This document shows positions 1-54,624 of a stretch of DNA of 54,624 nucleotides, one piece after another. The notes beneath the pieces were generated by a model, which saw only the letters and a program-made list of their open reading frames with translations, did not search any database and was not told where the DNA came from. Each line of letters opens with the position of its first letter. The first letter of the stretch is position 1. Source of the DNA: Halobacteriales archaeon QS_5_70_17 (lineage in GTDB: Archaea; Halobacteriota; Halobacteria; Halobacteriales; Haloarculaceae); contig PXRR01000008.1 in the NCBI GenBank assembly GCA_003021975.1, positions 115,753-170,376 of the forward strand, in the 5' to 3' direction. The translations under genes were made by a program, and so were the position numbers.

Positions 1-563
1 TGGACGGTCGAGTCGCTGCAGTCGAGCAGTTCCGCCGTCGCCCGGAGATAGCCGTCTCCGGGGGTGGCCTCGCTCAGGAGTGATTCGATGCGGTCGCTCC
101 CGAGTCCGCGGATCGTCAGCGACTCGTTGGGGACGGCCTCGACGTGGAGGAACTCCTCGAGGAGGTCGAGACGAACCCGCTCGCCGGCGTACTCGATCCC
201 CTTCGGTGCGGGGACCGCGTCTCCGGCCTCGATTTCGGCGGCCGGGACCTTCTCGGGACCGTCGCTCCAGCGGACGAGGTCGTGGTCCGGGGTGACCCGG
301 AGTTCGCAGCCGCTCCGCGTCGCCACCTCGATGAGGTGGTCCGGCGCGGGGTGCTTCGACACCGCGTCGACGGGGCTCGTCGTCCGGTTCCCGTCGCCGT
401 CGACGGCGGGGACGCGGACCTCGGTTTCGAGTTCCTGGACCGCCGCCCCGAAGTCGTCGACGTCGGGGTCGTCGAGTCGCTCCTCGACGACCTCGCCGAT
501 TTTCCGGAACTGCTGGCTGCCGGATCCGTCTTCGATCCAGACCTTCGTCTCGGGATGGAAGCA
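1..563 (-). other. Intein N-terminal part within DP2 (splice domain blocks A and B)
   Basis: The extein motif HAAKRRN is followed immediately by CFHPETKVW, a typical intein block A with Cys1 encoded at 561-563. About 85 residues later comes VTPDHDLVRW, which fits block B (T-x-x-H). The segment between the known DP2 sequence and the window edge (about 188 residues) has no resemblance to polymerase. The insertion point, just before the catalytic core motif of DP2, matches my recollection of the PolII/PolC intein site in Pyrococcus and some haloarchaea. Blocks F and G and any homing-endonuclease domain would lie left of the window. Whether it is a full or mini-intein cannot be told from here. 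Confidence 0.9.
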
Positions 564-3428
564 GTTCCGGCGCTTCGCGGCGTGAAAGTACGGATGCGCG
601 TAGCCCACCGCCGCCGAGGTGAACCCGACCACGCGGCCGACGACCGCCGCGGAGGTGTGGGGGGCCATCCCGAAGACGAGTTCGCCGACGAGGTCGTCGC
701 GCTCCTCGACCCCGTAGAACGGCTCCATCCCGTAGTACTGCTCCAGGAGGGCGTCGACGAAGTCGGCGGTCTTGAGCATGTGCTCTGCGGCCCCCTCCGA
801 GAGGACGACGTCCTGGACCCGGAGTTCGACCAGCTGGTCGTCGTGGCGCAGCGGCTCTCCGTCCAGGTCGGTCTCGTAGCCGAGTTCGCGGAGGCGCTCG
901 GCGCTCACGTCCAGTTCCTCCGGGCGGACGGCGGTGACCGGCAGGTCGGTCATGTCGTAGCGGACCGTGCCGTCCTTGAACGAACTCACGCCGTGTTTCG
1001 CGCGGAGGATCCCCTTCTCGATCGGTTCGGGGATCTTGTGCGTCGAGGAGAGCCCCTTGACGCCTTTCAGGATGTCGAAGGCGTTAGGCCGCTCTCCGAC
1101 CTTCGACAGCGCCGACCGGTACTCGTCGGCGACGTCGACGACCCGGCGCTCGACGGCCTCGGCCTCCCGGTCGCAGCGGGGACAGACCGCGCGCCCCGAC
1201 TCGTCGGGGTCGACCTCGGTCCCGCAGTCCCAGCACTCGTAGACCGCCCGGGTGCGCTCCCCGCAGTCCGGACAGCGGGACTTGAACGACCGCGTCCCGC
1301 AGGCCGTACAGTCCCGGCGGGCGACGTCGACCTCGACCTGGCCGGCCTCGCCGCGCATCGAGTCGCTGTGGCCGGCGGCCGCGGCGACGTCGCGCTGGCT
1401 GCCGCCGGCCTCGCCGATGGGAAAGAGGGTGTGAACGGTCGGGCTCATCTCCCGGCTCTCCGACTTCTCCGGGCGGCCCATCCGGTTGCCGATCCGGGTG
1501 GGCGCCCGCTCGCGGACCGCGAAGGGGGCGACGGCCTCGACCGCCCGAATCGCGTTGTCGCCGCCGTCGTATGTCCGGGCCGCCTCCGGGAGGTCCGCGG
1601 CGCGCCAGTCACGGGTGAGGTCCCCGCTGTCCTCGTCGACGGTCGCGCCGAGCGTCTGCACCAGCGGCCGGGCGTCGGGCACCGTCACCCGCTCCTCGTC
1701 CCGGCTGTGCTCGACGAGCAGCGTCTCGAGGGCCCCGGTGACCGCGTCAGTCGCGGGGACCGTCAGCGTGGCCGTCTCGCCGCCGTCGGCGCTCACCCGA
1801 TCCGCTCCCGGGTCCGTCCCCGGTCCGGACCCGCCGGACGTCCGGAGCGCGCCCTCGCGGGCGACCGTCGCGGCCAGCGCCTCGAAGGCCTCGACCGGGA
1901 GGTCGTGCCAGAGGTAGGTGTACTTCGGGTGCAGCGGCGCGCCGTAGCCGTGGGCCCACGCCAGCGCCTCCGACGCGGTCGGGTCCGCGAGGTCGACGTG
2001 CGGGTCGTCGCGCAGCGCCTGGACGTCGGCGCCCGCCGCCTCCAGGTCCTTGACCCACCACTCGACGGTGTAGGAGGCCGGCGCGAGCGAGTGGTTGTTC
2101 TCGACGAACTCGCCGTAGTTGACGAGGTACTCGCCCAGGTCGAGGATCGCCTCGACGCCGTTGCGCACCTCGAGGGCCTCTTCGGGGTCGTCGATCCGGC
2201 GGACGTCGCCGTTCGCGAGGCGGACCGTCGGCCCCTCGATGGAGTCGACGGGGACGACCCCGGCGGCCTTCCCCGGTCGCTCGGTCTTGATCTGGGTGCC
2301 GGTCGCCAGGAAGTCGTCGACGAGGTGCATCGTCGCCGGGTGGACGCCGGCGGTGGCGAAGCCGTGGTTGCGCGCGCGACCGTACCGCAGCCGGAACCCC
2401 CCCGCCTCCGAGGGGTGGCCGAACACCGGCCGCCCGGCGATGAGGTCCCGGAGGAACTTCTCGCTGGCGTCGGCCCGCGGGGGGCCGTCGGGCGCGTCCT
2501 CGCTCCTGCTCTCGCCCTCGCCGTCTTCGGCCTGACCGCCGTCGGCGTCCCCCTCCTCGTCGGCGCCGTCGTCCCCGTCGCCGCCCTCGCCGATGGTGCC
2601 GTCGATGAGGTCCTGGAGCCACGGCCAGTCGACCTCGTCGAGTTGGCGGGTGTACCGCTGGATCTTCGGCGCCTTGAGCGCGATCCCCTCCGCGAGCACG
2701 AGGCACATCCCGCCGCGGGCGGAGTTGGTGTCGACCCGCTCGAGGTCCCGGAAGCCCGAGACCTCCTCGTCGCCGGTGGCCTCCCCGTCGAGCATGATCG
2801 GCATGTGCTCGGCGATGTAGGTCGCCTCCTTGTCCTTGGGCGCGTACTGGAGGCCGGTCTCCTTGTCGTACAGCGCCACCTCCTCGGCGTAGCGCTCGAT
2901 CTCGTCGCCGCGGGCGCGGTACTCGTCGACGCCGATCAGCGTCCGGGTGTAGTCGGCGACCAGCACCGACAGCGCCTGCGCAGTCCCGCCCGCCGACCGG
3001 ATCGGGCCGGCGTAGTAGACGTTGATGAACTCCGTCCCGTCGTCGTTCTCCAGCAGTTCGACGCGGTCGATCCCCTCGATGGGCGCGGCGACGACCCCCT
3101 CGGTCAGCAGGGCGACGGCCGTCCGGACGGCCCCCTCGACCTTCCCGGCGCGGGTGTCGTAGTCGCCCACCCGACCCTCGGCGAAGTCCGCCGCCAGTTC
3201 GAGGGCGGCCTCCTCCCGGGACATCTCGCCTTCCAGTTCGCGGACCCGCTCCGCGACCCCGTCGATGCCGAGGATGTTCTCGACGCGGTCGGCCATGTCC
3301 TTGGCGACCGGGATCTCGACCTCCGGTTCGGGGTCCCCGCCCCGCCCGCGGGCGGCGCGCGCGACCTCGAAGGCCTCGCCGAGGCGGGCCTCGATCCCCT
3401 CGAAGTAGCGCTCGTCCTCCGGTCTCAC
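1..3428 (-). CDS. polC: DNA polymerase II (family D) large subunit DP2, intein-containing, C-terminus outside window
   Basis: This is the catalytic large subunit of the archaeal replicative polymerase D. The reverse-strand frame is open from a GTG at 3428 to the left edge. An in-frame TGA lies only a few codons upstream of that GTG, which fixes the start. Family landmarks include NVYYAGPIRSAGGT near residue 130, HGFATAG and TMHLVDDFLATGTQ in the middle, and cysteine pairs (CTACG, CPDCG, CWDCG, CPRCD) around residues 700-755. The conserved HPYFHAAKRRN segment ends at residue 955. Directly after that Asn an intein begins, so the catalytic aspartate-rich motif expected next in the extein lies beyond the window. 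An acidic Gly/Asp-rich insert sits near residues 285-320. A small upstream reading frame overlaps the GTG and may be co-translated. I am very sure of the family. Confidence 0.95.
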   Translation of the reverse strand, partial: MRPEDERYFEGIEARLGEAFEVARAARGRGGDPEPEVEIPVAKDMADRVENILGIDGVAERVRELEGEMSREEAALELAADFAEGRVGDYDTRAGKVEGAVRTAVALLTEGVVAAPIEGIDRVELLENDDGTEFINVYYAGPIRSAGGTAQALSVLVADYTRTLIGVDEYRARGDEIERYAEEVALYDKETGLQYAPKDKEATYIAEHMPIMLDGEATGDEEVSGFRDLERVDTNSARGGMCLVLAEGIALKAPKIQRYTRQLDEVDWPWLQDLIDGTIGEGGDGDDGADEEGDADGGQAEDGEGESRSEDAPDGPPRADASEKFLRDLIAGRPVFGHPSEAGGFRLRYGRARNHGFATAGVHPATMHLVDDFLATGTQIKTERPGKAAGVVPVDSIEGPTVRLANGDVRRIDDPEEALEVRNGVEAILDLGEYLVNYGEFVENNHSLAPASYTVEWWVKDLEAAGADVQALRDDPHVDLADPTASEALAWAHGYGAPLHPKYTYLWHDLPVEAFEALAATVAREGALRTSGGSGPGTDPGADRVSADGGETATLTVPATDAVTGALETLLVEHSRDEERVTVPDARPLVQTLGATVDEDSGDLTRDWRAADLPEAARTYDGGDNAIRAVEAVAPFAVRERAPTRIGNRMGRPEKSESREMSPTVHTLFPIGEAGGSQRDVAAAAGHSDSMRGEAGQVEVDVARRDCTACGTRSFKSRCPDCGERTRAVYECWDCGTEVDPDESGRAVCPRCDREAEAVERRVVDVADEYRSALSKVGERPNAFDILKGVKGLSSTHKIPEPIEKGILRAKHGVSSFKDGTVRYDMTDLPVTAVRPEELDVSAERLRELGYETDLDGEPLRHDDQLVELRVQDVVLSEGAAEHMLKTADFVDALLEQYYGMEPFYGVEERDDLVGELVFGMAPHTSAAVVGRVVGFTSAAVGYAHPYFHAAKRRNCFHPETKVWIEDGSGSQQFRKIGEVVEERLDDPDVDDFGAAVQELETEVRVPAVDGDGNRTTSPVDAVSKHPAPDHLIEVATRSGCELRVTPDHDLVRWSDGPEKVPAAEIEAGDAVPAPKGIEYAGERVRLDLLEEFLHVEAVPNESLTIRGLGSDRIESLLSEATPGDGYLRATAELLDCSDSTV

Positions 3429-3655
3429 CGCGGCTCACCCCCCGCGCCGCCCTCGCTCCTTCCTCGCGTCAGTGCGACCGTCGAGTCCCCCCTCGGGCGC
3501 GGCGATCGGTCGTCCCCGTCCGGCGCTCCGGCGGTCGGCGCGGTCCCCGCGCGCGCTCGCCGCCGGTGCGTGTCGCTGGCGCTGGCGCCCCGTTCCGGCG
3601 CTCCGCGCGCGCGCGCCGGGGAGCGACAGGCCCCGGGAGCGTCCCCTGCGTGCAT
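3425..3655 (-). CDS. Possible small leaderless protein upstream of polC
   Basis: This is a 76-codon frame starting MHAGDAPGACRSPARARG. Its TGA overlaps the GTG of polC (GTGA overlap), which would suit translational coupling. A T-rich element (CTTTTTG on the minus strand, 3681-3687) lies about 30 nt upstream of the ATG, the spacing of a haloarchaeal TATA box with a leaderless start. The predicted protein is Arg/Ala/Gly-rich and low in complexity, and I recognise no domain. It could instead be a 5' untranslated region of polC that happens to be open. Confidence is low. Confidence 0.3.
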   Translation of the reverse strand: MHAGDAPGACRSPARARGAPERGASASDTHRRRARAGTAPTAGAPDGDDRSPRPRGDSTVALTRGRSEGGAGGEPR

Positions 3656-3680
3656 ACCGCCACCCGAGGGAAGGGGACGG

Positions 3681-3687
3681 CAAAAAG
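3681..3687 (-). promoter_or_regulatory. TATA-like element for the polC transcript
   Basis: A run of five T residues on the minus strand sits in otherwise GC-rich DNA, about 30 nt upstream of the ATG at 3655. It is the only AT-rich element on this strand between polC and the divergent gene at 3753. Confidence 0.45.
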
Positions 3688-3721
3688 TCTTCCACCCCGG
3701 CTCCGCTCCGGTCGCACGAAC

Positions 3722-3730
3722 ACTTTTGTG
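3722..3730 (+). promoter_or_regulatory. TATA-like element of the 3753 reductase gene
   Basis: The sequence acttttgtg is centred about 27 nt upstream of the ATG at 3753. This is the usual distance for a leaderless haloarchaeal transcript. Confidence 0.5.
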
Positions 3731-3752
3731 AACGTGCCTCCCGGTCTCGCCC

Positions 3753-4703
3753 ATGTCGAAGGACACGACTGTCGGTTTCGTCGGACTGGGCATCATGGGA
3801 CTGCCGATGGCCGAGAACCTCCTCGAGGCCGGCTACCCGGTAGCGGGGTACAACCGCTCGCCGGAAGCGGTCGAGCAGTTCGTCGACGCCGGCGGCGACG
3901 CCGGCGACTCCCCGCAGGACGTCGCCGCCAACTCCGAGGTCGTGATCACCTGCCTGCCGGACTCCCCGGACGTCGAGACGGCCGTCATCGGCGAGGGCAA
4001 GGGCGACGGCGCCGACGCCCCGGTCATCGCCGGCGTCAGCGAGGGGATGACGCTGATCGACATGTCGACGATCTCGCCGACGAGCACCGAGCGGATCGCT
4101 GACGAACTGGCGGCCCGGGGGGTCGCGATGCTGGACGCGCCGATCAGCGGCGGTGAGGAGGGCGCCATCGAGGGGACGCTCTCGATCATGGTCGGGGGCG
4201 ACGAGGGGGTGCTCGACGCCCACCGCGACCTGCTGGAGGTGCTGGGCGGATCGATCACCCACTGCGGTCCCACGGGCGCCGGGCAGGTGACGAAGGCCTG
4301 CAACCAGATCGTCGTCGCCGCCACCAACCTCGCGGTCAGCGAGGCGCTCGTCTTCGCGGAGAAGGCCGGCGCCGACCTCGAGGCGGTCGTCGAGGCGATC
4401 AGCGGCGGCGCAGCGGGCTGCTGGACGCTCGACAACCGCGCGCCCCGGATGATCCGCGGGAACTTCGAACCGGGGTTCTTTGCGGAGTACCAGTACAAGG
4501 ACCTCCGGATCGCCACCGACGCGGGGGAGGCCTACGGCTCGCCGATGCCCGCGACCGAACTCACCCACGAGATGTACAAGGCGATGGTCGAGAACGGGAT
4601 GGAATTCGACGACAACTCCGGCGTGATGCAGGTCATCGAGATGCTCGCGGGCACGGAGGCCCGGATCGGCGAGACGGAGGGCGGGGGCGAGCGCGGGGAC
4701 TGA
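3753..4703 (+). CDS. NAD(P)-dependent beta-hydroxyacid dehydrogenase (2-hydroxy-3-oxopropionate / 3-hydroxyisobutyrate type)
   Basis: A 316-residue soluble enzyme of the beta-hydroxyacid dehydrogenase family, which reduces or oxidises short hydroxyacids such as tartronate semialdehyde or 3-hydroxyisobutyrate with NAD(P). The N-terminus has the Rossmann motif GFVGLGIMGLPMA (GxGxxG, residues 7-19). The substrate-binding DAPISGGEEGA motif lies near residue 130. The catalytic-lysine helix GQVTKACNQ lies near 175-183, followed by the helical C-terminal dimerisation domain. Length is normal for the family (about 290-320). The ATG follows a TATA-like element by about 27 nt. The neighbours do not reveal a pathway, so the exact substrate is undecided. 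It converges with the prenyl synthase gene on the other strand. Confidence 0.85.
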   Translation: MSKDTTVGFVGLGIMGLPMAENLLEAGYPVAGYNRSPEAVEQFVDAGGDAGDSPQDVAANSEVVITCLPDSPDVETAVIGEGKGDGADAPVIAGVSEGMTLIDMSTISPTSTERIADELAARGVAMLDAPISGGEEGAIEGTLSIMVGGDEGVLDAHRDLLEVLGGSITHCGPTGAGQVTKACNQIVVAATNLAVSEALVFAEKAGADLEAVVEAISGGAAGCWTLDNRAPRMIRGNFEPGFFAEYQYKDLRIATDAGEAYGSPMPATELTHEMYKAMVENGMEFDDNSGVMQVIEMLAGTEARIGETEGGGERGD

Positions 4704-4720
4704 GGTTCGACCCGGACGAC

Positions 4721-5572
4721 TCACCGATCCCGGACGACGACGAACTCCGCGAGGTCCCGGAGGTACTTCACGGCCTGTCCGTTCCGGGACTCGGGGACGC
4801 TGGCGGTCTCGAGCGCCTCCAGCGCGGCGTCGGCCTCCCGGTGGGCGCGGTCGTCGGCCTCCTCGGGCGTGAGGTCCGTGATCTGGACCAGCGACGGCCG
4901 CTCCATCTCGGCGTCGTGGCCGGTCGGCTTGCCGAGGTCGTCGGCGTCGGCAGTCGCGTCGAGGACGTCGTCGCGGATCTGGAAGGCGACGCCGACCCGC
5001 TCGGCGTACCGGCCGAACGACTCGACGGTGTAGGGGTCGGCGTCGGCGGCGACCGCGCCGAGTTCGGCGGCCGCACGGAACAGCGCACCCGTCTTCCGGC
5101 GCGCCAGCGTCATGTACTCCTCCTCGGAGGCGGGCCGGGCGACCAGTTCGGTCGCCTCCCCCTCGCCGAGTTCGACCATCGCCTCGCTGACGACCTGCAT
5201 CGCCTGCTCGTCCTCGGAGAACAGCGCGAACGCCTCCCCGAGCAGTCCGTCGCTCGCGACGATCGCCGGTCCGAAGCCGTACTTCGACCACGCGGCGTCG
5301 ACCCCGCGCCGGAGTTCGGACTCGTCGATGATGTCGTCGATGACCAGCGAGGCGTTGTGGACGAGTTCGATTCCGACCGCGAAGTCGAGGGCGTCCTCGG
5401 CGCTGCCGCCGGCGGCCTCGCAGGCGAGGATCGTCACCGTCGGCCGCACGCGCTTGCCCCCGGACAGGGCGACGTGGCGCACCTGGTCGCCGAGCGCCGA
5501 CGGTTCCACCCCTCCGAGGACCTCCTCGAGGCGGTCCTCGACGCGGTCGCGCCGGGACTCCAGATACTCCAT
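4721..5572 (-). CDS. Polyprenyl diphosphate synthase (short-chain, IdsA/GGPP synthase-like)
   Basis: A 283-residue trans-isoprenyl diphosphate synthase, which condenses isopentenyl diphosphate with allylic diphosphates to build C15-C25 chains for archaeal lipids, quinones or carotenoids. The first aspartate-rich motif is DDIIDE near residue 80 and the second is RDDVLD near residue 200. The conserved GGKRVRP (residues 38-44), a KTGALFR helix and VAFQIRD are also present. Haloarchaea usually carry several paralogues, so product chain length cannot be deduced. The ATG directly precedes the typical start EYLE. Retinal and carotenoid genes lie elsewhere in the window, but no operon link to them is visible. 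Confidence 0.88.
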   Translation of the reverse strand: MEYLESRRDRVEDRLEEVLGGVEPSALGDQVRHVALSGGKRVRPTVTILACEAAGGSAEDALDFAVGIELVHNASLVIDDIIDESELRRGVDAAWSKYGFGPAIVASDGLLGEAFALFSEDEQAMQVVSEAMVELGEGEATELVARPASEEEYMTLARRKTGALFRAAAELGAVAADADPYTVESFGRYAERVGVAFQIRDDVLDATADADDLGKPTGHDAEMERPSLVQITDLTPEEADDRAHREADAALEALETASVPESRNGQAVKYLRDLAEFVVVRDR

Positions 5573-5675
5573 CCACCGAAGGGAGGGGCGCGCGGGGTTT
5601 GTAGGTGACGAAACGGGGGCCGCGAGGCCCCCGGAAGCGGCGCCGGCCCGCTTCGACCGACCGATTACGGGTCGA

Positions 5676-6641
5676 TCACGGCGGCTCGCCGCCGAACTCC
5701 TCGATGAGTTCCGGGACGACGTCGAAGAGGTCGTCGACGATGGCGTAGTCGGCGATGTCCATGATCGGCGCGTTGGAGTCGGTGTTGATCGCGACGATGG
5801 TCTCCGAGCCCTTCATGCCGGCGACGTGCTGGACGGCGCCGCTGATTCCGATGGCGATGTAGACCTCCGGCGTGACGACCTTCCCGGACTGGCCGACCTG
5901 TCGGTTCTTGGGGAGCCAGCCGGCGTCGACGATCGGCCGCGAGGACGACAGCGTGGCGTCCAGCGCGTCGGCCAGCGCCTCGACGAGTTCGATGTTCTCC
6001 TCCTCCTCGATGCCCCGCCCGACGGAGATGAGCACGTCGGCCTCGGAGATGTCGACGTCCCCGCCCCCGACCTCCTCGAAGCCCTTCACGGTGGATCTGA
6101 CGGTCGACTCGTCGATCTCCGGGTCGAACGACCGCACGTCGGCCGAGCCTTCGCCCTCGGCTTTCGGCCACTCGGCGGGGCGAACGGTGACGACGACCTC
6201 GGCGGCGTCGACGTCGACGGTCGTGGCGACCTTCGAGGCGTACATCTCGCGGGTCACCGACAGGCCGTCCTCGTGGGCGAGGTCGATGGCGTCGGTGACC
6301 AGCGGGACGTCCAGGCGTTCGGCGACTGCGGGCGCGTAGTCCAGCCCGTTGACGCTGTTGGGCAGCAGCAGCGTCCCGGCGCCGATCTCGTCGAACAGTT
6401 GCTCGACCGCCTGAACGTAGACGTCGTGGTTGAACTCGTTGCCGTCGTCGACGGCGTGGATCGCGTCGACGCCCTCGCGGTTCAGCTCCCCGGCGAAGCC
6501 CTCGGCGTCCCCGCCGATCACCGCGAGGTGGAGGTCGCCGCCCTGCGCGTCGGCCAGGTCGCGGCCGGCGGTGATCAGTTCGAGGCTCACGTCCCGGAGG
6601 TCGCCGCGGCGGTGTTCGGCGACCGCGAGCACGTCGCTCAT
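5676..6641 (-). CDS. etfA: Electron transfer flavoprotein alpha subunit
   Basis: A 321-residue ETF alpha subunit, which carries FAD and passes electrons from acyl-CoA or other flavin dehydrogenases to the quinone pool. The C-terminal FAD-binding domain is clear: [36 protein letters not shown] and [20 protein letters not shown] (roughly residues 225-300). The N-terminal part has the usual alpha/beta ETF fold with the [17 protein letters not shown] motif. The start codon ATG at 6641 overlaps the stop of etfB by 4 nt (ATGA), so the two subunits are translationally coupled. Confidence 0.93.
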
Positions 6642-7435
6642 CCCTCGACCACCCCTTTGTCGCGGAGCATCTCGGCGAGCTGCGCGGCCTCCTCGTTGGC
6701 GTCGCCGTCGAAGGTGACGACGTCGCTCTCGGTCTCGGGTTCGAACACGGCGGTCCGCTCGACGGGCGACTCGACGACGTCGGCGTCGAGTCCGAGGTCC
6801 TCCAGCCCCTGGACGTCGAGGGGCTTCGACTGGGCCTGCCGGATCCCCCGGAGGCTGGCGTACCGGGGCTCGTTGATCCCCGTCTGGATGGTCAACACGG
6901 CGGGCAGTTCGACGTCGGTCAGTTCCTCGACGCCGCCCTCCAGTTCCCGGCGGACGCTCGCGGTCCCCTCCGACAGGCTGCCCTGGTCGAGGTGGTTGAC
7001 GACCGCGGCCCACTCGAAGCCGACCCGCTCGGCGAGCGCGACGCCGGTGGCGCCGAAGGTGTCGTCGTTGGCCTGTACGCCCGAGAAGACGACGTCGGGG
7101 TCCTCGGCCTCGACGACGGACGCGAGGATCTCGGCCTTCGCGGCCACGTCCAGGTCGTCGGTGCCGGCGATCGTGTCGTCCCAGACGCGGATCGCGCGGT
7201 CGACCCCCTTCGCCAGCCCCATTCGGACGGTCTCCTCTGCGCGCTCGGGACCGATCGTTACCGAGACGACCTCCACGTCGTCGCCGTCCTCCCCGATCTG
7301 GACGGCCTCCTCGATGGCGTAGTCGTCCCACTCGTTGAGGTCGTACTCCAGGTACCGATCGTCGATGTCGAGGCCGTCGATCTCGAACTCGTCCTCGGCC
7401 TCGGCTACCTCCTTCACCGTGACGAGTATCTTCAT
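6638..7435 (-). CDS. etfB: Electron transfer flavoprotein beta subunit
   Basis: A 265-residue ETF beta subunit, partner of the alpha subunit directly downstream. It starts MKILVTVKEVAE. It contains the ETF beta signature VVSVTIGPERAEETVRMGLAKG (spanning roughly residues 55-77), the VFSGVQANDD loop near residue 117, and the conserved ELPAVLTIQTGINEPRYASL and IRQAQSKP segments near residues 175-202. A TTTAAC element on the minus strand lies about 28 nt upstream of the ATG, consistent with a leaderless etfBA transcript. No ETF-quinone oxidoreductase is present within the window. Confidence 0.93.
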   Translation of the reverse strand: MKILVTVKEVAEAEDEFEIDGLDIDDRYLEYDLNEWDDYAIEEAVQIGEDGDDVEVVSVTIGPERAEETVRMGLAKGVDRAIRVWDDTIAGTDDLDVAAKAEILASVVEAEDPDVVFSGVQANDDTFGATGVALAERVGFEWAAVVNHLDQGSLSEGTASVRRELEGGVEELTDVELPAVLTIQTGINEPRYASLRGIRQAQSKPLDVQGLEDLGLDADVVESPVERTAVFEPETESDVVTFDGDANEEAAQLAEMLRDKGVVEG

Positions 7436-7458
7436 GCGTCAGCTAGTCGCCCCCCTCG

Positions 7459-7466
7459 CGGGTTAA
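7459..7466 (-). promoter_or_regulatory. TATA-like element of etfBA
   Basis: The minus-strand sequence gtttaacc lies about 28 nt upstream of the etfB ATG, in the short AT-richer gap between etfB and the 7517 gene. Confidence 0.5.
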
Positions 7467-7516
7467 ACATTGAGGAACGGGACGCGAGCGACTGAACGTT
7501 TCGGAAGTCAGCCGGG

Positions 7517-8641
7517 TCACTCGTCGTCGCCGGGATCGACCGTGTCGACCTCCGGGAGGCTGATCAGGTTCTCCCGCCCGATCCGGAGCTTGTCGATCCG
7601 TCCCTCCTCGTCCATCGCGGAGAGCAACTGGGAGACCTTCGCGTTCGACCAGTCGGTTTCGGTGACGATGTCGGCCTGCCGCATGCGGCCGTCGCTGCGC
7701 CGGAGCAGGCGCTCGACGCGCTCCTCGTCGCTCAGGAGGTCCTCGTCGATGCCGTCGGTCCCGGCGGCCCCGGCACCCCCGGCGCTTCCGGCCGCCGCTT
7801 CGGCGTCAGCCCCGATTCCGGTTCCGGTTTCGGTCCCGGCGTCGCCCCCGGCGCTCCCGCCGCCGGCCGCGGGGGTCGATCCGGGATCGGAGCCGACGTC
7901 GGGCCCGTCCGCGGCGGCGGGAGCGCCGCCGTCACGCCGCCGAACAGCGGCGGGAGGGGCCCGCCGAGCGGGTTCTCGGAGCCGGGCCCCGGTCCGTCGG
8001 TTCCGTTGCCCCCGGGATCCGGCGTCGCAGTCGGCGTCGGCGTCGCGCCCGACCCCGGTCTGGCGACGATCTCGAGGTCGCCGTCGCCGAACGTCGCCGG
8101 GCCGGGCCACACCAGCGCTCCGTCGCGGATCGTCCACTGGCCGCGTGCGCTCCGGAGGACGTAGCGATCGGGTAACGAAATGACCAGCCGCTGGTCGGCC
8201 GCGAGCCCCGGGAGCCACGTCCCGTCGGGGGTCCGGAAGGCGTCGCCGACGACGAGCCGGCCGTCCTCGACCCGCGAGAAGTTGTTCCAGTCGAACGACA
8301 CCGCGAGCCGGCCGACCGCGCCCGTCTCGCGCTCCTCGAGCGTCGCGTTCCGGTCGACGTTCCCGACGGTCATCGGCCGGCCGGTCGCCTCGCTGGCGGC
8401 GCCGCTCGCCCGCCGGAAGGGGGCGACCGACGGGCCGACGTCCCCGCCGCGCTCGAACTCGGTGGCGAGGTCCCGGAACGCCTCCGTTTCGTTGGGACCG
8501 TCCAGCGAGTACCGCCGGACGACGGTGACGGTCGCGTTGCCGTCGGCCCGCAGGTCGATCCGGATGGTCGTCTCGCCGGCCTCGGGCGCGCCGCCGCTCC
8601 CCGCCCCCGCCGTGGAGGGCGAGCGGCGGCCTGAACCGCAT
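7517..8641 (-). pseudogene. Membrane-linked HTH regulator (extracellular beta domain + winged helix), frame broken twice
   Basis: Three pieces of one familiar haloarchaeal regulator lie in two frames. The start ATG at 8641 (27 nt after a TTTTG element) opens MRFRPPLAL in one frame. The extracellular domain (TTIRIDLRADGNATVTV through DLEIVARPG) is in a second frame, about 8580-7935. The C-terminal winged helix (MRQADIVTETDWSNAKVSQLL, ending EVDTVDPGDDE) is again in the first frame, about 7880-7517. The family normally has a signal peptide before the beta domain and one membrane helix between it and the HTH. Exactly these two hydrophobic stretches are missing at the two frame changes. As written the gene cannot make the usual membrane-anchored protein. 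Confidence 0.7.
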
Positions 8642-8723
8642 GGCACCGACTCGACACCCCTGTGGCAAAACCCTTTCCATGGCGCTCACGCCGGTCGATC
8701 CGGCGGGAGCCCCCCGAGTGGTC

Positions 8724-8733
8724 GAACTTTTAA
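8724..8733 (+). promoter_or_regulatory. TATA-like element of the 8759 secreted-protein gene
   Basis: The sequence gaacttttaac lies about 30 nt before the ATG at 8759. It is divergent to the regulator's own TATA-like element near 8665-8672. Confidence 0.5.
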
Positions 8734-8758
8734 CTCCCCGCCCGTATCACGCTCTACG

Positions 8759-10198
8759 ATGCGTCGCCCCCTCGCCGTCGTCCTGGCGCTGTGCTGCCTG
8801 CTCTCGCCCGGCGTCGCGGCGGCGGCGCTGCCGGCCGGTTCCGGGGACTCGGCGCCCGCCGCGAGCGCCCCGCCGGACGACCTGCGCCCGGTCCCCGCGG
8901 CGGAACGGAACCTCGCGCCCGGTCCCGGTCTCCGGGTCGACGCGGGGTCGCAGACCGAGGACTGCCCCGACGCGCCCGGCATCGTCTGCGTCCCGAACAC
9001 GACCAACCACCTCGCCCCCGACCGGTCGAACGTCGTCCGAACTTCCTTCAACGACTCCTCGATCGACGTCTCCGCCGCGCTGTCGGCCGACAGCGCCGGG
9101 ACGACCGAGCGGCTCCGCGCCCGGACCCTGCGGGCCGCCTACGAGCGCGCCGGGAGCGACGCCGAGCGCCGGGCCGTCGTCGCGGCCTTCGCCGACCGCC
9201 TCGAAAACCGCTCGACGGCGCTCCGCGAACGACAGCGCGAGGCGCTCGCGGCCTACAACGCCGGCGACATCTCCGACGAGCAGTTCCTCCGGACGCTGGC
9301 GCGGCTGGCGGTCGCCGCCGACCGCCTCGAGCGGACCCTGGGGACGCTCGGCCGGTACCGCGACCAGTCCGGCGCCCCCGTCGACGACGCCCGCCTCGGC
9401 GAACTCTACACCGACGCCGCCGCGCTCGACGGACCGGTCCGGGACCGCCTGGCGGCGGTCTACACCGGAGCGCGCCCCCCGACCCGCGTGTTCGTCGAGA
9501 CGAGCGGCGACGGGATCGTCCTCGCCGCCGTCGTCGGCGACGGCGCGGGCCGGACGTTCCTCCGGGAGGCCCACCTCCTCGACGCCCGCCGGACCGATTC
9601 GACCGATCAGTACGGCGGCAACCCGACCCGTGTCGTCGACCGCGCCAGCGTCCTCTACCCGTGGGCCTTCGAGACCCGCGGCCCGACCCAGATCAACATC
9701 GAGACCCGGCCGTTCGGCGCCGCCGGCACCTACCGGATCGTCAAGTACCACCCCCACGGCCGGCTGACGACGTTCCTGGACGGCGGGACCGACCGGGTGT
9801 TCGCCGAGTACCAGCGCAAGCAGGTCGACCGGCTGCCGACGGCGACGACCGTGAAGACCAACGAGAGCGCCGGGCTGACGATGACGGTGCGGCGCAGCTA
9901 CGAGGGCGGCCCCCTGAACGTGACCGTCGCCGACGCCGAGACCGGCCAGCCGGTGGACGCCGCGGTCCGGGTGAACAACCGGAGCCTCGGGACGACCGGC
10001 GGCGACGGTAGCCTCTGGACGGTGATGCCGCGGTCGGTCATCGTCACCGTCACCGTCGAGTACGAGGGCCGGACCGTGACTCTCTCGTGGACGCTCAACG
10101 AGCGCGCGGACGTCGCCGCCCCGGCGGCGCTCGGTCCGGCCGCTCCCCCGACGTCTCTCCCCCCCGCCGATCGCGCCGGCCCGCGGGGGAAGGTATAA
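8759..10198 (+). CDS. Secreted hypothetical protein with signal peptide and C-terminal Ig-like domain
   Basis: A 479-residue exported protein of a haloarchaeal family I recognise only by form. Residues 1-23 form a signal peptide (MRRPLAVVLALCC, cleavage near AAA-A). A helical region around residues 95-230 is rich in Arg, Glu and Ala and looks coiled-coil-like (RTLRAAYERAGSDAERRAVV, RQREALAAYNAGDISDEQFL). A central beta domain follows (about 240-370), then a C-terminal Ig/CARDB-like domain (residues about 385-455: PLNVTVADAETGQPVDA, RTVTLSWTLNE). No C-terminal membrane helix or PGF motif is seen. The gene is divergent from the HTH regulator and is followed immediately by a pilin-like gene, which suggests a cell-surface role. 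Function unknown. Confidence 0.65.
   Translation: MRRPLAVVLALCCLLSPGVAAAALPAGSGDSAPAASAPPDDLRPVPAAERNLAPGPGLRVDAGSQTEDCPDAPGIVCVPNTTNHLAPDRSNVVRTSFNDSSIDVSAALSADSAGTTERLRARTLRAAYERAGSDAERRAVVAAFADRLENRSTALRERQREALAAYNAGDISDEQFLRTLARLAVAADRLERTLGTLGRYRDQSGAPVDDARLGELYTDAAALDGPVRDRLAAVYTGARPPTRVFVETSGDGIVLAAVVGDGAGRTFLREAHLLDARRTDSTDQYGGNPTRVVDRASVLYPWAFETRGPTQINIETRPFGAAGTYRIVKYHPHGRLTTFLDGGTDRVFAEYQRKQVDRLPTATTVKTNESAGLTMTVRRSYEGGPLNVTVADAETGQPVDAAVRVNNRSLGTTGGDGSLWTVMPRSVIVTVTVEYEGRTVTLSWTLNERADVAAPAALGPAAPPTSLPPADRAGPRGKV
10190..10198 (+). promoter_or_regulatory. TATA-like element overlapping the upstream stop codon
   Basis: The sequence ggtataagc lies about 29 nt upstream of the GTG at 10224. 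Its TAA is the stop codon of the previous gene. Confidence 0.5.
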
Positions 10199-10223
10199 GC
10201 GGGAACCCGCGGCCATCCCCGCC

Positions 10224-10835
10224 GTGCGTCCGCCACTGCTCGGCTCCGGTTCCGCAGCCACCGCCGGAGCGACCGTCGCCCGCTCGTCCGGCCGTCGCGA
10301 CCGCTCCGAGGCCGACCGCCGGCCCCGATCGGATCCCGGTCCCGATTCCGGCGCGGGCTTCGGACCGCGCCGCGCGCTCGCGCCCGTCGGCGCCGTCCTG
10401 TTGCTCGCGGTCGCCGTCGCCCTCGCGGGCGCGGTCGGCGCGGCGGCGCTGTCCGTTCGGCCGGCCGAGCCGCCCCCGCGGGCCGCTCTCGCCGCCGAGG
10501 CCGATGCCGGGACCGCTGCCGATCCCGGCGGCACGGTCACCGTCGTCCACCGGGGCGGCGAGGCGCTCCCCACCCCCGACCTGCGCGTGCGGATCCGGGT
10601 CGACGGCGAGCCGATCGCCCGCCAGCCGCCGGTGCCGTTCTTCTCGGCGCGGGGGTTCGAGAGCGGTCCGACCGGCCCGTTCAACCGCGGGTGGCGCGGC
10701 CCGTGGACCGCCGGGACGGCGGCGACGCTCGAACTCGCCGGGACGAACACGCCCGTCGATGCCGGCAGCACCGTGGAGGTCCGGATCTACGTCGACGGGC
10801 GGCTGATCGCCGTGAGCGAGGCGCGGGCCGGATAG
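10224..10835 (+). CDS. Type IV pilin-like protein (archaeal pilin N-terminal domain)
   Basis: A 203-residue protein with a GTG start set by the TATA-like element 29 nt upstream. An Arg- and Asp-rich leader of about 50 residues is followed by PRRALAPVGAVLLLAVAVAL, which resembles the class III signal peptide and hydrophobic pilin core (RR-A-x-x-P-V-G). A prepilin peptidase would cleave near the Arg/Ala junction. The mature domain has short beta segments (GTVTVVHRGGEALPTPDLRVRI, STVEVRIYVDGRLIAVSEA). The leader is unusually long for a pilin. A prepilin peptidase gene occurs in the window at 26924. Exact role (adhesion pilus or minor pilin) is unknown. Confidence 0.65.
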   Translation: MRPPLLGSGSAATAGATVARSSGRRDRSEADRRPRSDPGPDSGAGFGPRRALAPVGAVLLLAVAVALAGAVGAAALSVRPAEPPPRAALAAEADAGTAADPGGTVTVVHRGGEALPTPDLRVRIRVDGEPIARQPPVPFFSARGFESGPTGPFNRGWRGPWTAGTAATLELAGTNTPVDAGSTVEVRIYVDGRLIAVSEARAG

Positions 10836-11221
10836 GCGGCGTCCCGGTCAGCCGGACCCGCGGGGCGGTCGGCGGATCGCGCGTGACTGCCCGAGGGTGC
10901 TCCCCCGGTCCGGACGCCGCGCGCTCACCGCCCGCCTCCGGTGGTCCGTGGCGGTCGCGGTCGAGGAATCGCAGAGCTCACTCGGGCGACCGATCGCGCT
11001 CCCCGAGGCGGAGTCCGCGGTGATCGCCCCCGGTCCGGGCTCCCCGCTTCCCGGCGGGTCGGCGTTCGGCGAGCGGCCGGGCTACGCGGGGGATCCGCGG
11101 TCGCCCGCCGACGGGCGATCCGGACGGGTCGGACCGGGACCCCGATCCTGATCGGTGAGCGACTCCTGTGACTCCGGTGGCTGCGGGGAGGAGTGCTCCC
11201 GCGGACCCCATCGGACGGCGC
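10836..11221. other. Intergenic stretch without a recognisable gene
   Basis: In these 386 bases between the pilin-like gene and the methyltransferase I see no convincing coding frame. The open frames on both strands are short, Gly/Pro/Arg-rich and unlike any family I know. No clear TATA element, RNA gene or long repeat was found. Confidence 0.5.
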
Positions 11222-11884
11222 TCAGGCGGTCGTCTCCGCGCGCTCGTCGTCCCCGTCGGTCTCGCCCTCGGGGGCGTACGCGACGGTCGTGATGGCGATC
11301 TCGGGACTGTAGCTCGGTCCCATGAGGTGGTGTTCGAACTCCTCGAAGCCGGCCGCGCGGAACATCCGGTCGGCCTCCTCCTCGTCGTAGAAGAGCATGA
11401 TCGCGTCGGCGAGTTTCTGCAGCGCCGTCGATCGGGGATAGTTCGGACCGACGATCAATACGGGACCGCCGGGTTCGACGACGCGGCGACACTCCTCGAG
11501 GGCCGCGACGGGATCGGGCCAGTACTCGATCGACCCCGACGACCAGACGGCGTCGAAGGCACCGTCCCGGTAGGGGAGCCGCTCGGCGTCGCCCAGCGCG
11601 AACTGGACGGCGCCGCGCTTGCCGAACTTCGCGTAGGCCTTCTCCAGCTGGTGGGGGCTCTGGTCGAGGCCGTAGACGTGTTCGGTCTCGCCCAGCAGCC
11701 CCTCGGTCGCGAAGCCGGTGCCACAGCCCACGTCGAGCACCCGGTCGTCCCCGTCGAGGTCGATCAGGTCGAGCGCCTGCGCCCGCATCTCCTCGTTCCA
11801 GACGAAGGGGTTGACCCGGTCGTACACCTTCGAGAGGTACTTGTAGAACAGCCGCGCGCGCGCCTTGTCCTCGAGCAGTCCCAT
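11222..11884 (-). CDS. SAM-dependent methyltransferase, MPBQ/MSBQ or quinone-methylase-like
   Basis: A 220-residue class I methyltransferase. The SAM-binding motif I is VLDVGCGTGFATE (residues about 48-60). Post-I is VYGLDQSPHQL and motif II is FDAVWSSGSIEYWPDP. The C-terminal portion with VGPNYPRS and FYDEEEADRMFRAAGFEEF resembles the plant VTE3-type enzyme that methylates a prenylated benzoquinol, so a role in menaquinone or related quinone methylation is likely. The N-terminus FYKYLSKVYDRVNPFVW also fits that group. The ATG at 11884 is chosen because the homologous N-terminus begins there. It is divergent from the ATP synthase operon. Confidence 0.75.
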   Translation of the reverse strand: MGLLEDKARARLFYKYLSKVYDRVNPFVWNEEMRAQALDLIDLDGDDRVLDVGCGTGFATEGLLGETEHVYGLDQSPHQLEKAYAKFGKRGAVQFALGDAERLPYRDGAFDAVWSSGSIEYWPDPVAALEECRRVVEPGGPVLIVGPNYPRSTALQKLADAIMLFYDEEEADRMFRAAGFEEFEHHLMGPSYSPEIAITTVAYAPEGETDGDDERAETTA

Positions 11885-11999
11885 CGACGGACCTTGGTCG
11901 CTCGCCGGCATAATACTGCGGATTCCGGTCGCTGGCCCGGCCGATCGGGATCCGTGGGGGGCGATTCCGGCCGCTCGGCGCGCCGTGGTTCGCAAGTAC

Positions 12000-12007
12000 C
12001 AAATAGC
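12000..12007 (+). promoter_or_regulatory. Likely promoter element of the ATP synthase operon
   Basis: The sequence caaatagc, in an AT-richer patch, lies about 34 nt before the atpH ATG at 12037. It would give a leader of only a few nucleotides. Confidence 0.4.
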
Positions 12008-12036
12008 CGCTTGTGCAATCTCCGCTCGACATAATT

Positions 12037-12369
12037 ATGGCCAGACCCGAGGTCCTTGACCGAATTAAGCAGGCCGAGCGCGACGCCGACGGGATCGTCG
12101 CGGAGGCGGAGGAGGACCGCGACGAACGCATCTCGAAGGCGCGCTCGCGAGCCGACGAAATACGGGAGCAGGCCCGCGCCGAGGCCGACGACCTCGAGCG
12201 GGAGCGCCTCGCCGAGGCCCGCGCGGAGATCGAGGCGGAACGAGAGGAGGTCCTCGAGGAGGGCCGCGCGGAGCGCGCCGAACTCGAGGCGCGGGCGGAA
12301 AACCGCAACGAGGAGGTCGTCGAGGAGGTGCTCGACCGCTTCAAGGAGGCCGTCTATGCTCAGACCTGA
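12037..12369 (+). CDS. atpH: A-type ATP synthase subunit H (peripheral stalk)
   Basis: A 110-residue, almost wholly helical and highly charged protein (IKQAERDADGIVAEAEEDRD, then repeated Glu/Arg/Ala heptads to the end), as expected for the AhaH/subunit G-like peripheral stalk coiled coil that pairs with subunit E. It is the first gene of the operon, ahead of atpI, with which it overlaps by 14 nt. An in-frame ATG at 12013 exists, but the TATA-like element and homology favour 12037 (MARPEVLDRI). Confidence 0.88.
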   Translation: MARPEVLDRIKQAERDADGIVAEAEEDRDERISKARSRADEIREQARAEADDLERERLAEARAEIEAEREEVLEEGRAERAELEARAENRNEEVVEEVLDRFKEAVYAQT

Positions 12370-14668
12370 GCGGATGAGCCTCGTCTCGGTGACGGGCTCC
12401 AAGCAGGTGATGGACGACGCCATCGAGCGGATCCACGACCTTCGCCTGCTGCACGTCACCGACTACGACGGCGAGTGGGAGGGGTTCGCCCCCGGCGACC
12501 CGATGGAGGGCGCCGACGCGGCCAGCGAAAAACTCGTCACCGTCCGGGCGCTGCAGTCGACGCTCGGCGTCACCGGCGAGGAGGCCGACACCACGCGGAT
12601 CGTCACCGACGAGGCCCTCGAGGAGGAACTCGAGGCGGTCCGCACCGAGGCGAACGAACTCGACGACCGCCGGGACGAACTGCGCGACGAACTCCGGAAC
12701 GTCGAGGACCGCATCGACGCCATGGAGCCGTACGCCCGGCTGGGGATCGACCTCGACCTGTTCCGTGGGTACGACGCGCTCGCGGTCTCGGTCGGCGAGG
12801 GCGACCCCGACCGGATCCGGACCGCCCTCGAGAACGCCGACGCCGACGTCGAACCCTACGAGCTGTTCTCCGACGACAGCGATCAGGTCGTCGCAGTGTT
12901 CGCGCGCACCGACGAGGACACGCTGACGAACGTGCTCGTCGAGACGGAGTTCACCGCCTACGAACTCCCCAACGCCGAGGGCAGCCCCGAAGCGTACCTC
13001 GACGAACTCGAAGACGAGCGCGCGCGGCTCCGCTCGCAGCTGGAGGACGCGGAGGCCGAACTCGACGACCTCCGCCGGGAGGTCGGCGGGTTCCTGCTCG
13101 CGGCCGAGGAGACCCTCGCGATCCGGGTCCAGCGCCGCGAGGCGCCGCTCTCGTTCGCGACGACGGAGAACGCCTTCGTCGCCGAAGGGTGGATCCCGAC
13201 CGAGCGGTTCGTCGACCTCACGGAGGGACTCTACGACGCGGTCGGCGATCACGTCGAGGTCGACGAACTCGAGCGCGCCCAGTACGACGGCGAGGGCCGG
13301 ATCGTCGACCGCGAGGAGGTCGGCGACCGGGGCACGCCCGGGACGCCCGACCCGACGGCCGCCGACGGGCGCGGCGAGGCCCGCGCCGACGGCGGTGCGA
13401 CCGCCGCGGCCGGCGCGACCGCCGGCGACCCCCGGCCGGACGGCGGCGAGGACGTCGCCGCGGAGCGGGGCGTCCACGGCACGACGAGCAGCGAGCCGCC
13501 GGTGATCCAGCAGAACCCCGAGCCGGTCAAGCCCTTCGAGTCGCTGGTCGAGGTCATCAACCGCCCGAAGTACTCCGAACTCGACCCGACCGTGATCGTG
13601 TTCATGACCTTCCCGCTGTTCTTCGGGCTGATGATCGGGGACCTCGGGTACGGGATCCTCTACACCGCCATCGGCTACTGGCTGACGAAGAACTTCGAGA
13701 GCGACATCATGACGAGCCTCGGGGGCGTCGCCATCTTCGCCGGCGTGTTCACGATGCTCTTCGGCGTGCTCTACGGTGAGATATTCGGGCTGCACGTGCT
13801 CGGAGAGATCGTCTGGAACGGCCACCCGCCGATCCACAAGGGGCTCCAGCCCGGCTTCGCGGAGTACGCGTTCTTCTGGCTGGTAGTGAGCGTCCTCTTC
13901 GGGATCGCGCATCTCGCAATCGGCTGGATCTTCGACTTCTACGAGAACCTCGACCACGGCCTCGAACACGCCGTGTTGCACAGCGGCTCGTGGCTGATCA
14001 TGCTGTTCGGCCTGTGGGCGTGGGTGTTCAGCCACGCGCTCGAGGGGACCAGCCCCGGGTTCATGGTCGGCGAGGACAGCGTCTTCAACGGCCACCCCTT
14101 CGACTTCGGGTTCACCGGCCTGCCCGCCTTCGACCTGTTCACGCTGCCGATCGGCGACGGACTGGCGATCTCGGGGTGGCTGGTGATCTTCCTGATCGGG
14201 TTCGTCCTGCTGATCGTCGGCGAACCCATCGAGGGCGTCGAGTTCCTGAACGTGCTGGTCAACGCCCTCTCGTACACCCGGCTGGCCGCGGTGCTGCTCG
14301 CGAAGGCCGGGATGGCCTACGTGGTCAACCTGCTGGTGTTCGGCGCCTACCAGCACGACGGCGAGACCCACTTCATCTTCACCGAGGGCGAGACGGTCGC
14401 TCACGTCGTCGAGGAGTACGGCCGGGAGGCGCTGGTCTTTCCCGGCCTGCTCAACGGCGAGGGCGCGCTCGCGCTCGTGCTCGGCGCCATCGCGGGCGTC
14501 GTGATCCTCGTGCTCGGGCACATCCTCGTGCTCGTGCTCGGGATCACCTCCGCCGGCCTGCAGGCGATCCGGCTGGAGTACGTCGAGTTCTTCGGGAAGT
14601 TCTTCGAGGGCGGCGGCGAGGCCTACGATCCGCTGGGCTACGAGCGCCAGTACACCGCCGAGGACTGA
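12356..14668 (+). CDS. atpI: A-type ATP synthase subunit I (a-subunit homologue, proton channel)
   Basis: A 770-residue membrane subunit that forms the proton half-channels and anchors the peripheral stalk. The N-terminal half (MSLVSVTGSKQVMDDAIERI, long Glu/Asp-rich coiled coils) is cytoplasmic. The C-terminal half from about residue 405 has seven to eight membrane helices with LFFGLMIGDLGYGILY, the family signature, and LSYTRLAAVLLAKAGMAYV containing the essential Arg near residue 642. Residues about 320-385 form a disordered Ala/Gly/Asp-rich linker, making the protein somewhat longer than the 720-735 residues I recall for haloarchaea. It overlaps atpH. Confidence 0.94.
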   Translation: MLRPERMSLVSVTGSKQVMDDAIERIHDLRLLHVTDYDGEWEGFAPGDPMEGADAASEKLVTVRALQSTLGVTGEEADTTRIVTDEALEEELEAVRTEANELDDRRDELRDELRNVEDRIDAMEPYARLGIDLDLFRGYDALAVSVGEGDPDRIRTALENADADVEPYELFSDDSDQVVAVFARTDEDTLTNVLVETEFTAYELPNAEGSPEAYLDELEDERARLRSQLEDAEAELDDLRREVGGFLLAAEETLAIRVQRREAPLSFATTENAFVAEGWIPTERFVDLTEGLYDAVGDHVEVDELERAQYDGEGRIVDREEVGDRGTPGTPDPTAADGRGEARADGGATAAAGATAGDPRPDGGEDVAAERGVHGTTSSEPPVIQQNPEPVKPFESLVEVINRPKYSELDPTVIVFMTFPLFFGLMIGDLGYGILYTAIGYWLTKNFESDIMTSLGGVAIFAGVFTMLFGVLYGEIFGLHVLGEIVWNGHPPIHKGLQPGFAEYAFFWLVVSVLFGIAHLAIGWIFDFYENLDHGLEHAVLHSGSWLIMLFGLWAWVFSHALEGTSPGFMVGEDSVFNGHPFDFGFTGLPAFDLFTLPIGDGLAISGWLVIFLIGFVLLIVGEPIEGVEFLNVLVNALSYTRLAAVLLAKAGMAYVVNLLVFGAYQHDGETHFIFTEGETVAHVVEEYGREALVFPGLLNGEGALALVLGAIAGVVILVLGHILVLVLGITSAGLQAIRLEYVEFFGKFFEGGGEAYDPLGYERQYTAED

Positions 14669-14827
14669 GCCGACAGCCGACACGTCCTCGGCCGCCGCGC
14701 TTTCCCGCTCCGGTCGTCTGCCCGCGGGGTTCGATCCCCCCGTCGGGCCGGATCCGGGAGCGGATAGCCCCGGCTGACAAATTTTGCGTTTCGGCACTTT
14801 CGAGCGGGGTACGCCGGGGTATTTGGG

Positions 14828-14838
14828 AAGCTTTATGG
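14828..14838 (+). promoter_or_regulatory. Possible internal promoter ahead of atpK
   Basis: The gap of 225 nt between atpI and atpK contains AT-rich islands (acaaattttgcg near 14777, aagctttatgg at 14828). A TATA at 14831 would start transcription near 14858 and leave a leader of about 35 nt. Extra transcription of the c-ring gene would suit its high stoichiometry. This is inference. Confidence 0.3.
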
Positions 14839-14893
14839 ATCCTCTGGGATCACTCCCTCCTGTTCGGTTACGAGCCAACGACTCCCGGAACCC

Positions 14894-15178
14894 ATGCTAG
14901 AATTCGTCATCGCATTCGTCAGCACGCTTGCACCGCTCGCTCAGGACGTCCTTCTCCAGGAGGGTGGCTCTCAGGGCGCCGCCATCCCCCCGACGGCCGG
15001 CGCGGCCATCGCGGTCGGTCTCGCGGCCTTCGGCGCGGGGTACGCCGAGCGCGGGATCGGCGCGGCGGCAGTCGGTGCTGTCGCCGAGGACGACGAGATG
15101 TTCGGTCGCGCGCTCATCCTGACGGTCCTGCCGGAGACGCTGGTCATCCTCGCGCTGGTCACCATCTTCGTGGTCTAA
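14894..15178 (+). CDS. atpK: A-type ATP synthase subunit K (c-ring proteolipid)
   Basis: A 94-residue proteolipid with two membrane helices, AAIAVGLAAFGAGYAERGIG (first hairpin helix) and ILTVLPETLVILALVTIFVV (second). The Glu in LPET (residue about 81) is the ion-binding carboxylate. The ring-typical Gly/Ala-rich packing motif is visible in helix 1. An N-terminal hydrophobic stretch (MLEFVIAFVSTLAPLAQ) resembles the leader seen in other haloarchaeal K subunits. It lies between I and E in the standard order. Confidence 0.93.
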   Translation: MLEFVIAFVSTLAPLAQDVLLQEGGSQGAAIPPTAGAAIAVGLAAFGAGYAERGIGAAAVGAVAEDDEMFGRALILTVLPETLVILALVTIFVV

Positions 15179-15199
15179 CCACACCGCCTTTTCACCACT

Positions 15200-15805
15200 A
15201 TGAGCCTTGATACGGTCGTAGAGGACATCCGAGACGAGGCCCGCGCGCGTGCGGAGGAGATCCGCGCCGAGGCCGACGATCGCGCCGAGCAGATCGTCGC
15301 CGACGCCGAGGCCGACGCCGAGGAGATCCTCGAGGAACGCGAGCGGGAGGTCGAGCGACAGATCGAACAGGAGCGCGAGCAGACCCTCTCGAGCGCGAAG
15401 CTCGAGGCCAAGCAGCTCCGACTGAAGGCCCGCCGGGACGTCCTCGCTGACGTCCGGGAGGCGGTCGAGGAGCGCATCGCGACGATGGAGGAGGACCGCG
15501 AGGAGCTCACCCGTGCGCTGCTCGACGACGCCGCCGAGGAGTTCGAGGACGGGTCGACGGTCCGCGTCTACGGCCGGTCCGACGACGCCGCGCTCCTCGA
15601 GGGCATCCTCGCGGACGCGGAGTACGAGGGCCACGAGCACGCCGGGGACGTCGACTGCCTCGGCGGCGTGGTCGTCGAGAGCGAGAGTTCGCGGATCCGC
15701 GTGAACAACACCTTCGACTCCGTGCTCGAGGACGTCTGGGAGGACAACCTCCGCGACGTGAGCGCGCAACTGTTCGACGAAGACCGAGGGGACGGAGAGC
15801 GATGA
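15200..15805 (+). CDS. atpE: A-type ATP synthase subunit E
   Basis: A 201-residue peripheral stalk subunit. The N-terminal half is a long charged helix (RARAEEIRAEADDRAEQIVA, repeated Glu/Arg). The C-terminal globular part contains GGVVVESESSRIRVNNTFDS, the conserved E-subunit signature. Its stop overlaps the start of atpC by 4 nt (ATGA). It pairs with subunit H and binds the top of the A3B3 head. Confidence 0.92.
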   Translation: MSLDTVVEDIRDEARARAEEIRAEADDRAEQIVADAEADAEEILEEREREVERQIEQEREQTLSSAKLEAKQLRLKARRDVLADVREAVEERIATMEEDREELTRALLDDAAEEFEDGSTVRVYGRSDDAALLEGILADAEYEGHEHAGDVDCLGGVVVESESSRIRVNNTFDSVLEDVWEDNLRDVSAQLFDEDRGDGER

Positions 15806-16857
15806 GTACGTCGGGCGAAGCACCGAACTACGAATACGTCACCGCGCGGGCCCGGTCCCGGCGCGCGGCGCTGTTCGACGCCGACGACTACCGGAAGCTC
15901 ATCCGCATGGGCCCGGGCGAGATCGCCCGGTTCATGGAGGAGACCGAGTACGAGGAGGAGATGAACGCGCTGGGCGCCCGGTACTCCGGTGTCGACCTCA
16001 TCGAGTACGCGCTGAACCGCAACCTCGCGAAGCACTTCGAGGACCTGCTGCGGTTCGCCGAGGGGCGCCTGTACGACTACATCGCGCGGTACCTCCGGAA
16101 GTTCGACGCCTGGAACGTGAAGACGGTCATCCGGGGGATCTACGCCGACGCCGACCAGCAGGGGATCCGCGACGACCTCATCCGGGCCGGCGAGTTCGAC
16201 GAGCGCCTGCTCGACAGGCTCGTCGAGGCCGAGTCGATCGACGAGGTCATCGAGCGCCTCGACGGGACGATCTTCGGGGGCCCGCTGGCCGGCGCCTACG
16301 AGGACTACGAGGAGTCGGGCGTGCTCGTCCCCCTCGAGAACGCCGTCGACCGGGCGTACTACCGGCTGCTGCTGCCGGACCTGCCCGCCGAGCCCAACCG
16401 GGCGACGGAACTGTACATCGAGTTCCTCGAGGCGGAGATCGACTTCCGGAACGCCCGCAACGCCCTGCGGCTCGCGCGGTCGGGCGCGGACGTCGATCCC
16501 GCCGAATACTTCATCCCGGGAGGTCAACTGTTCGACGAGGCCGAGCTGCGCCGGCTGGTCGGTACCCCCGACCAGCTCGTCGAGCACATCCGCGCCTCGC
16601 GGTACGGCGACGAGCTCGACGACGCACTCGACGAACTCGACGCGGCGGGGAGCCTCATCGAGTTCGAGCGCGCGCTCGAGCGCGCGTTGCTCGAGTACTC
16701 GGCGCAGCTGTCGAACCGCTACCCGCTGTCGGTCTGCCCGGTGCTCGCGTACATCCTCGCGAAGGAGCGCGAGGTCGACAACATCCGGGCGATCGCGCGC
16801 GGCAAGGAAGCAGGTCTCTCGACCGAGGAAATCGAGGAAGAACTGGTGATCCTATGA
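15802..16857 (+). CDS. atpC: A-type ATP synthase subunit C (central stalk cap)
   Basis: A 351-residue helical subunit that couples the c-ring to the central rotor (homologue of V-ATPase d). Typical features are NYEYVTARARSRRAALFD at the start, YDYIARYLRKFDAWNVKTVI in the centre and CPVLAYILAKEREVDNIRAI near the C-terminus, followed by RGKEAGLS. It overlaps atpE and atpF by 4 nt each, which implies tight translational coupling. Confidence 0.93.
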   Translation: MSTSGEAPNYEYVTARARSRRAALFDADDYRKLIRMGPGEIARFMEETEYEEEMNALGARYSGVDLIEYALNRNLAKHFEDLLRFAEGRLYDYIARYLRKFDAWNVKTVIRGIYADADQQGIRDDLIRAGEFDERLLDRLVEAESIDEVIERLDGTIFGGPLAGAYEDYEESGVLVPLENAVDRAYYRLLLPDLPAEPNRATELYIEFLEAEIDFRNARNALRLARSGADVDPAEYFIPGGQLFDEAELRRLVGTPDQLVEHIRASRYGDELDDALDELDAAGSLIEFERALERALLEYSAQLSNRYPLSVCPVLAYILAKEREVDNIRAIARGKEAGLSTEEIEEELVIL

Positions 16858-17186
16858 GCCAGGAGATCGGCGTCGTCGGGAGCCCCGAGTTCACGACGGG
16901 CTTCCGGCTCGCGGGCGTTCGCCGGTTCGCGAACGTCCCCGACGAAGACAAACCCGAGGAACTCGACAGTGCAGTCGAGGAGATGCTCGCGGCCGAGGAC
17001 GTCGGGATCGTGGTCATGCACGACGACGACCTCGATCACCTGTCCCGGACGGTCCGCGAGTCGGCGGAGACGAGCGTCGAACCCGTCCTCGTCACGCTGG
17101 GCGGGACCGCCGGTAGCGGCGGACTGCGCGAGCAGATCAAGCGTGCCATCGGGATCGACCTGATGGAGGAAGATCAGCAACAATGA
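16854..17186 (+). CDS. atpF: A-type ATP synthase subunit F (central rotor)
   Basis: A 110-residue small rotor subunit with the N-terminal Rossmann-like fold ([19 protein letters not shown], residues 3-21) and the conserved [14 protein letters not shown] segment near residue 50. Length is normal. It overlaps atpC and atpA by 4 nt. It binds subunit D, whose gene is displaced by the rhodopsin block further downstream. Confidence 0.92.
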
Positions 17187-18942
17187 GCCAGACACAAGAC
17201 ATCGACATCGACGACGCCGACGGCGTCATCCAGAGCGTGAGCGGCCCCGTCGTGGCCGCCACGGACCTCAACGCCCGCATGAACGACGTGGTCTACGTCG
17301 GCGAGGAAGGGCTGATGGGTGAGGTCATCGAGATCGAAGGGGACCTGACTACGATTCAAGTGTACGAGGAAACCTCGGCCGTGGCACCCGGTGAACCCGT
17401 GACTAACACGGGCGAGCCGCTGTCGGTCGACCTCGGGCCGGGGATGCTTGACTCCATCTACGACGGCGTCCAGCGCCCGCTCGACGTGCTCGAAGAGAAG
17501 ATGGGCGCGTTCCTCGACCGCGGCGTCGACGCGCCGGGAATCGACCTCGAGAAGGAGTGGGAGTTCACCCCCGAGGTCAGCGAGGGCGACGAGATCGACC
17601 CCGGCGACGTCGTCGGGACCGTCCCCGAAACAGAGAGCATCGATCACAAGGTGCTGGTGCCGCCGGACTACGAGGGCGGCACCGTCGAGTCCGTCGAGTC
17701 GGGCTCGTTAACCGTCACCGAGCCGATCGCCACCCTCGACAACGGCGAGGAGATCACGATGCGCCAGGAGTGGCCGGTCCGCGAGGGCCGACCGACGGTG
17801 AACAAACAGACGCCGACGACGCCGCTCGTCTCCGGGCAGCGCATCCTCGACGGGCTGTTCCCGCTCGCGAAAGGCGGAACCGCGGCGATTCCGGGGCCGT
17901 TCGGCTCCGGGAAGACCGTCGCTCAGCAGTCGCTGGCGAAGTTCGCCGACGCGGACATCGTCGTCTACATCGGCTGTGGAGAGCGGGGCAACGAGATGAC
18001 CGAGGTGATCGAGGACTTCCCCGAACTCCCCGACCCGCAGACCGGGAATCCGCTGATGACCCGGACGTGCCTCATCGCCAACACGTCGAACATGCCCGTG
18101 GCGGCCCGCGAGTCCTGCGTGTACACGGGGATCACCATCGCGGAGTACTACCGCGACATGGGCTACGACGTGGCGCTGATGGCCGACTCCACCTCCCGGT
18201 GGGCCGAGGCCATGCGCGAGATCTCCTCCCGGCTGGAGGAGATGCCGGGCGAGGAGGGGTACCCCGCGTACCTCGCCGCGCGGCTCAGCGAGTTCTACGA
18301 GCGCGCCGGCTACTTCGAGAACATCAACGGCACGGAGGGGTCGATCTCGGTGATCGGCGCCGTTTCCCCGCCGGGCGGTGACTTCTCCGAGCCGGTGACC
18401 CAGAACACGCTGCGCATCGTCAAGACGTTCTGGGCGCTCGACGCCGACCTCGCCGAGCGCCGGCACTTCCCGGCGATCAACTGGGACGAGTCGTATTCGC
18501 TGTACCGACAGCAACTCGACCCGTGGTTCGAGGAGAACATCGACGGCGACTGGTCGGCGGTCCGCCAGTGGGCCATCGACACGTTGGACGAGGAGAGCGA
18601 GCTCCAGGAGATCGTCCAGCTCGTCGGAAAGGACGCCCTGCCGGAGGACCAGCAGCTCACCCTCGAGGTGGCCCGCTTCCTCCGGGAGGCCTGGCTCCAG
18701 CAGAACGCGTTCCACGACGTCGACCAGTTCTCCCCGCCGGAGAAGACGTTCCTCATGCTGACGGCGATCAAGACGTTCAACGACGAGGCCTTCGAGGCGC
18801 TCGACGCCGGCGTGCCGGTTGAGGAGATCACGGCCATCGACGCCGCCCCGCGGCTCAACCGGATGGGGACGGCCGAGGAGTACGAGGAGTTCATCGAGGA
18901 GCTCAAAGGAGACATCACCGCGCAACTGAGGGACCTCTACTG

Positions 18943-18943
<1 letters not shown>
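17183..18943 (+). CDS. atpA: A-type ATP synthase catalytic subunit A
   Basis: A 586-residue catalytic subunit. The P-loop GPFGSGKTV is near residue 238 and Walker B ([20 protein letters not shown]) lies in the 330-350 region. The non-homologous region typical of A subunits lies at 120-200 ([19 protein letters not shown]). The catalytic-site segments [19 protein letters not shown] and [16 protein letters not shown] are intact. No intein is present, and length is standard. It overlaps atpF by 4 nt and shares one base with atpB. Confidence 0.96.
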
Positions 18944-20315
<1,372 letters not shown>

Positions 20316-20399
20316 TCGCGATCCCTCCCGGCGGCGGTCCGACTGCCAGGAGACGTTCGTCGGATACCTCTCTTCCCGGAGGAGCGTCGGTCGGTAGCG

Positions 20400-20960
20400 A
20401 CGTGTATCGGTCGCGACGGGGGGCCCGCCGAACGCCTCGACGGCCGCGAGGAATTCGCCGTCGACGCGGTGCCGACCGTCGAGGCTGCCCTGGCCGGTAG
20501 GACGACCGGAAGCGACGAAGCGAGGACAGGACCGGAACGGATTCGCGGGCGTCCGGTCGTCGCCGAGGCGTTCCTCAAGTCACCCGCCGTCGTCCCGGGT
20601 GGACCGCCGACTGCCGACTGCCGACTGCCGACTGCCGGGGCACCCTCTCGGCGGTCCACGCCGGCAGCGAGGGTGGATCGACAGACGATCCGGGAACGTC
20701 CGGCGCCGCGGCTTGATTCAACGCGGCCGTCACGGTCGCGATCGGTCGCTCGCCCGACGGCGAAGGATTCTACGTCGAGAACGACGGTCCCGGCGTCCTC
20801 GCCGAGCAGCGAGAGTCAGTGTCCGATCCCGGATGCGCGTCCACACAGGACGAGACCGGCTCCGGACTCCGGACTCCGAACTCCGACCCGTCGAGACCGC
20901 CGCTGAGGCCCACGGTCGGCGGCCGCCCCGGCCGGGACGCGGCGAGGGGCGCCCGGATCG
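20400..20960 (+). pseudogene. Remnant of a sensor histidine kinase
   Basis: The 734 nt between atpB and bat hold two recognisable scraps of a haloarchaeal sensor kinase. Near 20405-20495 a frame reads CIGRDGGPAERLDGREEFAV followed by DAVPTVEAAL, like the N-terminal receiver/sensor start. Near 20733-20850 another reads VTVAIGRSPDGEGFYVENDG then PGVLAEQRESVSDPG and STQDETGSGL, a degraded HATPase G1-G2 region. The phosphoacceptor domain between them is gone, and four tandem copies of gactgcc (20609-20636) sit in the gap. No complete frame remains. Proximity to bat suggests a lost light- or redox-sensing partner, but that is inference. Confidence 0.6.
20609..20636 (+). repeat. Tandem repeat, 4 x 7 bp
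   Basis: Four perfect copies of the unit gactgcc stand head to tail inside the degraded kinase region. It is too short for CRISPR and looks like replication slippage. Confidence 0.85.
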
Positions 20961-21049
20961 GGTCTACCGGCATCGAATTCGCCTGATGTGGGTCGGACGC
21001 GGATTGCGGGCGCGAACAGATTGATGGATCGATAGTCCTGACGCAGGGT

Positions 21050-23074
21050 ATGAGCCGATCCCGAGCGGAGCGCCTGCGCGTGCTCGTCGTCGGCACTGAC
21101 TCCGAGCGACGTGCTGAGGTTGCCCGCGCGCTCGACACCGATCGGATCGTCGTCGAGACGGTCCAGCGACCCGACGCCGGCGGCCAGCGACTGGGCGAGG
21201 TGGACTACGACGCCCTCGTCGTCGACCTGACGTCACTGATTGACGGTCTCGATTTTCTGCGGTCGGTCCGGGAATGGTCCGACGTCCCGGTCACCGCGCT
21301 GATCGAAGACGCCCGGGTCGAAGCGGTGTTCGACGCAGGCGCGACTGACTGCGTCCACGTCGCCGGCAGCTCCGACCCGTTCGCCCGTCTGGCGGGTCGC
21401 ATACGCAGTATCGTCGCCTGGCGCGGTCCCGAGGGCGATCGCGCGCGCGCGGCTATCACCCAGGACCTGATGGAGCGGGCGATGGACGCCGCTCCTATCG
21501 GCATCACGGTTTCGGATCCGGACCTCCCCGACAACCCACTGGTCTACGTCAACGACTCCTACGCGGACATGACCGGCTACGAACGCTCGGAGGCGCTAGG
21601 CCGTAACTGTCGGTTCCTCCAGGGACAGGGCAGCGACCCGGAGACCGTCGCCGCGATGCGCGAGGCTGTCGCGACCGACGACCCCGTCTCCGTGGAACTC
21701 GTCAACTACCGGAAGGACGGCACCTCCTTCTGGAATCGGGTCGACATCGCGCCGGTCCGCGACGGGTCGGGCGCGGTCACTCACTTCGTCGGCTTCCAGA
21801 CCGACATCACCGAGCGTAAACGGGCCGAGGCCGAGGCCAAGCGGTACGCCGTCGCCGCCGCCCGGGAGCGCGAGCACCTCCAGCACCTCGTCGACCGGAT
21901 CGAGGGACTGATCAGGGACGTCACGGCGGTTCTGATCCGAGGAGAGAGCCGCCGACAACTCGAGACGGAGGTCTGCGAGCGACTGGTCGAGTCCGGACCG
22001 TATGCCGCTGCTTGGATCGGGGACGTGGACATGGGTGCGGACGTGATCGCCCCGCGGGTCAGAGTCGGGAGCGGGACGGCGGCGCCCCCGGACGAACTGA
22101 TTCTCGACCGGCGCGAAGGGTCGATCGATCCCACCGTCCGCGCGGTGGCGGCCCGGGAGGTCGAGATCGGGCGGGACGACGGCGAAGGGCTCCACCCCGA
22201 CGGACCGGCGTTCCCGGACGCACTCCGATCGGTCGCAGCCGTCCCGCTGGCCCACCGCGAGACGCTGTACGGGGTACTGAACGTCTATGCCGGAACCCCG
22301 GACGCCTTCGACCGAGAGCGGGTCGTCCTGTCGCTGCTGGGACGGTCGGTCGGCGCAGCGATCAGTGCGGTCGAGAGCCGGCGGGTCCTCTTCGGAACCG
22401 CTGTCACTGAACTCGAGATCGGGCTCGAGGACGACACCTTCGTCCCGCTCGCGGCGGCGATCGACGCTCAGATCGCCTACGAGGGGGCCGTTCCGCGGGA
22501 CGGAAGTTCGGTTACCGTCTTTGCGACCGTCACCCCCGACGGCGATCGGGTGTCGGCGGTCGCCGAGGACCTGCCGGGAGTCGAGCGGGCCACCCGGGTC
22601 ACCGTCAGCGAGGACGACGAGGACGCGTCCGGGCTTTACGAGTTCCGCTGCTCGTCGGACTCGTTCGTCACGCGAGTCGTCGACGCCGGCGGGCGGATCC
22701 GCCGGTTCCGGGCCGAGAAGGGGTCTCTGGAACTCCTCGTCGAGACGGCCGACAGATCTACCGCCCGGTCGCTGTTCGCCGGCCTCCGGGAAGCTTTCGA
22801 CGGGGCCGAACTGCTGCGGTCGCGCGACCGCGACCGCCAACCCCGGACTCGCCGGGACCTCCTCGGTGAACTGGAGGACCTGTTGACCGAGCGCCAGCGG
22901 ACCGCGCTGCGAACGGCCTATCTCGCCGGCTACTTCGAGTGGCCCCACGCGGTCTCCGGGGACGAACTGGCCGACGCGATGGGCGTTTCCCGATCGACGT
23001 TCCACCAGCACCTCCGGACCGCCCAGCGGAAGTTCCTGAACGCAGTCTACGAACCGGACGCGGAACCTAACTAG
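21050..23074 (+). CDS. bat: Bacterioopsin transcriptional activator Bat with LOV photosensor domain
   Basis: A 674-residue regulator with four parts. Residues 10-120 form a receiver-like domain. Residues about 140-255 form a PAS/LOV domain with the flavin-adduct motif GRNCRFLQG (Cys187), [12 protein letters not shown] and GFQTDI (Gln250), so the full LOV signature is present. A GAF domain lies at about 280-440. The BAT and HTH_10 DNA-binding region runs from about 460 to the end ([20 protein letters not shown] and [18 protein letters not shown]). Bat of Halobacterium activates bop and related genes under light and low oxygen. Here it lies directly upstream of bop in the same direction, and its stop codon is embedded in the first Bat-box-like site. 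A blue-light-responsive activator is the natural inference. Confidence 0.9.
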
Positions 23075-23079
23075 TTGGG
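23065..23079 (+). promoter_or_regulatory. Bat-box (UAS)-like site 1, perfect match
   Basis: The sequence ACCTAACTAGTTGGG fits the Halobacterium bop upstream activator consensus as I remember it (ACC-NN-ACTAGTT-N-GG) at every specified position. It overlaps the bat stop codon (TAG at 23072-23074). Its start is 41 nt upstream of site 2. Confidence 0.7.
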
Positions 23080-23105
23080 GTGCGAATTCATACGGCCCGG
23101 GAATA

Positions 23106-23120
23106 CCCGAACTAGTGTGG
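23106..23120 (+). promoter_or_regulatory. Bat-box (UAS)-like site 2, TATA-proximal
   Basis: The sequence CCCGAACTAGTGTGG matches 11 of the 13 specified positions of the same remembered consensus. It sits just upstream of the bop TATA-like element, the position the UAS holds in Halobacterium. Confidence 0.65.
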
Positions 23121-23126
23121 GACTCT

Positions 23127-23134
23127 CTTTATTA
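23127..23134 (+). promoter_or_regulatory. TATA-like element of bop
   Basis: The sequence ctttatta is centred 32 nt upstream of the ATG at 23163. This predicts a leader of only a few nucleotides, as reported for bop mRNA. The nearer ATG at 23142 would fall upstream of that transcription start. Confidence 0.6.
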
Positions 23135-23162
23135 CTGTAGGATGAATAATAATAGCCGCGCC

Positions 23163-23897
23163 ATGGCACAACCAGGTTCTGAGTCGATCTGGCTCTGGAT
23201 CGGTACCCTCGGAATGACCCTCGGTACCCTCGTGTTCGTCGCGCGGGGACGCGGGGTACGCGACGAGGAGCAACAGTTGTTCTACATCGTCACCACCTTC
23301 ATCACGACCGTCGCCGCTGCGTCGTACTTCGCGATGGCGACCGGGCTCGGTCTCATCGAGGTGACCGTCGCCGGACAGACCCTCGACATCTACTGGGCGC
23401 GGTACGCCGACTGGCTGATCACGACGCCGCTGTTGTTGTTCGATCTCGCGCTTCTGGCGGGTGCCGACCGGAACACGATCTACACGCTGGTCGGACTGGA
23501 CGTCTTCATGATCCTGACGGGGCTGGCGGGTGCGCTGGCGACCTCGAGTCCCGGCGTCCGCATCGCTTGGTGGGCGATCAGCACTGGTGCGTTGCTGGCC
23601 CTGCTGTACTTCCTCGTGGCGGCACTGTCGGAGTCCGCGAAGCGCCAACCGGAGGACGTGGCGAGCCTCGCGGGGACGCTGCGGAACATGATCATCGTCC
23701 TGTGGCTGGCTTACCCCGTGGTCTGGATCCTCGGGACCGAGGGGACCATCGGCATCCTCCCGCTGTACTGGGAGACGGCCGCGTTCATGGTTCTCGACCT
23801 GACGGCGAAGGTCGGATTCGGACTGGTGTTGCTCCGGAGCCGTAACATCCTCGACGAGGTCAACCGCCCGGCCGCACAGCGCGGTCGGACGGCCTGA
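23163..23897 (+). CDS. bop: Bacteriorhodopsin-type light-driven proton pump
   Basis: A 244-residue seven-helix retinal protein. Starting at [10 protein letters not shown], the key residues are Arg80, Asp83, Thr87 and Asp94 (equivalent to R82, D85, T89 and D96 of Halobacterium BR: motif [10 protein letters not shown] then FDLALL), release-group glutamates Glu193 and Glu204, counter-ion Asp212 and Schiff-base Lys216 ([10 protein letters not shown]). This DTD set with the release glutamates marks an outward proton pump rather than halorhodopsin or a sensory rhodopsin. Two tandem Bat-box-like sites and a TATA element precede it. Genes for making retinal follow directly. An in-frame ATG at 23142 is possible but lies upstream of the predicted transcription start. 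Confidence 0.94.
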
Positions 23898-23942
23898 CCC
23901 GGCCGGCGACGCCCGGTCGCCAGCCCTCTCCCGGACTCCCCT

Positions 23943-24674
23943 ATGTCTCTGACATATGCTCAGTTTCACGCGCTGTTCGTCGTCCCGCCGGCGACCGGGC
24001 TCTGGTTCGCCGTCCGCCGCCGAAGTACGGCCCGAGATCCGTGGCGACCGCGACCGGCCGCGGTGGCGCTGCTCTCGGTCATCGCGCTCGCCTACACGAC
24101 GCCCTGGGACAACTACCTCATCGAGCAAGGGGTGTGGTGGTACGGCGAGGGGCGCGTAGCGGCGACGCTCTGGCGGGCCCCCGTCGAGGAGTATCTGTTC
24201 ATCGCTCTCCAGCCGGTCGTCGCGGGCCTGTGGATCCATCTCCTCCCGGCGCCGTCGGTGCTCCCGTCGGCACTCCCGGCAGTGTCCCTCCGGTCGCGCG
24301 TCGCGGGAGCCATCGCTGGGCTGACCGTCGGGGCCGCGGGCCTGGGTCTGCTGTCGACCCCGTCGACGTACTACCTGGGCGCTATCGTCGCCTGGAGCGG
24401 GCCGGTGCTGGCACTGCAGTGGGGGGTCGGCTGGCCCGTCATCTGGCGGCTCCGGCGGACCGTCGCCCTCGGCGTCCTCGTCCCCTCGGCGTACCTCTGG
24501 GTCGCCGACGCTATCGCCATCGATCGGGGAGTCTGGATCATCGCAGAGCGGTACACGACGGGGATCGCCGTCGGCGGCCTGCCCGTCGAGGAGGCGGTCT
24601 TCTTCGTCGTGACCAACCTGTTCGTCGTTCAGGGGCTGGTACTGTACGACTGGGTGATCGCCCGATGGGAGTGA
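23943..24674 (+). CDS. crtY: Lycopene beta-cyclase (archaeal/fungal CrtY-type)
   Basis: A 243-residue membrane protein with two homologous lycopene-cyclase domains, which cyclises lycopene to beta-carotene, the precursor of retinal. Each half carries the P-V-E-E signature (APVEEYLFIA near residue 83 and LPVEEAVFFV near residue 218). TTPWDNYLIEQGVWWY (about 52-67) is the conserved region of the first domain. About six to seven membrane helices are evident. The gene starts 46 nt after bop without a visible promoter of its own and overlaps brp by 10 nt, so bop-crtY-brp look like one transcript. Confidence 0.9.
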   Translation: MSLTYAQFHALFVVPPATGLWFAVRRRSTARDPWRPRPAAVALLSVIALAYTTPWDNYLIEQGVWWYGEGRVAATLWRAPVEEYLFIALQPVVAGLWIHLLPAPSVLPSALPAVSLRSRVAGAIAGLTVGAAGLGLLSTPSTYYLGAIVAWSGPVLALQWGVGWPVIWRLRRTVALGVLVPSAYLWVADAIAIDRGVWIIAERYTTGIAVGGLPVEEAVFFVVTNLFVVQGLVLYDWVIARWE

Positions 24675-25676
24675 GCCCCGCTGCCCGGCGACGACCGATC
24701 GCTGGGACGCCAGTCGCCCACCTCGCCCTCCTGCCCGGCTGGATCGCCGCCGGGGGGCTGCTGGTCGTTGCGCTCGCCGACGTGTCGCTCCCGCCGGCGT
24801 ACGGTTACGCGGTGCTGATCGTCGGCGCCGTCCTCTTCGGACTGCCCCACGGGGCCGTCGACTACCTGGTGCCGGCCCGCGCCGCCGGATCGCGTCCGAT
24901 CCGGTCGCTGGTCGCGGTCGGCGGACTCTATCTGGTCTTCGGTGGCGCGTACGCGGCCCTCTGGTTTCTCGCGCCCGCCGTCGCCGCCGTCGGCTTCCTC
25001 GGACTCACGTGGTACCACTGGGGACAGGGGGACCTCCACGCGCTCGTGGCTCTGGCCGGCGCCGATCACCTCCGGACCCGTCGGCGCCGAATCGCGACCG
25101 TCGCCGTCCGGGGTGGTCTGCCGATGGTCGTCCCGCTACTGGCGTTTCCCGATCGCTACCGCGCGGTGGTCGCCTCGTTCGTCGCGCCGTTCGCCGGCTC
25201 CCGGTCTCTCCTCGCCGTCCTGTTCGCGACCGAGGTCCGCCTCGCGCTGGGCGGCGGACTGGCAGCACTGACGGTGGCCGCGCTCGCGGTCGGTCGCGAC
25301 GGGACGGATCCCCGGGGCTGGCGGCTCGAGGCCGCCGAGACGGGCCTCCTGTGGGTGTACTTCGCGGTCGCCCCGCCGGTGCTGGCCGTCGGCGTGTACT
25401 TCTCGCTGTGGCACAGCGTCCGCCACGCCGCCCGGTACGCGCTGCTCGACGGGAACGCTGGCGGGGGCGACGGTCGCCGCGCTCGCACTGCTGGGGGTGC
25501 TGGCGGCACTCGTCCCCGTCCCGCCGGCGAGCACGGACGGGTGGATCGCGCTCTATCTCGTTCTGGTGGCAGTGCTGACGCTCCCTCACGCCGTCGTCGT
25601 GACGTGGCTCGACCGGCGTCAGACCCTCTGGACGCCGCCGCAGCGTGGCCTCCGCACGCGTAACGGCAACAGGTAA
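24665..25676 (+). pseudogene. brp: Brp/Blh-type beta-carotene 15,15'-dioxygenase, frameshifted near the C-terminus
   Basis: This membrane enzyme cleaves beta-carotene to two retinals for bacteriorhodopsin. From the ATG at 24665 the frame gives the family motifs LFGLPHGAVDYLVP, LGLTWYHWGQGDLHAL and YFSLWHSVRHAARYALLD, the His residues being the iron ligands. At about 25450 the frame changes. The expected last helices ([39 protein letters not shown]) continue in another frame to a TAA at 25674-25676. All metal-ligand motifs are upstream of the break. Either a short deletion has destroyed the C-terminal helices or the sequence has an error here. Confidence 0.82.
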
Positions 25677-25704
25677 GAGGCTCCGCGGGCTAGTCACGGC
25701 CACT

Positions 25705-26400
25705 ATGGCCAAGGACGTCAAGCCGACGCGCAAGAACCTCATGGCGATCGAGGAGCGCATCGAGCTCTCCGAGCGGGGCCACGACACGCTGGAGAAGAAA
25801 CGCGACGGCCTCATCATGGAGTTCATGGACATCCTGGACCAGGCCCAGGACGTCCGCGAGGACCTCGACGACGCCTACGAGACCGCCCAGCGCAACATCA
25901 ACATGGCGCGGGCGATGGACGGCGACGTCGCGGTCCGGGGCGCGGCCGCCGCGCTCAAGGAGCACCCCGAGATCACCACCCAGTCGAAGAACATCATGGG
26001 CGTGGTCGTCCCCCAGATCGAGTCCTCGAAGGTCAGCAAGTCCCTCGACCAGCGGGGCTACGGCGTCGTCGGTACCTCGGCGCGCATCGACGAGGCCGCC
26101 GAGGCCTACGAGGAACTGCTCGAACAGATCATCCTCGCCGCCGAGGTCGAGACGGCGATGAAGAAGATGCTCGAGGAGATCGAGACGACCAAGCGCCGCG
26201 TCAACGCCCTCGAGTTCAAGCTCCTGCCCGACCTCAAGAGCAATCAGGAGTACATCGAGCAGAAGCTCGAGGAGCAGGAGCGCGAGGAGATCTTCCGCAT
26301 GAAGAAGATCAAGGCAAAGAAGGAAGAGGAGGAAGACGAGGCCGAGGCCGCCGAGGAGATCGACGAGGCCAAACAGGAGACGGTCACCGCCGACGACTGA
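25705..26400 (+). CDS. atpD: A-type ATP synthase subunit D (central rotor shaft)
   Basis: A 231-residue coiled-coil rotor subunit, the gamma-like shaft turning inside the A3B3 head. It begins [19 protein letters not shown] and ends with the long helix [13 protein letters not shown]-type segment, then a Lys/Glu-rich tail. The conserved [12 protein letters not shown] motif is near residue 175. In this window it is cut off from atpB by the 5.4 kb kinase-remnant/bat/bop/crtY/brp block. It starts 28 nt after the brp stop and has no strong TATA-like element, so read-through from the rhodopsin genes is plausible. Confidence 0.95.
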
Positions 26401-26487
26401 GCACCGACGACCGGATCGCGACCGCGTCGGCGCGTCCGCTCGCCGCCCTTTCTACACGCTTTTCCCCGCGCCCCGCCCACCGCCGGT

Positions 26488-26883
26488 ATGGCCTGCCCGA
26501 ACTGCGGAGCGCCCCGCATCGCCTTCCTCGTGCCCGACGACCTACGCGCGCACGTCCCCGAGGAACCGCCCGCGGTGGCGCTGTGCACGACCTGCCTCGC
26601 GATGGAGCCGGCCGACCCGGCCGGCGCGGCCGCCGAGCCCGACCTCTCGCGGATCAGCGACGCCCTGCCCGACGGCGAGGCGGCGACCCCGCTGGCGCTG
26701 GCGCTCGGACAGCTCGACTCGCTGGCGCTGTACCGCGGGGACATCGAGGCGCTGCTCGAGCGCGCCGAGCGGGGCGGCGCCGACCCGCTCCTGTTGATCG
26801 ACCGCCTCGACGCTCAGGGATCGGTGCAGGCGCGGGCGGACCTCGCGCGCCGCCGCCACCAGCTCGAACAGCTCCTAGACTGA
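26488..26883 (+). CDS. Small zinc-ribbon protein conserved in haloarchaea (DUF6276-like)
   Basis: A 131-residue soluble protein. An N-terminal zinc ribbon is formed by CPNCG (residues 3-7) and CTTC (33-36). The rest is acidic and helical (LSRISDALPDGEAATPLALA, then a Arg/Glu-rich C-terminal helix). I recall such a gene downstream of atpD in haloarchaea, but its function is unknown and the DUF assignment is from memory. Confidence 0.7.
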   Translation: MACPNCGAPRIAFLVPDDLRAHVPEEPPAVALCTTCLAMEPADPAGAAAEPDLSRISDALPDGEAATPLALALGQLDSLALYRGDIEALLERAERGGADPLLLIDRLDAQGSVQARADLARRRHQLEQLLD

Positions 26884-26923
26884 TACCCTAAACCCTTAAT
26901 CCGATACAGGTACGAGACCCGAC

Positions 26924-27954
26924 GTGTTCGTCCCCGCCGAATCCCTGGCCGACGCTCCGGACCTGCTCCGGTTGCTGGCCGTGCCGACGTTCGCCTGGGC
27001 GGCCTACCGGGACGTCCGCACCCGCCGGGTCTCGAACCGGACCTGGCTACCGCTCGCGGCCGTGGGTGTCGCCCTGCTGGCGTGGGACCTCCAGTCGGTG
27101 CTGGGCGGGCCGGCGTCCGTCCGCCGACCGTTCGCTCTCCGGGCGGCCGTGAGCCTGGGCATCGTCGCGCCGCTCGGCTACCTCTTCTGGCGGCTGGGCG
27201 GGTTCGGCGGCGCCGACGCGAAGGCGCTGATCGCGCTCGCGGTCGCCTTCCCGACCTACCCCGTCTACTACCTCCCCGGGGCGGCGCTGCCCCTGGAACC
27301 GAGTCGACTGGGGGTGTTCTCGCTGACCGTCCTCACGAACACCGTGCTCGTGGGCCTCGCCTACCCCGTCTGGCTGACGGCGCGCAACGCCGCCGCCGGC
27401 GAGTTCGCCCCGCGGATGGTCGTCGGCCGGCGGATCCCGGCCCGGGCGGCCGTCGGGGAGTACGGCCGCCTGCTCGACAGCGGCCTCGACCTCGACGCCC
27501 TGCGGATGTACCTCCGCTGGCGGGGGTGTTCGCTGGCGGCGCTCCGGGCGGCCCCCGCGGCCCACCGGGACCCGGCGAGCGTCGGGGCTACGAACGACCC
27601 CGGTGACGGCACGGTCGGGACCGCCCCGGCACCCGAGTCACCGGGGACGCGGCCGGTCTCCGACGGCGGACGGATCGACCCCGAGGGCGGCGACCGGGGG
27701 CCGGTCGCAGTCGAGGCACGCTCCGAGCCAGCGGCGGCGACGGCGCGGCGGCCTTCCTCGCGGCCGTCGACGACGACGCCTACGGCACTACGCCCGCGGA
27801 ACTGCGGGCGGGGCTGGACGCGCTGACCGAGCGCGAGACGGTGTGGCTGACGCCGGGGCTGCCCTTCCTCGTCCCCATGTTCGTCGGGCTGGTCGTCGCG
27901 CTCACCTACGGCGACCTGCTGTACGCCCTGCTGGCGACGCTGGGCGCGATCTGA
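26924..27954 (+). pseudogene. Prepilin peptidase (A24 family, PibD-like), frame changed in the hydrophilic loop
   Basis: This membrane aspartyl protease would cleave class III signal peptides of pilins and archaellins. The GTG at 26924 lies 27 nt after a cttaat element. Catalytic Asp residues are in [14 protein letters not shown] (near residue 29) and [14 protein letters not shown] (near 98), with helices around them. After about residue 260 the frame runs into Arg/Ser/Thr-rich nonsense. The expected ending ([20 protein letters not shown], then [21 protein letters not shown]) is in another frame up to the TGA at 27952-27954. The shift lies near 27725-27745. The catalytic part is untouched. 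Confidence 0.78.
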
Positions 27955-28009
27955 TCTGGTCCCGGTAAGGGCCGGATGGTACACCGTCGCTCCCGGGCAA
28001 GGGGGCCAC

Positions 28010-28545
28010 ATGGCCGACAAACAGCCCAGCGAGGAGGTCGACGAGAACCAGCTTTCCATGGCCCGGACCCTCGGGACCTCCTACCGGGACGCCGTGAGCT
28101 ACATGGCGACGCAGGTCGCCCACACCGGCGACACGACCGAGGCCGGCGACTACGTCGTCGGCTTCGCTCAGGAGGAGGCCGAGGGGACGTACGAACTCGT
28201 CGAGGAAGGCGAGTTCGAGTGGACCGAACCGGACGAGGAGAACTGCCACCTCGAGGTCGTCGTGATGGACGCCGCCGACGGGCGGTTCGTCCCGGGGACT
28301 GACGTCACGGCGACGTTCGAGGACGGCGACGGGGAGTACGGCCCCTTCGAGTTGCCTTTCCTCTGGCACCCGGGACTGTACCACTACGGCGCGAACCTCG
28401 AACTGCCCGGGTCTGGCAGCTACGACGTTCACGTCGCGGTCGACCCGCCCACGTTCATGCGCCACGACGAGATCAACGGCGACCGCTACGGGGAGCGCGT
28501 CGAGGTGACCTTCGAGGACGTGGACGTGGAAACCGGGCAGACTAG
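28010..28545 (+). CDS. Fe2+ transport-type (P19/Tp34-like, PF10634) protein, stop codon lost by a 1-nt deletion
   Basis: An approximately 178-residue protein resembling periplasmic iron-transport proteins of the P19/Tp34 group. Recognisable pieces are [39 protein letters not shown] with metal-ligand His residues, and [19 protein letters not shown]. No signal peptide is seen, as in some haloarchaeal relatives. The expected end is GQ followed by Asp and a TAG. At 28538-28545 the text reads cag-act-ag, so one G appears missing and the frame runs on into hisI. I place the natural end at the TAG at 28543-28545. Confidence 0.7.
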
Positions 28546-28636
28546 CGCGGTTCGGATCCGGAGCGATCCCGCTCGCCGGAGCCGGACGCCGACTGAGGCG
28601 AAAAGGCCTATCAGCGCCAGTCGCTTTGCTCCGCGT

Positions 28637-28984
28637 ATGAGCGTCGACCTCGAGTTCGGCGAGGACGGACTCGTCCCGGCCGTCGCACAGGACGCCGAGA
28701 CCGGGGCGGTACTGATGCTGGCGTACGCGTCGCCGGCGGCCGTCGAGCGCACCCGGGAGACCGGGCTGGCCCACTACTACTCCCGGAGCCGCGAGGAACT
28801 CTGGCAGAAGGGCGGTTCCAGCGGCCACGTCCAGCGGGTCAGGGAGGTCCGGGTGGACTGCGACGGTGACGCCCTGCTCTACCTCGTCGATCAGGAGGGC
28901 GGAGCCTGCCACACCGGTTACGAGAGCTGTTTCCACCGGGCCGTCGAGGGCGTCGACGTCGCCGCGGACGGCGCGGGCGCGAGC
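28637..28984 (+). CDS. hisI: Phosphoribosyl-AMP cyclohydrolase, C-terminus fused to the next gene
   Basis: Third step of histidine biosynthesis: hydrolysis of the adenine ring of phosphoribosyl-AMP. Conserved motifs are present from [19 protein letters not shown] through [19 protein letters not shown], and the zinc-binding cysteines VDCDGD (Cys75) and CHTGYESC (Cys91, Cys98). The frame normally closes about 15-20 residues later with a -VFDP-type tail. Here that tail is absent and the frame continues into a coiled-coil protein. An AT-richer element (gcgaaaagg near 28597) precedes the ATG by about 35 nt, so hisI should have its own start. The 3' boundary given is approximate. Confidence 0.85.
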
Positions 28985-30046
28985 GCCGAGGTGACGACCG
29001 TCGGCCGGCGGGCGACCAGCGAGACCTACCACGACCTCGTGGCAACGCTTGACCGCCACGAGGAGGACGCGACCGGGTACGGCGACTTCGAGAAATACGT
29101 CCAGTTCCAGGAGGCCGTCGCCGACCACCTCGCGGCGGTCGACGACGGGGCGCCGGCCAGCGACGCGTTCGCCGCCGCAGACGAGGCCCTCCAGCAGCGG
29201 ACGCTCTCCGAGTCGGACTTCGATCGCGCCCGCGAGGCGCTCGCCCCGGCCGCCGAGTACGCCGCGCTCCGGGAGGAACGCGTCGCCGCCCGCGAGCGCT
29301 ACCGGGAGGCACGGCGCGCGGTCGCACGCGAACTGACGGCGGCCGACGAGCGGGTCGCCGACCTCGAACGGCTCCGGCGGCTGGCCGCAGCCGACCTCGA
29401 CGCGCCCGTCGACCGGCTCCGGGACCCCATCGAGCGCTGCGACGAGCGCGTCCGCGAGGCGTTCCGGTCGTTCCGGCGCTCGGCGCCCGCCCGCGAGGTG
29501 GTCGCCGTCGCCGACCGCGCGGCCGGCACGCCGCTCGTCGACTACGAGCGGCCCCCCGAGCGCCTTCGGCGGTACGTCAGCGGGCGCGACGCCGGCCGGG
29601 AGACCGTCGCCACGCTGCTCGAGTACGCCGGCTACTCGGTCTCGAAGCTCGCCCACTACGTCGATGACCCGCGGGCACTGAAAGGCGCGGTCGGCGGCAA
29701 CCGGACGTACCTCGAAGGGCTGGACGCCGAACCGCTGACCGTCGGGTGGCCGCCGCCGCCGGCCGCCGCCCTGCGCTGGCGGACGCGCGAGCTGATCCCC
29801 GTCGTCGCCCGGATCGCCGACGAGGACTGCGTCGCCCGCCTGCGCGCGGTGCGGGCGCTCCCCCGGGAGACCGATTACGAACGGTTACGCGAGAGCGCGC
29901 TCGCGCGCGCCGAACTCGACGCCGACGAGCGCGAGCGGATCCGGCAGGGGGAGCTCGGGGCGGAACTGGCGTCCGCCCGGGAGCGCCGCGAGCGCCTCGC
30001 CGCGGCCCTCGAGGAGCACCCGCCGCCGGAGGAACTGGACGCGTAG
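28985..30046 (+). CDS. Coiled-coil protein conserved in haloarchaea (DUF7118-like), N-terminus lost in fusion to hisI
   Basis: About 350 residues of mostly helical, Arg/Glu/Ala-rich sequence ([60 protein letters not shown]). The end has [20 protein letters not shown] and a charged C-terminal coil. I know this protein as a separate gene downstream of hisI. Here its first roughly 30-40 residues and its start codon are missing and it is in frame with hisI. Function unknown. The fusion may be a deletion artefact. Confidence 0.6.
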
Positions 30047-30062
30047 GTCCCGAACCGGGACC
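30046..30062. terminator. Inverted repeat at convergent gene ends, possible bidirectional terminator
   Basis: GGTCCCG and CGGGACC are separated by three bases, immediately after the stop of the plus-strand gene and upstream of the end of the minus-strand kinase. No T-tract follows, so termination activity is only suggested by position. Confidence 0.35.
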
Positions 30063-30160
30063 GAGGGCCGTGTTCGCGGTCCCGATCGGGGATCGCGGGA
30101 CGGTCGAACCCGCCGACGGTGCGCGACGAGCGCGTCGGCGTCGGGCTTCGGGCTTCGACG

Positions 30161-33121
30161 CTATCCGCGCGGCGAGGCCGGACCGCAACGGGCGGTTCTC
30201 ATCCTGGTCACGGCGTCTCGACCCCGGTGATCTCGAACCTGGCCCCGCCTCTCCGCGACGCGGATCTCCCAGCCGTGCGCCTTGACGATCTCCTCGACGA
30301 TCGCGAGGCCGAAGCCGATCCCGCCGTCGGCCGTCGTGTACCCGTGCTCGAAGACGGCGTCGCGCTCGTCGGCGGGAATGCCCGGGCCGTCGTCCTCGAC
30401 GTAGAAGCCGCCCCCGTCGAGCGCGCCGACCCGCACCGTCACGCTCCGCCCGCCGTGGCTCACCGCGTTGCGAAACAGGTTCTCGAACAGCTGGCGGAGC
30501 CGTCCCGGGTCGCCCCGGACCGCCACTCCCGCTTCGACCTCCAGCTCCGCGTTCGCGGTCGCGACGTCCTCCCACCACCGGTCGAGCCGGTCCGAGAACC
30601 GGACGGGCTCCCGGTCGCCGACCGTCCGACCCTCCCGGGCCAGCGTCAGCGTCTCGTCGATGATCTCCCCGATCCTGTCCAGCGACCGCGCAATCGCGTC
30701 GAGGTGGTGGCTGTCGCACTCCTCGGTAGCCAGTTCGAGCCGCCCGGCCGCGGTGGTCAGCGGAGTTCGGAGGTCGTGGCTGACGATGCTCGTGAACTTC
30801 TCGAGGCGGTCGTTCTGCCGCTCGAGCTCGCGCTTGTACTCGACGCGTTCCGTGATGTCGGTCGTCACCGCACAGATCCCGTCCGGCGCGCCGGACTCGT
30901 CGAAGATCGGGCTCTTGAGCGTGAGGAACGTCCGCATCCCGTCCGCCGTGGGGACCTCCTCCTCGACTCTGATCGTCTCGCGGTCGCGGAGGACCCGCCG
31001 GTCGTCGGCGCGGTACCGGTCGGCGATCCCCTCCGAGAACAGGTCGTAGTCCGTCCGCCCGACCGCCTCCTCCTCTCCGATGCCGAGGACGTCGCGACAC
31101 GTGTCGCTCATGAGCCGGTATCGCCCCTCGCTGTCCTTGACGAACACTGCGGCGGTCGTCGTATCGAGGATGGTCTGGAGCAGCCGGTTCGTCTCTCGGA
31201 GTTCCCGCTCGTACTTCCTTCGCTCGGTGACGTCGCGGACGACGCAGACGACGCCGTCCTCCATGACCGTCAGCGACAGCTCCTGAGGGAACGAACTGCC
31301 GTCCCGCCGCGTGCCGATCCCCTCGCCGCGCCAGCTCCCCTCCTCGAACAGCGTCGGGAGGACCTCCTTTCGCATGCGCTCCCGCTCGCTGTCGTCGTAG
31401 CAGATTCCCCAGCTCTCCCCGACGAACGCCTCCGGATCGTCGTAGCCGTAGATGTCGGCGTGGGCCTGGTTCACGAACGTGTACTCGCGGTTCTCGTCGA
31501 GGATCGCGATGCCGTCGATCGACGCCTCCATCGCCGTCGACCGCGCCTTCAGTCGCCGCTCGCGCTCTCGGCGCTCGGTGATGTCGCGGGCGGCGGCGAA
31601 GAAGACGTCTTCGTCGGGTGCGTCCAGTCGACCGACGCGCACCTCGACGGGGAACTCCGTCCCGTCGGCCCGCCTGTGAACGCTGTTGACGTTCTCGATC
31701 TCGTCGGGACGCATCCCCGCCCACAGCGCACGCAGTTCGTCCGGCGACAGCCCCCGATCGATGTCCGACACGTCCATCCCGACGAGCCGTTCGCGGTCGT
31801 ACCCCAGCGTCTCGCAGGCGTGTTCGTTCACGTCGACGATCCGGCCGTCGGCCGCGTGGAGGATGATCGAATCGACCGACTGCTCGAAGAGCCGTCTGAA
31901 GCGCCGGGCGGTCCGATCGCGCTCCGCCCGATCGAGCGCCGTCTCGACGTTCGCCGCCAGGAGCTCGACGAGCGAGCGATCGGGTCCATCGATCCCGGTC
32001 CGGTCGACCGAAGTGACGATCATCACCCCGTGGTCGCCCAGCGGAAGGACCAGTTCCGACTCCGTCGGCGCGTCCGCGACGTCCCCCGGTCGTTCGCCGG
32101 GGCCCCGGGAGAGACTGGGCGCTCCCGTTCGAAACGCTTCCCGGAGGGGGCGGTCCCCCGACGCGTGGCTGGGAAGGTCCCCCTCGTCGCTCCCGGCGGC
32201 CGGTTCGAGGGACTCGGCGTCGTCACCGAGCCAGACGCCGCTCGCCGGATAACCCAGCGCGTCGGTGACCGTCCGGACTGCCGTCTCGCAGACCGCGTCC
32301 CGGTTGCCGGTCCGCGCGAGCTCCCGGGTCGCATCGCGGAGCCGCTCGATCCGGTGCTTCAGATCGCGACGTGCGGTGGCGCTCCGAAGGATGTCGGTGG
32401 AGCCCCGGACCCGTCCGTCGGAAACCGACTCCACGCGGTGCTCGGTGACGACGCGATCACCGCGCTTCGGGACGATCTCGGCCTCGAACCGGACGACGTC
32501 GGGTCCGTCCTCGGAGCGGACGCGCGCGAGGTTGGTCTCGATGGTCGCGGCGGCCTCGGCGTCCGCGACGCGGTCGAGGTCGGCGCCGACGAGGCTCTCG
32601 CGGTCGTCCCCGACCAGATCCGCGAATCCGTCGTTGACGTCGACGAACGTCCCCTCCTCGTCGAGGACGTAGCCCGGGTCCGCGAGCGCGTCGGGGAGAG
32701 TTCCGTCCCGGTCGCTCTCCCGCCCGGCGTGCGGGTCGGCGGCGCCCCCGACGATGCGCTCGACCAAGCGGTCGACGGAATCTGGCTCGCCTTTCGGGAC
32801 GTAGCCGGCCGCCCCGGCGTTGAGCGCGTTCGCGGCGACCTCCTCGCTCCGTTCGCTCGTGAACAGGACGATCGGAAGCGACCGACCGGGGAACCGCGCG
32901 CGGATCCGCTCGACGAACTCGACGCCCGTCATCCCGGGCACGTCGTAGTCGCTGACGACGCAGTCGGCGGCGGTCGGATCGCTACGGAGTCGGGCGAGAG
33001 CGTCGCCGGGCGAGGACTCGGTTACGACCTCCAGACGGTCGTCTTCGCGTTCTAGCGACTCGACCGTGGGACCGCGGGCCGGGTCGTCGTCGACGTAGAG
33101 AACGCGGATCGATTCGCCCAT
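30161..33121 (-). CDS. Multi-PAS sensor histidine kinase with receiver domain
   Basis: A 986-residue hybrid-type sensor. It starts at MGESIRVLYVDDDP (ATG 33121) with a receiver domain (phospho-Asp in VVSDYDVPGMTGVEF, Lys in YVPKGEP). A PAS domain (about 140-260), a GAF domain (about 270-410) and three further PAS domains (about 415-780) follow. The HisKA phosphoacceptor is SHDLRTPLTTA and the HATPase has NLFRNAVSHGG, DDGPGIPADER and GGIGFGLAIV. No membrane helix is visible, so it is cytoplasmic. Near 30252 a 2-nt shift replaces the expected last residues (ARFEITGVETP, stop at 30208) with an unrelated tail to 30161. The effect on function should be small. No linked output regulator is present. 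Confidence 0.88.
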   Translation of the reverse strand: MGESIRVLYVDDDPARGPTVESLEREDDRLEVVTESSPGDALARLRSDPTAADCVVSDYDVPGMTGVEFVERIRARFPGRSLPIVLFTSERSEEVAANALNAGAAGYVPKGEPDSVDRLVERIVGGAADPHAGRESDRDGTLPDALADPGYVLDEEGTFVDVNDGFADLVGDDRESLVGADLDRVADAEAAATIETNLARVRSEDGPDVVRFEAEIVPKRGDRVVTEHRVESVSDGRVRGSTDILRSATARRDLKHRIERLRDATRELARTGNRDAVCETAVRTVTDALGYPASGVWLGDDAESLEPAAGSDEGDLPSHASGDRPLREAFRTGAPSLSRGPGERPGDVADAPTESELVLPLGDHGVMIVTSVDRTGIDGPDRSLVELLAANVETALDRAERDRTARRFRRLFEQSVDSIILHAADGRIVDVNEHACETLGYDRERLVGMDVSDIDRGLSPDELRALWAGMRPDEIENVNSVHRRADGTEFPVEVRVGRLDAPDEDVFFAAARDITERRERERRLKARSTAMEASIDGIAILDENREYTFVNQAHADIYGYDDPEAFVGESWGICYDDSERERMRKEVLPTLFEEGSWRGEGIGTRRDGSSFPQELSLTVMEDGVVCVVRDVTERRKYERELRETNRLLQTILDTTTAAVFVKDSEGRYRLMSDTCRDVLGIGEEEAVGRTDYDLFSEGIADRYRADDRRVLRDRETIRVEEEVPTADGMRTFLTLKSPIFDESGAPDGICAVTTDITERVEYKRELERQNDRLEKFTSIVSHDLRTPLTTAAGRLELATEECDSHHLDAIARSLDRIGEIIDETLTLAREGRTVGDREPVRFSDRLDRWWEDVATANAELEVEAGVAVRGDPGRLRQLFENLFRNAVSHGGRSVTVRVGALDGGGFYVEDDGPGIPADERDAVFEHGYTTADGGIGFGLAIVEEIVKAHGWEIRVAERRGQVRDHRGRDAVTRMRTARCGPASPRG

Positions 33122-33357
33122 CGTTTGCCTCCCTGGAACGAAGCGGTTATCAATTCCCTGATCGCTCCCGTCCCGGGACCCGTGGACGGTGCCGACCCTG
33201 ACCGAGAACTGCTCGCGGCCCGCCGAAAGCGACCGCGAAGGGCGACCCCCCATTTTCGACTGCGCGGTAGCTTTCGGCCCGGATTTGGTATAGCTGAATG
33301 TAATTTATCGGTGTGCACCGGCGGCTTTCCGTCGGGGAACTTCGCGCGGGAGAAGCC

Positions 33358-34695
33358 TCAGACCTCGCGGAGGTCAGTTTCCATCGCGTCCGCGAGTTTC
33401 TCGGCGCGGTCGCGGTCGCGGGCTTCGGCGTAGAGCCGGACGACCGGTTCGGTCCCGCTGGGGCGGACGAGCACCCAGCCGTCGCCGTAATCCAGCCGGT
33501 AGCCGTCGATGGTCGTCAGGTCGGCGTCGCTGCCGCGGGCGGCCTCCTCGGCGGCCGCGAGCAACCGCTCGCGCTCGTCGTCGTCGCTGTACCCCACGTT
33601 GCGCCGGATGTTGTGGTAGCCGCCGTGATCGGCCGCGATCTCGCTGGCTGTTCGCTTCGTCGCCGCGAGCAGTTCGATGAAGCGGGCGGCGGTGTAAGCT
33701 CCGTCGCGGGCCAGTCGGTAGTTCGGGAAGAGCACGCCGCCGTTGCCCTCGCCGGCGACGGGGACGGTGGCCCCCTCGCGACGGAGCCGTTGAATGCGGG
33801 TGATGATGTTCGTCGAGCCGATAGAGGTGAGTTCGAGGGTCGCGCCGGCCTCGTCGACGACGTCGACGAGCCGCTGGGAGACGTTGACCGCCGAGACGGT
33901 CGTGTCGCCGGCCTCCAGTTCCGCGGCCGCGAGAGCCGCCAGCGCCGCGTCGCCCTCGACGTGGGCGCCGGTTTCGTCGACGAAGATGGCACGGTCGGCG
34001 TCCCCGTCGTGGGCGACCCCCAGGTCCGCGTCCGCGGTGCGGACGAGCCGCCGGAGGTCCGCGAGGTTCTCCTCGACTGGTTCGGGGTCGCGCCCCGGGA
34101 ACCGACCGTCCGGCTGGGCGTTGACAGTGACGACGTCACAGCCCAGCTCCCGGAAGAACCCGGGGCTGGTGAGCGATCCGGCGCCGTGCCCGGGATCGAG
34201 GGCGATCCGCACGTCGGCGGCCTCGATGTCCCCCCGGTGGACCCGATTGAGCAGTTCGGTGACGTACTCCTCCTGGACGGTGTCGATGCGGTGGCTCTCT
34301 CCGGTCGTCTCCCAGTCGGCGAACGTGAACCGATCGGCGAGCAGCCGATCCTCGACGCGCTCGAGGGCGTCGCGGGCGAGTTCGACGCCGTCGGAGCCGA
34401 CGAGCTTCACGCCGTTGTACTCCGGGGGGTTGTGGCTGGCGGTGATTATCAGCCCGGGGATCCCCTCGCGCTCGGCGTACGCCTGCAGCGCCGGCGTCGG
34501 GACGACTCCGATCCGGTCGACGTCGCAGCCGACGCTCTGTGCGAATCGTTCGCGGCGCCCGAGGGCGACCCGGGGTCGGCTGTCGGCGTCGGCTGCGTAG
34601 ACCGACCCGGCCGCCATGGCGACGCGACCGACGAACGCCGGGGTCAACTCTTCGTTCGCGACGCCCCGGACGCCGCTGGAGCCGAAAATCTTCAT
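33358..34695 (-). CDS. glmM: Phosphoglucosamine mutase-type phosphohexomutase with internal deletion
   Basis: A 445-residue alpha-D-phosphohexomutase that interconverts glucosamine-6-P and glucosamine-1-P, or a related sugar pair, for nucleotide-sugar synthesis. Motifs are KIFGSSGVRGVANEELTP, the catalytic serine loop ITASHNPPEYNG, the metal loop AHDGDADRAI and the phosphate-binding VRPSGTEPVVRLYAE near the C-terminus. At 34545-34570 VALGR is followed directly by RERFAQSVG. Relatives have a GRDTR-type loop plus about a dozen residues there, so roughly 27 nt are missing, in frame. The GRDTR loop is conserved in the family, so activity of this version is doubtful. Confidence 0.82.
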   Translation of the reverse strand: MKIFGSSGVRGVANEELTPAFVGRVAMAAGSVYAADADSRPRVALGRRERFAQSVGCDVDRIGVVPTPALQAYAEREGIPGLIITASHNPPEYNGVKLVGSDGVELARDALERVEDRLLADRFTFADWETTGESHRIDTVQEEYVTELLNRVHRGDIEAADVRIALDPGHGAGSLTSPGFFRELGCDVVTVNAQPDGRFPGRDPEPVEENLADLRRLVRTADADLGVAHDGDADRAIFVDETGAHVEGDAALAALAAAELEAGDTTVSAVNVSQRLVDVVDEAGATLELTSIGSTNIITRIQRLRREGATVPVAGEGNGGVLFPNYRLARDGAYTAARFIELLAATKRTASEIAADHGGYHNIRRNVGYSDDDERERLLAAAEEAARGSDADLTTIDGYRLDYGDGWVLVRPSGTEPVVRLYAEARDRDRAEKLADAMETDLREV

Positions 34696-34719
34696 TGTCG
34701 GACCCTCCGAACGGGATTC

Positions 34720-36457
34720 TCAAATGGATTGCGAAGCTGCCGATATACTACATGCCGCTATAACGAACTCCGACTCCGCTCCGCTGGCGACCGAGCCGCG
34801 GTCCTCATCTGCTCGGAGACGAACTGTCGCCACCGAACGCCGGCTACTAGCCCCGCTTCCGTCGGAGCGTCGGGCGGACCGTCTACCGGGTCGTCCCTGA
34901 GCGGTCACGCTCGTCGGCCGCCCCGCCGGGATCGGGATCCCGGGACTCCCGATCCGACCGGTCTCGGCCGGAGAGGGGATCCCACGATCGACCTCACGGG
35001 AGTTGGCGACGAGAGACGCCCCTTGTGGAGTCGCGTCCCTGCCGCCCGCTCCGTCGTCCGACGGTCCGGTTCCCTTGGCCGGCGGTCCGTCGCCGCTCTC
35101 TGTCGAATTCGACGTGACGTTCGCTCCCCCGGGGGCCGACGCAGCGTCCGCTCCCGCACCGTCGACCGTCCCGTTCGATCCCGTCCCGGTCGTATCACCG
35201 GAGCTCTCGGCCTCAGCGCCGTCGGTGGAGTTCCCGTCGTTCACCGCACCGTCGCCGCTGCTCGACTCACTCCCGGCCGCGGTCGGATCCGACTCGGACG
35301 ACGATTCCGACGCCGGAGCCGGTTCGGCGTCGGAACTCCCGCCAGCCGCGGCGGTACCAGTGCCGTTTTCGGTGGAGTCTGGTGATCCGGAGTCGTTCCT
35401 CGCTCCGGTCTCGTCCGCTGGCGTGGCAGCGCCCTCGGTCGTCGCGTTCGCCTCGGAACCCTCCGTATCGGAGCCGTTGACGGCGCTCGTGGGTTCTATC
35501 CGGGAGATGTTCGTCTCAGAGATGTTCGGCCCGGAGTCGTTCGTCGACGTATCGGCGGCGTCTGCCGTCACTCCGGTACCGTTACTCGCCTCGGTGTGGT
35601 TCGCCGACTCGGAGTCGCTCGCCACCCCGTTCTCGGTCGCAGCGTCACCCGTCGTCGCCGCTCGACCGTCAGCGCCGTCGGCCGTCTCGTTTCTCCCCGC
35701 GTTCGGGTCGCCGGTATCGCTTTTCGTGCCGTCCGTCGCACTGTCCGGACCGCTCCTGGTTTCGCTCGCTGCCGCGTCAGCGCTCGTCTCCGGCGACGTC
35801 GTCTCGTTTGCGGTCGCGTTCGCCGCCTGGGTAGCGTCGGCAGTCCCGCTCGCCGGAGCCGAGCGCGTCGTAGCCCACGAAGTGGACGTGCATCGACGTC
35901 ATGTCGGGTTCTCGGTCGTCCGGCATGCGATTGGTCATCGTTATCTCGACGCACTCCGCGGCGTTCGCCCGGATCGTGAGCGGTCGGGGGCGCACCGCCC
36001 CGGAGCGGATGGCCTCCTCGTTTCCCTTGAGCGCGTAGACCAGCGCCTTCGGATCGTGGTCCCCGTCGTTGTTGTACGTGATCTCCGTCTCCGAGAGTCG
36101 TGGCCGTCACCGGCCGCGGCCGACGACCCCTTCGGCGGGACCGGCGGCGCGCCCAACGAGAACTCGCCCTCGTCCGACCCGGCGGCACCGTCGGCGGGCC
36201 CGCCGTACCCCAGGTGCTCCGACGGCGGCGTCTCCGACGTGTCGTCGGCGCCGGTCCGGTCGCTGCGGTCGCCGGGGTCCGATTCGCCGTGGTCGTGACT
36301 GCTGTGGTCGTGGCCGCTGTCGGCGGCGCCGACCTCGCTTTCCCGCGTCGCTTCCTGTCGTGCCCGTGGCAGGCGTGAGGAGGGCGACGGCGACGGCGAA
36401 CGTTCTCACCACGAGGGTGACCGACAGCACCGTCACCGCGACGGCTCGTCCGTTCAT
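34720..36457 (-). pseudogene. Decayed cell-surface cupredoxin / multicopper-oxidase-like protein with Ser/Thr/Asp-rich linker
   Basis: Pieces of one exported protein are spread over two frames with three changes. The ATG at 36457 begins a signal peptide (MNGRAVAVTVLSVTLVV). A His/Asp-rich stretch with HDHSSHDHGESDPGD follows near 36330. A cupredoxin-like piece (TEITYNNDGDHDPKALVYAL, RPLTIRANAAECVEITMTN, SMHVHFVGYDALGS) covers about 36090-35860. A linker of nearly 200 residues dominated by Ser, Thr, Asn, Asp, Gly and Ala (many N-x-S/T sites) then runs to about 35000. The remaining copper-site domains expected downstream are missing, and the end at 34720 is unrelated sequence. It is most likely a broken multicopper oxidase-like surface protein. 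Confidence 0.5.
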
Positions 36458-36702
36458 CGGCCTCTCCGATCGCCGCACCTCCTCCGCTCGCCGCAGTCGC
36501 GGATCCGCTCCGGAGCGGCCGCGCGGCGAGACGATAGCTCCTGCTCTAACCGTGTTCGTTCTGTACGGGGAACCGTCGAAACTGTCAATCACACAACTAG
36601 CGTATGGAACGTCGATGAAGGATCAGCGAGGATCGGGTAGAATCGGGGACGACGCCGATGGGACCACGACGGAGCCGGTCGGAAAATCACGCCGGACGAG
36701 CG
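36458..36702. other. Gap between two minus-strand genes, no gene seen
   Basis: The gap contains an AT-richer patch (36545-36605) with cgaaactgtcaatcacac and ctagcgtatgg, which may hold the promoter of the surface-protein gene. No conserved frame was found. Confidence 0.4.
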
Positions 36703-37146
36703 CTACTGCGGGTCGTCGTAGGCCGGGTAGACCTCGCTGGCCCAGATGCACGGCGTCGAGAACAAGCGCTCGCGGTCGAAGTGTTCCCCCGGGTCGAGCA
36801 CCCGCCCCCGGTCGAAGACGACCGCGTGCCAGTCGACGGTCCGGGCCGGCGAAGCGACGGTGAGCACCAGCGTCCGCCGGTCGAACGGCATCGACCGGGC
36901 GAACGGCGCCGACTGCCGGGCGAGTTCCCCCACCGTCGGCCGCTCGCGGACCGTCACCAGGTCGTTGGCGATCGGGTGGCTCTCGAGGTACGCCTCCAGT
37001 TGCGCGTGGGGGGTCGGCACGTCGACGGCGGCTTTCACCGCCGCGAGCGGTTCGCCGGTGACAGTCGCCAGGCAGGCGGCCCCGCAGTCGTCCCGGTCGG
37101 CCTGTTCGACGAGCGCGACCGACCCCCGACCGGTGACGGTCGCCAT
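36703..37146 (-). CDS. Stand-alone C39-like (papain-fold) cysteine peptidase
   Basis: A 147-residue soluble protein with the C39 peptidase signature: Gln15 of the oxyanion hole, nucleophile Cys21 in the DDCGAACLATVTG motif, His107 in VDWHAVVFD and Asp118 in VLDPGEHF. These have the order and spacing of the double-glycine-leader peptidase domain. In most systems this domain is fused to an ABC exporter and trims bacteriocin-type leaders. Here it stands alone with no transporter next to it. A divergent acidic 112-residue protein starts 118 nt away. Proteolytic function is inferred from the intact catalytic residues, and the substrate is unknown. Confidence 0.7.
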   Translation of the reverse strand: MATVTGRGSVALVEQADRDDCGAACLATVTGEPLAAVKAAVDVPTPHAQLEAYLESHPIANDLVTVRERPTVGELARQSAPFARSMPFDRRTLVLTVASPARTVDWHAVVFDRGRVLDPGEHFDRERLFSTPCIWASEVYPAYDDPQ

Positions 37147-37240
37147 CTTCGTACACGAATAGGAGAACGTACCACAACTAATACATTCGGCTACGTGTAT
37201 TAGACGGGGACTACGATCGTACCCGCCGCCAGTGTCTTTA

Positions 37241-37261
37241 CCGCCCGCTACTCACGGGCGG
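37241..37261. promoter_or_regulatory. Perfect 7-bp inverted repeat at the start of the 37264 gene
   Basis: CCGCCCG (37241-37247) and CGGGCGG (37255-37261) flank a 7-nt loop. The repeat ends 2 nt before the ATG and directly follows the TATA-like gtctttacc (37233-37241). It could be an operator or a 5' hairpin. Confidence 0.4.
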
Positions 37262-37263
37262 AC

Positions 37264-37602
37264 ATGTCCGACCGAGATCAGGACGGCGAACCGACGGGCG
37301 CGGACGAACTCCGGCAGGGCCTGCAGTTCCAGTACGCCGACGGCGTCGCGGAGGCCGTCGTCACGACCGAGGGTAGCCGGGTGCTGACGGTCCGGGAGTA
37401 CCCGACCCGCGAGGCGTTCAGGACGGTCGCCGACGAGGCCGTCACCACCGAGACCAACGAGGAACTCGCGGCCCTCGACGCCGAGGCGCTGATGGGCGGA
37501 GCGACCGGTCCGACCGCCGGCGCGTCGGCGACTGCACGGGGAGAGGTCGCGCCGATGGGGACCGAGGATCCGGAGGACGTCGACGAGCGCGACGAGGAGT
37601 GA
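37264..37602 (+). CDS. Small acidic hypothetical protein
   Basis: A 112-residue soluble acidic protein with no domain I recognise. The central part (LQFQYADGVAEAVVTTEGSR then VLTVREYPTREAFRTVADEA) looks like a small alpha/beta fold. The C-terminal 40 residues are Gly/Ala/Asp/Glu-rich and probably disordered. A TATA-like element lies 28 nt upstream and an inverted repeat lies at the start. It is divergent from the C39-like peptidase gene. Codon use is like the neighbours, so it is likely real. Confidence 0.6.
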   Translation: MSDRDQDGEPTGADELRQGLQFQYADGVAEAVVTTEGSRVLTVREYPTREAFRTVADEAVTTETNEELAALDAEALMGGATGPTAGASATARGEVAPMGTEDPEDVDERDEE

Positions 37603-37863
37603 GAACCGCGGTCCGCCGCCGGGCGCCGGGAGCGGGAACCGGACGCCGCCGGCGAGGGGATCGGGTCGCGGCGCGGCAGGAATGGGGAGTCGCCCGCGCC
37701 GCCGAGCGAGGAGGGCTCCGACGCCCGACGGGGGACCGCAGCCGTACCTTCGCCCCGGAACACCTCACTTCTCCGCTCCGGCCGTCCGTCGCCCCGCGAA
37801 CGGTGTTTCGGCGGCCGAAACGGGACCGTAACCGTATTGCCGGTCGCCGCCTCGGGACGGCGT

Positions 37864-38610
37864 ATGTCCGGCGACGGGACCGTCGCGGACCGCTTCGACC
37901 TCGTAGCGCGGCGCTCCGACTACCTCGGACTCCTCGCGGACCGGCCGCGCTCGGAGCGCGAACTGCGGGACGCGCTGGGGGTCTCGCGGTCGACGGAGTA
38001 CAAGGCCAGACGCGAACTCCGGGCCGCCGGCCTGGTCCGGTGCGAGGGCGACGAGGTGGCGCTGACGCAGTTCGGCCGCCTCGCGCGCCGCCAGTACGAC
38101 TGGTTTCTCGGCGGGTTCGAGCGCCTCGTCGACGCCCGACCGATGCTGTCGGCGCTTCCCGACGACCGGGTCGGCGTCGTGCGCACGGACCCCGAGCGGC
38201 CGCTCGCGGCCTTCGAGGACCTGGCCGAGGCCGCCGACCGCCTCCGCTGTCTTACTCCCGTCGCGCTGCCCCGGTACCTCCCCCGGATCCGCGAGCGCGT
38301 CGACGCCGACGACCTCGCCCTCGAACTCGTCCTCGAGTCGGGGGCCGCCGAGCGCCTCAGCCGTGAGGCTGACTTCGCGCCCGCGCTGCGGACCGGCCGC
38401 TTCTCGGCGCTGCGTACCGACCGGTACGTCCCGTTCGGCCTGCTGCTGGTCGACGGCGGGGAGACGGTCGCGCTGATCGCCTACCGCGACCGGGGCGCCG
38501 TCGCGGGGCTGGTCGCGTCGCGAGATCCCTCGGCCCGGGCGTGGGCGGAGGCGACCTACGAGCGCTACCGCGAGGCGTCGACCGCCCTCGAGGCGCCGCG
38601 GCCCGGGTAG
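37864..38610 (+). CDS. Winged-helix regulator with FilR1-like C-terminal domain
   Basis: A 248-residue transcription regulator. Residues about 20-75 form an HTH (LLADRPRSERELRDALGVSR, STEYKARRELRAAGLV). The remainder fits the FilR1-like middle domain (DUF1724 type) of archaeal regulators, with LVDGGETVALIAYRDRGAVA near residue 200. The ATG at 37864 is preferred over one at 37837 because the TATA-like element (cgtaaccgtatt, about 37826-37837) lies about 30 nt upstream of it. Ligand and targets are unknown. Confidence 0.75.
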   Translation: MSGDGTVADRFDLVARRSDYLGLLADRPRSERELRDALGVSRSTEYKARRELRAAGLVRCEGDEVALTQFGRLARRQYDWFLGGFERLVDARPMLSALPDDRVGVVRTDPERPLAAFEDLAEAADRLRCLTPVALPRYLPRIRERVDADDLALELVLESGAAERLSREADFAPALRTGRFSALRTDRYVPFGLLLVDGGETVALIAYRDRGAVAGLVASRDPSARAWAEATYERYREASTALEAPRPG

Positions 38611-38689
38611 CGCTAGCGCGCGGCGCGAGGGTGCTCCACGACCACACGACGCCGACACGCTTTCGACGCTGGCCGCCCCGCCCGAACGT

Positions 38690-39349
38690 ATGAGCATCGA
38701 GGAGAAGCGCGTCTACGACGAGAAGCGCGGCGCGACCGCGGTGTTCGTCGCCACCGGGACCGGCCTCGCCCGGGTCGAGGTGTCCGACGACCTCGTGGGC
38801 CGGTTCGGCCTCGTCGAGCGGTGCGCCGCCCGCGACGTGGCGGCGGTCGGCGACGGCGTGGCGGTCGCGACCGACGAGGACGTCCTGGTCGGCCGGGAGA
38901 CGCTCTCTGAGGCGGGATTCGGACCGGCGACGGCCGTGGGGGTCGCCGACGGCGACCTCGTGGCCGCCGGCGAGAGGGGGGTCGCCCGCGCCGGTCTCGA
39001 CGACGCCCGGGACGTGACCGCGGCGGGCGTCCCGCTGGCGGCGACCGCGGACGGTCTCTACCGACTGGGGAACGGCTGGATGGACGAACTCGACGGCGCC
39101 TTCCGGACGGTCGCGAGCGACGGTCGGCGCGCCCACGCCGCCACGGCCGACGCGCTGTACGCCCGCGCCCCCGGCGAGACCGACTGGACGCCCGGCGAGG
39201 TCCCCGCCGACGGGACGGTGGTCGACGTCGGCTACGGTGAGCGAGTCTACGCCGTCACCGGCGACGGTACCTTCCTGGTCGCCGCCGAGGACGGCTGGCG
39301 GACGCGGTCGCTCGGGCTCCCCGAGGTAGCCGCGCTGGCGGTCGTCTGA
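38690..39349 (+). CDS. HVO_0234-like beta-propeller protein
   Basis: A 219-residue protein made of short repeated beta units (ATGTGLARVEVSDDLVGRFG, GDGVAVATDEDVLVGRETL, ADGLYRLGNGWMDELDGAFR), as in the haloarchaeal HVO_0234 beta-propeller family. It starts MSIEEKRVYDEKRG and is followed at 84 nt by the PRPP synthetase gene, a neighbourhood I recall from other haloarchaea. Biochemical function is unknown. Confidence 0.72.
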   Translation: MSIEEKRVYDEKRGATAVFVATGTGLARVEVSDDLVGRFGLVERCAARDVAAVGDGVAVATDEDVLVGRETLSEAGFGPATAVGVADGDLVAAGERGVARAGLDDARDVTAAGVPLAATADGLYRLGNGWMDELDGAFRTVASDGRRAHAATADALYARAPGETDWTPGEVPADGTVVDVGYGERVYAVTGDGTFLVAAEDGWRTRSLGLPEVAALAVV

Positions 39350-39433
39350 GCGCCCGCGGGCGGCGAGTACCTCTCTCGACCCGCCGCTCGCCGAAGGAAA
39401 ACGCGTTTCAACGCGCGCGGCCACCCCCCGCAC

Positions 39434-40282
39434 ATGATACTCCCCGGGTCGGCGTCACAGTCGCTGGCGGCGGCGCTCGCCGCCGAACTGGACCGCGACC
39501 TCGCGCCGGTCGAGTACGACCGGTTCGCCGACGGCGAACTGATCGTCCGCGCGCCGTTCGAAGCCGACCACGCCGTCGTCGTCGCCGCGACCGTCTCCAG
39601 CGACGCGCACGTCCAGTTGCTCCAGCTCCAGGACCTCGCGGGCCGACAGGCCGACCGGGTGACGACCGTCCTGCCGTACATGGGGTACGCCCGCCAGGAC
39701 CGGGCGTTCGAAGAGGGCGATCCGGTCTCGGCCCGGGCGGTGGCTCGCGCGATCTCGGCGGGCACCGACCGCGCCGTGACGGTGACGCCCCACGAACCCG
39801 CGATCGAGGAGTTCTTCGACGTCCCCTGCGAGACCGTCGACGGGTCGCGCGTCCTCGCCGACCCGCTACCCGACGGCCTCCCCGATCCGCTCTTCCTGGC
39901 ACCCGACGAGAGCGCGACCGGTCTCGCGCGGACCGTCAGGGACGACTACGGGGCCGGCGGGGTCGACTACTTCGAGAAGACCCGCGACCGGGAGACGGGC
40001 GACGTGACGCTGACGCCCAGCGACGCCGACGTGACCGACCGGGCGGTCGTCGTCGTCGACGACATCGTCGCGACGGGATCGACGATGGCCGGGGCCGTGG
40101 AACACCTCCGGGCCGACGGCGCCGGCCGCGTGTTCGCGGCCTGCGTCCACCCGATGCTCGCGGCCGACGCGCGCACGAAACTCGCCCGGGCCGGCGTCGA
40201 AGCGGTCTACGGCACCGACACGGTCGAGCGGTCGGTCAGCGCCGTCAGCGTCGCGCCGCTGGTCGCGGAGGCGCTGCGGTAA
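39434..40282 (+). CDS. prs: Ribose-phosphate pyrophosphokinase (PRPP synthetase)
   Basis: A 282-residue enzyme that makes phosphoribosyl pyrophosphate from ribose-5-phosphate and ATP for nucleotide, histidine and tryptophan synthesis. It has the N-terminal MILPGSASQSLAAAL and FADGELIVR segments, the flexible loop region PYMGYARQDRAFEEGDPVSA, and the PRPP-binding loop VVVVDDIVATGSTMAGA near residue 213. Length fits archaeal class enzymes. hisI, which acts in a PRPP-dependent pathway, is about 11 kb away but not linked. Confidence 0.93.
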   Translation: MILPGSASQSLAAALAAELDRDLAPVEYDRFADGELIVRAPFEADHAVVVAATVSSDAHVQLLQLQDLAGRQADRVTTVLPYMGYARQDRAFEEGDPVSARAVARAISAGTDRAVTVTPHEPAIEEFFDVPCETVDGSRVLADPLPDGLPDPLFLAPDESATGLARTVRDDYGAGGVDYFEKTRDRETGDVTLTPSDADVTDRAVVVVDDIVATGSTMAGAVEHLRADGAGRVFAACVHPMLAADARTKLARAGVEAVYGTDTVERSVSAVSVAPLVAEALR

Positions 40283-40413
40283 CGGCCGCTCGCCGGGGGT
40301 TCGCGGACCGCCGCGCGCCGCCTGCTGGGTCCCCTCGGCGTATCGGTGAACCTGCGAACGCGCGTGAAACGAGGGAGGGACGCGGGAGGGAGCGACGCGG
40401 CCGGCGGAGCAGT

Positions 40414-43400
40414 TCAGTCGGCCTGCTCGGGCGCGGCCAGCGGTTCGACGGCGATGGTCATCGAGACGTCCTCGACGTCCCACTCGCGGCGGTGGCCGTC
40501 CTCCACCGCGCCGAACTCGCTCGCTCGGACCTCCTCGGCGATCAGGTCCTCGTGGTCCCGGACCAGGCCGGCGACGCGCTCGTCGTCGACATCCAGTTCG
40601 ACCCGGATCCGCTCTTCGAGGTCCAGTTCCATCTCCTTGCGCATCTCCTGGATCCGGCGGATGGCCTCGCGGGCGTACCCCTCGCTCTCGATGTCCTCGG
40701 TGAGGCTGGTGTCGACGTAGACGACGCCGCGCTCCTCGCCGACGGCGAACGCGGTCCCGGAGATCCCCTCCGGCGTGACGGTCGTGAACTCGACCATCTC
40801 GCCGTCGAGGTCGACGGCCTCGCCGAGGCGGTCCTCGACGGCCGCCTCGAGGGCGGGCAGGGACTGCTCGGACACCCGGGCGTCGTTGAGCGCGTTCATC
40901 ACGTCGCCGGCCCGGTCGCCGAAGGCCGGCCCGAGGACGCTCATGTCGGCGCGGGCGGCGTAGCGCAGTTCCTCCCACTGCTCGTCGGGGGCGACGACCT
41001 CGATCTCGCGGGCGTTCAGCCGCTCGGCCAGCAGGTCGCGGTGCTCGCGGACCGCGTCGGCGGCCGCGTCGTCGTTGGCGGCGACGACGACCCGGGGGAC
41101 CGGCCAGCGGAGCTTCCGCTCGGCCTGCTGGCGGGCGTTGGCGCCGGCCTCCTCGACGGCCCGGAGCACCTCGAACTCGGATTCGAGGTCGGCGTCGCGC
41201 AGGTCTGCGTCGGGGGTCGGCCAGTCACACATGTGGACGGTGTCGTGGCCGCTCGCGCCGGTGAGCGTGCCGTAGATCTCGTCTGCGACGTAAGGAGCGT
41301 ACGGCGCGAGCAGCGCGACCGTCTCCCGGAGCACCCGGTAGAGGGTCGCGTAGGCCGCCGTCTTGCTCGCGGAGTCGGCCTCGTCCCACATCCGCTCGCG
41401 GACGACCTGGACGTAGAACCGGGAGACGTCCTCGACGACGAAGTCGACGAGCGCCTCCAGCGCGCGGTCCTGACGGAACTCCTCCCAGTGGTCGGTCATC
41501 CCCGCGATCGTCGTCTGGAGCCGCGAGAGCACCCACTCGTCGACGAGTTCGAGGTCGGCGTTCGCGACCGACGCCGCTCCCGCGGCGCCCCCGTCCCCGT
41601 CGTCCGAAGGGACCCCCGGATCGAACTCGTCCATCCGCATGTACGGCAGCGGGAACCGGAAGACGTTCCAGAGGATGTTCAGGTCACGGGTCACGTTCTC
41701 CATCTCGTCCCACGAGAAGCGCATGTCCTCCTCCTGAGGGTTCCGGGAGAGCAGGAACAGGCGCATCGGATCGACGCCGTACTCCTCGATGACCTCCTTG
41801 GGGTCGACGAGGATCCCCTTCGACTTGGACATCGTCCGGCCGTCGGGCATCAGCGCCCAGCCGTGCATCAGCACCTCCCGGTAGGGGATCTCCCCGAGGG
41901 CGGCCGTCCCCATGCCCAGTTGCGACCAGAACCAGCCCCGGGTCTGGTCGTGGGCCTCCATGATGAGGTCGGCGGGCCACAGTTCCTCGAAGTCCTCCGT
42001 CTCGGCGGGGTAGTCGAGAGTGCCCCACGAGGCGACCGACGAGTCGAGCCAGACGTCGAAGACGTCCGGTACCCGCTCGTAGGTCGTCCCGCCCTCGGTG
42101 ATGGTGAGGTCGTCGACGGTCGGGCGGTGGAGATCGATCGACTCGGGGTCGCCCTCCTGGTCGACCCGCTCGGCGAGTTCATCGCGGGTGCCGACCACGA
42201 TCACGTCGTCTATCGACCCATCCCCCTCCCGGGAATCGCCGTCGCCGTCGCCGTCCCCATCGCTATCGGCGTCGCCCCCGGCGGGCACCCAGATCGGGAT
42301 CGGGATCCCCCAGTAGCGCTGCCGGGAGACGTTCCAGTCGGGCGAGCCCTCGATGAACTTCCGGAAGCGGTTGTCGCGGGCCTCCTGGGGGTGCCACTCG
42401 GAGTCCTCGATGTTGGCCAGCATCTCGTCTTTCACGTCCGTGACCGTCACGAACCACTGGTCGGCCGCCAGGAAGACGATGTCCGTGCCGCACCGCCAGC
42501 ACTGGCCGTAGTCGTGGCGGGTCGTCTCGTGGGCCAGCATGAGGTCCCGCGCCTTCAGGTCCGCGATGATCTCGTCGTTGGCGTCCCGGACGAACTCGCC
42601 CGCGTACTCTCCGGCCTCGTCGGTGTAGACGCCGTCCGGTCCCACCGGAGAGAAGATCTCCAGCCCGAGTTCCTGCCCGCGCTCGAAGTCCTCCTGCCCG
42701 TGGCCGGGAGCGCTGTGGACGAGGCCGGTGCGGTCGACCTCGACGTAGTCGGCGTGGTAGACCTCGCCGGTGCCGGCCCCCCGGGGCCGGTCGGGCACTT
42801 CCTCGGGCAGCGGGTGCTCGTAGGACCACCCCACGAGGTCCGCGCCGGTCAGTTCCTCGGCGACCTCGTAGTCCTCGTAGCGCCCCCGGCTCAGCACGTC
42901 CTCGACGACGTCCCGCGCCAGGTAGAGCCGCTCGGTCTCACCGCCGCTCGTGGCGTCGACGGCGACGTACTCGGCGTCGCGGTCGACGGCGACGAAGGTG
43001 TTCGCGGGGATCGTCCACGGGGTCGTCGTCCAGATGACGAGGTGCCCCTCCCGCCCCGTGAGCGGGAACTTCACGTAGACGCTCGGGGACTCGATCTCGT
43101 GGTACTCGACCTCGTTCTTCGCGATGGCGGTCTCACACCGGGGACACTGCGTGATCGAGCGCTTCCCGCGGTCGACCAGTCCCCGCTCGTGGGCCTGCGC
43201 GAACCCCCACCAGGCGGCCTCCATGTACTCCGGCGTGACCGTCCTGTAGGGGTTCTCCCAGTCCATCCAGACGCCGAAGGACTCGAAGTCCTCCTGGAGG
43301 CCCTCGAGTTGCTCGTCGGCGAACTCCTTACACTCCTCGATGAAGTTCTCCATCCCGAAGGACTCGATGTCCTGCTTGTTCTCGAAGCCGAGCTCCTCCT

Positions 43401-43716
43401 CGACCCGCGTCTCGATGGGCAGGCCGTGCATGTCGTAGCCCGGCCGGTCGGTGACGTCGTAGCCCCGCATCCGCTTGTAGCGGATGTAGGCGTCCTTCAG
43501 CGACTTGTTCCAGGTCGTCCCCATGTGGGCGGCGCCGCTGGTGTAGGGGGGACCGTCGACGAAGAAGAACCGCTCCTCGCCCTCCCGGTGGCGCTTGGTC
43601 TGCTCGTAGGCGTCCACGTCGTCCCAGTGTGCCGCCGCGGCGTCCTCGACGTCGTGGGGGTCGTACTGGTCGTCCACCTCGCCGAACCGCTCGGGGGTGG
43701 CGCGCTCGTCGCTCAT
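40414..43716 (-). CDS. ileS: Isoleucyl-tRNA synthetase
   Basis: A 1100-residue class I synthetase. The HIGH motif is HMGT (residues 64-67) and the KMSKS motif is TMSKSKG near residue 628. Editing-domain residues are around WTTTPWTIPANT. CPRCETAI and CWRCGTDIV form metal-binding knuckles. LPYMRMDEFDPG and the anticodon-binding C-terminal domain follow. An Asp/Gly-rich insert (about residues 475-495) is a typical haloarchaeal surface loop and makes the protein slightly long. The ATG at 43716 gives MSDERATPERFGEVDDQYDP, the usual start. The frame shows no break over 3.3 kb. Confidence 0.96.
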   Translation of the reverse strand: MSDERATPERFGEVDDQYDPHDVEDAAAAHWDDVDAYEQTKRHREGEERFFFVDGPPYTSGAAHMGTTWNKSLKDAYIRYKRMRGYDVTDRPGYDMHGLPIETRVEEELGFENKQDIESFGMENFIEECKEFADEQLEGLQEDFESFGVWMDWENPYRTVTPEYMEAAWWGFAQAHERGLVDRGKRSITQCPRCETAIAKNEVEYHEIESPSVYVKFPLTGREGHLVIWTTTPWTIPANTFVAVDRDAEYVAVDATSGGETERLYLARDVVEDVLSRGRYEDYEVAEELTGADLVGWSYEHPLPEEVPDRPRGAGTGEVYHADYVEVDRTGLVHSAPGHGQEDFERGQELGLEIFSPVGPDGVYTDEAGEYAGEFVRDANDEIIADLKARDLMLAHETTRHDYGQCWRCGTDIVFLAADQWFVTVTDVKDEMLANIEDSEWHPQEARDNRFRKFIEGSPDWNVSRQRYWGIPIPIWVPAGGDADSDGDGDGDGDSREGDGSIDDVIVVGTRDELAERVDQEGDPESIDLHRPTVDDLTITEGGTTYERVPDVFDVWLDSSVASWGTLDYPAETEDFEELWPADLIMEAHDQTRGWFWSQLGMGTAALGEIPYREVLMHGWALMPDGRTMSKSKGILVDPKEVIEEYGVDPMRLFLLSRNPQEEDMRFSWDEMENVTRDLNILWNVFRFPLPYMRMDEFDPGVPSDDGDGGAAGAASVANADLELVDEWVLSRLQTTIAGMTDHWEEFRQDRALEALVDFVVEDVSRFYVQVVRERMWDEADSASKTAAYATLYRVLRETVALLAPYAPYVADEIYGTLTGASGHDTVHMCDWPTPDADLRDADLESEFEVLRAVEEAGANARQQAERKLRWPVPRVVVAANDDAAADAVREHRDLLAERLNAREIEVVAPDEQWEELRYAARADMSVLGPAFGDRAGDVMNALNDARVSEQSLPALEAAVEDRLGEAVDLDGEMVEFTTVTPEGISGTAFAVGEERGVVYVDTSLTEDIESEGYAREAIRRIQEMRKEMELDLEERIRVELDVDDERVAGLVRDHEDLIAEEVRASEFGAVEDGHRREWDVEDVSMTIAVEPLAAPEQAD

Positions 43717-43790
43717 ACCGGGATCACGCACCGCCGGGAGTAAAGACCAATCGGTCGGCCGACCGGGAACCGAGCGCCGGGAGGGGACCC

Positions 43791-44033
43791 TCAGCGCCCG
43801 GCGGCCAGCGCCCGCACGCGGGGGAGCAACCGTCCGGTCGCGAGGAGGTACGCGCCGACGAGCGCGACGGTCCCCATTCCGAGCAGCCAGACTCCGAGCA
43901 CCAGGTCGCTGCCGACCGCCGCGATTCCCGCCTGTTCGGCCAGCACGCCGGCGACCGTCAGCACCGCGGTCACGGCGGCGTACGCGACGACAGTCAGGAT
44001 CTCGACGGCCGATCCGAGTAACGCTTCGCTCAC
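43791..44033 (-). CDS. Small two-helix membrane protein
   Basis: An 80-residue protein with two predicted membrane helices (VEILTVVAYAAVTAVLTVAG and LVLGVWLLGMGTVALVGAYL) and a short basic C-terminus (LLPRVRALAAGR). No family identified. It lies upstream of ileS on the same strand with a 74 nt gap. A short hypothetical of this kind is common in haloarchaea. Confidence 0.6.
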   Translation of the reverse strand: MSEALLGSAVEILTVVAYAAVTAVLTVAGVLAEQAGIAAVGSDLVLGVWLLGMGTVALVGAYLLATGRLLPRVRALAAGR

Positions 44034-44128
44034 GGCCGGTCTCGTCGGCGGTCATGTATATCCCTTTCGAGTCGATCTGTGACACACCCTCGCGGAACGC
44101 TTACGCCGATGCTCGAAAACCCCCGCTC

Positions 44129-44356
44129 ATGGGGCGGTACGAATCCATCGACTACGCCGCGTACGCCAAATGGGGGTTCCTGCTCGGCGCCGGCCTGTTC
44201 CTGTTCGGCGCCCTCGGCGGGACGCTCGCCCCGGCGGTCGTCGGCTCGCTCGGGCCGCTCGCGAAGCAGGCGTTCGTCGACGCGGAGATCCTCGGGATCC
44301 TCCTCGGCCTGTTCGCGCCGCTGGTGTTCGGCGTCGCGCTCCCGCTGATCGAGTGA
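44129..44356 (+). CDS. Small two-helix membrane protein conserved in haloarchaea
   Basis: A 75-residue protein starting MGRYESIDYAAYAKWGFLLG. Two membrane helices (GFLLGAGLFLFGALGG and ILGILLGLFAPLVFGVALPL) are separated by a short loop containing AFVDAEIL. I recall similar short proteins in many haloarchaea but no function. It is divergent from the 43791 membrane protein. The ATG at 44129 is chosen for homology to that pattern. Confidence 0.65.
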   Translation: MGRYESIDYAAYAKWGFLLGAGLFLFGALGGTLAPAVVGSLGPLAKQAFVDAEILGILLGLFAPLVFGVALPLIE

Positions 44357-44477
44357 GCGAGTCGACGGGTCGACTCCCGAGAGATCGGAGGACCGCGCCG
44401 GGCGTCGTCGCTCCCGGCTCCCCGCTCTCCGATCGCCGTCGACGGATACTCACCGCCGGGAGGCGTAGCCCGCTCCG

Positions 44478-45155
44478 ATGGACCCGGAGTTCCCCGACCC
44501 CGAGCACCGGAACCCGCTGGCCGAGGACTGCCGGCGGTGTCCCGCGCTGGCGGCCGCGCGCAACCGCATCTGCTGGGGTGCCGGCCCCGAGGAGGCCGAC
44601 CTCGTCGTCGTCGGAGAGGCGCCCGCCGCCGGCGAACCGGAGGTCGACCGCTGGAAGGGCGGCAACTGGACCGGGATGGCCTACTCGGGGCGCCGCTCCG
44701 GGCGGAAGATCCGCGCGATGGTCGAGGAACTCGGCCGGGAGGCCTACTACACGAACGCGGTGAAGTGTTTCCCCAGCGCCGCCGTCCCGGCGGGCGATCC
44801 GGAGGCGGCCGCGGCCCTCGACCGGCCGCCCCACGAGACGGACAACCGCGAACCGTCCCCCGAGGAGCGCGCGAACTGCCGGTCGTACCTTCGCCGCGAG
44901 ATCGAGCAGGTCGCCCCCGAGTGCGTGCTCGCGACCGGGAAACACGCCACCCAGTCGCTGCTGGCCGTCGAGGACCGCACCGTCGAGGGCTTCCTCGATC
45001 TGGTGCTCGAGGTCCAGCCCTGCCCGACGCTCGGCGTCCCCGTCCTTCCCGTCTTCCACCCCTCCTACCAGGAGGTGTGGATCTCGCGGCTGGGCCACGA
45101 CCGGGCGTCCTACCTCGCGGCCGTCGGCGAGGCACTGGCCGCCGCCGGCGCGTGA
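44478..45155 (+). CDS. Uracil-DNA glycosylase, family 4-type with 4Fe-4S cluster
   Basis: A 225-residue DNA repair enzyme that removes uracil arising from cytosine deamination. The active-site motif VVGEAPAAGEPE is near residue 50 and the second motif VFHPSYQE is near residue 196. Cysteines placed to bind an iron-sulfur cluster are CRRC near residue 18, CF near residue 97 and NCRSYL near residue 134. An insert (GNWTGMAYSGRRSGRKIRAM) follows motif 1, as in archaeal members. Family 4 against family 5 is not fully settled by eye. Confidence 0.82.
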   Translation: MDPEFPDPEHRNPLAEDCRRCPALAAARNRICWGAGPEEADLVVVGEAPAAGEPEVDRWKGGNWTGMAYSGRRSGRKIRAMVEELGREAYYTNAVKCFPSAAVPAGDPEAAAALDRPPHETDNREPSPEERANCRSYLRREIEQVAPECVLATGKHATQSLLAVEDRTVEGFLDLVLEVQPCPTLGVPVLPVFHPSYQEVWISRLGHDRASYLAAVGEALAAAGA

Positions 45156-45223
45156 GGCGCCGCGACCGGCCGACCCGGCGGTGCGGCGCGTGACTTACCA
45201 CCCCCGGCGACCTGTCGACCGGC

Positions 45224-45629
45224 ATGGACCTGAGCGACCTCGCGGACCGCGCCGACGGGGACGGGATCCGGGGCCGGCGGACGTTCGTCGTCGGTGCCGA
45301 GCACGCGACCAACGTCTTCGGTGAGCAGGCCGACCCGCCGGGCCTGCCCGCGGCGGCCGACGCCGCGCCCGGCGAGTCGGTCCGCGTCCTCGGGTCGCCC
45401 GACCTGCTGGCGACCTGTGAGTTCGTCGCCCGGCAGTCCCTGCGGGGGCACCTCCCGGACGGCACCGGCACCGTCGGCGAGTCCGCCGGAACTGCGGGGC
45501 CGGGTCGCGCGGACCGACCGCGAGGGGGTCGCCCCCGACGACCCCGGCGCGGTGGTCGGGACCGTCGGGATGACCTTCCGGGTCGTCGACCGCGACCGGT
45601 TCCGTGAGGCGGTCGGGCCCGACGCCTGA
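45224..45629 (+). pseudogene. Thioesterase-like (FlK-type hotdog) protein, frame changed in the middle
   Basis: The first 86 residues (GRRTFVVGAEHATNVFGEQA, VRVLGSPDLLATCEFVARQS, LRGHLPDGTGTVG) resemble the start of hotdog thioesterases of the FlK group. After about 45480 this frame turns into Arg/Pro/Gly-rich nonsense ending at 45607. Another frame gives a plausible ending (ELRGRVARTDREGVAPDDPG, GMTFRVVDRDRFREAVG) to the TGA at 45627-45629. The central catalytic segment appears lost in a deletion. The family call is tentative. Confidence 0.45.
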
Positions 45630-45696
45630 GCCCCGCCGGGCGCGGCGGTCCCGCTCCGGGCACAACGACTACCCCGTTCCGCCCCGAGCGACGGGT

Positions 45697-46560
45697 ATGG
45701 ACACGAGCCGACAGCTCTACGAGGGGGAAGCGACCGGCTGGCGCCGCGGCGTCTACGACGACATCAAGCGCACGTTCCGCGCGCCGATCGTCAACTGGAT
45801 CTTCCGGACGTCGATGGCCAACGAGCCGGAGTTCACCCGCTACGCGTGGGGGCAGGTGAAGCCGCTGTTCGAGACGCGGGCGTTCGCCCGACTGTCGGTC
45901 GACTACCGGGACGCCGTCCTCTCGGAACTCGACCTGCCGGTCTACCGCCGGGTCGACGCCGGCGTCTCGCCGGCCGAGTACGCCGAACTCCGGGGTCAGC
46001 TGGCGACTTACGACGTCGTAGGGCCGCGGCTGGCGGTGCTCTTCGAGGCGATGGACCGCGGGCTGTCGGGGGAGCTGTCGCCCGACCCGGTCGACGAGCG
46101 CGCCGCGACGACCCCGTTCCCGGAGTGGCTCGACAGCGACCGCGGACGGCCGCCGACGCTGGTCGACGAGCCGCCGGCCGAACTCGACGAGACCGTCGAG
46201 CGCATGCGGGCGTTCCACGGCTTCGAGGGGTCGCTCCCCTCCATCTACCGAACGGTCGCCCAGTGGCCGGCCTTCCTCGAACCGCTCTGGGACGACCTCG
46301 AACCGGTCTTCGAGGGGGAGGGGTTCGACCGGGCCTGCGAGCGCACCGCCGAGCTAGTCGACGAGTTCGTCTCCGCGGCACCCTACCGGCCGCGGCTGGC
46401 CCCCGACGAACTGCGGGCGGTCGGGTTCGAGGACGACACCGTCGAGGGCGCCGCGACCCTGTTCCAGGAGTTCAACTCGGGGCCCGTCGAGACGGTGCTA
46501 CCGGCGCTGCCGGCGCTGGCGGCGACCGTCGACGCGGCCGGCGAGCGCTCGTTCGAGTGA
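45697..46560 (+). CDS. DehI-family 2-haloacid dehalogenase-like protein
   Basis: A 287-residue all-helical protein matching the DehI fold, in which two homologous repeats bind 2-haloalkanoic acids and water attacks the halogen-bearing carbon. Repeat 1 contains VYDDIKRTFRAPIVNWIFRT and repeat 2 contains FHGFEGSLPSIYRTVAQWPA, each followed by a W-x-x-L-P/E-P-like segment. Asp residues suited to catalysis are near residue 190. Many haloarchaeal members are known only by sequence, so real dehalogenase activity is unproven. It ends 1 nt before the convergent pilin gene. Confidence 0.75.
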   Translation: MDTSRQLYEGEATGWRRGVYDDIKRTFRAPIVNWIFRTSMANEPEFTRYAWGQVKPLFETRAFARLSVDYRDAVLSELDLPVYRRVDAGVSPAEYAELRGQLATYDVVGPRLAVLFEAMDRGLSGELSPDPVDERAATTPFPEWLDSDRGRPPTLVDEPPAELDETVERMRAFHGFEGSLPSIYRTVAQWPAFLEPLWDDLEPVFEGEGFDRACERTAELVDEFVSAAPYRPRLAPDELRAVGFEDDTVEGAATLFQEFNSGPVETVLPALPALAATVDAAGERSFE

Positions 46561-46561
46561 C

Positions 46562-47179
46562 CTACGTCGTCGTGATCGCCCCGTCGTAGACGCGGTCGCC
46601 GTTGAGGTCGATCGCGACGTCGTGATCGCCCGTCGAGTCGGGGTTCGTGACCGCCCCGTAGACGACGATCAGTTTGTCCCCCGCGTCCAGGTCGTGGTTG
46701 CCGGTCCACTCGACGACGAGTTCGCTCCCGTCGTCCGCGACCGTCACGTCCCCGTCCTCGATGTCGCCCATCGCGTCGTCGTCGATCCGGCCGTCGCCGT
46801 CCTCGTCGATTCCCGTCACCCGGAGGTCCTCGACGGGTTCCTTGGAGCTGTCGGAGACGACCGTCTCGCCGCCGTCGTAGGTGACCGTGAGCTGATTCAG
46901 CGAGTTGCCGACGGCGTTCCCGGTCACGTTCAGCGTGACGACGTGCTTCGTCGTCGTTCCGGCCCCGTTGTCGACGGCGGTGATGTTGTCGCCGTAGTCG
47001 TACGGCGCGCCCGTCGAGTCGCTGCGCTCGCCGATCCCCCGCTCGTACGTCGCCAGCGACGGGAGGTCGACGCCGAGAACGGTCACCGAGAGCATCGACG
47101 CTAGCAGGATCACGAGCGCGACCATGAGGAGCGTGCCGACGAGGGGACTCACCGCCCGCCGGCCGGGGAGCCGGACCAC
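46562..47179 (-). CDS. Type IV pilin with Ca2+-binding-like loop
   Basis: A 205-residue pilin. The N-terminus MVRLPGRRAVSPLVGTLLM is a textbook archaeal class III signal (RR-A-V-S-P-x-x-G) followed by the hydrophobic assembly helix (VALVILLASMLSVTVLG). The mature region is an acidic beta domain (TTTKHVVTLNVTGNAVGNSL, DGSELVVEWTGNHDLDAGDK). It includes DEDGDGRIDDD near residue 125, an EF-hand or dockerin-type Asp loop. The GTG at 47179 follows a gataattta element by 28 nt, fixing the start. The prepilin peptidase for it could be the broken gene at 26924 or another copy. Confidence 0.82.
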   Translation of the reverse strand: MVRLPGRRAVSPLVGTLLMVALVILLASMLSVTVLGVDLPSLATYERGIGERSDSTGAPYDYGDNITAVDNGAGTTTKHVVTLNVTGNAVGNSLNQLTVTYDGGETVVSDSSKEPVEDLRVTGIDEDGDGRIDDDAMGDIEDGDVTVADDGSELVVEWTGNHDLDAGDKLIVVYGAVTNPDSTGDHDVAIDLNGDRVYDGAITTT

Positions 47180-47246
47180 TCTGCACCCGTTACCGGTCTC
47201 AGAAGGATAAATTATCGGGAAGTGCTAACTGTCGGTATCTGACTTC

Positions 47247-48566
47247 TCAATCGCCGGTCGCCGCGGGGCGGTCGTCGGCGGACCGGGGCGTCCGGACGTG
47301 GATCCAGAGCGCGCAGGCGGTGGCGACGAGGCCGGCGGCGGTGGCGATGCCGAAGGCGATCCGGTAGCCGGTCGCGGTGTAGACGCGCGCGCCGTCGACG
47401 GTCGCGCCGGTCCAGTAGGCGTCGAGGACGACCCCCATGAGCGCGGGGAACAGCGCGGCCCCGAAGTAGCCGATGCCGTTGATCGTCCCCGTGATCGTGC
47501 CCGAGGCGCTGGCGACGTGGCGCTCCTTCGCGACCGTGTAGGCCAGCAGGACTCCGCCGTTGAGAAAGAGCGCGAGGAAGAGCACGGCGCCCACGAGAGC
47601 GAGGGGCGGACGCACCAGCGCGAAGACGCTGCCGTAGGCGAGCGTGAACGCCACCGTCGAGGCGAGGATCAGGCCGGTCCGTCGTCCCAGGCGATCCGAG
47701 AGCGCGCCGAACGCCGGCGGGCCGACGATCAGTCCGACGTTGCCCAGCAGGACGTACGTCGAGGCCCGCGCGACCGAGAGGTCGTAGACGTGCACGAGGT
47801 AGGGCACGCCCCACAGGCCGAGGACGGTGAAGTTCACTCCGGTGACGAAAAACAGCATGCCGCCGAGCACCCACGTCTCGCGCTCGCCGAGCAGGCGGCG
47901 CGTGTTCGCGGCGACGGTCGCCAGGTCGACCGAGCGGCCGGGCGGGGTCGCCCCCTCGACGGGCGAGAATCCGGCCCGCTCGGGGCGGTCCCGGACGACC
48001 AGGGCGATCGCGGCCGTCAGGGCGGCCCCGGCGGCGGCCGCTCCGAGGAGCGTCTCGCGCCAGCCGACCGCACCGACGGCGACCGCCAGCGGCGTCGTCG
48101 CGAGCACGCCCCCCAGCCCGGCGGCGGCGACGGTCCAGCCCGTCATCGTCGCGAACTCGTCGTCGCGGAACCAGTTGGCGCAGAACCGCAGCGTCGCCGT
48201 GTAGAGGACGCTCCCGCCCAGTCCGACGACCGCGCGCGCGGCGAACGCCGCCGGGAAGCTCCCCGCGAGCGCGAACCCGACCACGCCGACGGTCATGGTG
48301 GCGAGGCCGACGGCGGCGACCCGGCGGCTCCCCAGCCGGTCGGCGAGCAGCCCCGCCGGGAGCTGGAGGGCGGCGTAGATGTAGAAGAACGAGGCGTGGA
48401 GTAACCCGAGTTCGGTCCCGGTCGTGTCGAACGCTCGTGTCAGGTCCTCCGCGAGCACCGCCGAGGAGACGCGGTGGAAGTTCACCAGCAGGAACCCGGC
48501 GGCGAGGGCGGTCCACAGCACCCACCGCCAGCGGTCGCGCCTCCGGATCGAGGGGCGGGGGACCAT
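47247..48566 (-). CDS. Major facilitator superfamily transporter
   Basis: A 439-residue membrane protein with about 12 hydrophobic helices. It carries the MFS loop motif LPAGLLADRLGSRRVAAVG between helices 2 and 3, and its echo FGALSDRLGRRTGLILA between helices 8 and 9. The N-terminus is basic (MVPRPSIRRRDRWRWVLW). Overall character (RVSSAVLAEDL, FFYIYAALQLP) resembles nitrate/organic-anion or hexuronate-type carriers, but the substrate cannot be told. A ctataacc element lies 26 nt before the ATG. Confidence 0.85.
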   Translation of the reverse strand: MVPRPSIRRRDRWRWVLWTALAAGFLLVNFHRVSSAVLAEDLTRAFDTTGTELGLLHASFFYIYAALQLPAGLLADRLGSRRVAAVGLATMTVGVVGFALAGSFPAAFAARAVVGLGGSVLYTATLRFCANWFRDDEFATMTGWTVAAAGLGGVLATTPLAVAVGAVGWRETLLGAAAAGAALTAAIALVVRDRPERAGFSPVEGATPPGRSVDLATVAANTRRLLGERETWVLGGMLFFVTGVNFTVLGLWGVPYLVHVYDLSVARASTYVLLGNVGLIVGPPAFGALSDRLGRRTGLILASTVAFTLAYGSVFALVRPPLALVGAVLFLALFLNGGVLLAYTVAKERHVASASGTITGTINGIGYFGAALFPALMGVVLDAYWTGATVDGARVYTATGYRIAFGIATAAGLVATACALWIHVRTPRSADDRPAATGD

Positions 48567-48675
48567 GCCGGTGTCTGCGACCGCGAGCGGTTATAGCTCC
48601 GCGTTGGCACAGCCCGTGCCGGTTTCTCCGCCGCCGCGCCCGACGAACCGGCGGTCGCCTCGCGGACGCCGGGGG

Positions 48676-49038
48676 TCAGCCGACGTTGATCAACTGGTAG
48701 CCGTCCTCGACGAGTCCGGCGACGTCGGGGCCGTGCTCGTCGGCGCCGCCGTCGAGAGCGATGCCGGCCGACTCTACGGTGTCGTCCACCTCGAAGAAGG
48801 AAGCGCAGTAGCCGCAGGCGCCGTCGATCAGCCCCCGCCGCTCGACGTCGGCGTAGTAGTCGGCGACGACGCTGTCGGTGTCGCCCTCCAGTTCGTCGAT
48901 CCACTGGGTCGCCTGCCCGTCGAAGAAGACGACCACCTCGTGGCCGGCCTCGTCGAGCTGGCTCGCGTACTCCAGGTTGTTCGCGATCGGTCCGGGCTGG
49001 TCGAGCGGCGAGTTGACGAGGAACGCGAATTTCGCCAT
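48676..49038 (-). CDS. DsrE/DsrF-like family protein
   Basis: A 120-residue small protein with the DsrE fold (KFAFLVNSPLDQPGPIANNL, EAGHEVVVFFDGQATQWIDE). A Cys pair in ACGYCASFFEV near residue 76 is in the region that carries persulfide-relay cysteines in this group. It may take part in sulfur transfer, and no tus or tRNA thiolation genes are nearby. The TATA-like element gctatcc lies 25 nt upstream of the ATG. Confidence 0.75.
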   Translation of the reverse strand: MAKFAFLVNSPLDQPGPIANNLEYASQLDEAGHEVVVFFDGQATQWIDELEGDTDSVVADYYADVERRGLIDGACGYCASFFEVDDTVESAGIALDGGADEHGPDVAGLVEDGYQLINVG

Positions 49039-49104
49039 GCTCCCGGGACGGACGGGGCGCGGATAGCTCCGCCGGGGTCGTGCGCCGGGGTCACACAGGA
49101 GGCG

Positions 49105-50054
49105 TCACCGCTCGCCGAGGAACCGCGTCGCGGTCTCCCGGAAGAGGTCGTCGTACACCGCCCGCGGGAGGTCCCGCGAGAGGAGGTGCTCGCGCTCCGC
49201 GGCGTAGTCGTGGGGGATGTTCGGGTAGTCCGAGCCGTACATGACGCGATCGGAGTGGACCTCGAACACGCGGTCGGGCACGCCGTCGGGGTCGAAGTCC
49301 ATGGTCTCGGGGGCGGCCGAGGACATCGCGAAGCAGGTGTCGAGGTAGGCGGTGTCGTGGGCGGCGACGAGGTCGACGAACGCCTCCACGTCGTAGGTGC
49401 CCATGTGCGCGCAGGCGGCCCGCACCTCGGGGTAGGAGTTCAGGAACGAGGCGAAGGCGTCGGCGCCGACGTGAGGGCTGTCACGGAACATCGGCGCCGT
49501 GCCGGCGTGAAAGAGGATCGGGCGGTCGTACTCGGCGGCGAGTTCGAACGCCGGGTCGAGCCGCGGGTCGTCGGGACCGCACCGCTGGACGGGGCACTGG
49601 AACTTCAGGCCGCGCGCGCCCGCCTCGAAGGCCTCGCGGACGACCGCGCGCACGTCGTCGTCGCCGTGGACCGTCGCGAACGGGACCGCCATCGACGACT
49701 CGGCGGCCCGGTCGAGCACCCACTCGTTGAGGTCGCGGGCCATCCCCGCCTCGTGGGCGTACGGCAGCGCGACGTACCGCTCGACGCCCGCGGCCCGCAG
49801 CGCCCGCTCGATGTCGGCCCGCGCGGTCGGGTGCGGGAACGTCCAGCCCGCCGTCTCGCCGAGGTCCGCGCGGATCGCCGCCATCAGGCGCTCGGGCATG
49901 AGGTGGACGTGACAGTCCGTGGCCGGGGGGAACCGCTCGTCGACGGCGGCGCTCGCTCGGGACGACCGCCTGCGTCTCGGGCGTCGGCGACCGCCGCCGC
50001 CTGCGCGAGCGCGCGCTCCCCGTCGGCGTCGACCGCGAGCGGTACGTCGTACAT
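49105..50054 (-). pseudogene. Amidohydrolase-2 family metal-dependent hydrolase, frame changed near the N-terminus
   Basis: The main body (264 residues from 49899) is a TIM-barrel amidohydrolase with GARGLKFQCPVQRC, RPILFHAGTAP, AACAHMGTYDVEAFVDL and the C-terminal MYGSDYPNIPHDYAAE that supplies the catalytic Asp. The metal-binding H-x-H motif at the start of strand 1 is present as ATDCHVHLMPERL, just upstream of the first ATG of this frame, so the real start must be earlier. An ATG at 50054 opens MYDVPLAVDADGERALAQAA in another frame. I infer one gene with a shift near 49960-50000. Substrate unknown. Confidence 0.65.
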
Positions 50055-50157
50055 GCGCGGTGACACGCCGCGGACGACCATAGCCCTCCGGGTCAGAATC
50101 GGAAGCGGGCTGTCAGCGAGGACTAGACTTTTGCGCCGTCCGGCCACACGTCCGCGC

Positions 50158-50580
50158 ATGGCCGACTGCATCTTCTGCCAGATCATCGACGGCGAGATCC
50201 CGAGCCGAACCGTCTACGAGGACGAGGACGTCCTCGCCTTCCTCGACGTGAACCCGCTGGCTCGCGGGCACACGCTGGTGATCCCGAAGGCCCACGAGGC
50301 GGCCGCCGCGGACCTCCCCGGGGACGTCCGGGACGCCCTCTTCACGGCGGTGGGACGGCTCGCCCCCGCCGTCGAGGCGGCCGTCGGCGCCGACGCCTCG
50401 ACTATCGGCATGAACAACGGCCCCGCGTCCGGTCAGGAGGTGCCCCACGGGCACGTCCACGTCGTCCCCCGGTTCGAGGGCGACGGCGTGGGACCGCTGC
50501 ACGCGCTCGACTGGCCGGCGCCCGAACTGGACGACGACGAGTTCGACGACGTCCAGGCGGCGATCAGCGACCGCGCCTGA
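50158..50580 (+). CDS. HIT family nucleotide hydrolase/transferase
   Basis: A 140-residue histidine-triad protein with the N-terminal ADCIFCQIIDGEIPSRTVYE, FLDVNPLARGHTLVIPKAH, and the triad QEVPHGHVHVVPRF near residue 100. Such proteins hydrolyse AMP-conjugates like adenosine phosphoramidates. Length is typical. A cttttgc element lies 25 nt upstream of the ATG. A small membrane protein gene follows after 12 nt, probably in the same transcript. Confidence 0.92.
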   Translation: MADCIFCQIIDGEIPSRTVYEDEDVLAFLDVNPLARGHTLVIPKAHEAAAADLPGDVRDALFTAVGRLAPAVEAAVGADASTIGMNNGPASGQEVPHGHVHVVPRFEGDGVGPLHALDWPAPELDDDEFDDVQAAISDRA

Positions 50581-50592
50581 GCGCGGGGGCGG

Positions 50593-50808
50593 ATGTCCAG
50601 GTCCGACTCCCGGGCGGCGCTCGCGGCGGCGCTGGGGAATCACCGCCGGAACCTGCTCGCGCTGGGAGCTATCGGACTCGCCTTCCTCGCGGCGGAACTG
50701 GTCGGCGGGTCGCCCGCCCGTTACGGCGCCTACCTCGTCGCTTTCGCCGTCTGGATGGCCTGGTTCGTCCTCGCCGCGGTCGACTGGATCGCCCGCGCCG
50801 ACTTCTGA
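50593..50808 (+). CDS. Small two-helix membrane protein
   Basis: A 71-residue protein with helices LLALGAIGLAFLAAELVGG and YGAYLVAFAVWMAWFVLAAV, starting 12 nt after the HIT gene. No family recognised. A T-tract lies just downstream (50820-50826). Confidence 0.6.
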   Translation: MSRSDSRAALAAALGNHRRNLLALGAIGLAFLAAELVGGSPARYGAYLVAFAVWMAWFVLAAVDWIARADF

Positions 50809-50816
50809 CTGTCGCG

Positions 50817-50830
50817 TGAATTTTTTTAAC
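50817..50830 (+). promoter_or_regulatory. T-tract: TATA-like element of the 50854 gene and possible terminator of the HIT transcript
   Basis: The sequence aatttttttaacc is the strongest T-run in the region. It is 29 nt upstream of the ATG at 50854 and 12 nt after the previous stop, so it can serve both as a promoter element and as a T-rich archaeal terminator. Confidence 0.45.
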
Positions 50831-50853
50831 CGAGAAGTAATCCGAAACTGTGT

Positions 50854-51585
50854 ATGTCGATACGCAGTTTCCTCGGCGCCGTCGGCGGCGCCGGAACGAC
50901 ACGACTCACCCTCGAGACCGGTGCGCTGCTGGCCCGCGACGGGCGCTCGGTGGCCGTCCTCGACGCCGCTTACGCCACCCAGGGACTGGCCGATCACCTC
51001 CCCGGACGGATCGATCCCGACGTGACGGAACTCGTCTGCTCGGAGCCCTCCCTCGACGCGGGGCTAATCGACCTGGACCTCGACGCTCCGGGCCGTCTGG
51101 CGGTCTGTCCGGCTCGCGCCCCCTTCGAACGGATCGCCCGGGCGAAGTCGCCCGGGGCCGCCGAGCACTTCGAGCGACTCCTCGCGGCGGCCGCCGAGGA
51201 GTTCGATCGCGCGCTGGTCGACGTCCCGCCGGTCGCGGCCAACCAGTCGGTTGCGGCCGTCACCGCCGCCGACGGCGTCACGGTCGTCGCACCCGACACC
51301 CGCCGCGGTCGGGACGCGGTCCCGCGGACCCGCGATCGACTCGCCGACCTCGGGGTCGGGGCGGTCTCCGTCCTCTACAACCGCACCGGGGATCCGCCGG
51401 CCGACGCCGACGCGGCCGTCCCGGAGTGTTCGGTCCCGCCCGCCCACGTCCCCGTTTGCGCGGCGGGCGACGGGGCCTTCCCGGCGGCCGTCGCGGAGAG
51501 CGCGGCGGCGCTGCTGGGCGTCGACCTCGACGCGGCCGTCGAGTCGCCCGGACCGATCGACCGGCTGACGGCGCTCGGCGAGTGA
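50854..51585 (+). CDS. ParA/MinD-like P-loop protein with degenerate Walker A
   Basis: A 243-residue SIMIBI-class protein. The N-terminal loop AVGGAGTTRLTLETGALLAR takes the place of KGGxGKT, so both lysines of the deviant Walker A are absent. SVAVLDAAYATQGLADHLPG follows as the switch region, and FDRALVDVPPVAANQSVAAV as Walker B. VVAPDTRRGRDAV and a C-terminal helical end complete the fold. I recall haloarchaeal relatives with the same replacement, so it may be a family that binds but does not hydrolyse nucleotides. It converges with the 51590 gene 4 nt away. Confidence 0.75.
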   Translation: MSIRSFLGAVGGAGTTRLTLETGALLARDGRSVAVLDAAYATQGLADHLPGRIDPDVTELVCSEPSLDAGLIDLDLDAPGRLAVCPARAPFERIARAKSPGAAEHFERLLAAAAEEFDRALVDVPPVAANQSVAAVTAADGVTVVAPDTRRGRDAVPRTRDRLADLGVGAVSVLYNRTGDPPADADAAVPECSVPPAHVPVCAAGDGAFPAAVAESAAALLGVDLDAAVESPGPIDRLTALGE

Positions 51586-51589
51586 GCGA

Positions 51590-52103
51590 CTAGCGGAGGT
51601 CCCCCACCCCGCTCATCGTCCCGTCGAGAGCGTCCCGTTTCGCCACGGCAGCGTCGCCCTCCGGCGCGAGCGCCCCCTCGAGCGCGTCGCGCGCGCCCGG
51701 GATCGGATTCGTGGGTCTCGACGTAGGCGGCGAGCGCGAACTCCCGCTCGCTGGCCCCCGAGAGCGCCAGCGCGTCCGCGCGGGAACACTCCGCAGTCAG
51801 CCAGTCCCGGACGAGCCCCCGCCCGGTCGGGCCGAGCGGACAGACCGACTCCCCAAGCAGGTGCAGCGCCTTCGCGCCCGTCACCGGCGGCAGGCCGGCG
51901 GCGCGGGCGCTCTCGCCGACGCTCGCCCCGCCGGCGTAGGCCTCCACGACCGTCGCCGCCTCCCCGGGCGCGCACGGCAGGTCCTCGGCGAACGGTTCGA
52001 GTCGTTCGCGCAGGGGGTCGTCGGTCGCGTCGACCGACGCGACCCCCCGCTCGCGCTGCCGGGCGGTCATCTCCAGGCCCGCGGCGATCTCCGACAATCC
52101 CAT
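51590..52103 (-). pseudogene. Conserved haloarchaeal helical protein (DUF7858-like), 2-nt shift near the C-terminus
   Basis: About 170 residues: MGLSEIAAGLEMTARQRERG, then a helical repeat-like region (CAPGEAATVVEAYAGGASVG, TGAKALHLLGESVCPLGPTG) and FALAAYVETHES. After that the expected end (PGARDALEGALAPEGDAAVA, KRDALDGTMSGVGDL, TAG at 51590-51592) is in a shifted frame. CACGAATCC at about 51706 would read correctly with two extra bases. The unshifted frame runs on antisense into the ParA-like gene, which is not credible. The part resembling an HTH (ESARAAGLPPVTGAKAL) hints at DNA binding, but function is unknown. The DUF number is from memory. Confidence 0.65.
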
Positions 52104-52158
52104 ATCGGGAACATTACCGAACTACTGAATTAAAATTTAGGGTATGATTCGAGCGCGG

Positions 52159-53262
52159 TCACCGGCTGCAGACGAGTTCCACGGCGGCGTCGCCGTCCCT
52201 GAGCGCGGCCTCGACCCCCTCGAAGGAGTCGACGTCGAGATCGACGCCGTGCCAGGCCATCCGCGACTGGACGCCCGCGGCGTCCTCGTCGGCGACGGCC
52301 GCGACGACCTCGAGGCCCGCCCCCCGGAGCGCGTCGATCACGGTCCGGCGCTGCTGGTCGTCCAGGGCGGGGTGGAGTTCGACGTGGAGGACCAGCGGCT
52401 GGTCGCCGTCGAGGACCGGCCGCATCCCGTCGACGACGGCGTGTTCGTACCCTTCGACGTCCATGCGTGCGGCGTTGACGGTCGCGGGATCGATCGACCG
52501 CTCCTCGAAGAACCGGGCGACCGTCCGCTGCTCGACCGTCTCTCGGCCCCCGTCGGTGTAGGTCGCGGCGCCCTCCTCCGGGACGGCCCCCACGGCGTGG
52601 CGGTTCGAGTAATCGCTGATGTGGAGGTCGACGGGACCGTTGCTCCCGCCGATCGCACGCCGGGTCGTGTCGACGACCCCGCTGTAGCCGTTGGCCCGGA
52701 CGTTCGCCTCGAGCAGCGACAGGTTCTCCGGTTCGGGTTCGACCGCGTAAATGTCGGACCGCTCGCCGAGCGTCCGGGCCGCGAGCAGCGTGAAGTAGCC
52801 CACGTTCGCGCCGACGTCGAGCATCGTCACCGGACCGTCGACTCGGTCGCGCAGCGCGCGCAGTTCGGCGGCGAAGGCGTCCGTCGAGCGCTGTTCGTGA
52901 GCGCCGTACGCCAGCAGGGTCCGGGCCACGCCCGGATCGAAGGCGTCCAGCCGGAGCCGGTTCCCCATCACCTCCCGCTCGGCGTACTCCCCGTCGGCGG
53001 CGTCCTGCAGCGCCTGATAGTGACCGTTGCGCCCCAGGAGGAGCTCCTCGAGGTAGCCCCGGCACTCCGAGAACCGGCCCTCCCGGGCCAGCCGGACCGT
53101 CTTCCGCATATGTAGGGCCGACGCGCGGAGCGCCGTCCGGGGCGACTCACGGACCGCCGAGAGCTTGCCGACGACCGCGGCGGCGGTACCGCTCCGCGCG
53201 TCCGGTCGCGCCGCCGCCCCGCCCCGCAACCGATCGACAGCCCGCGACGCACCGTCGTTCAT
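52159..53262 (-). CDS. FkbM-family methyltransferase
   Basis: A 367-residue SAM-dependent O-methyltransferase-like protein. The SAM motif MLDVGANVGYFTLLAART is near residue 145. IYAVEPEPENLSLLEANVRA is the acidic motif II, and the conserved AARMDVEGYEHAVVDGM is near residue 267, the FkbM signature. LVLHVELHP follows. The first 90 residues are helical and basic. Such enzymes often methylate surface glycans or glycolipids. A gatatcg element lies 28 nt upstream of the ATG at 53262. It is divergent from the TFB gene. Confidence 0.85.
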   Translation of the reverse strand: MNDGASRAVDRLRGGAAARPDARSGTAAAVVGKLSAVRESPRTALRASALHMRKTVRLAREGRFSECRGYLEELLLGRNGHYQALQDAADGEYAEREVMGNRLRLDAFDPGVARTLLAYGAHEQRSTDAFAAELRALRDRVDGPVTMLDVGANVGYFTLLAARTLGERSDIYAVEPEPENLSLLEANVRANGYSGVVDTTRRAIGGSNGPVDLHISDYSNRHAVGAVPEEGAATYTDGGRETVEQRTVARFFEERSIDPATVNAARMDVEGYEHAVVDGMRPVLDGDQPLVLHVELHPALDDQQRRTVIDALRGAGLEVVAAVADEDAAGVQSRMAWHGVDLDVDSFEGVEAALRDGDAAVELVCSR

Positions 53263-53411
53263 ACCGTCTCCCACTCGGACACGCGATATCAATGCCTGTC
53301 GTCGTCGCAGCGAGTTTCGTCGCCGTCGGTGAACGTTGCGAACTGTTTCGGTGTAACGACGCCTTCCAACCAGCCACTTTCGCCGCTTCCGCCAGCGGCT
53401 CAGACTCCCTA

Positions 53412-53430
53412 CGTATCGGTTACCGATACG
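53412..53430. promoter_or_regulatory. Perfect 9-1-9 palindrome, candidate operator
   Basis: CGTATCGGT, one T, then ACCGATACG form an exact 19-bp palindrome in the 247 nt between the divergent FkbM and TFB genes. It is about 60 nt upstream of the TFB TATA-like element. The form is that of a binding site for a dimeric regulator. Confidence 0.55.
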
Positions 53431-53469
53431 CGCATCGCGCCGCGAACGACCAGATTCCGGCCTCGACGC

Positions 53470-53480
53470 TAGTTTATTAA
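53470..53480 (+). promoter_or_regulatory. TATA-like element of the TFB gene
   Basis: The sequence agtttattaaa is centred about 34 nt upstream of the ATG at 53510. It is the strongest AT-rich element in this intergenic region. Confidence 0.6.
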
Positions 53481-53509
53481 AGGGGGATCGGGACCCAGTT
53501 CCGACTGTG

Positions 53510-54376
53510 ATGAGCTCTCGACCCGCCCGGTCCTGCCCGGAGTGCGACGGTAGCCTGCACCGCGATCGAACCGAGACCATCTGCGGCGACTGCGGCCTCG
53601 TCGTCGGCGAGGACGCCATCGACCGCGGCCCCGAGTGGCGCTCGTTCGACGACGACGACGCCGACCCGAAGCGAACCGGGGCCCCTCTGACCCGGTCGCG
53701 CCACGATCGAGGACTCTCGACGGAGATCGGCCGCTCGACCCGACTGAAGGGGCGCAAGCGTCGGCGGGTCGCCCGGATGCGCCGCCAGCACAACCGCGCG
53801 CGGATCGCGACGAAGGCCGACCGCAATCAGGTCTACGCGTTCACCGAGATCCGCCGGCTGACGAGCCAGCTCCAGCTCCCCGACAGCGTCCGCGACCGGG
53901 CGTGCGTGCTCTTCGAGTCCGCCCAGGACGAGGACCTCCTGCGCGGGCGCTCCCTCGAGGGGTTCGCCGCGGCAGCGGTGTACGCCACCTGCCGGGCCGA
54001 CGGCATCGCGCGGACGATCGGCGAGGTCGTCGAGCGGGCGAAGGCGTCCCGCGCCGAACTCCGGGCGGCCTACGACGCGCTGAACCGCGACCTGGGGCTG
54101 CCGACCGGACCCGTCGACCCCGCCGAGTACCTCGCCCGGTTCGCCAGCGACCTCGACCTCCCGCGGTCGATCGAGCGCCGGGCCGGCGCCCTCGTCGAGG
54201 CGGCACACGACCGGGGGCTCGTCGCCGGTCGGAACCCCGGCGGCGTCGCCGCGGCCTGTCTCTACACGGCCGCCCGGGAGGCCGACCACCCGCTCACCCA
54301 GCAGGAGGCCGCCGACGCGGCCGACGTGACCCCCGTGACGCTGCGCTCGACGTACGTCGAACTGCGCGAGGACTGA
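53510..54376 (+). CDS. tfb: Transcription initiation factor TFB (TFIIB homologue)
   Basis: An approximately 288-residue general transcription factor that bridges TBP-TATA and RNA polymerase. The zinc ribbon CPECDG (residue about 9) and ICGDCGLVV (about 25) is followed by the B-reader/linker EWRSFDDDDADPKRTGAPLT. Two cyclin-like repeats follow (RDRACVLFESAQDEDLLRGR and EGFAAAAVYATCRADGIART in repeat 1, IERRAGALVEAAHDRGLVAG and GGVAAACLYTAAREADHPLT in repeat 2), ending with a recognition-type helix. It is somewhat short for TFB (often 310-320). Haloarchaea carry many TFBs, so this may be a specialised one. A GTG 3 nt upstream is an alternative start. Confidence 0.92.
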   Translation: MSSRPARSCPECDGSLHRDRTETICGDCGLVVGEDAIDRGPEWRSFDDDDADPKRTGAPLTRSRHDRGLSTEIGRSTRLKGRKRRRVARMRRQHNRARIATKADRNQVYAFTEIRRLTSQLQLPDSVRDRACVLFESAQDEDLLRGRSLEGFAAAAVYATCRADGIARTIGEVVERAKASRAELRAAYDALNRDLGLPTGPVDPAEYLARFASDLDLPRSIERRAGALVEAAHDRGLVAGRNPGGVAAACLYTAAREADHPLTQQEAADAADVTPVTLRSTYVELRED

Positions 54377-54408
54377 GAGGCCGCTCTCCCCGACCGCTGT
54401 TCCCGCGA

Positions 54409-54624
54409 CTACTCCCCTTCCAGCGCCGCCCGAACCCGTCCGCCGAGGCGCTCGAAGGGGTCGGCGAGAGCAGGGTCGACCGCCCCGACGGGCCGCCCGT
54501 GGGCCGTCGCGCGTTCGACCGCCCGCGCCTCCGGGACCGCGACCGCCGGTGCGCCGAACAGGTCCTCTACCCGGCTGGTCGGCGGGTCCTCGCCGGTCCG
54601 GTTGAGCGCGACGGCGACCAGCCC
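54409..54624 (-). CDS. ParA/MinD-type ATPase, C-terminal fragment at window edge
   Basis: The last 71 codons of a minus-strand gene that enters from the right edge. LVAVALNRTGEDPPTSRVED, LFGAPAVAVPEARAVERATA and a closing VDP/DPFERLGGRVR segment match the C-terminal part of MinD-like ATPases (the -V-L-N-R-x switch strand, then the proline-rich strand and final helix). The P-loop is outside the window. It converges with the TFB gene, ending 32 nt after its stop. A second ParA-like gene is about 3 kb away. Confidence 0.65.
   Translation of the reverse strand, partial: GLVAVALNRTGEDPPTSRVEDLFGAPAVAVPEARAVERATAHGRPVGAVDPALADPFERLGGRVRAALEGE

Follow-up and report, generated by a model that had tools for sequence, protein, structure and literature searches.

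The window, the whole stretch of 54,624 nucleotides analysed here, comes from a fragmented and incomplete assembly (2,606,427 bases in 78 contigs, 73% complete) and holds a bacteriorhodopsin-type opsin gene, bop, linked to the gene of a Bat-type activator with BAT and HTH_10 domains and followed by two genes similar to those of carotenoid and retinal metabolism (Table 1). No second opsin was found in this 73%-complete assembly. The gap between bat and bop measures 88 bp and contains one of two predicted Bat boxes (site 2), while the other (site 1) spans the end of bat. The start codon of bop is probably leaderless.

Table 1. Features of the bat-bop region, with positions counted from the first letter of the window.
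Feature	Position	Strand	Remarks
bat, bacterio-opsin activator	21050..23074	+	ORF; PAS, GAF, BAT and HTH_10 domains; Pfam PF15915, PF13426, PF13185 and PF04967 above cut-off
Site 1, extra upstream predicted Bat box ACCTAACTAGTTGGGG	23065..23080	+	bop ATG-98; matrix score 20.8
TATA-like TTCATAC after site 1	23087..23093	+	offset from site 1 equals offset of the real TATA element from site 2
Site 2, canonical predicted Bat UAS CCCGAACTAGTGTGGG	23106..23121	+	bop ATG-57; matrix score 14.9
TATA-like element TTTATTA of the bop promoter	23128..23134	+	conserved TTWT columns 23-26 bp from box start
bop, bacteriorhodopsin-type proton pump	23163..23897	+	PF01036, E 2e-65; RYADW...FDLALL and DLTAKVG present
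Lycopene cyclase-like gene, 3' of bop	23943..24674	+	PF18916, E 1e-7
brp/blh-like beta-carotene dioxygenase gene, downstream	24674..25663	+	PF15461, E 9e-58; start uncertain

Two further observations concern the genes themselves. Judged from the translations, ATP synthase-like genes lie immediately upstream of bat, and one of them, a B-subunit-like gene at 18943-20315, is broken into two overlapping frames near 19215-19300, probably by a one-base assembly error. The PAS domain of Bat contains GRNCRFLQ (residues 184-191, window positions 21599-21622), which we take to be a LOV flavin-binding signature, so that direct sensing of blue light by Bat is possible.

The sequence ACCTAACTAGTTGGG at 23065-23079 has no mismatch to the pattern ACC-N2-ACTAGTT-N-GG with which the sequence-only reading of this DNA had worked, and CCCGAACTAGTGTGG follows at 23106-23120. 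Because the bat ORF ends at 23074, its TAG stop codon (23072-23074) lies within the core of site 1. That reading had placed two sites 41 bp apart, the first including the bat stop, at a spacing near four helical turns; coordinates and spacing are correct, 41 bp being 3.9 turns at 10.5 bp per turn. Its count of 11 of 13 specified positions for site 2 has to be amended, as the pattern specifies 12 positions, of which 10 agree on the plus strand and 11 on the minus strand (CCCACACTAGTTCGG). Site 1 is a near-perfect 16-bp palindrome and, the box being palindromic, the strand of a match hardly matters.

In the whole assembly the exact 14-mer CCNNACTAGTTNGG has three strand matches at two places, both at the bop promoter, and the reversed control pattern has none. 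A genome scan had been proposed by the sequence-only reading as a check on random occurrence of the motif, and it returned the exact motif at the bop promoter only. Once mismatches are admitted this distinction disappears: when one mismatch is allowed, the genome yields 13 strand matches to the pattern and 37 to its reversed control, and with up to three the window has 18 against 21.4 expected. Loose matches are thus at or below control, and information resides only in near-perfect copies. Within the window ACTAGT occurs solely at sites 1 and 2, and CTAG is itself rare there (18 seen, 48 expected from trimers). We also looked for a box in front of bat through which the activator might regulate its own gene, and discarded the idea when the stretch from 1209 to 22806 gave no match with up to three mismatches.

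The position of such boxes was surveyed in the DNA upstream of opsin genes, which were taken from 33 named loci and from matches in 104 of 146 genomes of the family; for the genomes with a G handle the cut-off was E <= 1e-40 within the family and 1e-50 in 60 genomes of other families. The window, the loci L038 and L039 (duplicates of G079 and G056) and one place without a start codon were excluded before counting, leaving 148 genes. In 97 of the 148, no more than 5 of 14 positions mismatch in a box lying between 49 and 60 bp above the start codon, with positions from ATG-52 to -59. This is a loose cut in an 11-bp interval, under which a few may be chance matches; 55 boxes have no more than 3 mismatches. 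The box begins at -57 in 51 of the 97, which is the mode, and at -58 in another 16. Its canonical form is ACCnAACTAGTTnGGT; an A comes next, and a TATA-like element rich in T then lies at 23-26 bp, counted from where the box starts. Site 2 stands at this conserved distance from both the TATA-like element and the start codon, and since it starts exactly at -57 we identify it as the canonical UAS. The suggestion that two boxes of the activator type share a helical face was supported, but the assumption that the perfect upstream site is the main one was reversed: site 2 occupies the usual place at ATG-57 and site 1 is the addition. Nearly all relatives have one box, and a second strong box was found only here among 98 promoters.

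Several side observations came from the same promoters. The 39-promoter matrix shows a conserved C at +39 (72%) and a conserved A at +42 (91%), counted from the box start; they lie some 15-18 bp before the ATG and are perhaps a promoter-proximal element. In many genomes of the family genus g3 (L115 and L138, for example) the box of the opsin promoter has drifted to forms such as ACCATATATTTTGGGT while remaining at -57, which suggests a changed specificity of Bat in that genus. At L025 (Natrinema ejinorense) the half-box GACTAGTTCC comes straight after a TGA, about 98 bp above the opsin ATG and 49 bp above a weak canonical box. Among 76 non-redundant promoters CTAG clusters 30-60 bp above the canonical box (11 of 18 occurrences between 15 and 250 bp), and seven other palindromic tetramers have no such clustering; this pattern was found post hoc, the CTAG contexts differ and in several cases the tetramer may belong to the stop codon of the preceding gene.

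Scored with a symmetrised matrix of 39 non-redundant boxes, window excluded, the 55 good canonical boxes range from 15.0 to 24.7 (median 18.5). Site 1 outscores 80% of them, and site 2 outscores 41% of all 97 boxes. That site 1 is the strong box and site 2 the weak one agrees with a helper role for site 1. It might be argued instead that the promoters are in tandem, with site 1 driving the TATA-like TTCATAC and a second, leadered bop transcript starting from near 23122. Indeed, TATA-like columns are present at the right offset after site 1 (P 0.006), and an in-frame upstream ATG lies at 23142. Yet when the core promoter is scored as a whole, the profile following site 1 does not surpass random sequence (P 0.22), whereas that following site 2 exceeds all 20,000 random draws, and we consider a tandem promoter quite unlikely.

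The arrangement resembles the bop promoters of Halobacterium salinarum and strain NRC-1, in which bat is likewise next to or near bop and a palindromic ACC-N2-ACTAGTT-N-GG box (in the consensus used by the sequence-only reading) is found directly above an atypical TATA element. It differs in that the account of those strains in PMC1447603 describes, in the part dealing with the promoter, one UAS 5' to bop, whereas here there are two at a distance of 41 bp, the upstream one over the bat stop. A single UAS is the usual feature of this promoter type and not a strictly defining one, and we regard the present bop promoter, with another strong box at -98, as a novel form of that known type.

We propose, with a probability of about 0.58, that site 2 is an ordinary Bat UAS and that site 1 is an auxiliary box of higher affinity which aids the loading of Bat on site 2. 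Site 2 would be the UAS of bop, held at a fixed distance from TATA element and start codon; site 1, 3.9 helical turns upstream on the same face of the DNA, would help Bat to load the TATA-proximal site, much as described for Ptr2 / Ss-LrpB; and the dimer on site 2 would then contact TBP/TFB. The fixed distance of the proximal box is consistent with an activator in contact with the TBP/TFB complex. We infer Bat binding to either site from the HTH_10 domain of bat and its linkage to bop, and the contact between dimers, their cooperativity and the direction of any effect are likewise presumed; binding of Bat to boxes of this kind is stated for other organisms in passages of two reviews (PMC1447603, PMC1885257).

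The archaeal regulators Ptr2 and Ss-LrpB offer the closest parallel for such a division of labour. As described in the relevant part of PMC2995911, they have a constrained dimer site beside the BRE, while extra upstream sites of low or high affinity on one face of the helix help higher-order binding. The proximal constrained site, the auxiliary upstream sites on the same face and the overlap with the regulator's own ORF are shared with the bop locus, where the auxiliary site lies on the helical face of the promoter-proximal one. Protein family and spacing are different, the sites of Ptr2 / Ss-LrpB being two or three helical turns apart in that account and those at bop four. By this analogy the bop promoter works like the tandem auxiliary-site activation of Ptr2 / Ss-LrpB and is not a member of it. 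The gas vesicle promoters controlled by GvpE, as treated in parts of PMC4390858, are similar in having a haloarchaeal activator and a two-part UAS that must be near the BRE: the close distance between UAS and BRE is essential there, and an insertion of 22 bp abolishes activation. They are different in that GvpE is leucine-zipper-like and that its two UAS serve two divergent promoters, whereas both boxes at bop lie above one gene. Because GvpE needs this close distance, a box as far up as -98 is unlikely to work by itself on the TATA element of bop, and aiding the -57 box is the simplest role that the -98 box might have.

Other published work on bop is less favourable to the auxiliary-box reading. 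A classical study reportedly states in its title that the UAS of the haloarchaeal bop promoter lacks enhancer activity, and we count this against our explanation. We do the same with the suggestion that Bat of H. salinarum acts indirectly through Brz, which is made in a passage of PMC2253796. A related alternative is that a different regulator, be it a second HTH_10 protein or a Brz-like factor, occupies one box, and that the pair integrates two signals, in line with passages reporting regulation of H. salinarum bop by both Bat and Brz (PMC3184054, PMC2253796). As both sites fit one matrix and no small ORF with two CxxC motifs, as expected of a Brz-like zinc finger, is present at 13000-35000, we regard this as highly improbable.

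Within the family the pair stands alone. Of the 98 promoters, window included, that of the window is the sole one in which a further box within 250 bp reaches a score of 11; G005 and G002 come nearest, with second boxes of 10.6 and 9.9 at 115 and 118 bp and with poor canonical boxes in both. The other genomes of the family lack the pair, including the two other opsin-bearing genomes of the genus (G053 and G056), and this absence counts against the auxiliary-box reading. Nor is there a general tendency towards a second box at -41: when 234 offsets are ordered by their mean matrix score over 86 non-redundant promoters, offset 41 comes 95th, which marks the pair as rare and not general. When the spacing was left free between 24 and 54 bp, a search for paired ACTAGT-type boxes hit one of 392 Halobacteriales genomes, the source genome, at 41 bp. 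Searches for tandem UAS or Bat boxes in open-licence PMC full text returned no title or abstract on paired Bat boxes.

It could be that site 1 is a functionless leftover or chance box, an older box at the bat stop that was abandoned after DNA was inserted and a new box arose at the right distance from the TATA element. The canonical box of L024 (MAG QS_9_68_17) has the bat stop in its core, and the register agrees with that of site 1, so that relative to bat it is site 1 that matches the L024 box and relative to bop it is site 2; the absence of the pair from the rest of the family would agree with this history as well. A relic should decay, however, and site 1 is the better of the two boxes (20.8 against 14.9); the flanks of the two units are dissimilar at offset 41 (6 and 7 of 25); and the 41-bp spacing is also seen at G358, a genome of another family. 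We therefore think a leftover unlikely. The same flank identities, 6/25 upstream and 7/25 downstream and hence at chance, led us to reject a recent tandem duplication of a 41-bp promoter unit.

The sample of other families comprised 60 genomes, of which 22 had a close opsin (26 genes), and the same opsin search in control genomes found none in 14. At G358 (locus L200), which also has the bat-bop order, boxes begin at ATG -246, -205, -98 and -57 with scores of 15.2, 18.5, 11.3 and 13.8, and form two pairs, each exactly 41 bp apart. Its sister G364 (L223) has boxes at -245 (20.7), -205 (16.2) and -57 (16.4), with the distal pair kept at 40 bp. The box at -97 is weak in G364 (7.0), and this counts against the auxiliary-box reading, as does G372 of the same genus, whose nearer opsin has a single box at -57. 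Six genomes of this genus were covered, four of them with a close opsin (five genes); two more distant opsins, in G372 and G423, have no box. These promoters are like that of the window in the bat-bop order, the canonical box at -57 and pairs 40-41 bp apart, and unlike it in the family they belong to, in having two pairs (four boxes) that reach -246 and in the weak proximal upstream box of G364. Between G358 and G364 identity is 95/99 at the bat end, 52/57 in the core promoter and 12/25 in the distal spacer; 13 and 10 of 16 positions are identical in the distal boxes, yet all four score 15 or more.

A search of the 392 genomes at a fixed spacing of 41 bp, with up to three mismatches, gave four places in three genomes, and the reversed control gave none. 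Three of the places are in front of bop, one in the source genome and two in G358; the fourth, in G380, is AT-rich, lies in or near an unrelated gene without visible link to an opsin, and was taken as chance. A survey of 226 loci, amounting to 918,997 bases with overlaps counted, gave 195 boxes with a score of at least 9; exactly four distinct pairs among them lie less than 73 bp apart, at 40, 41, 41 and 41 bp. With the window's 41 as given and the pairs taken as independent, the probability that both G358 pairs fall at 40-42 by chance in the range 17-72 is about 0.003, a value to be read with the caution that the range was picked post hoc and that the two pairs, being exactly 148 bp apart, may be non-independent. 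At 10.5 bp per turn, none of the spacings of 41, 107, 148 and 189 deviates by more than 0.2 turn from a whole number of turns. As the same spacing is found in an unrelated genus, the pairing is probably functional, and the reading of the window's boxes as a working tandem is strengthened by this recurrence, judged from sequence comparison.

The bat stop lies in or at a box in several of these promoters: in the core of the canonical box at L024, and at the start of the distal box in G358 and G364, which begins at the last base of the stop codon. One might suppose that Bat on site 1, which overlaps the bat stop, is a roadblock to bat transcripts, giving negative feedback or keeping read-through out of bop, as a passage of PMC2995911 proposes for Ptr2, whose ORF overlaps the control region of its target. 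But a box at the bat end is missing in most bat-bop neighbours, and the overlap may simply follow from the short intergenic space; a roadblock seems to us decidedly unlikely. We read the overlaps as boxes that would have arisen in the first non-coding bases after bat.

A bolder extension of the auxiliary-box reading is that activators of the Bat type (HTH_10) form ordered arrays on boxes about four turns apart and act over distances reaching -246 bp. Such an arrangement, resembling an enhancer and tied to the 3' end of the gene that encodes the activator, would have arisen at bop on at least two occasions. We advance this tentatively and hold it to be somewhat doubtful; to our knowledge, there are few accounts of haloarchaeal activators that act at a distance or in cooperative arrays.

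In summary, the occurrence in two families of a natural pair of boxes with a repeated spacing of 40-41 bp provides a clean test of the cooperation of Bat dimers, and the -57 rule makes it easy to locate opsin genes under Bat control, together with their start codons.
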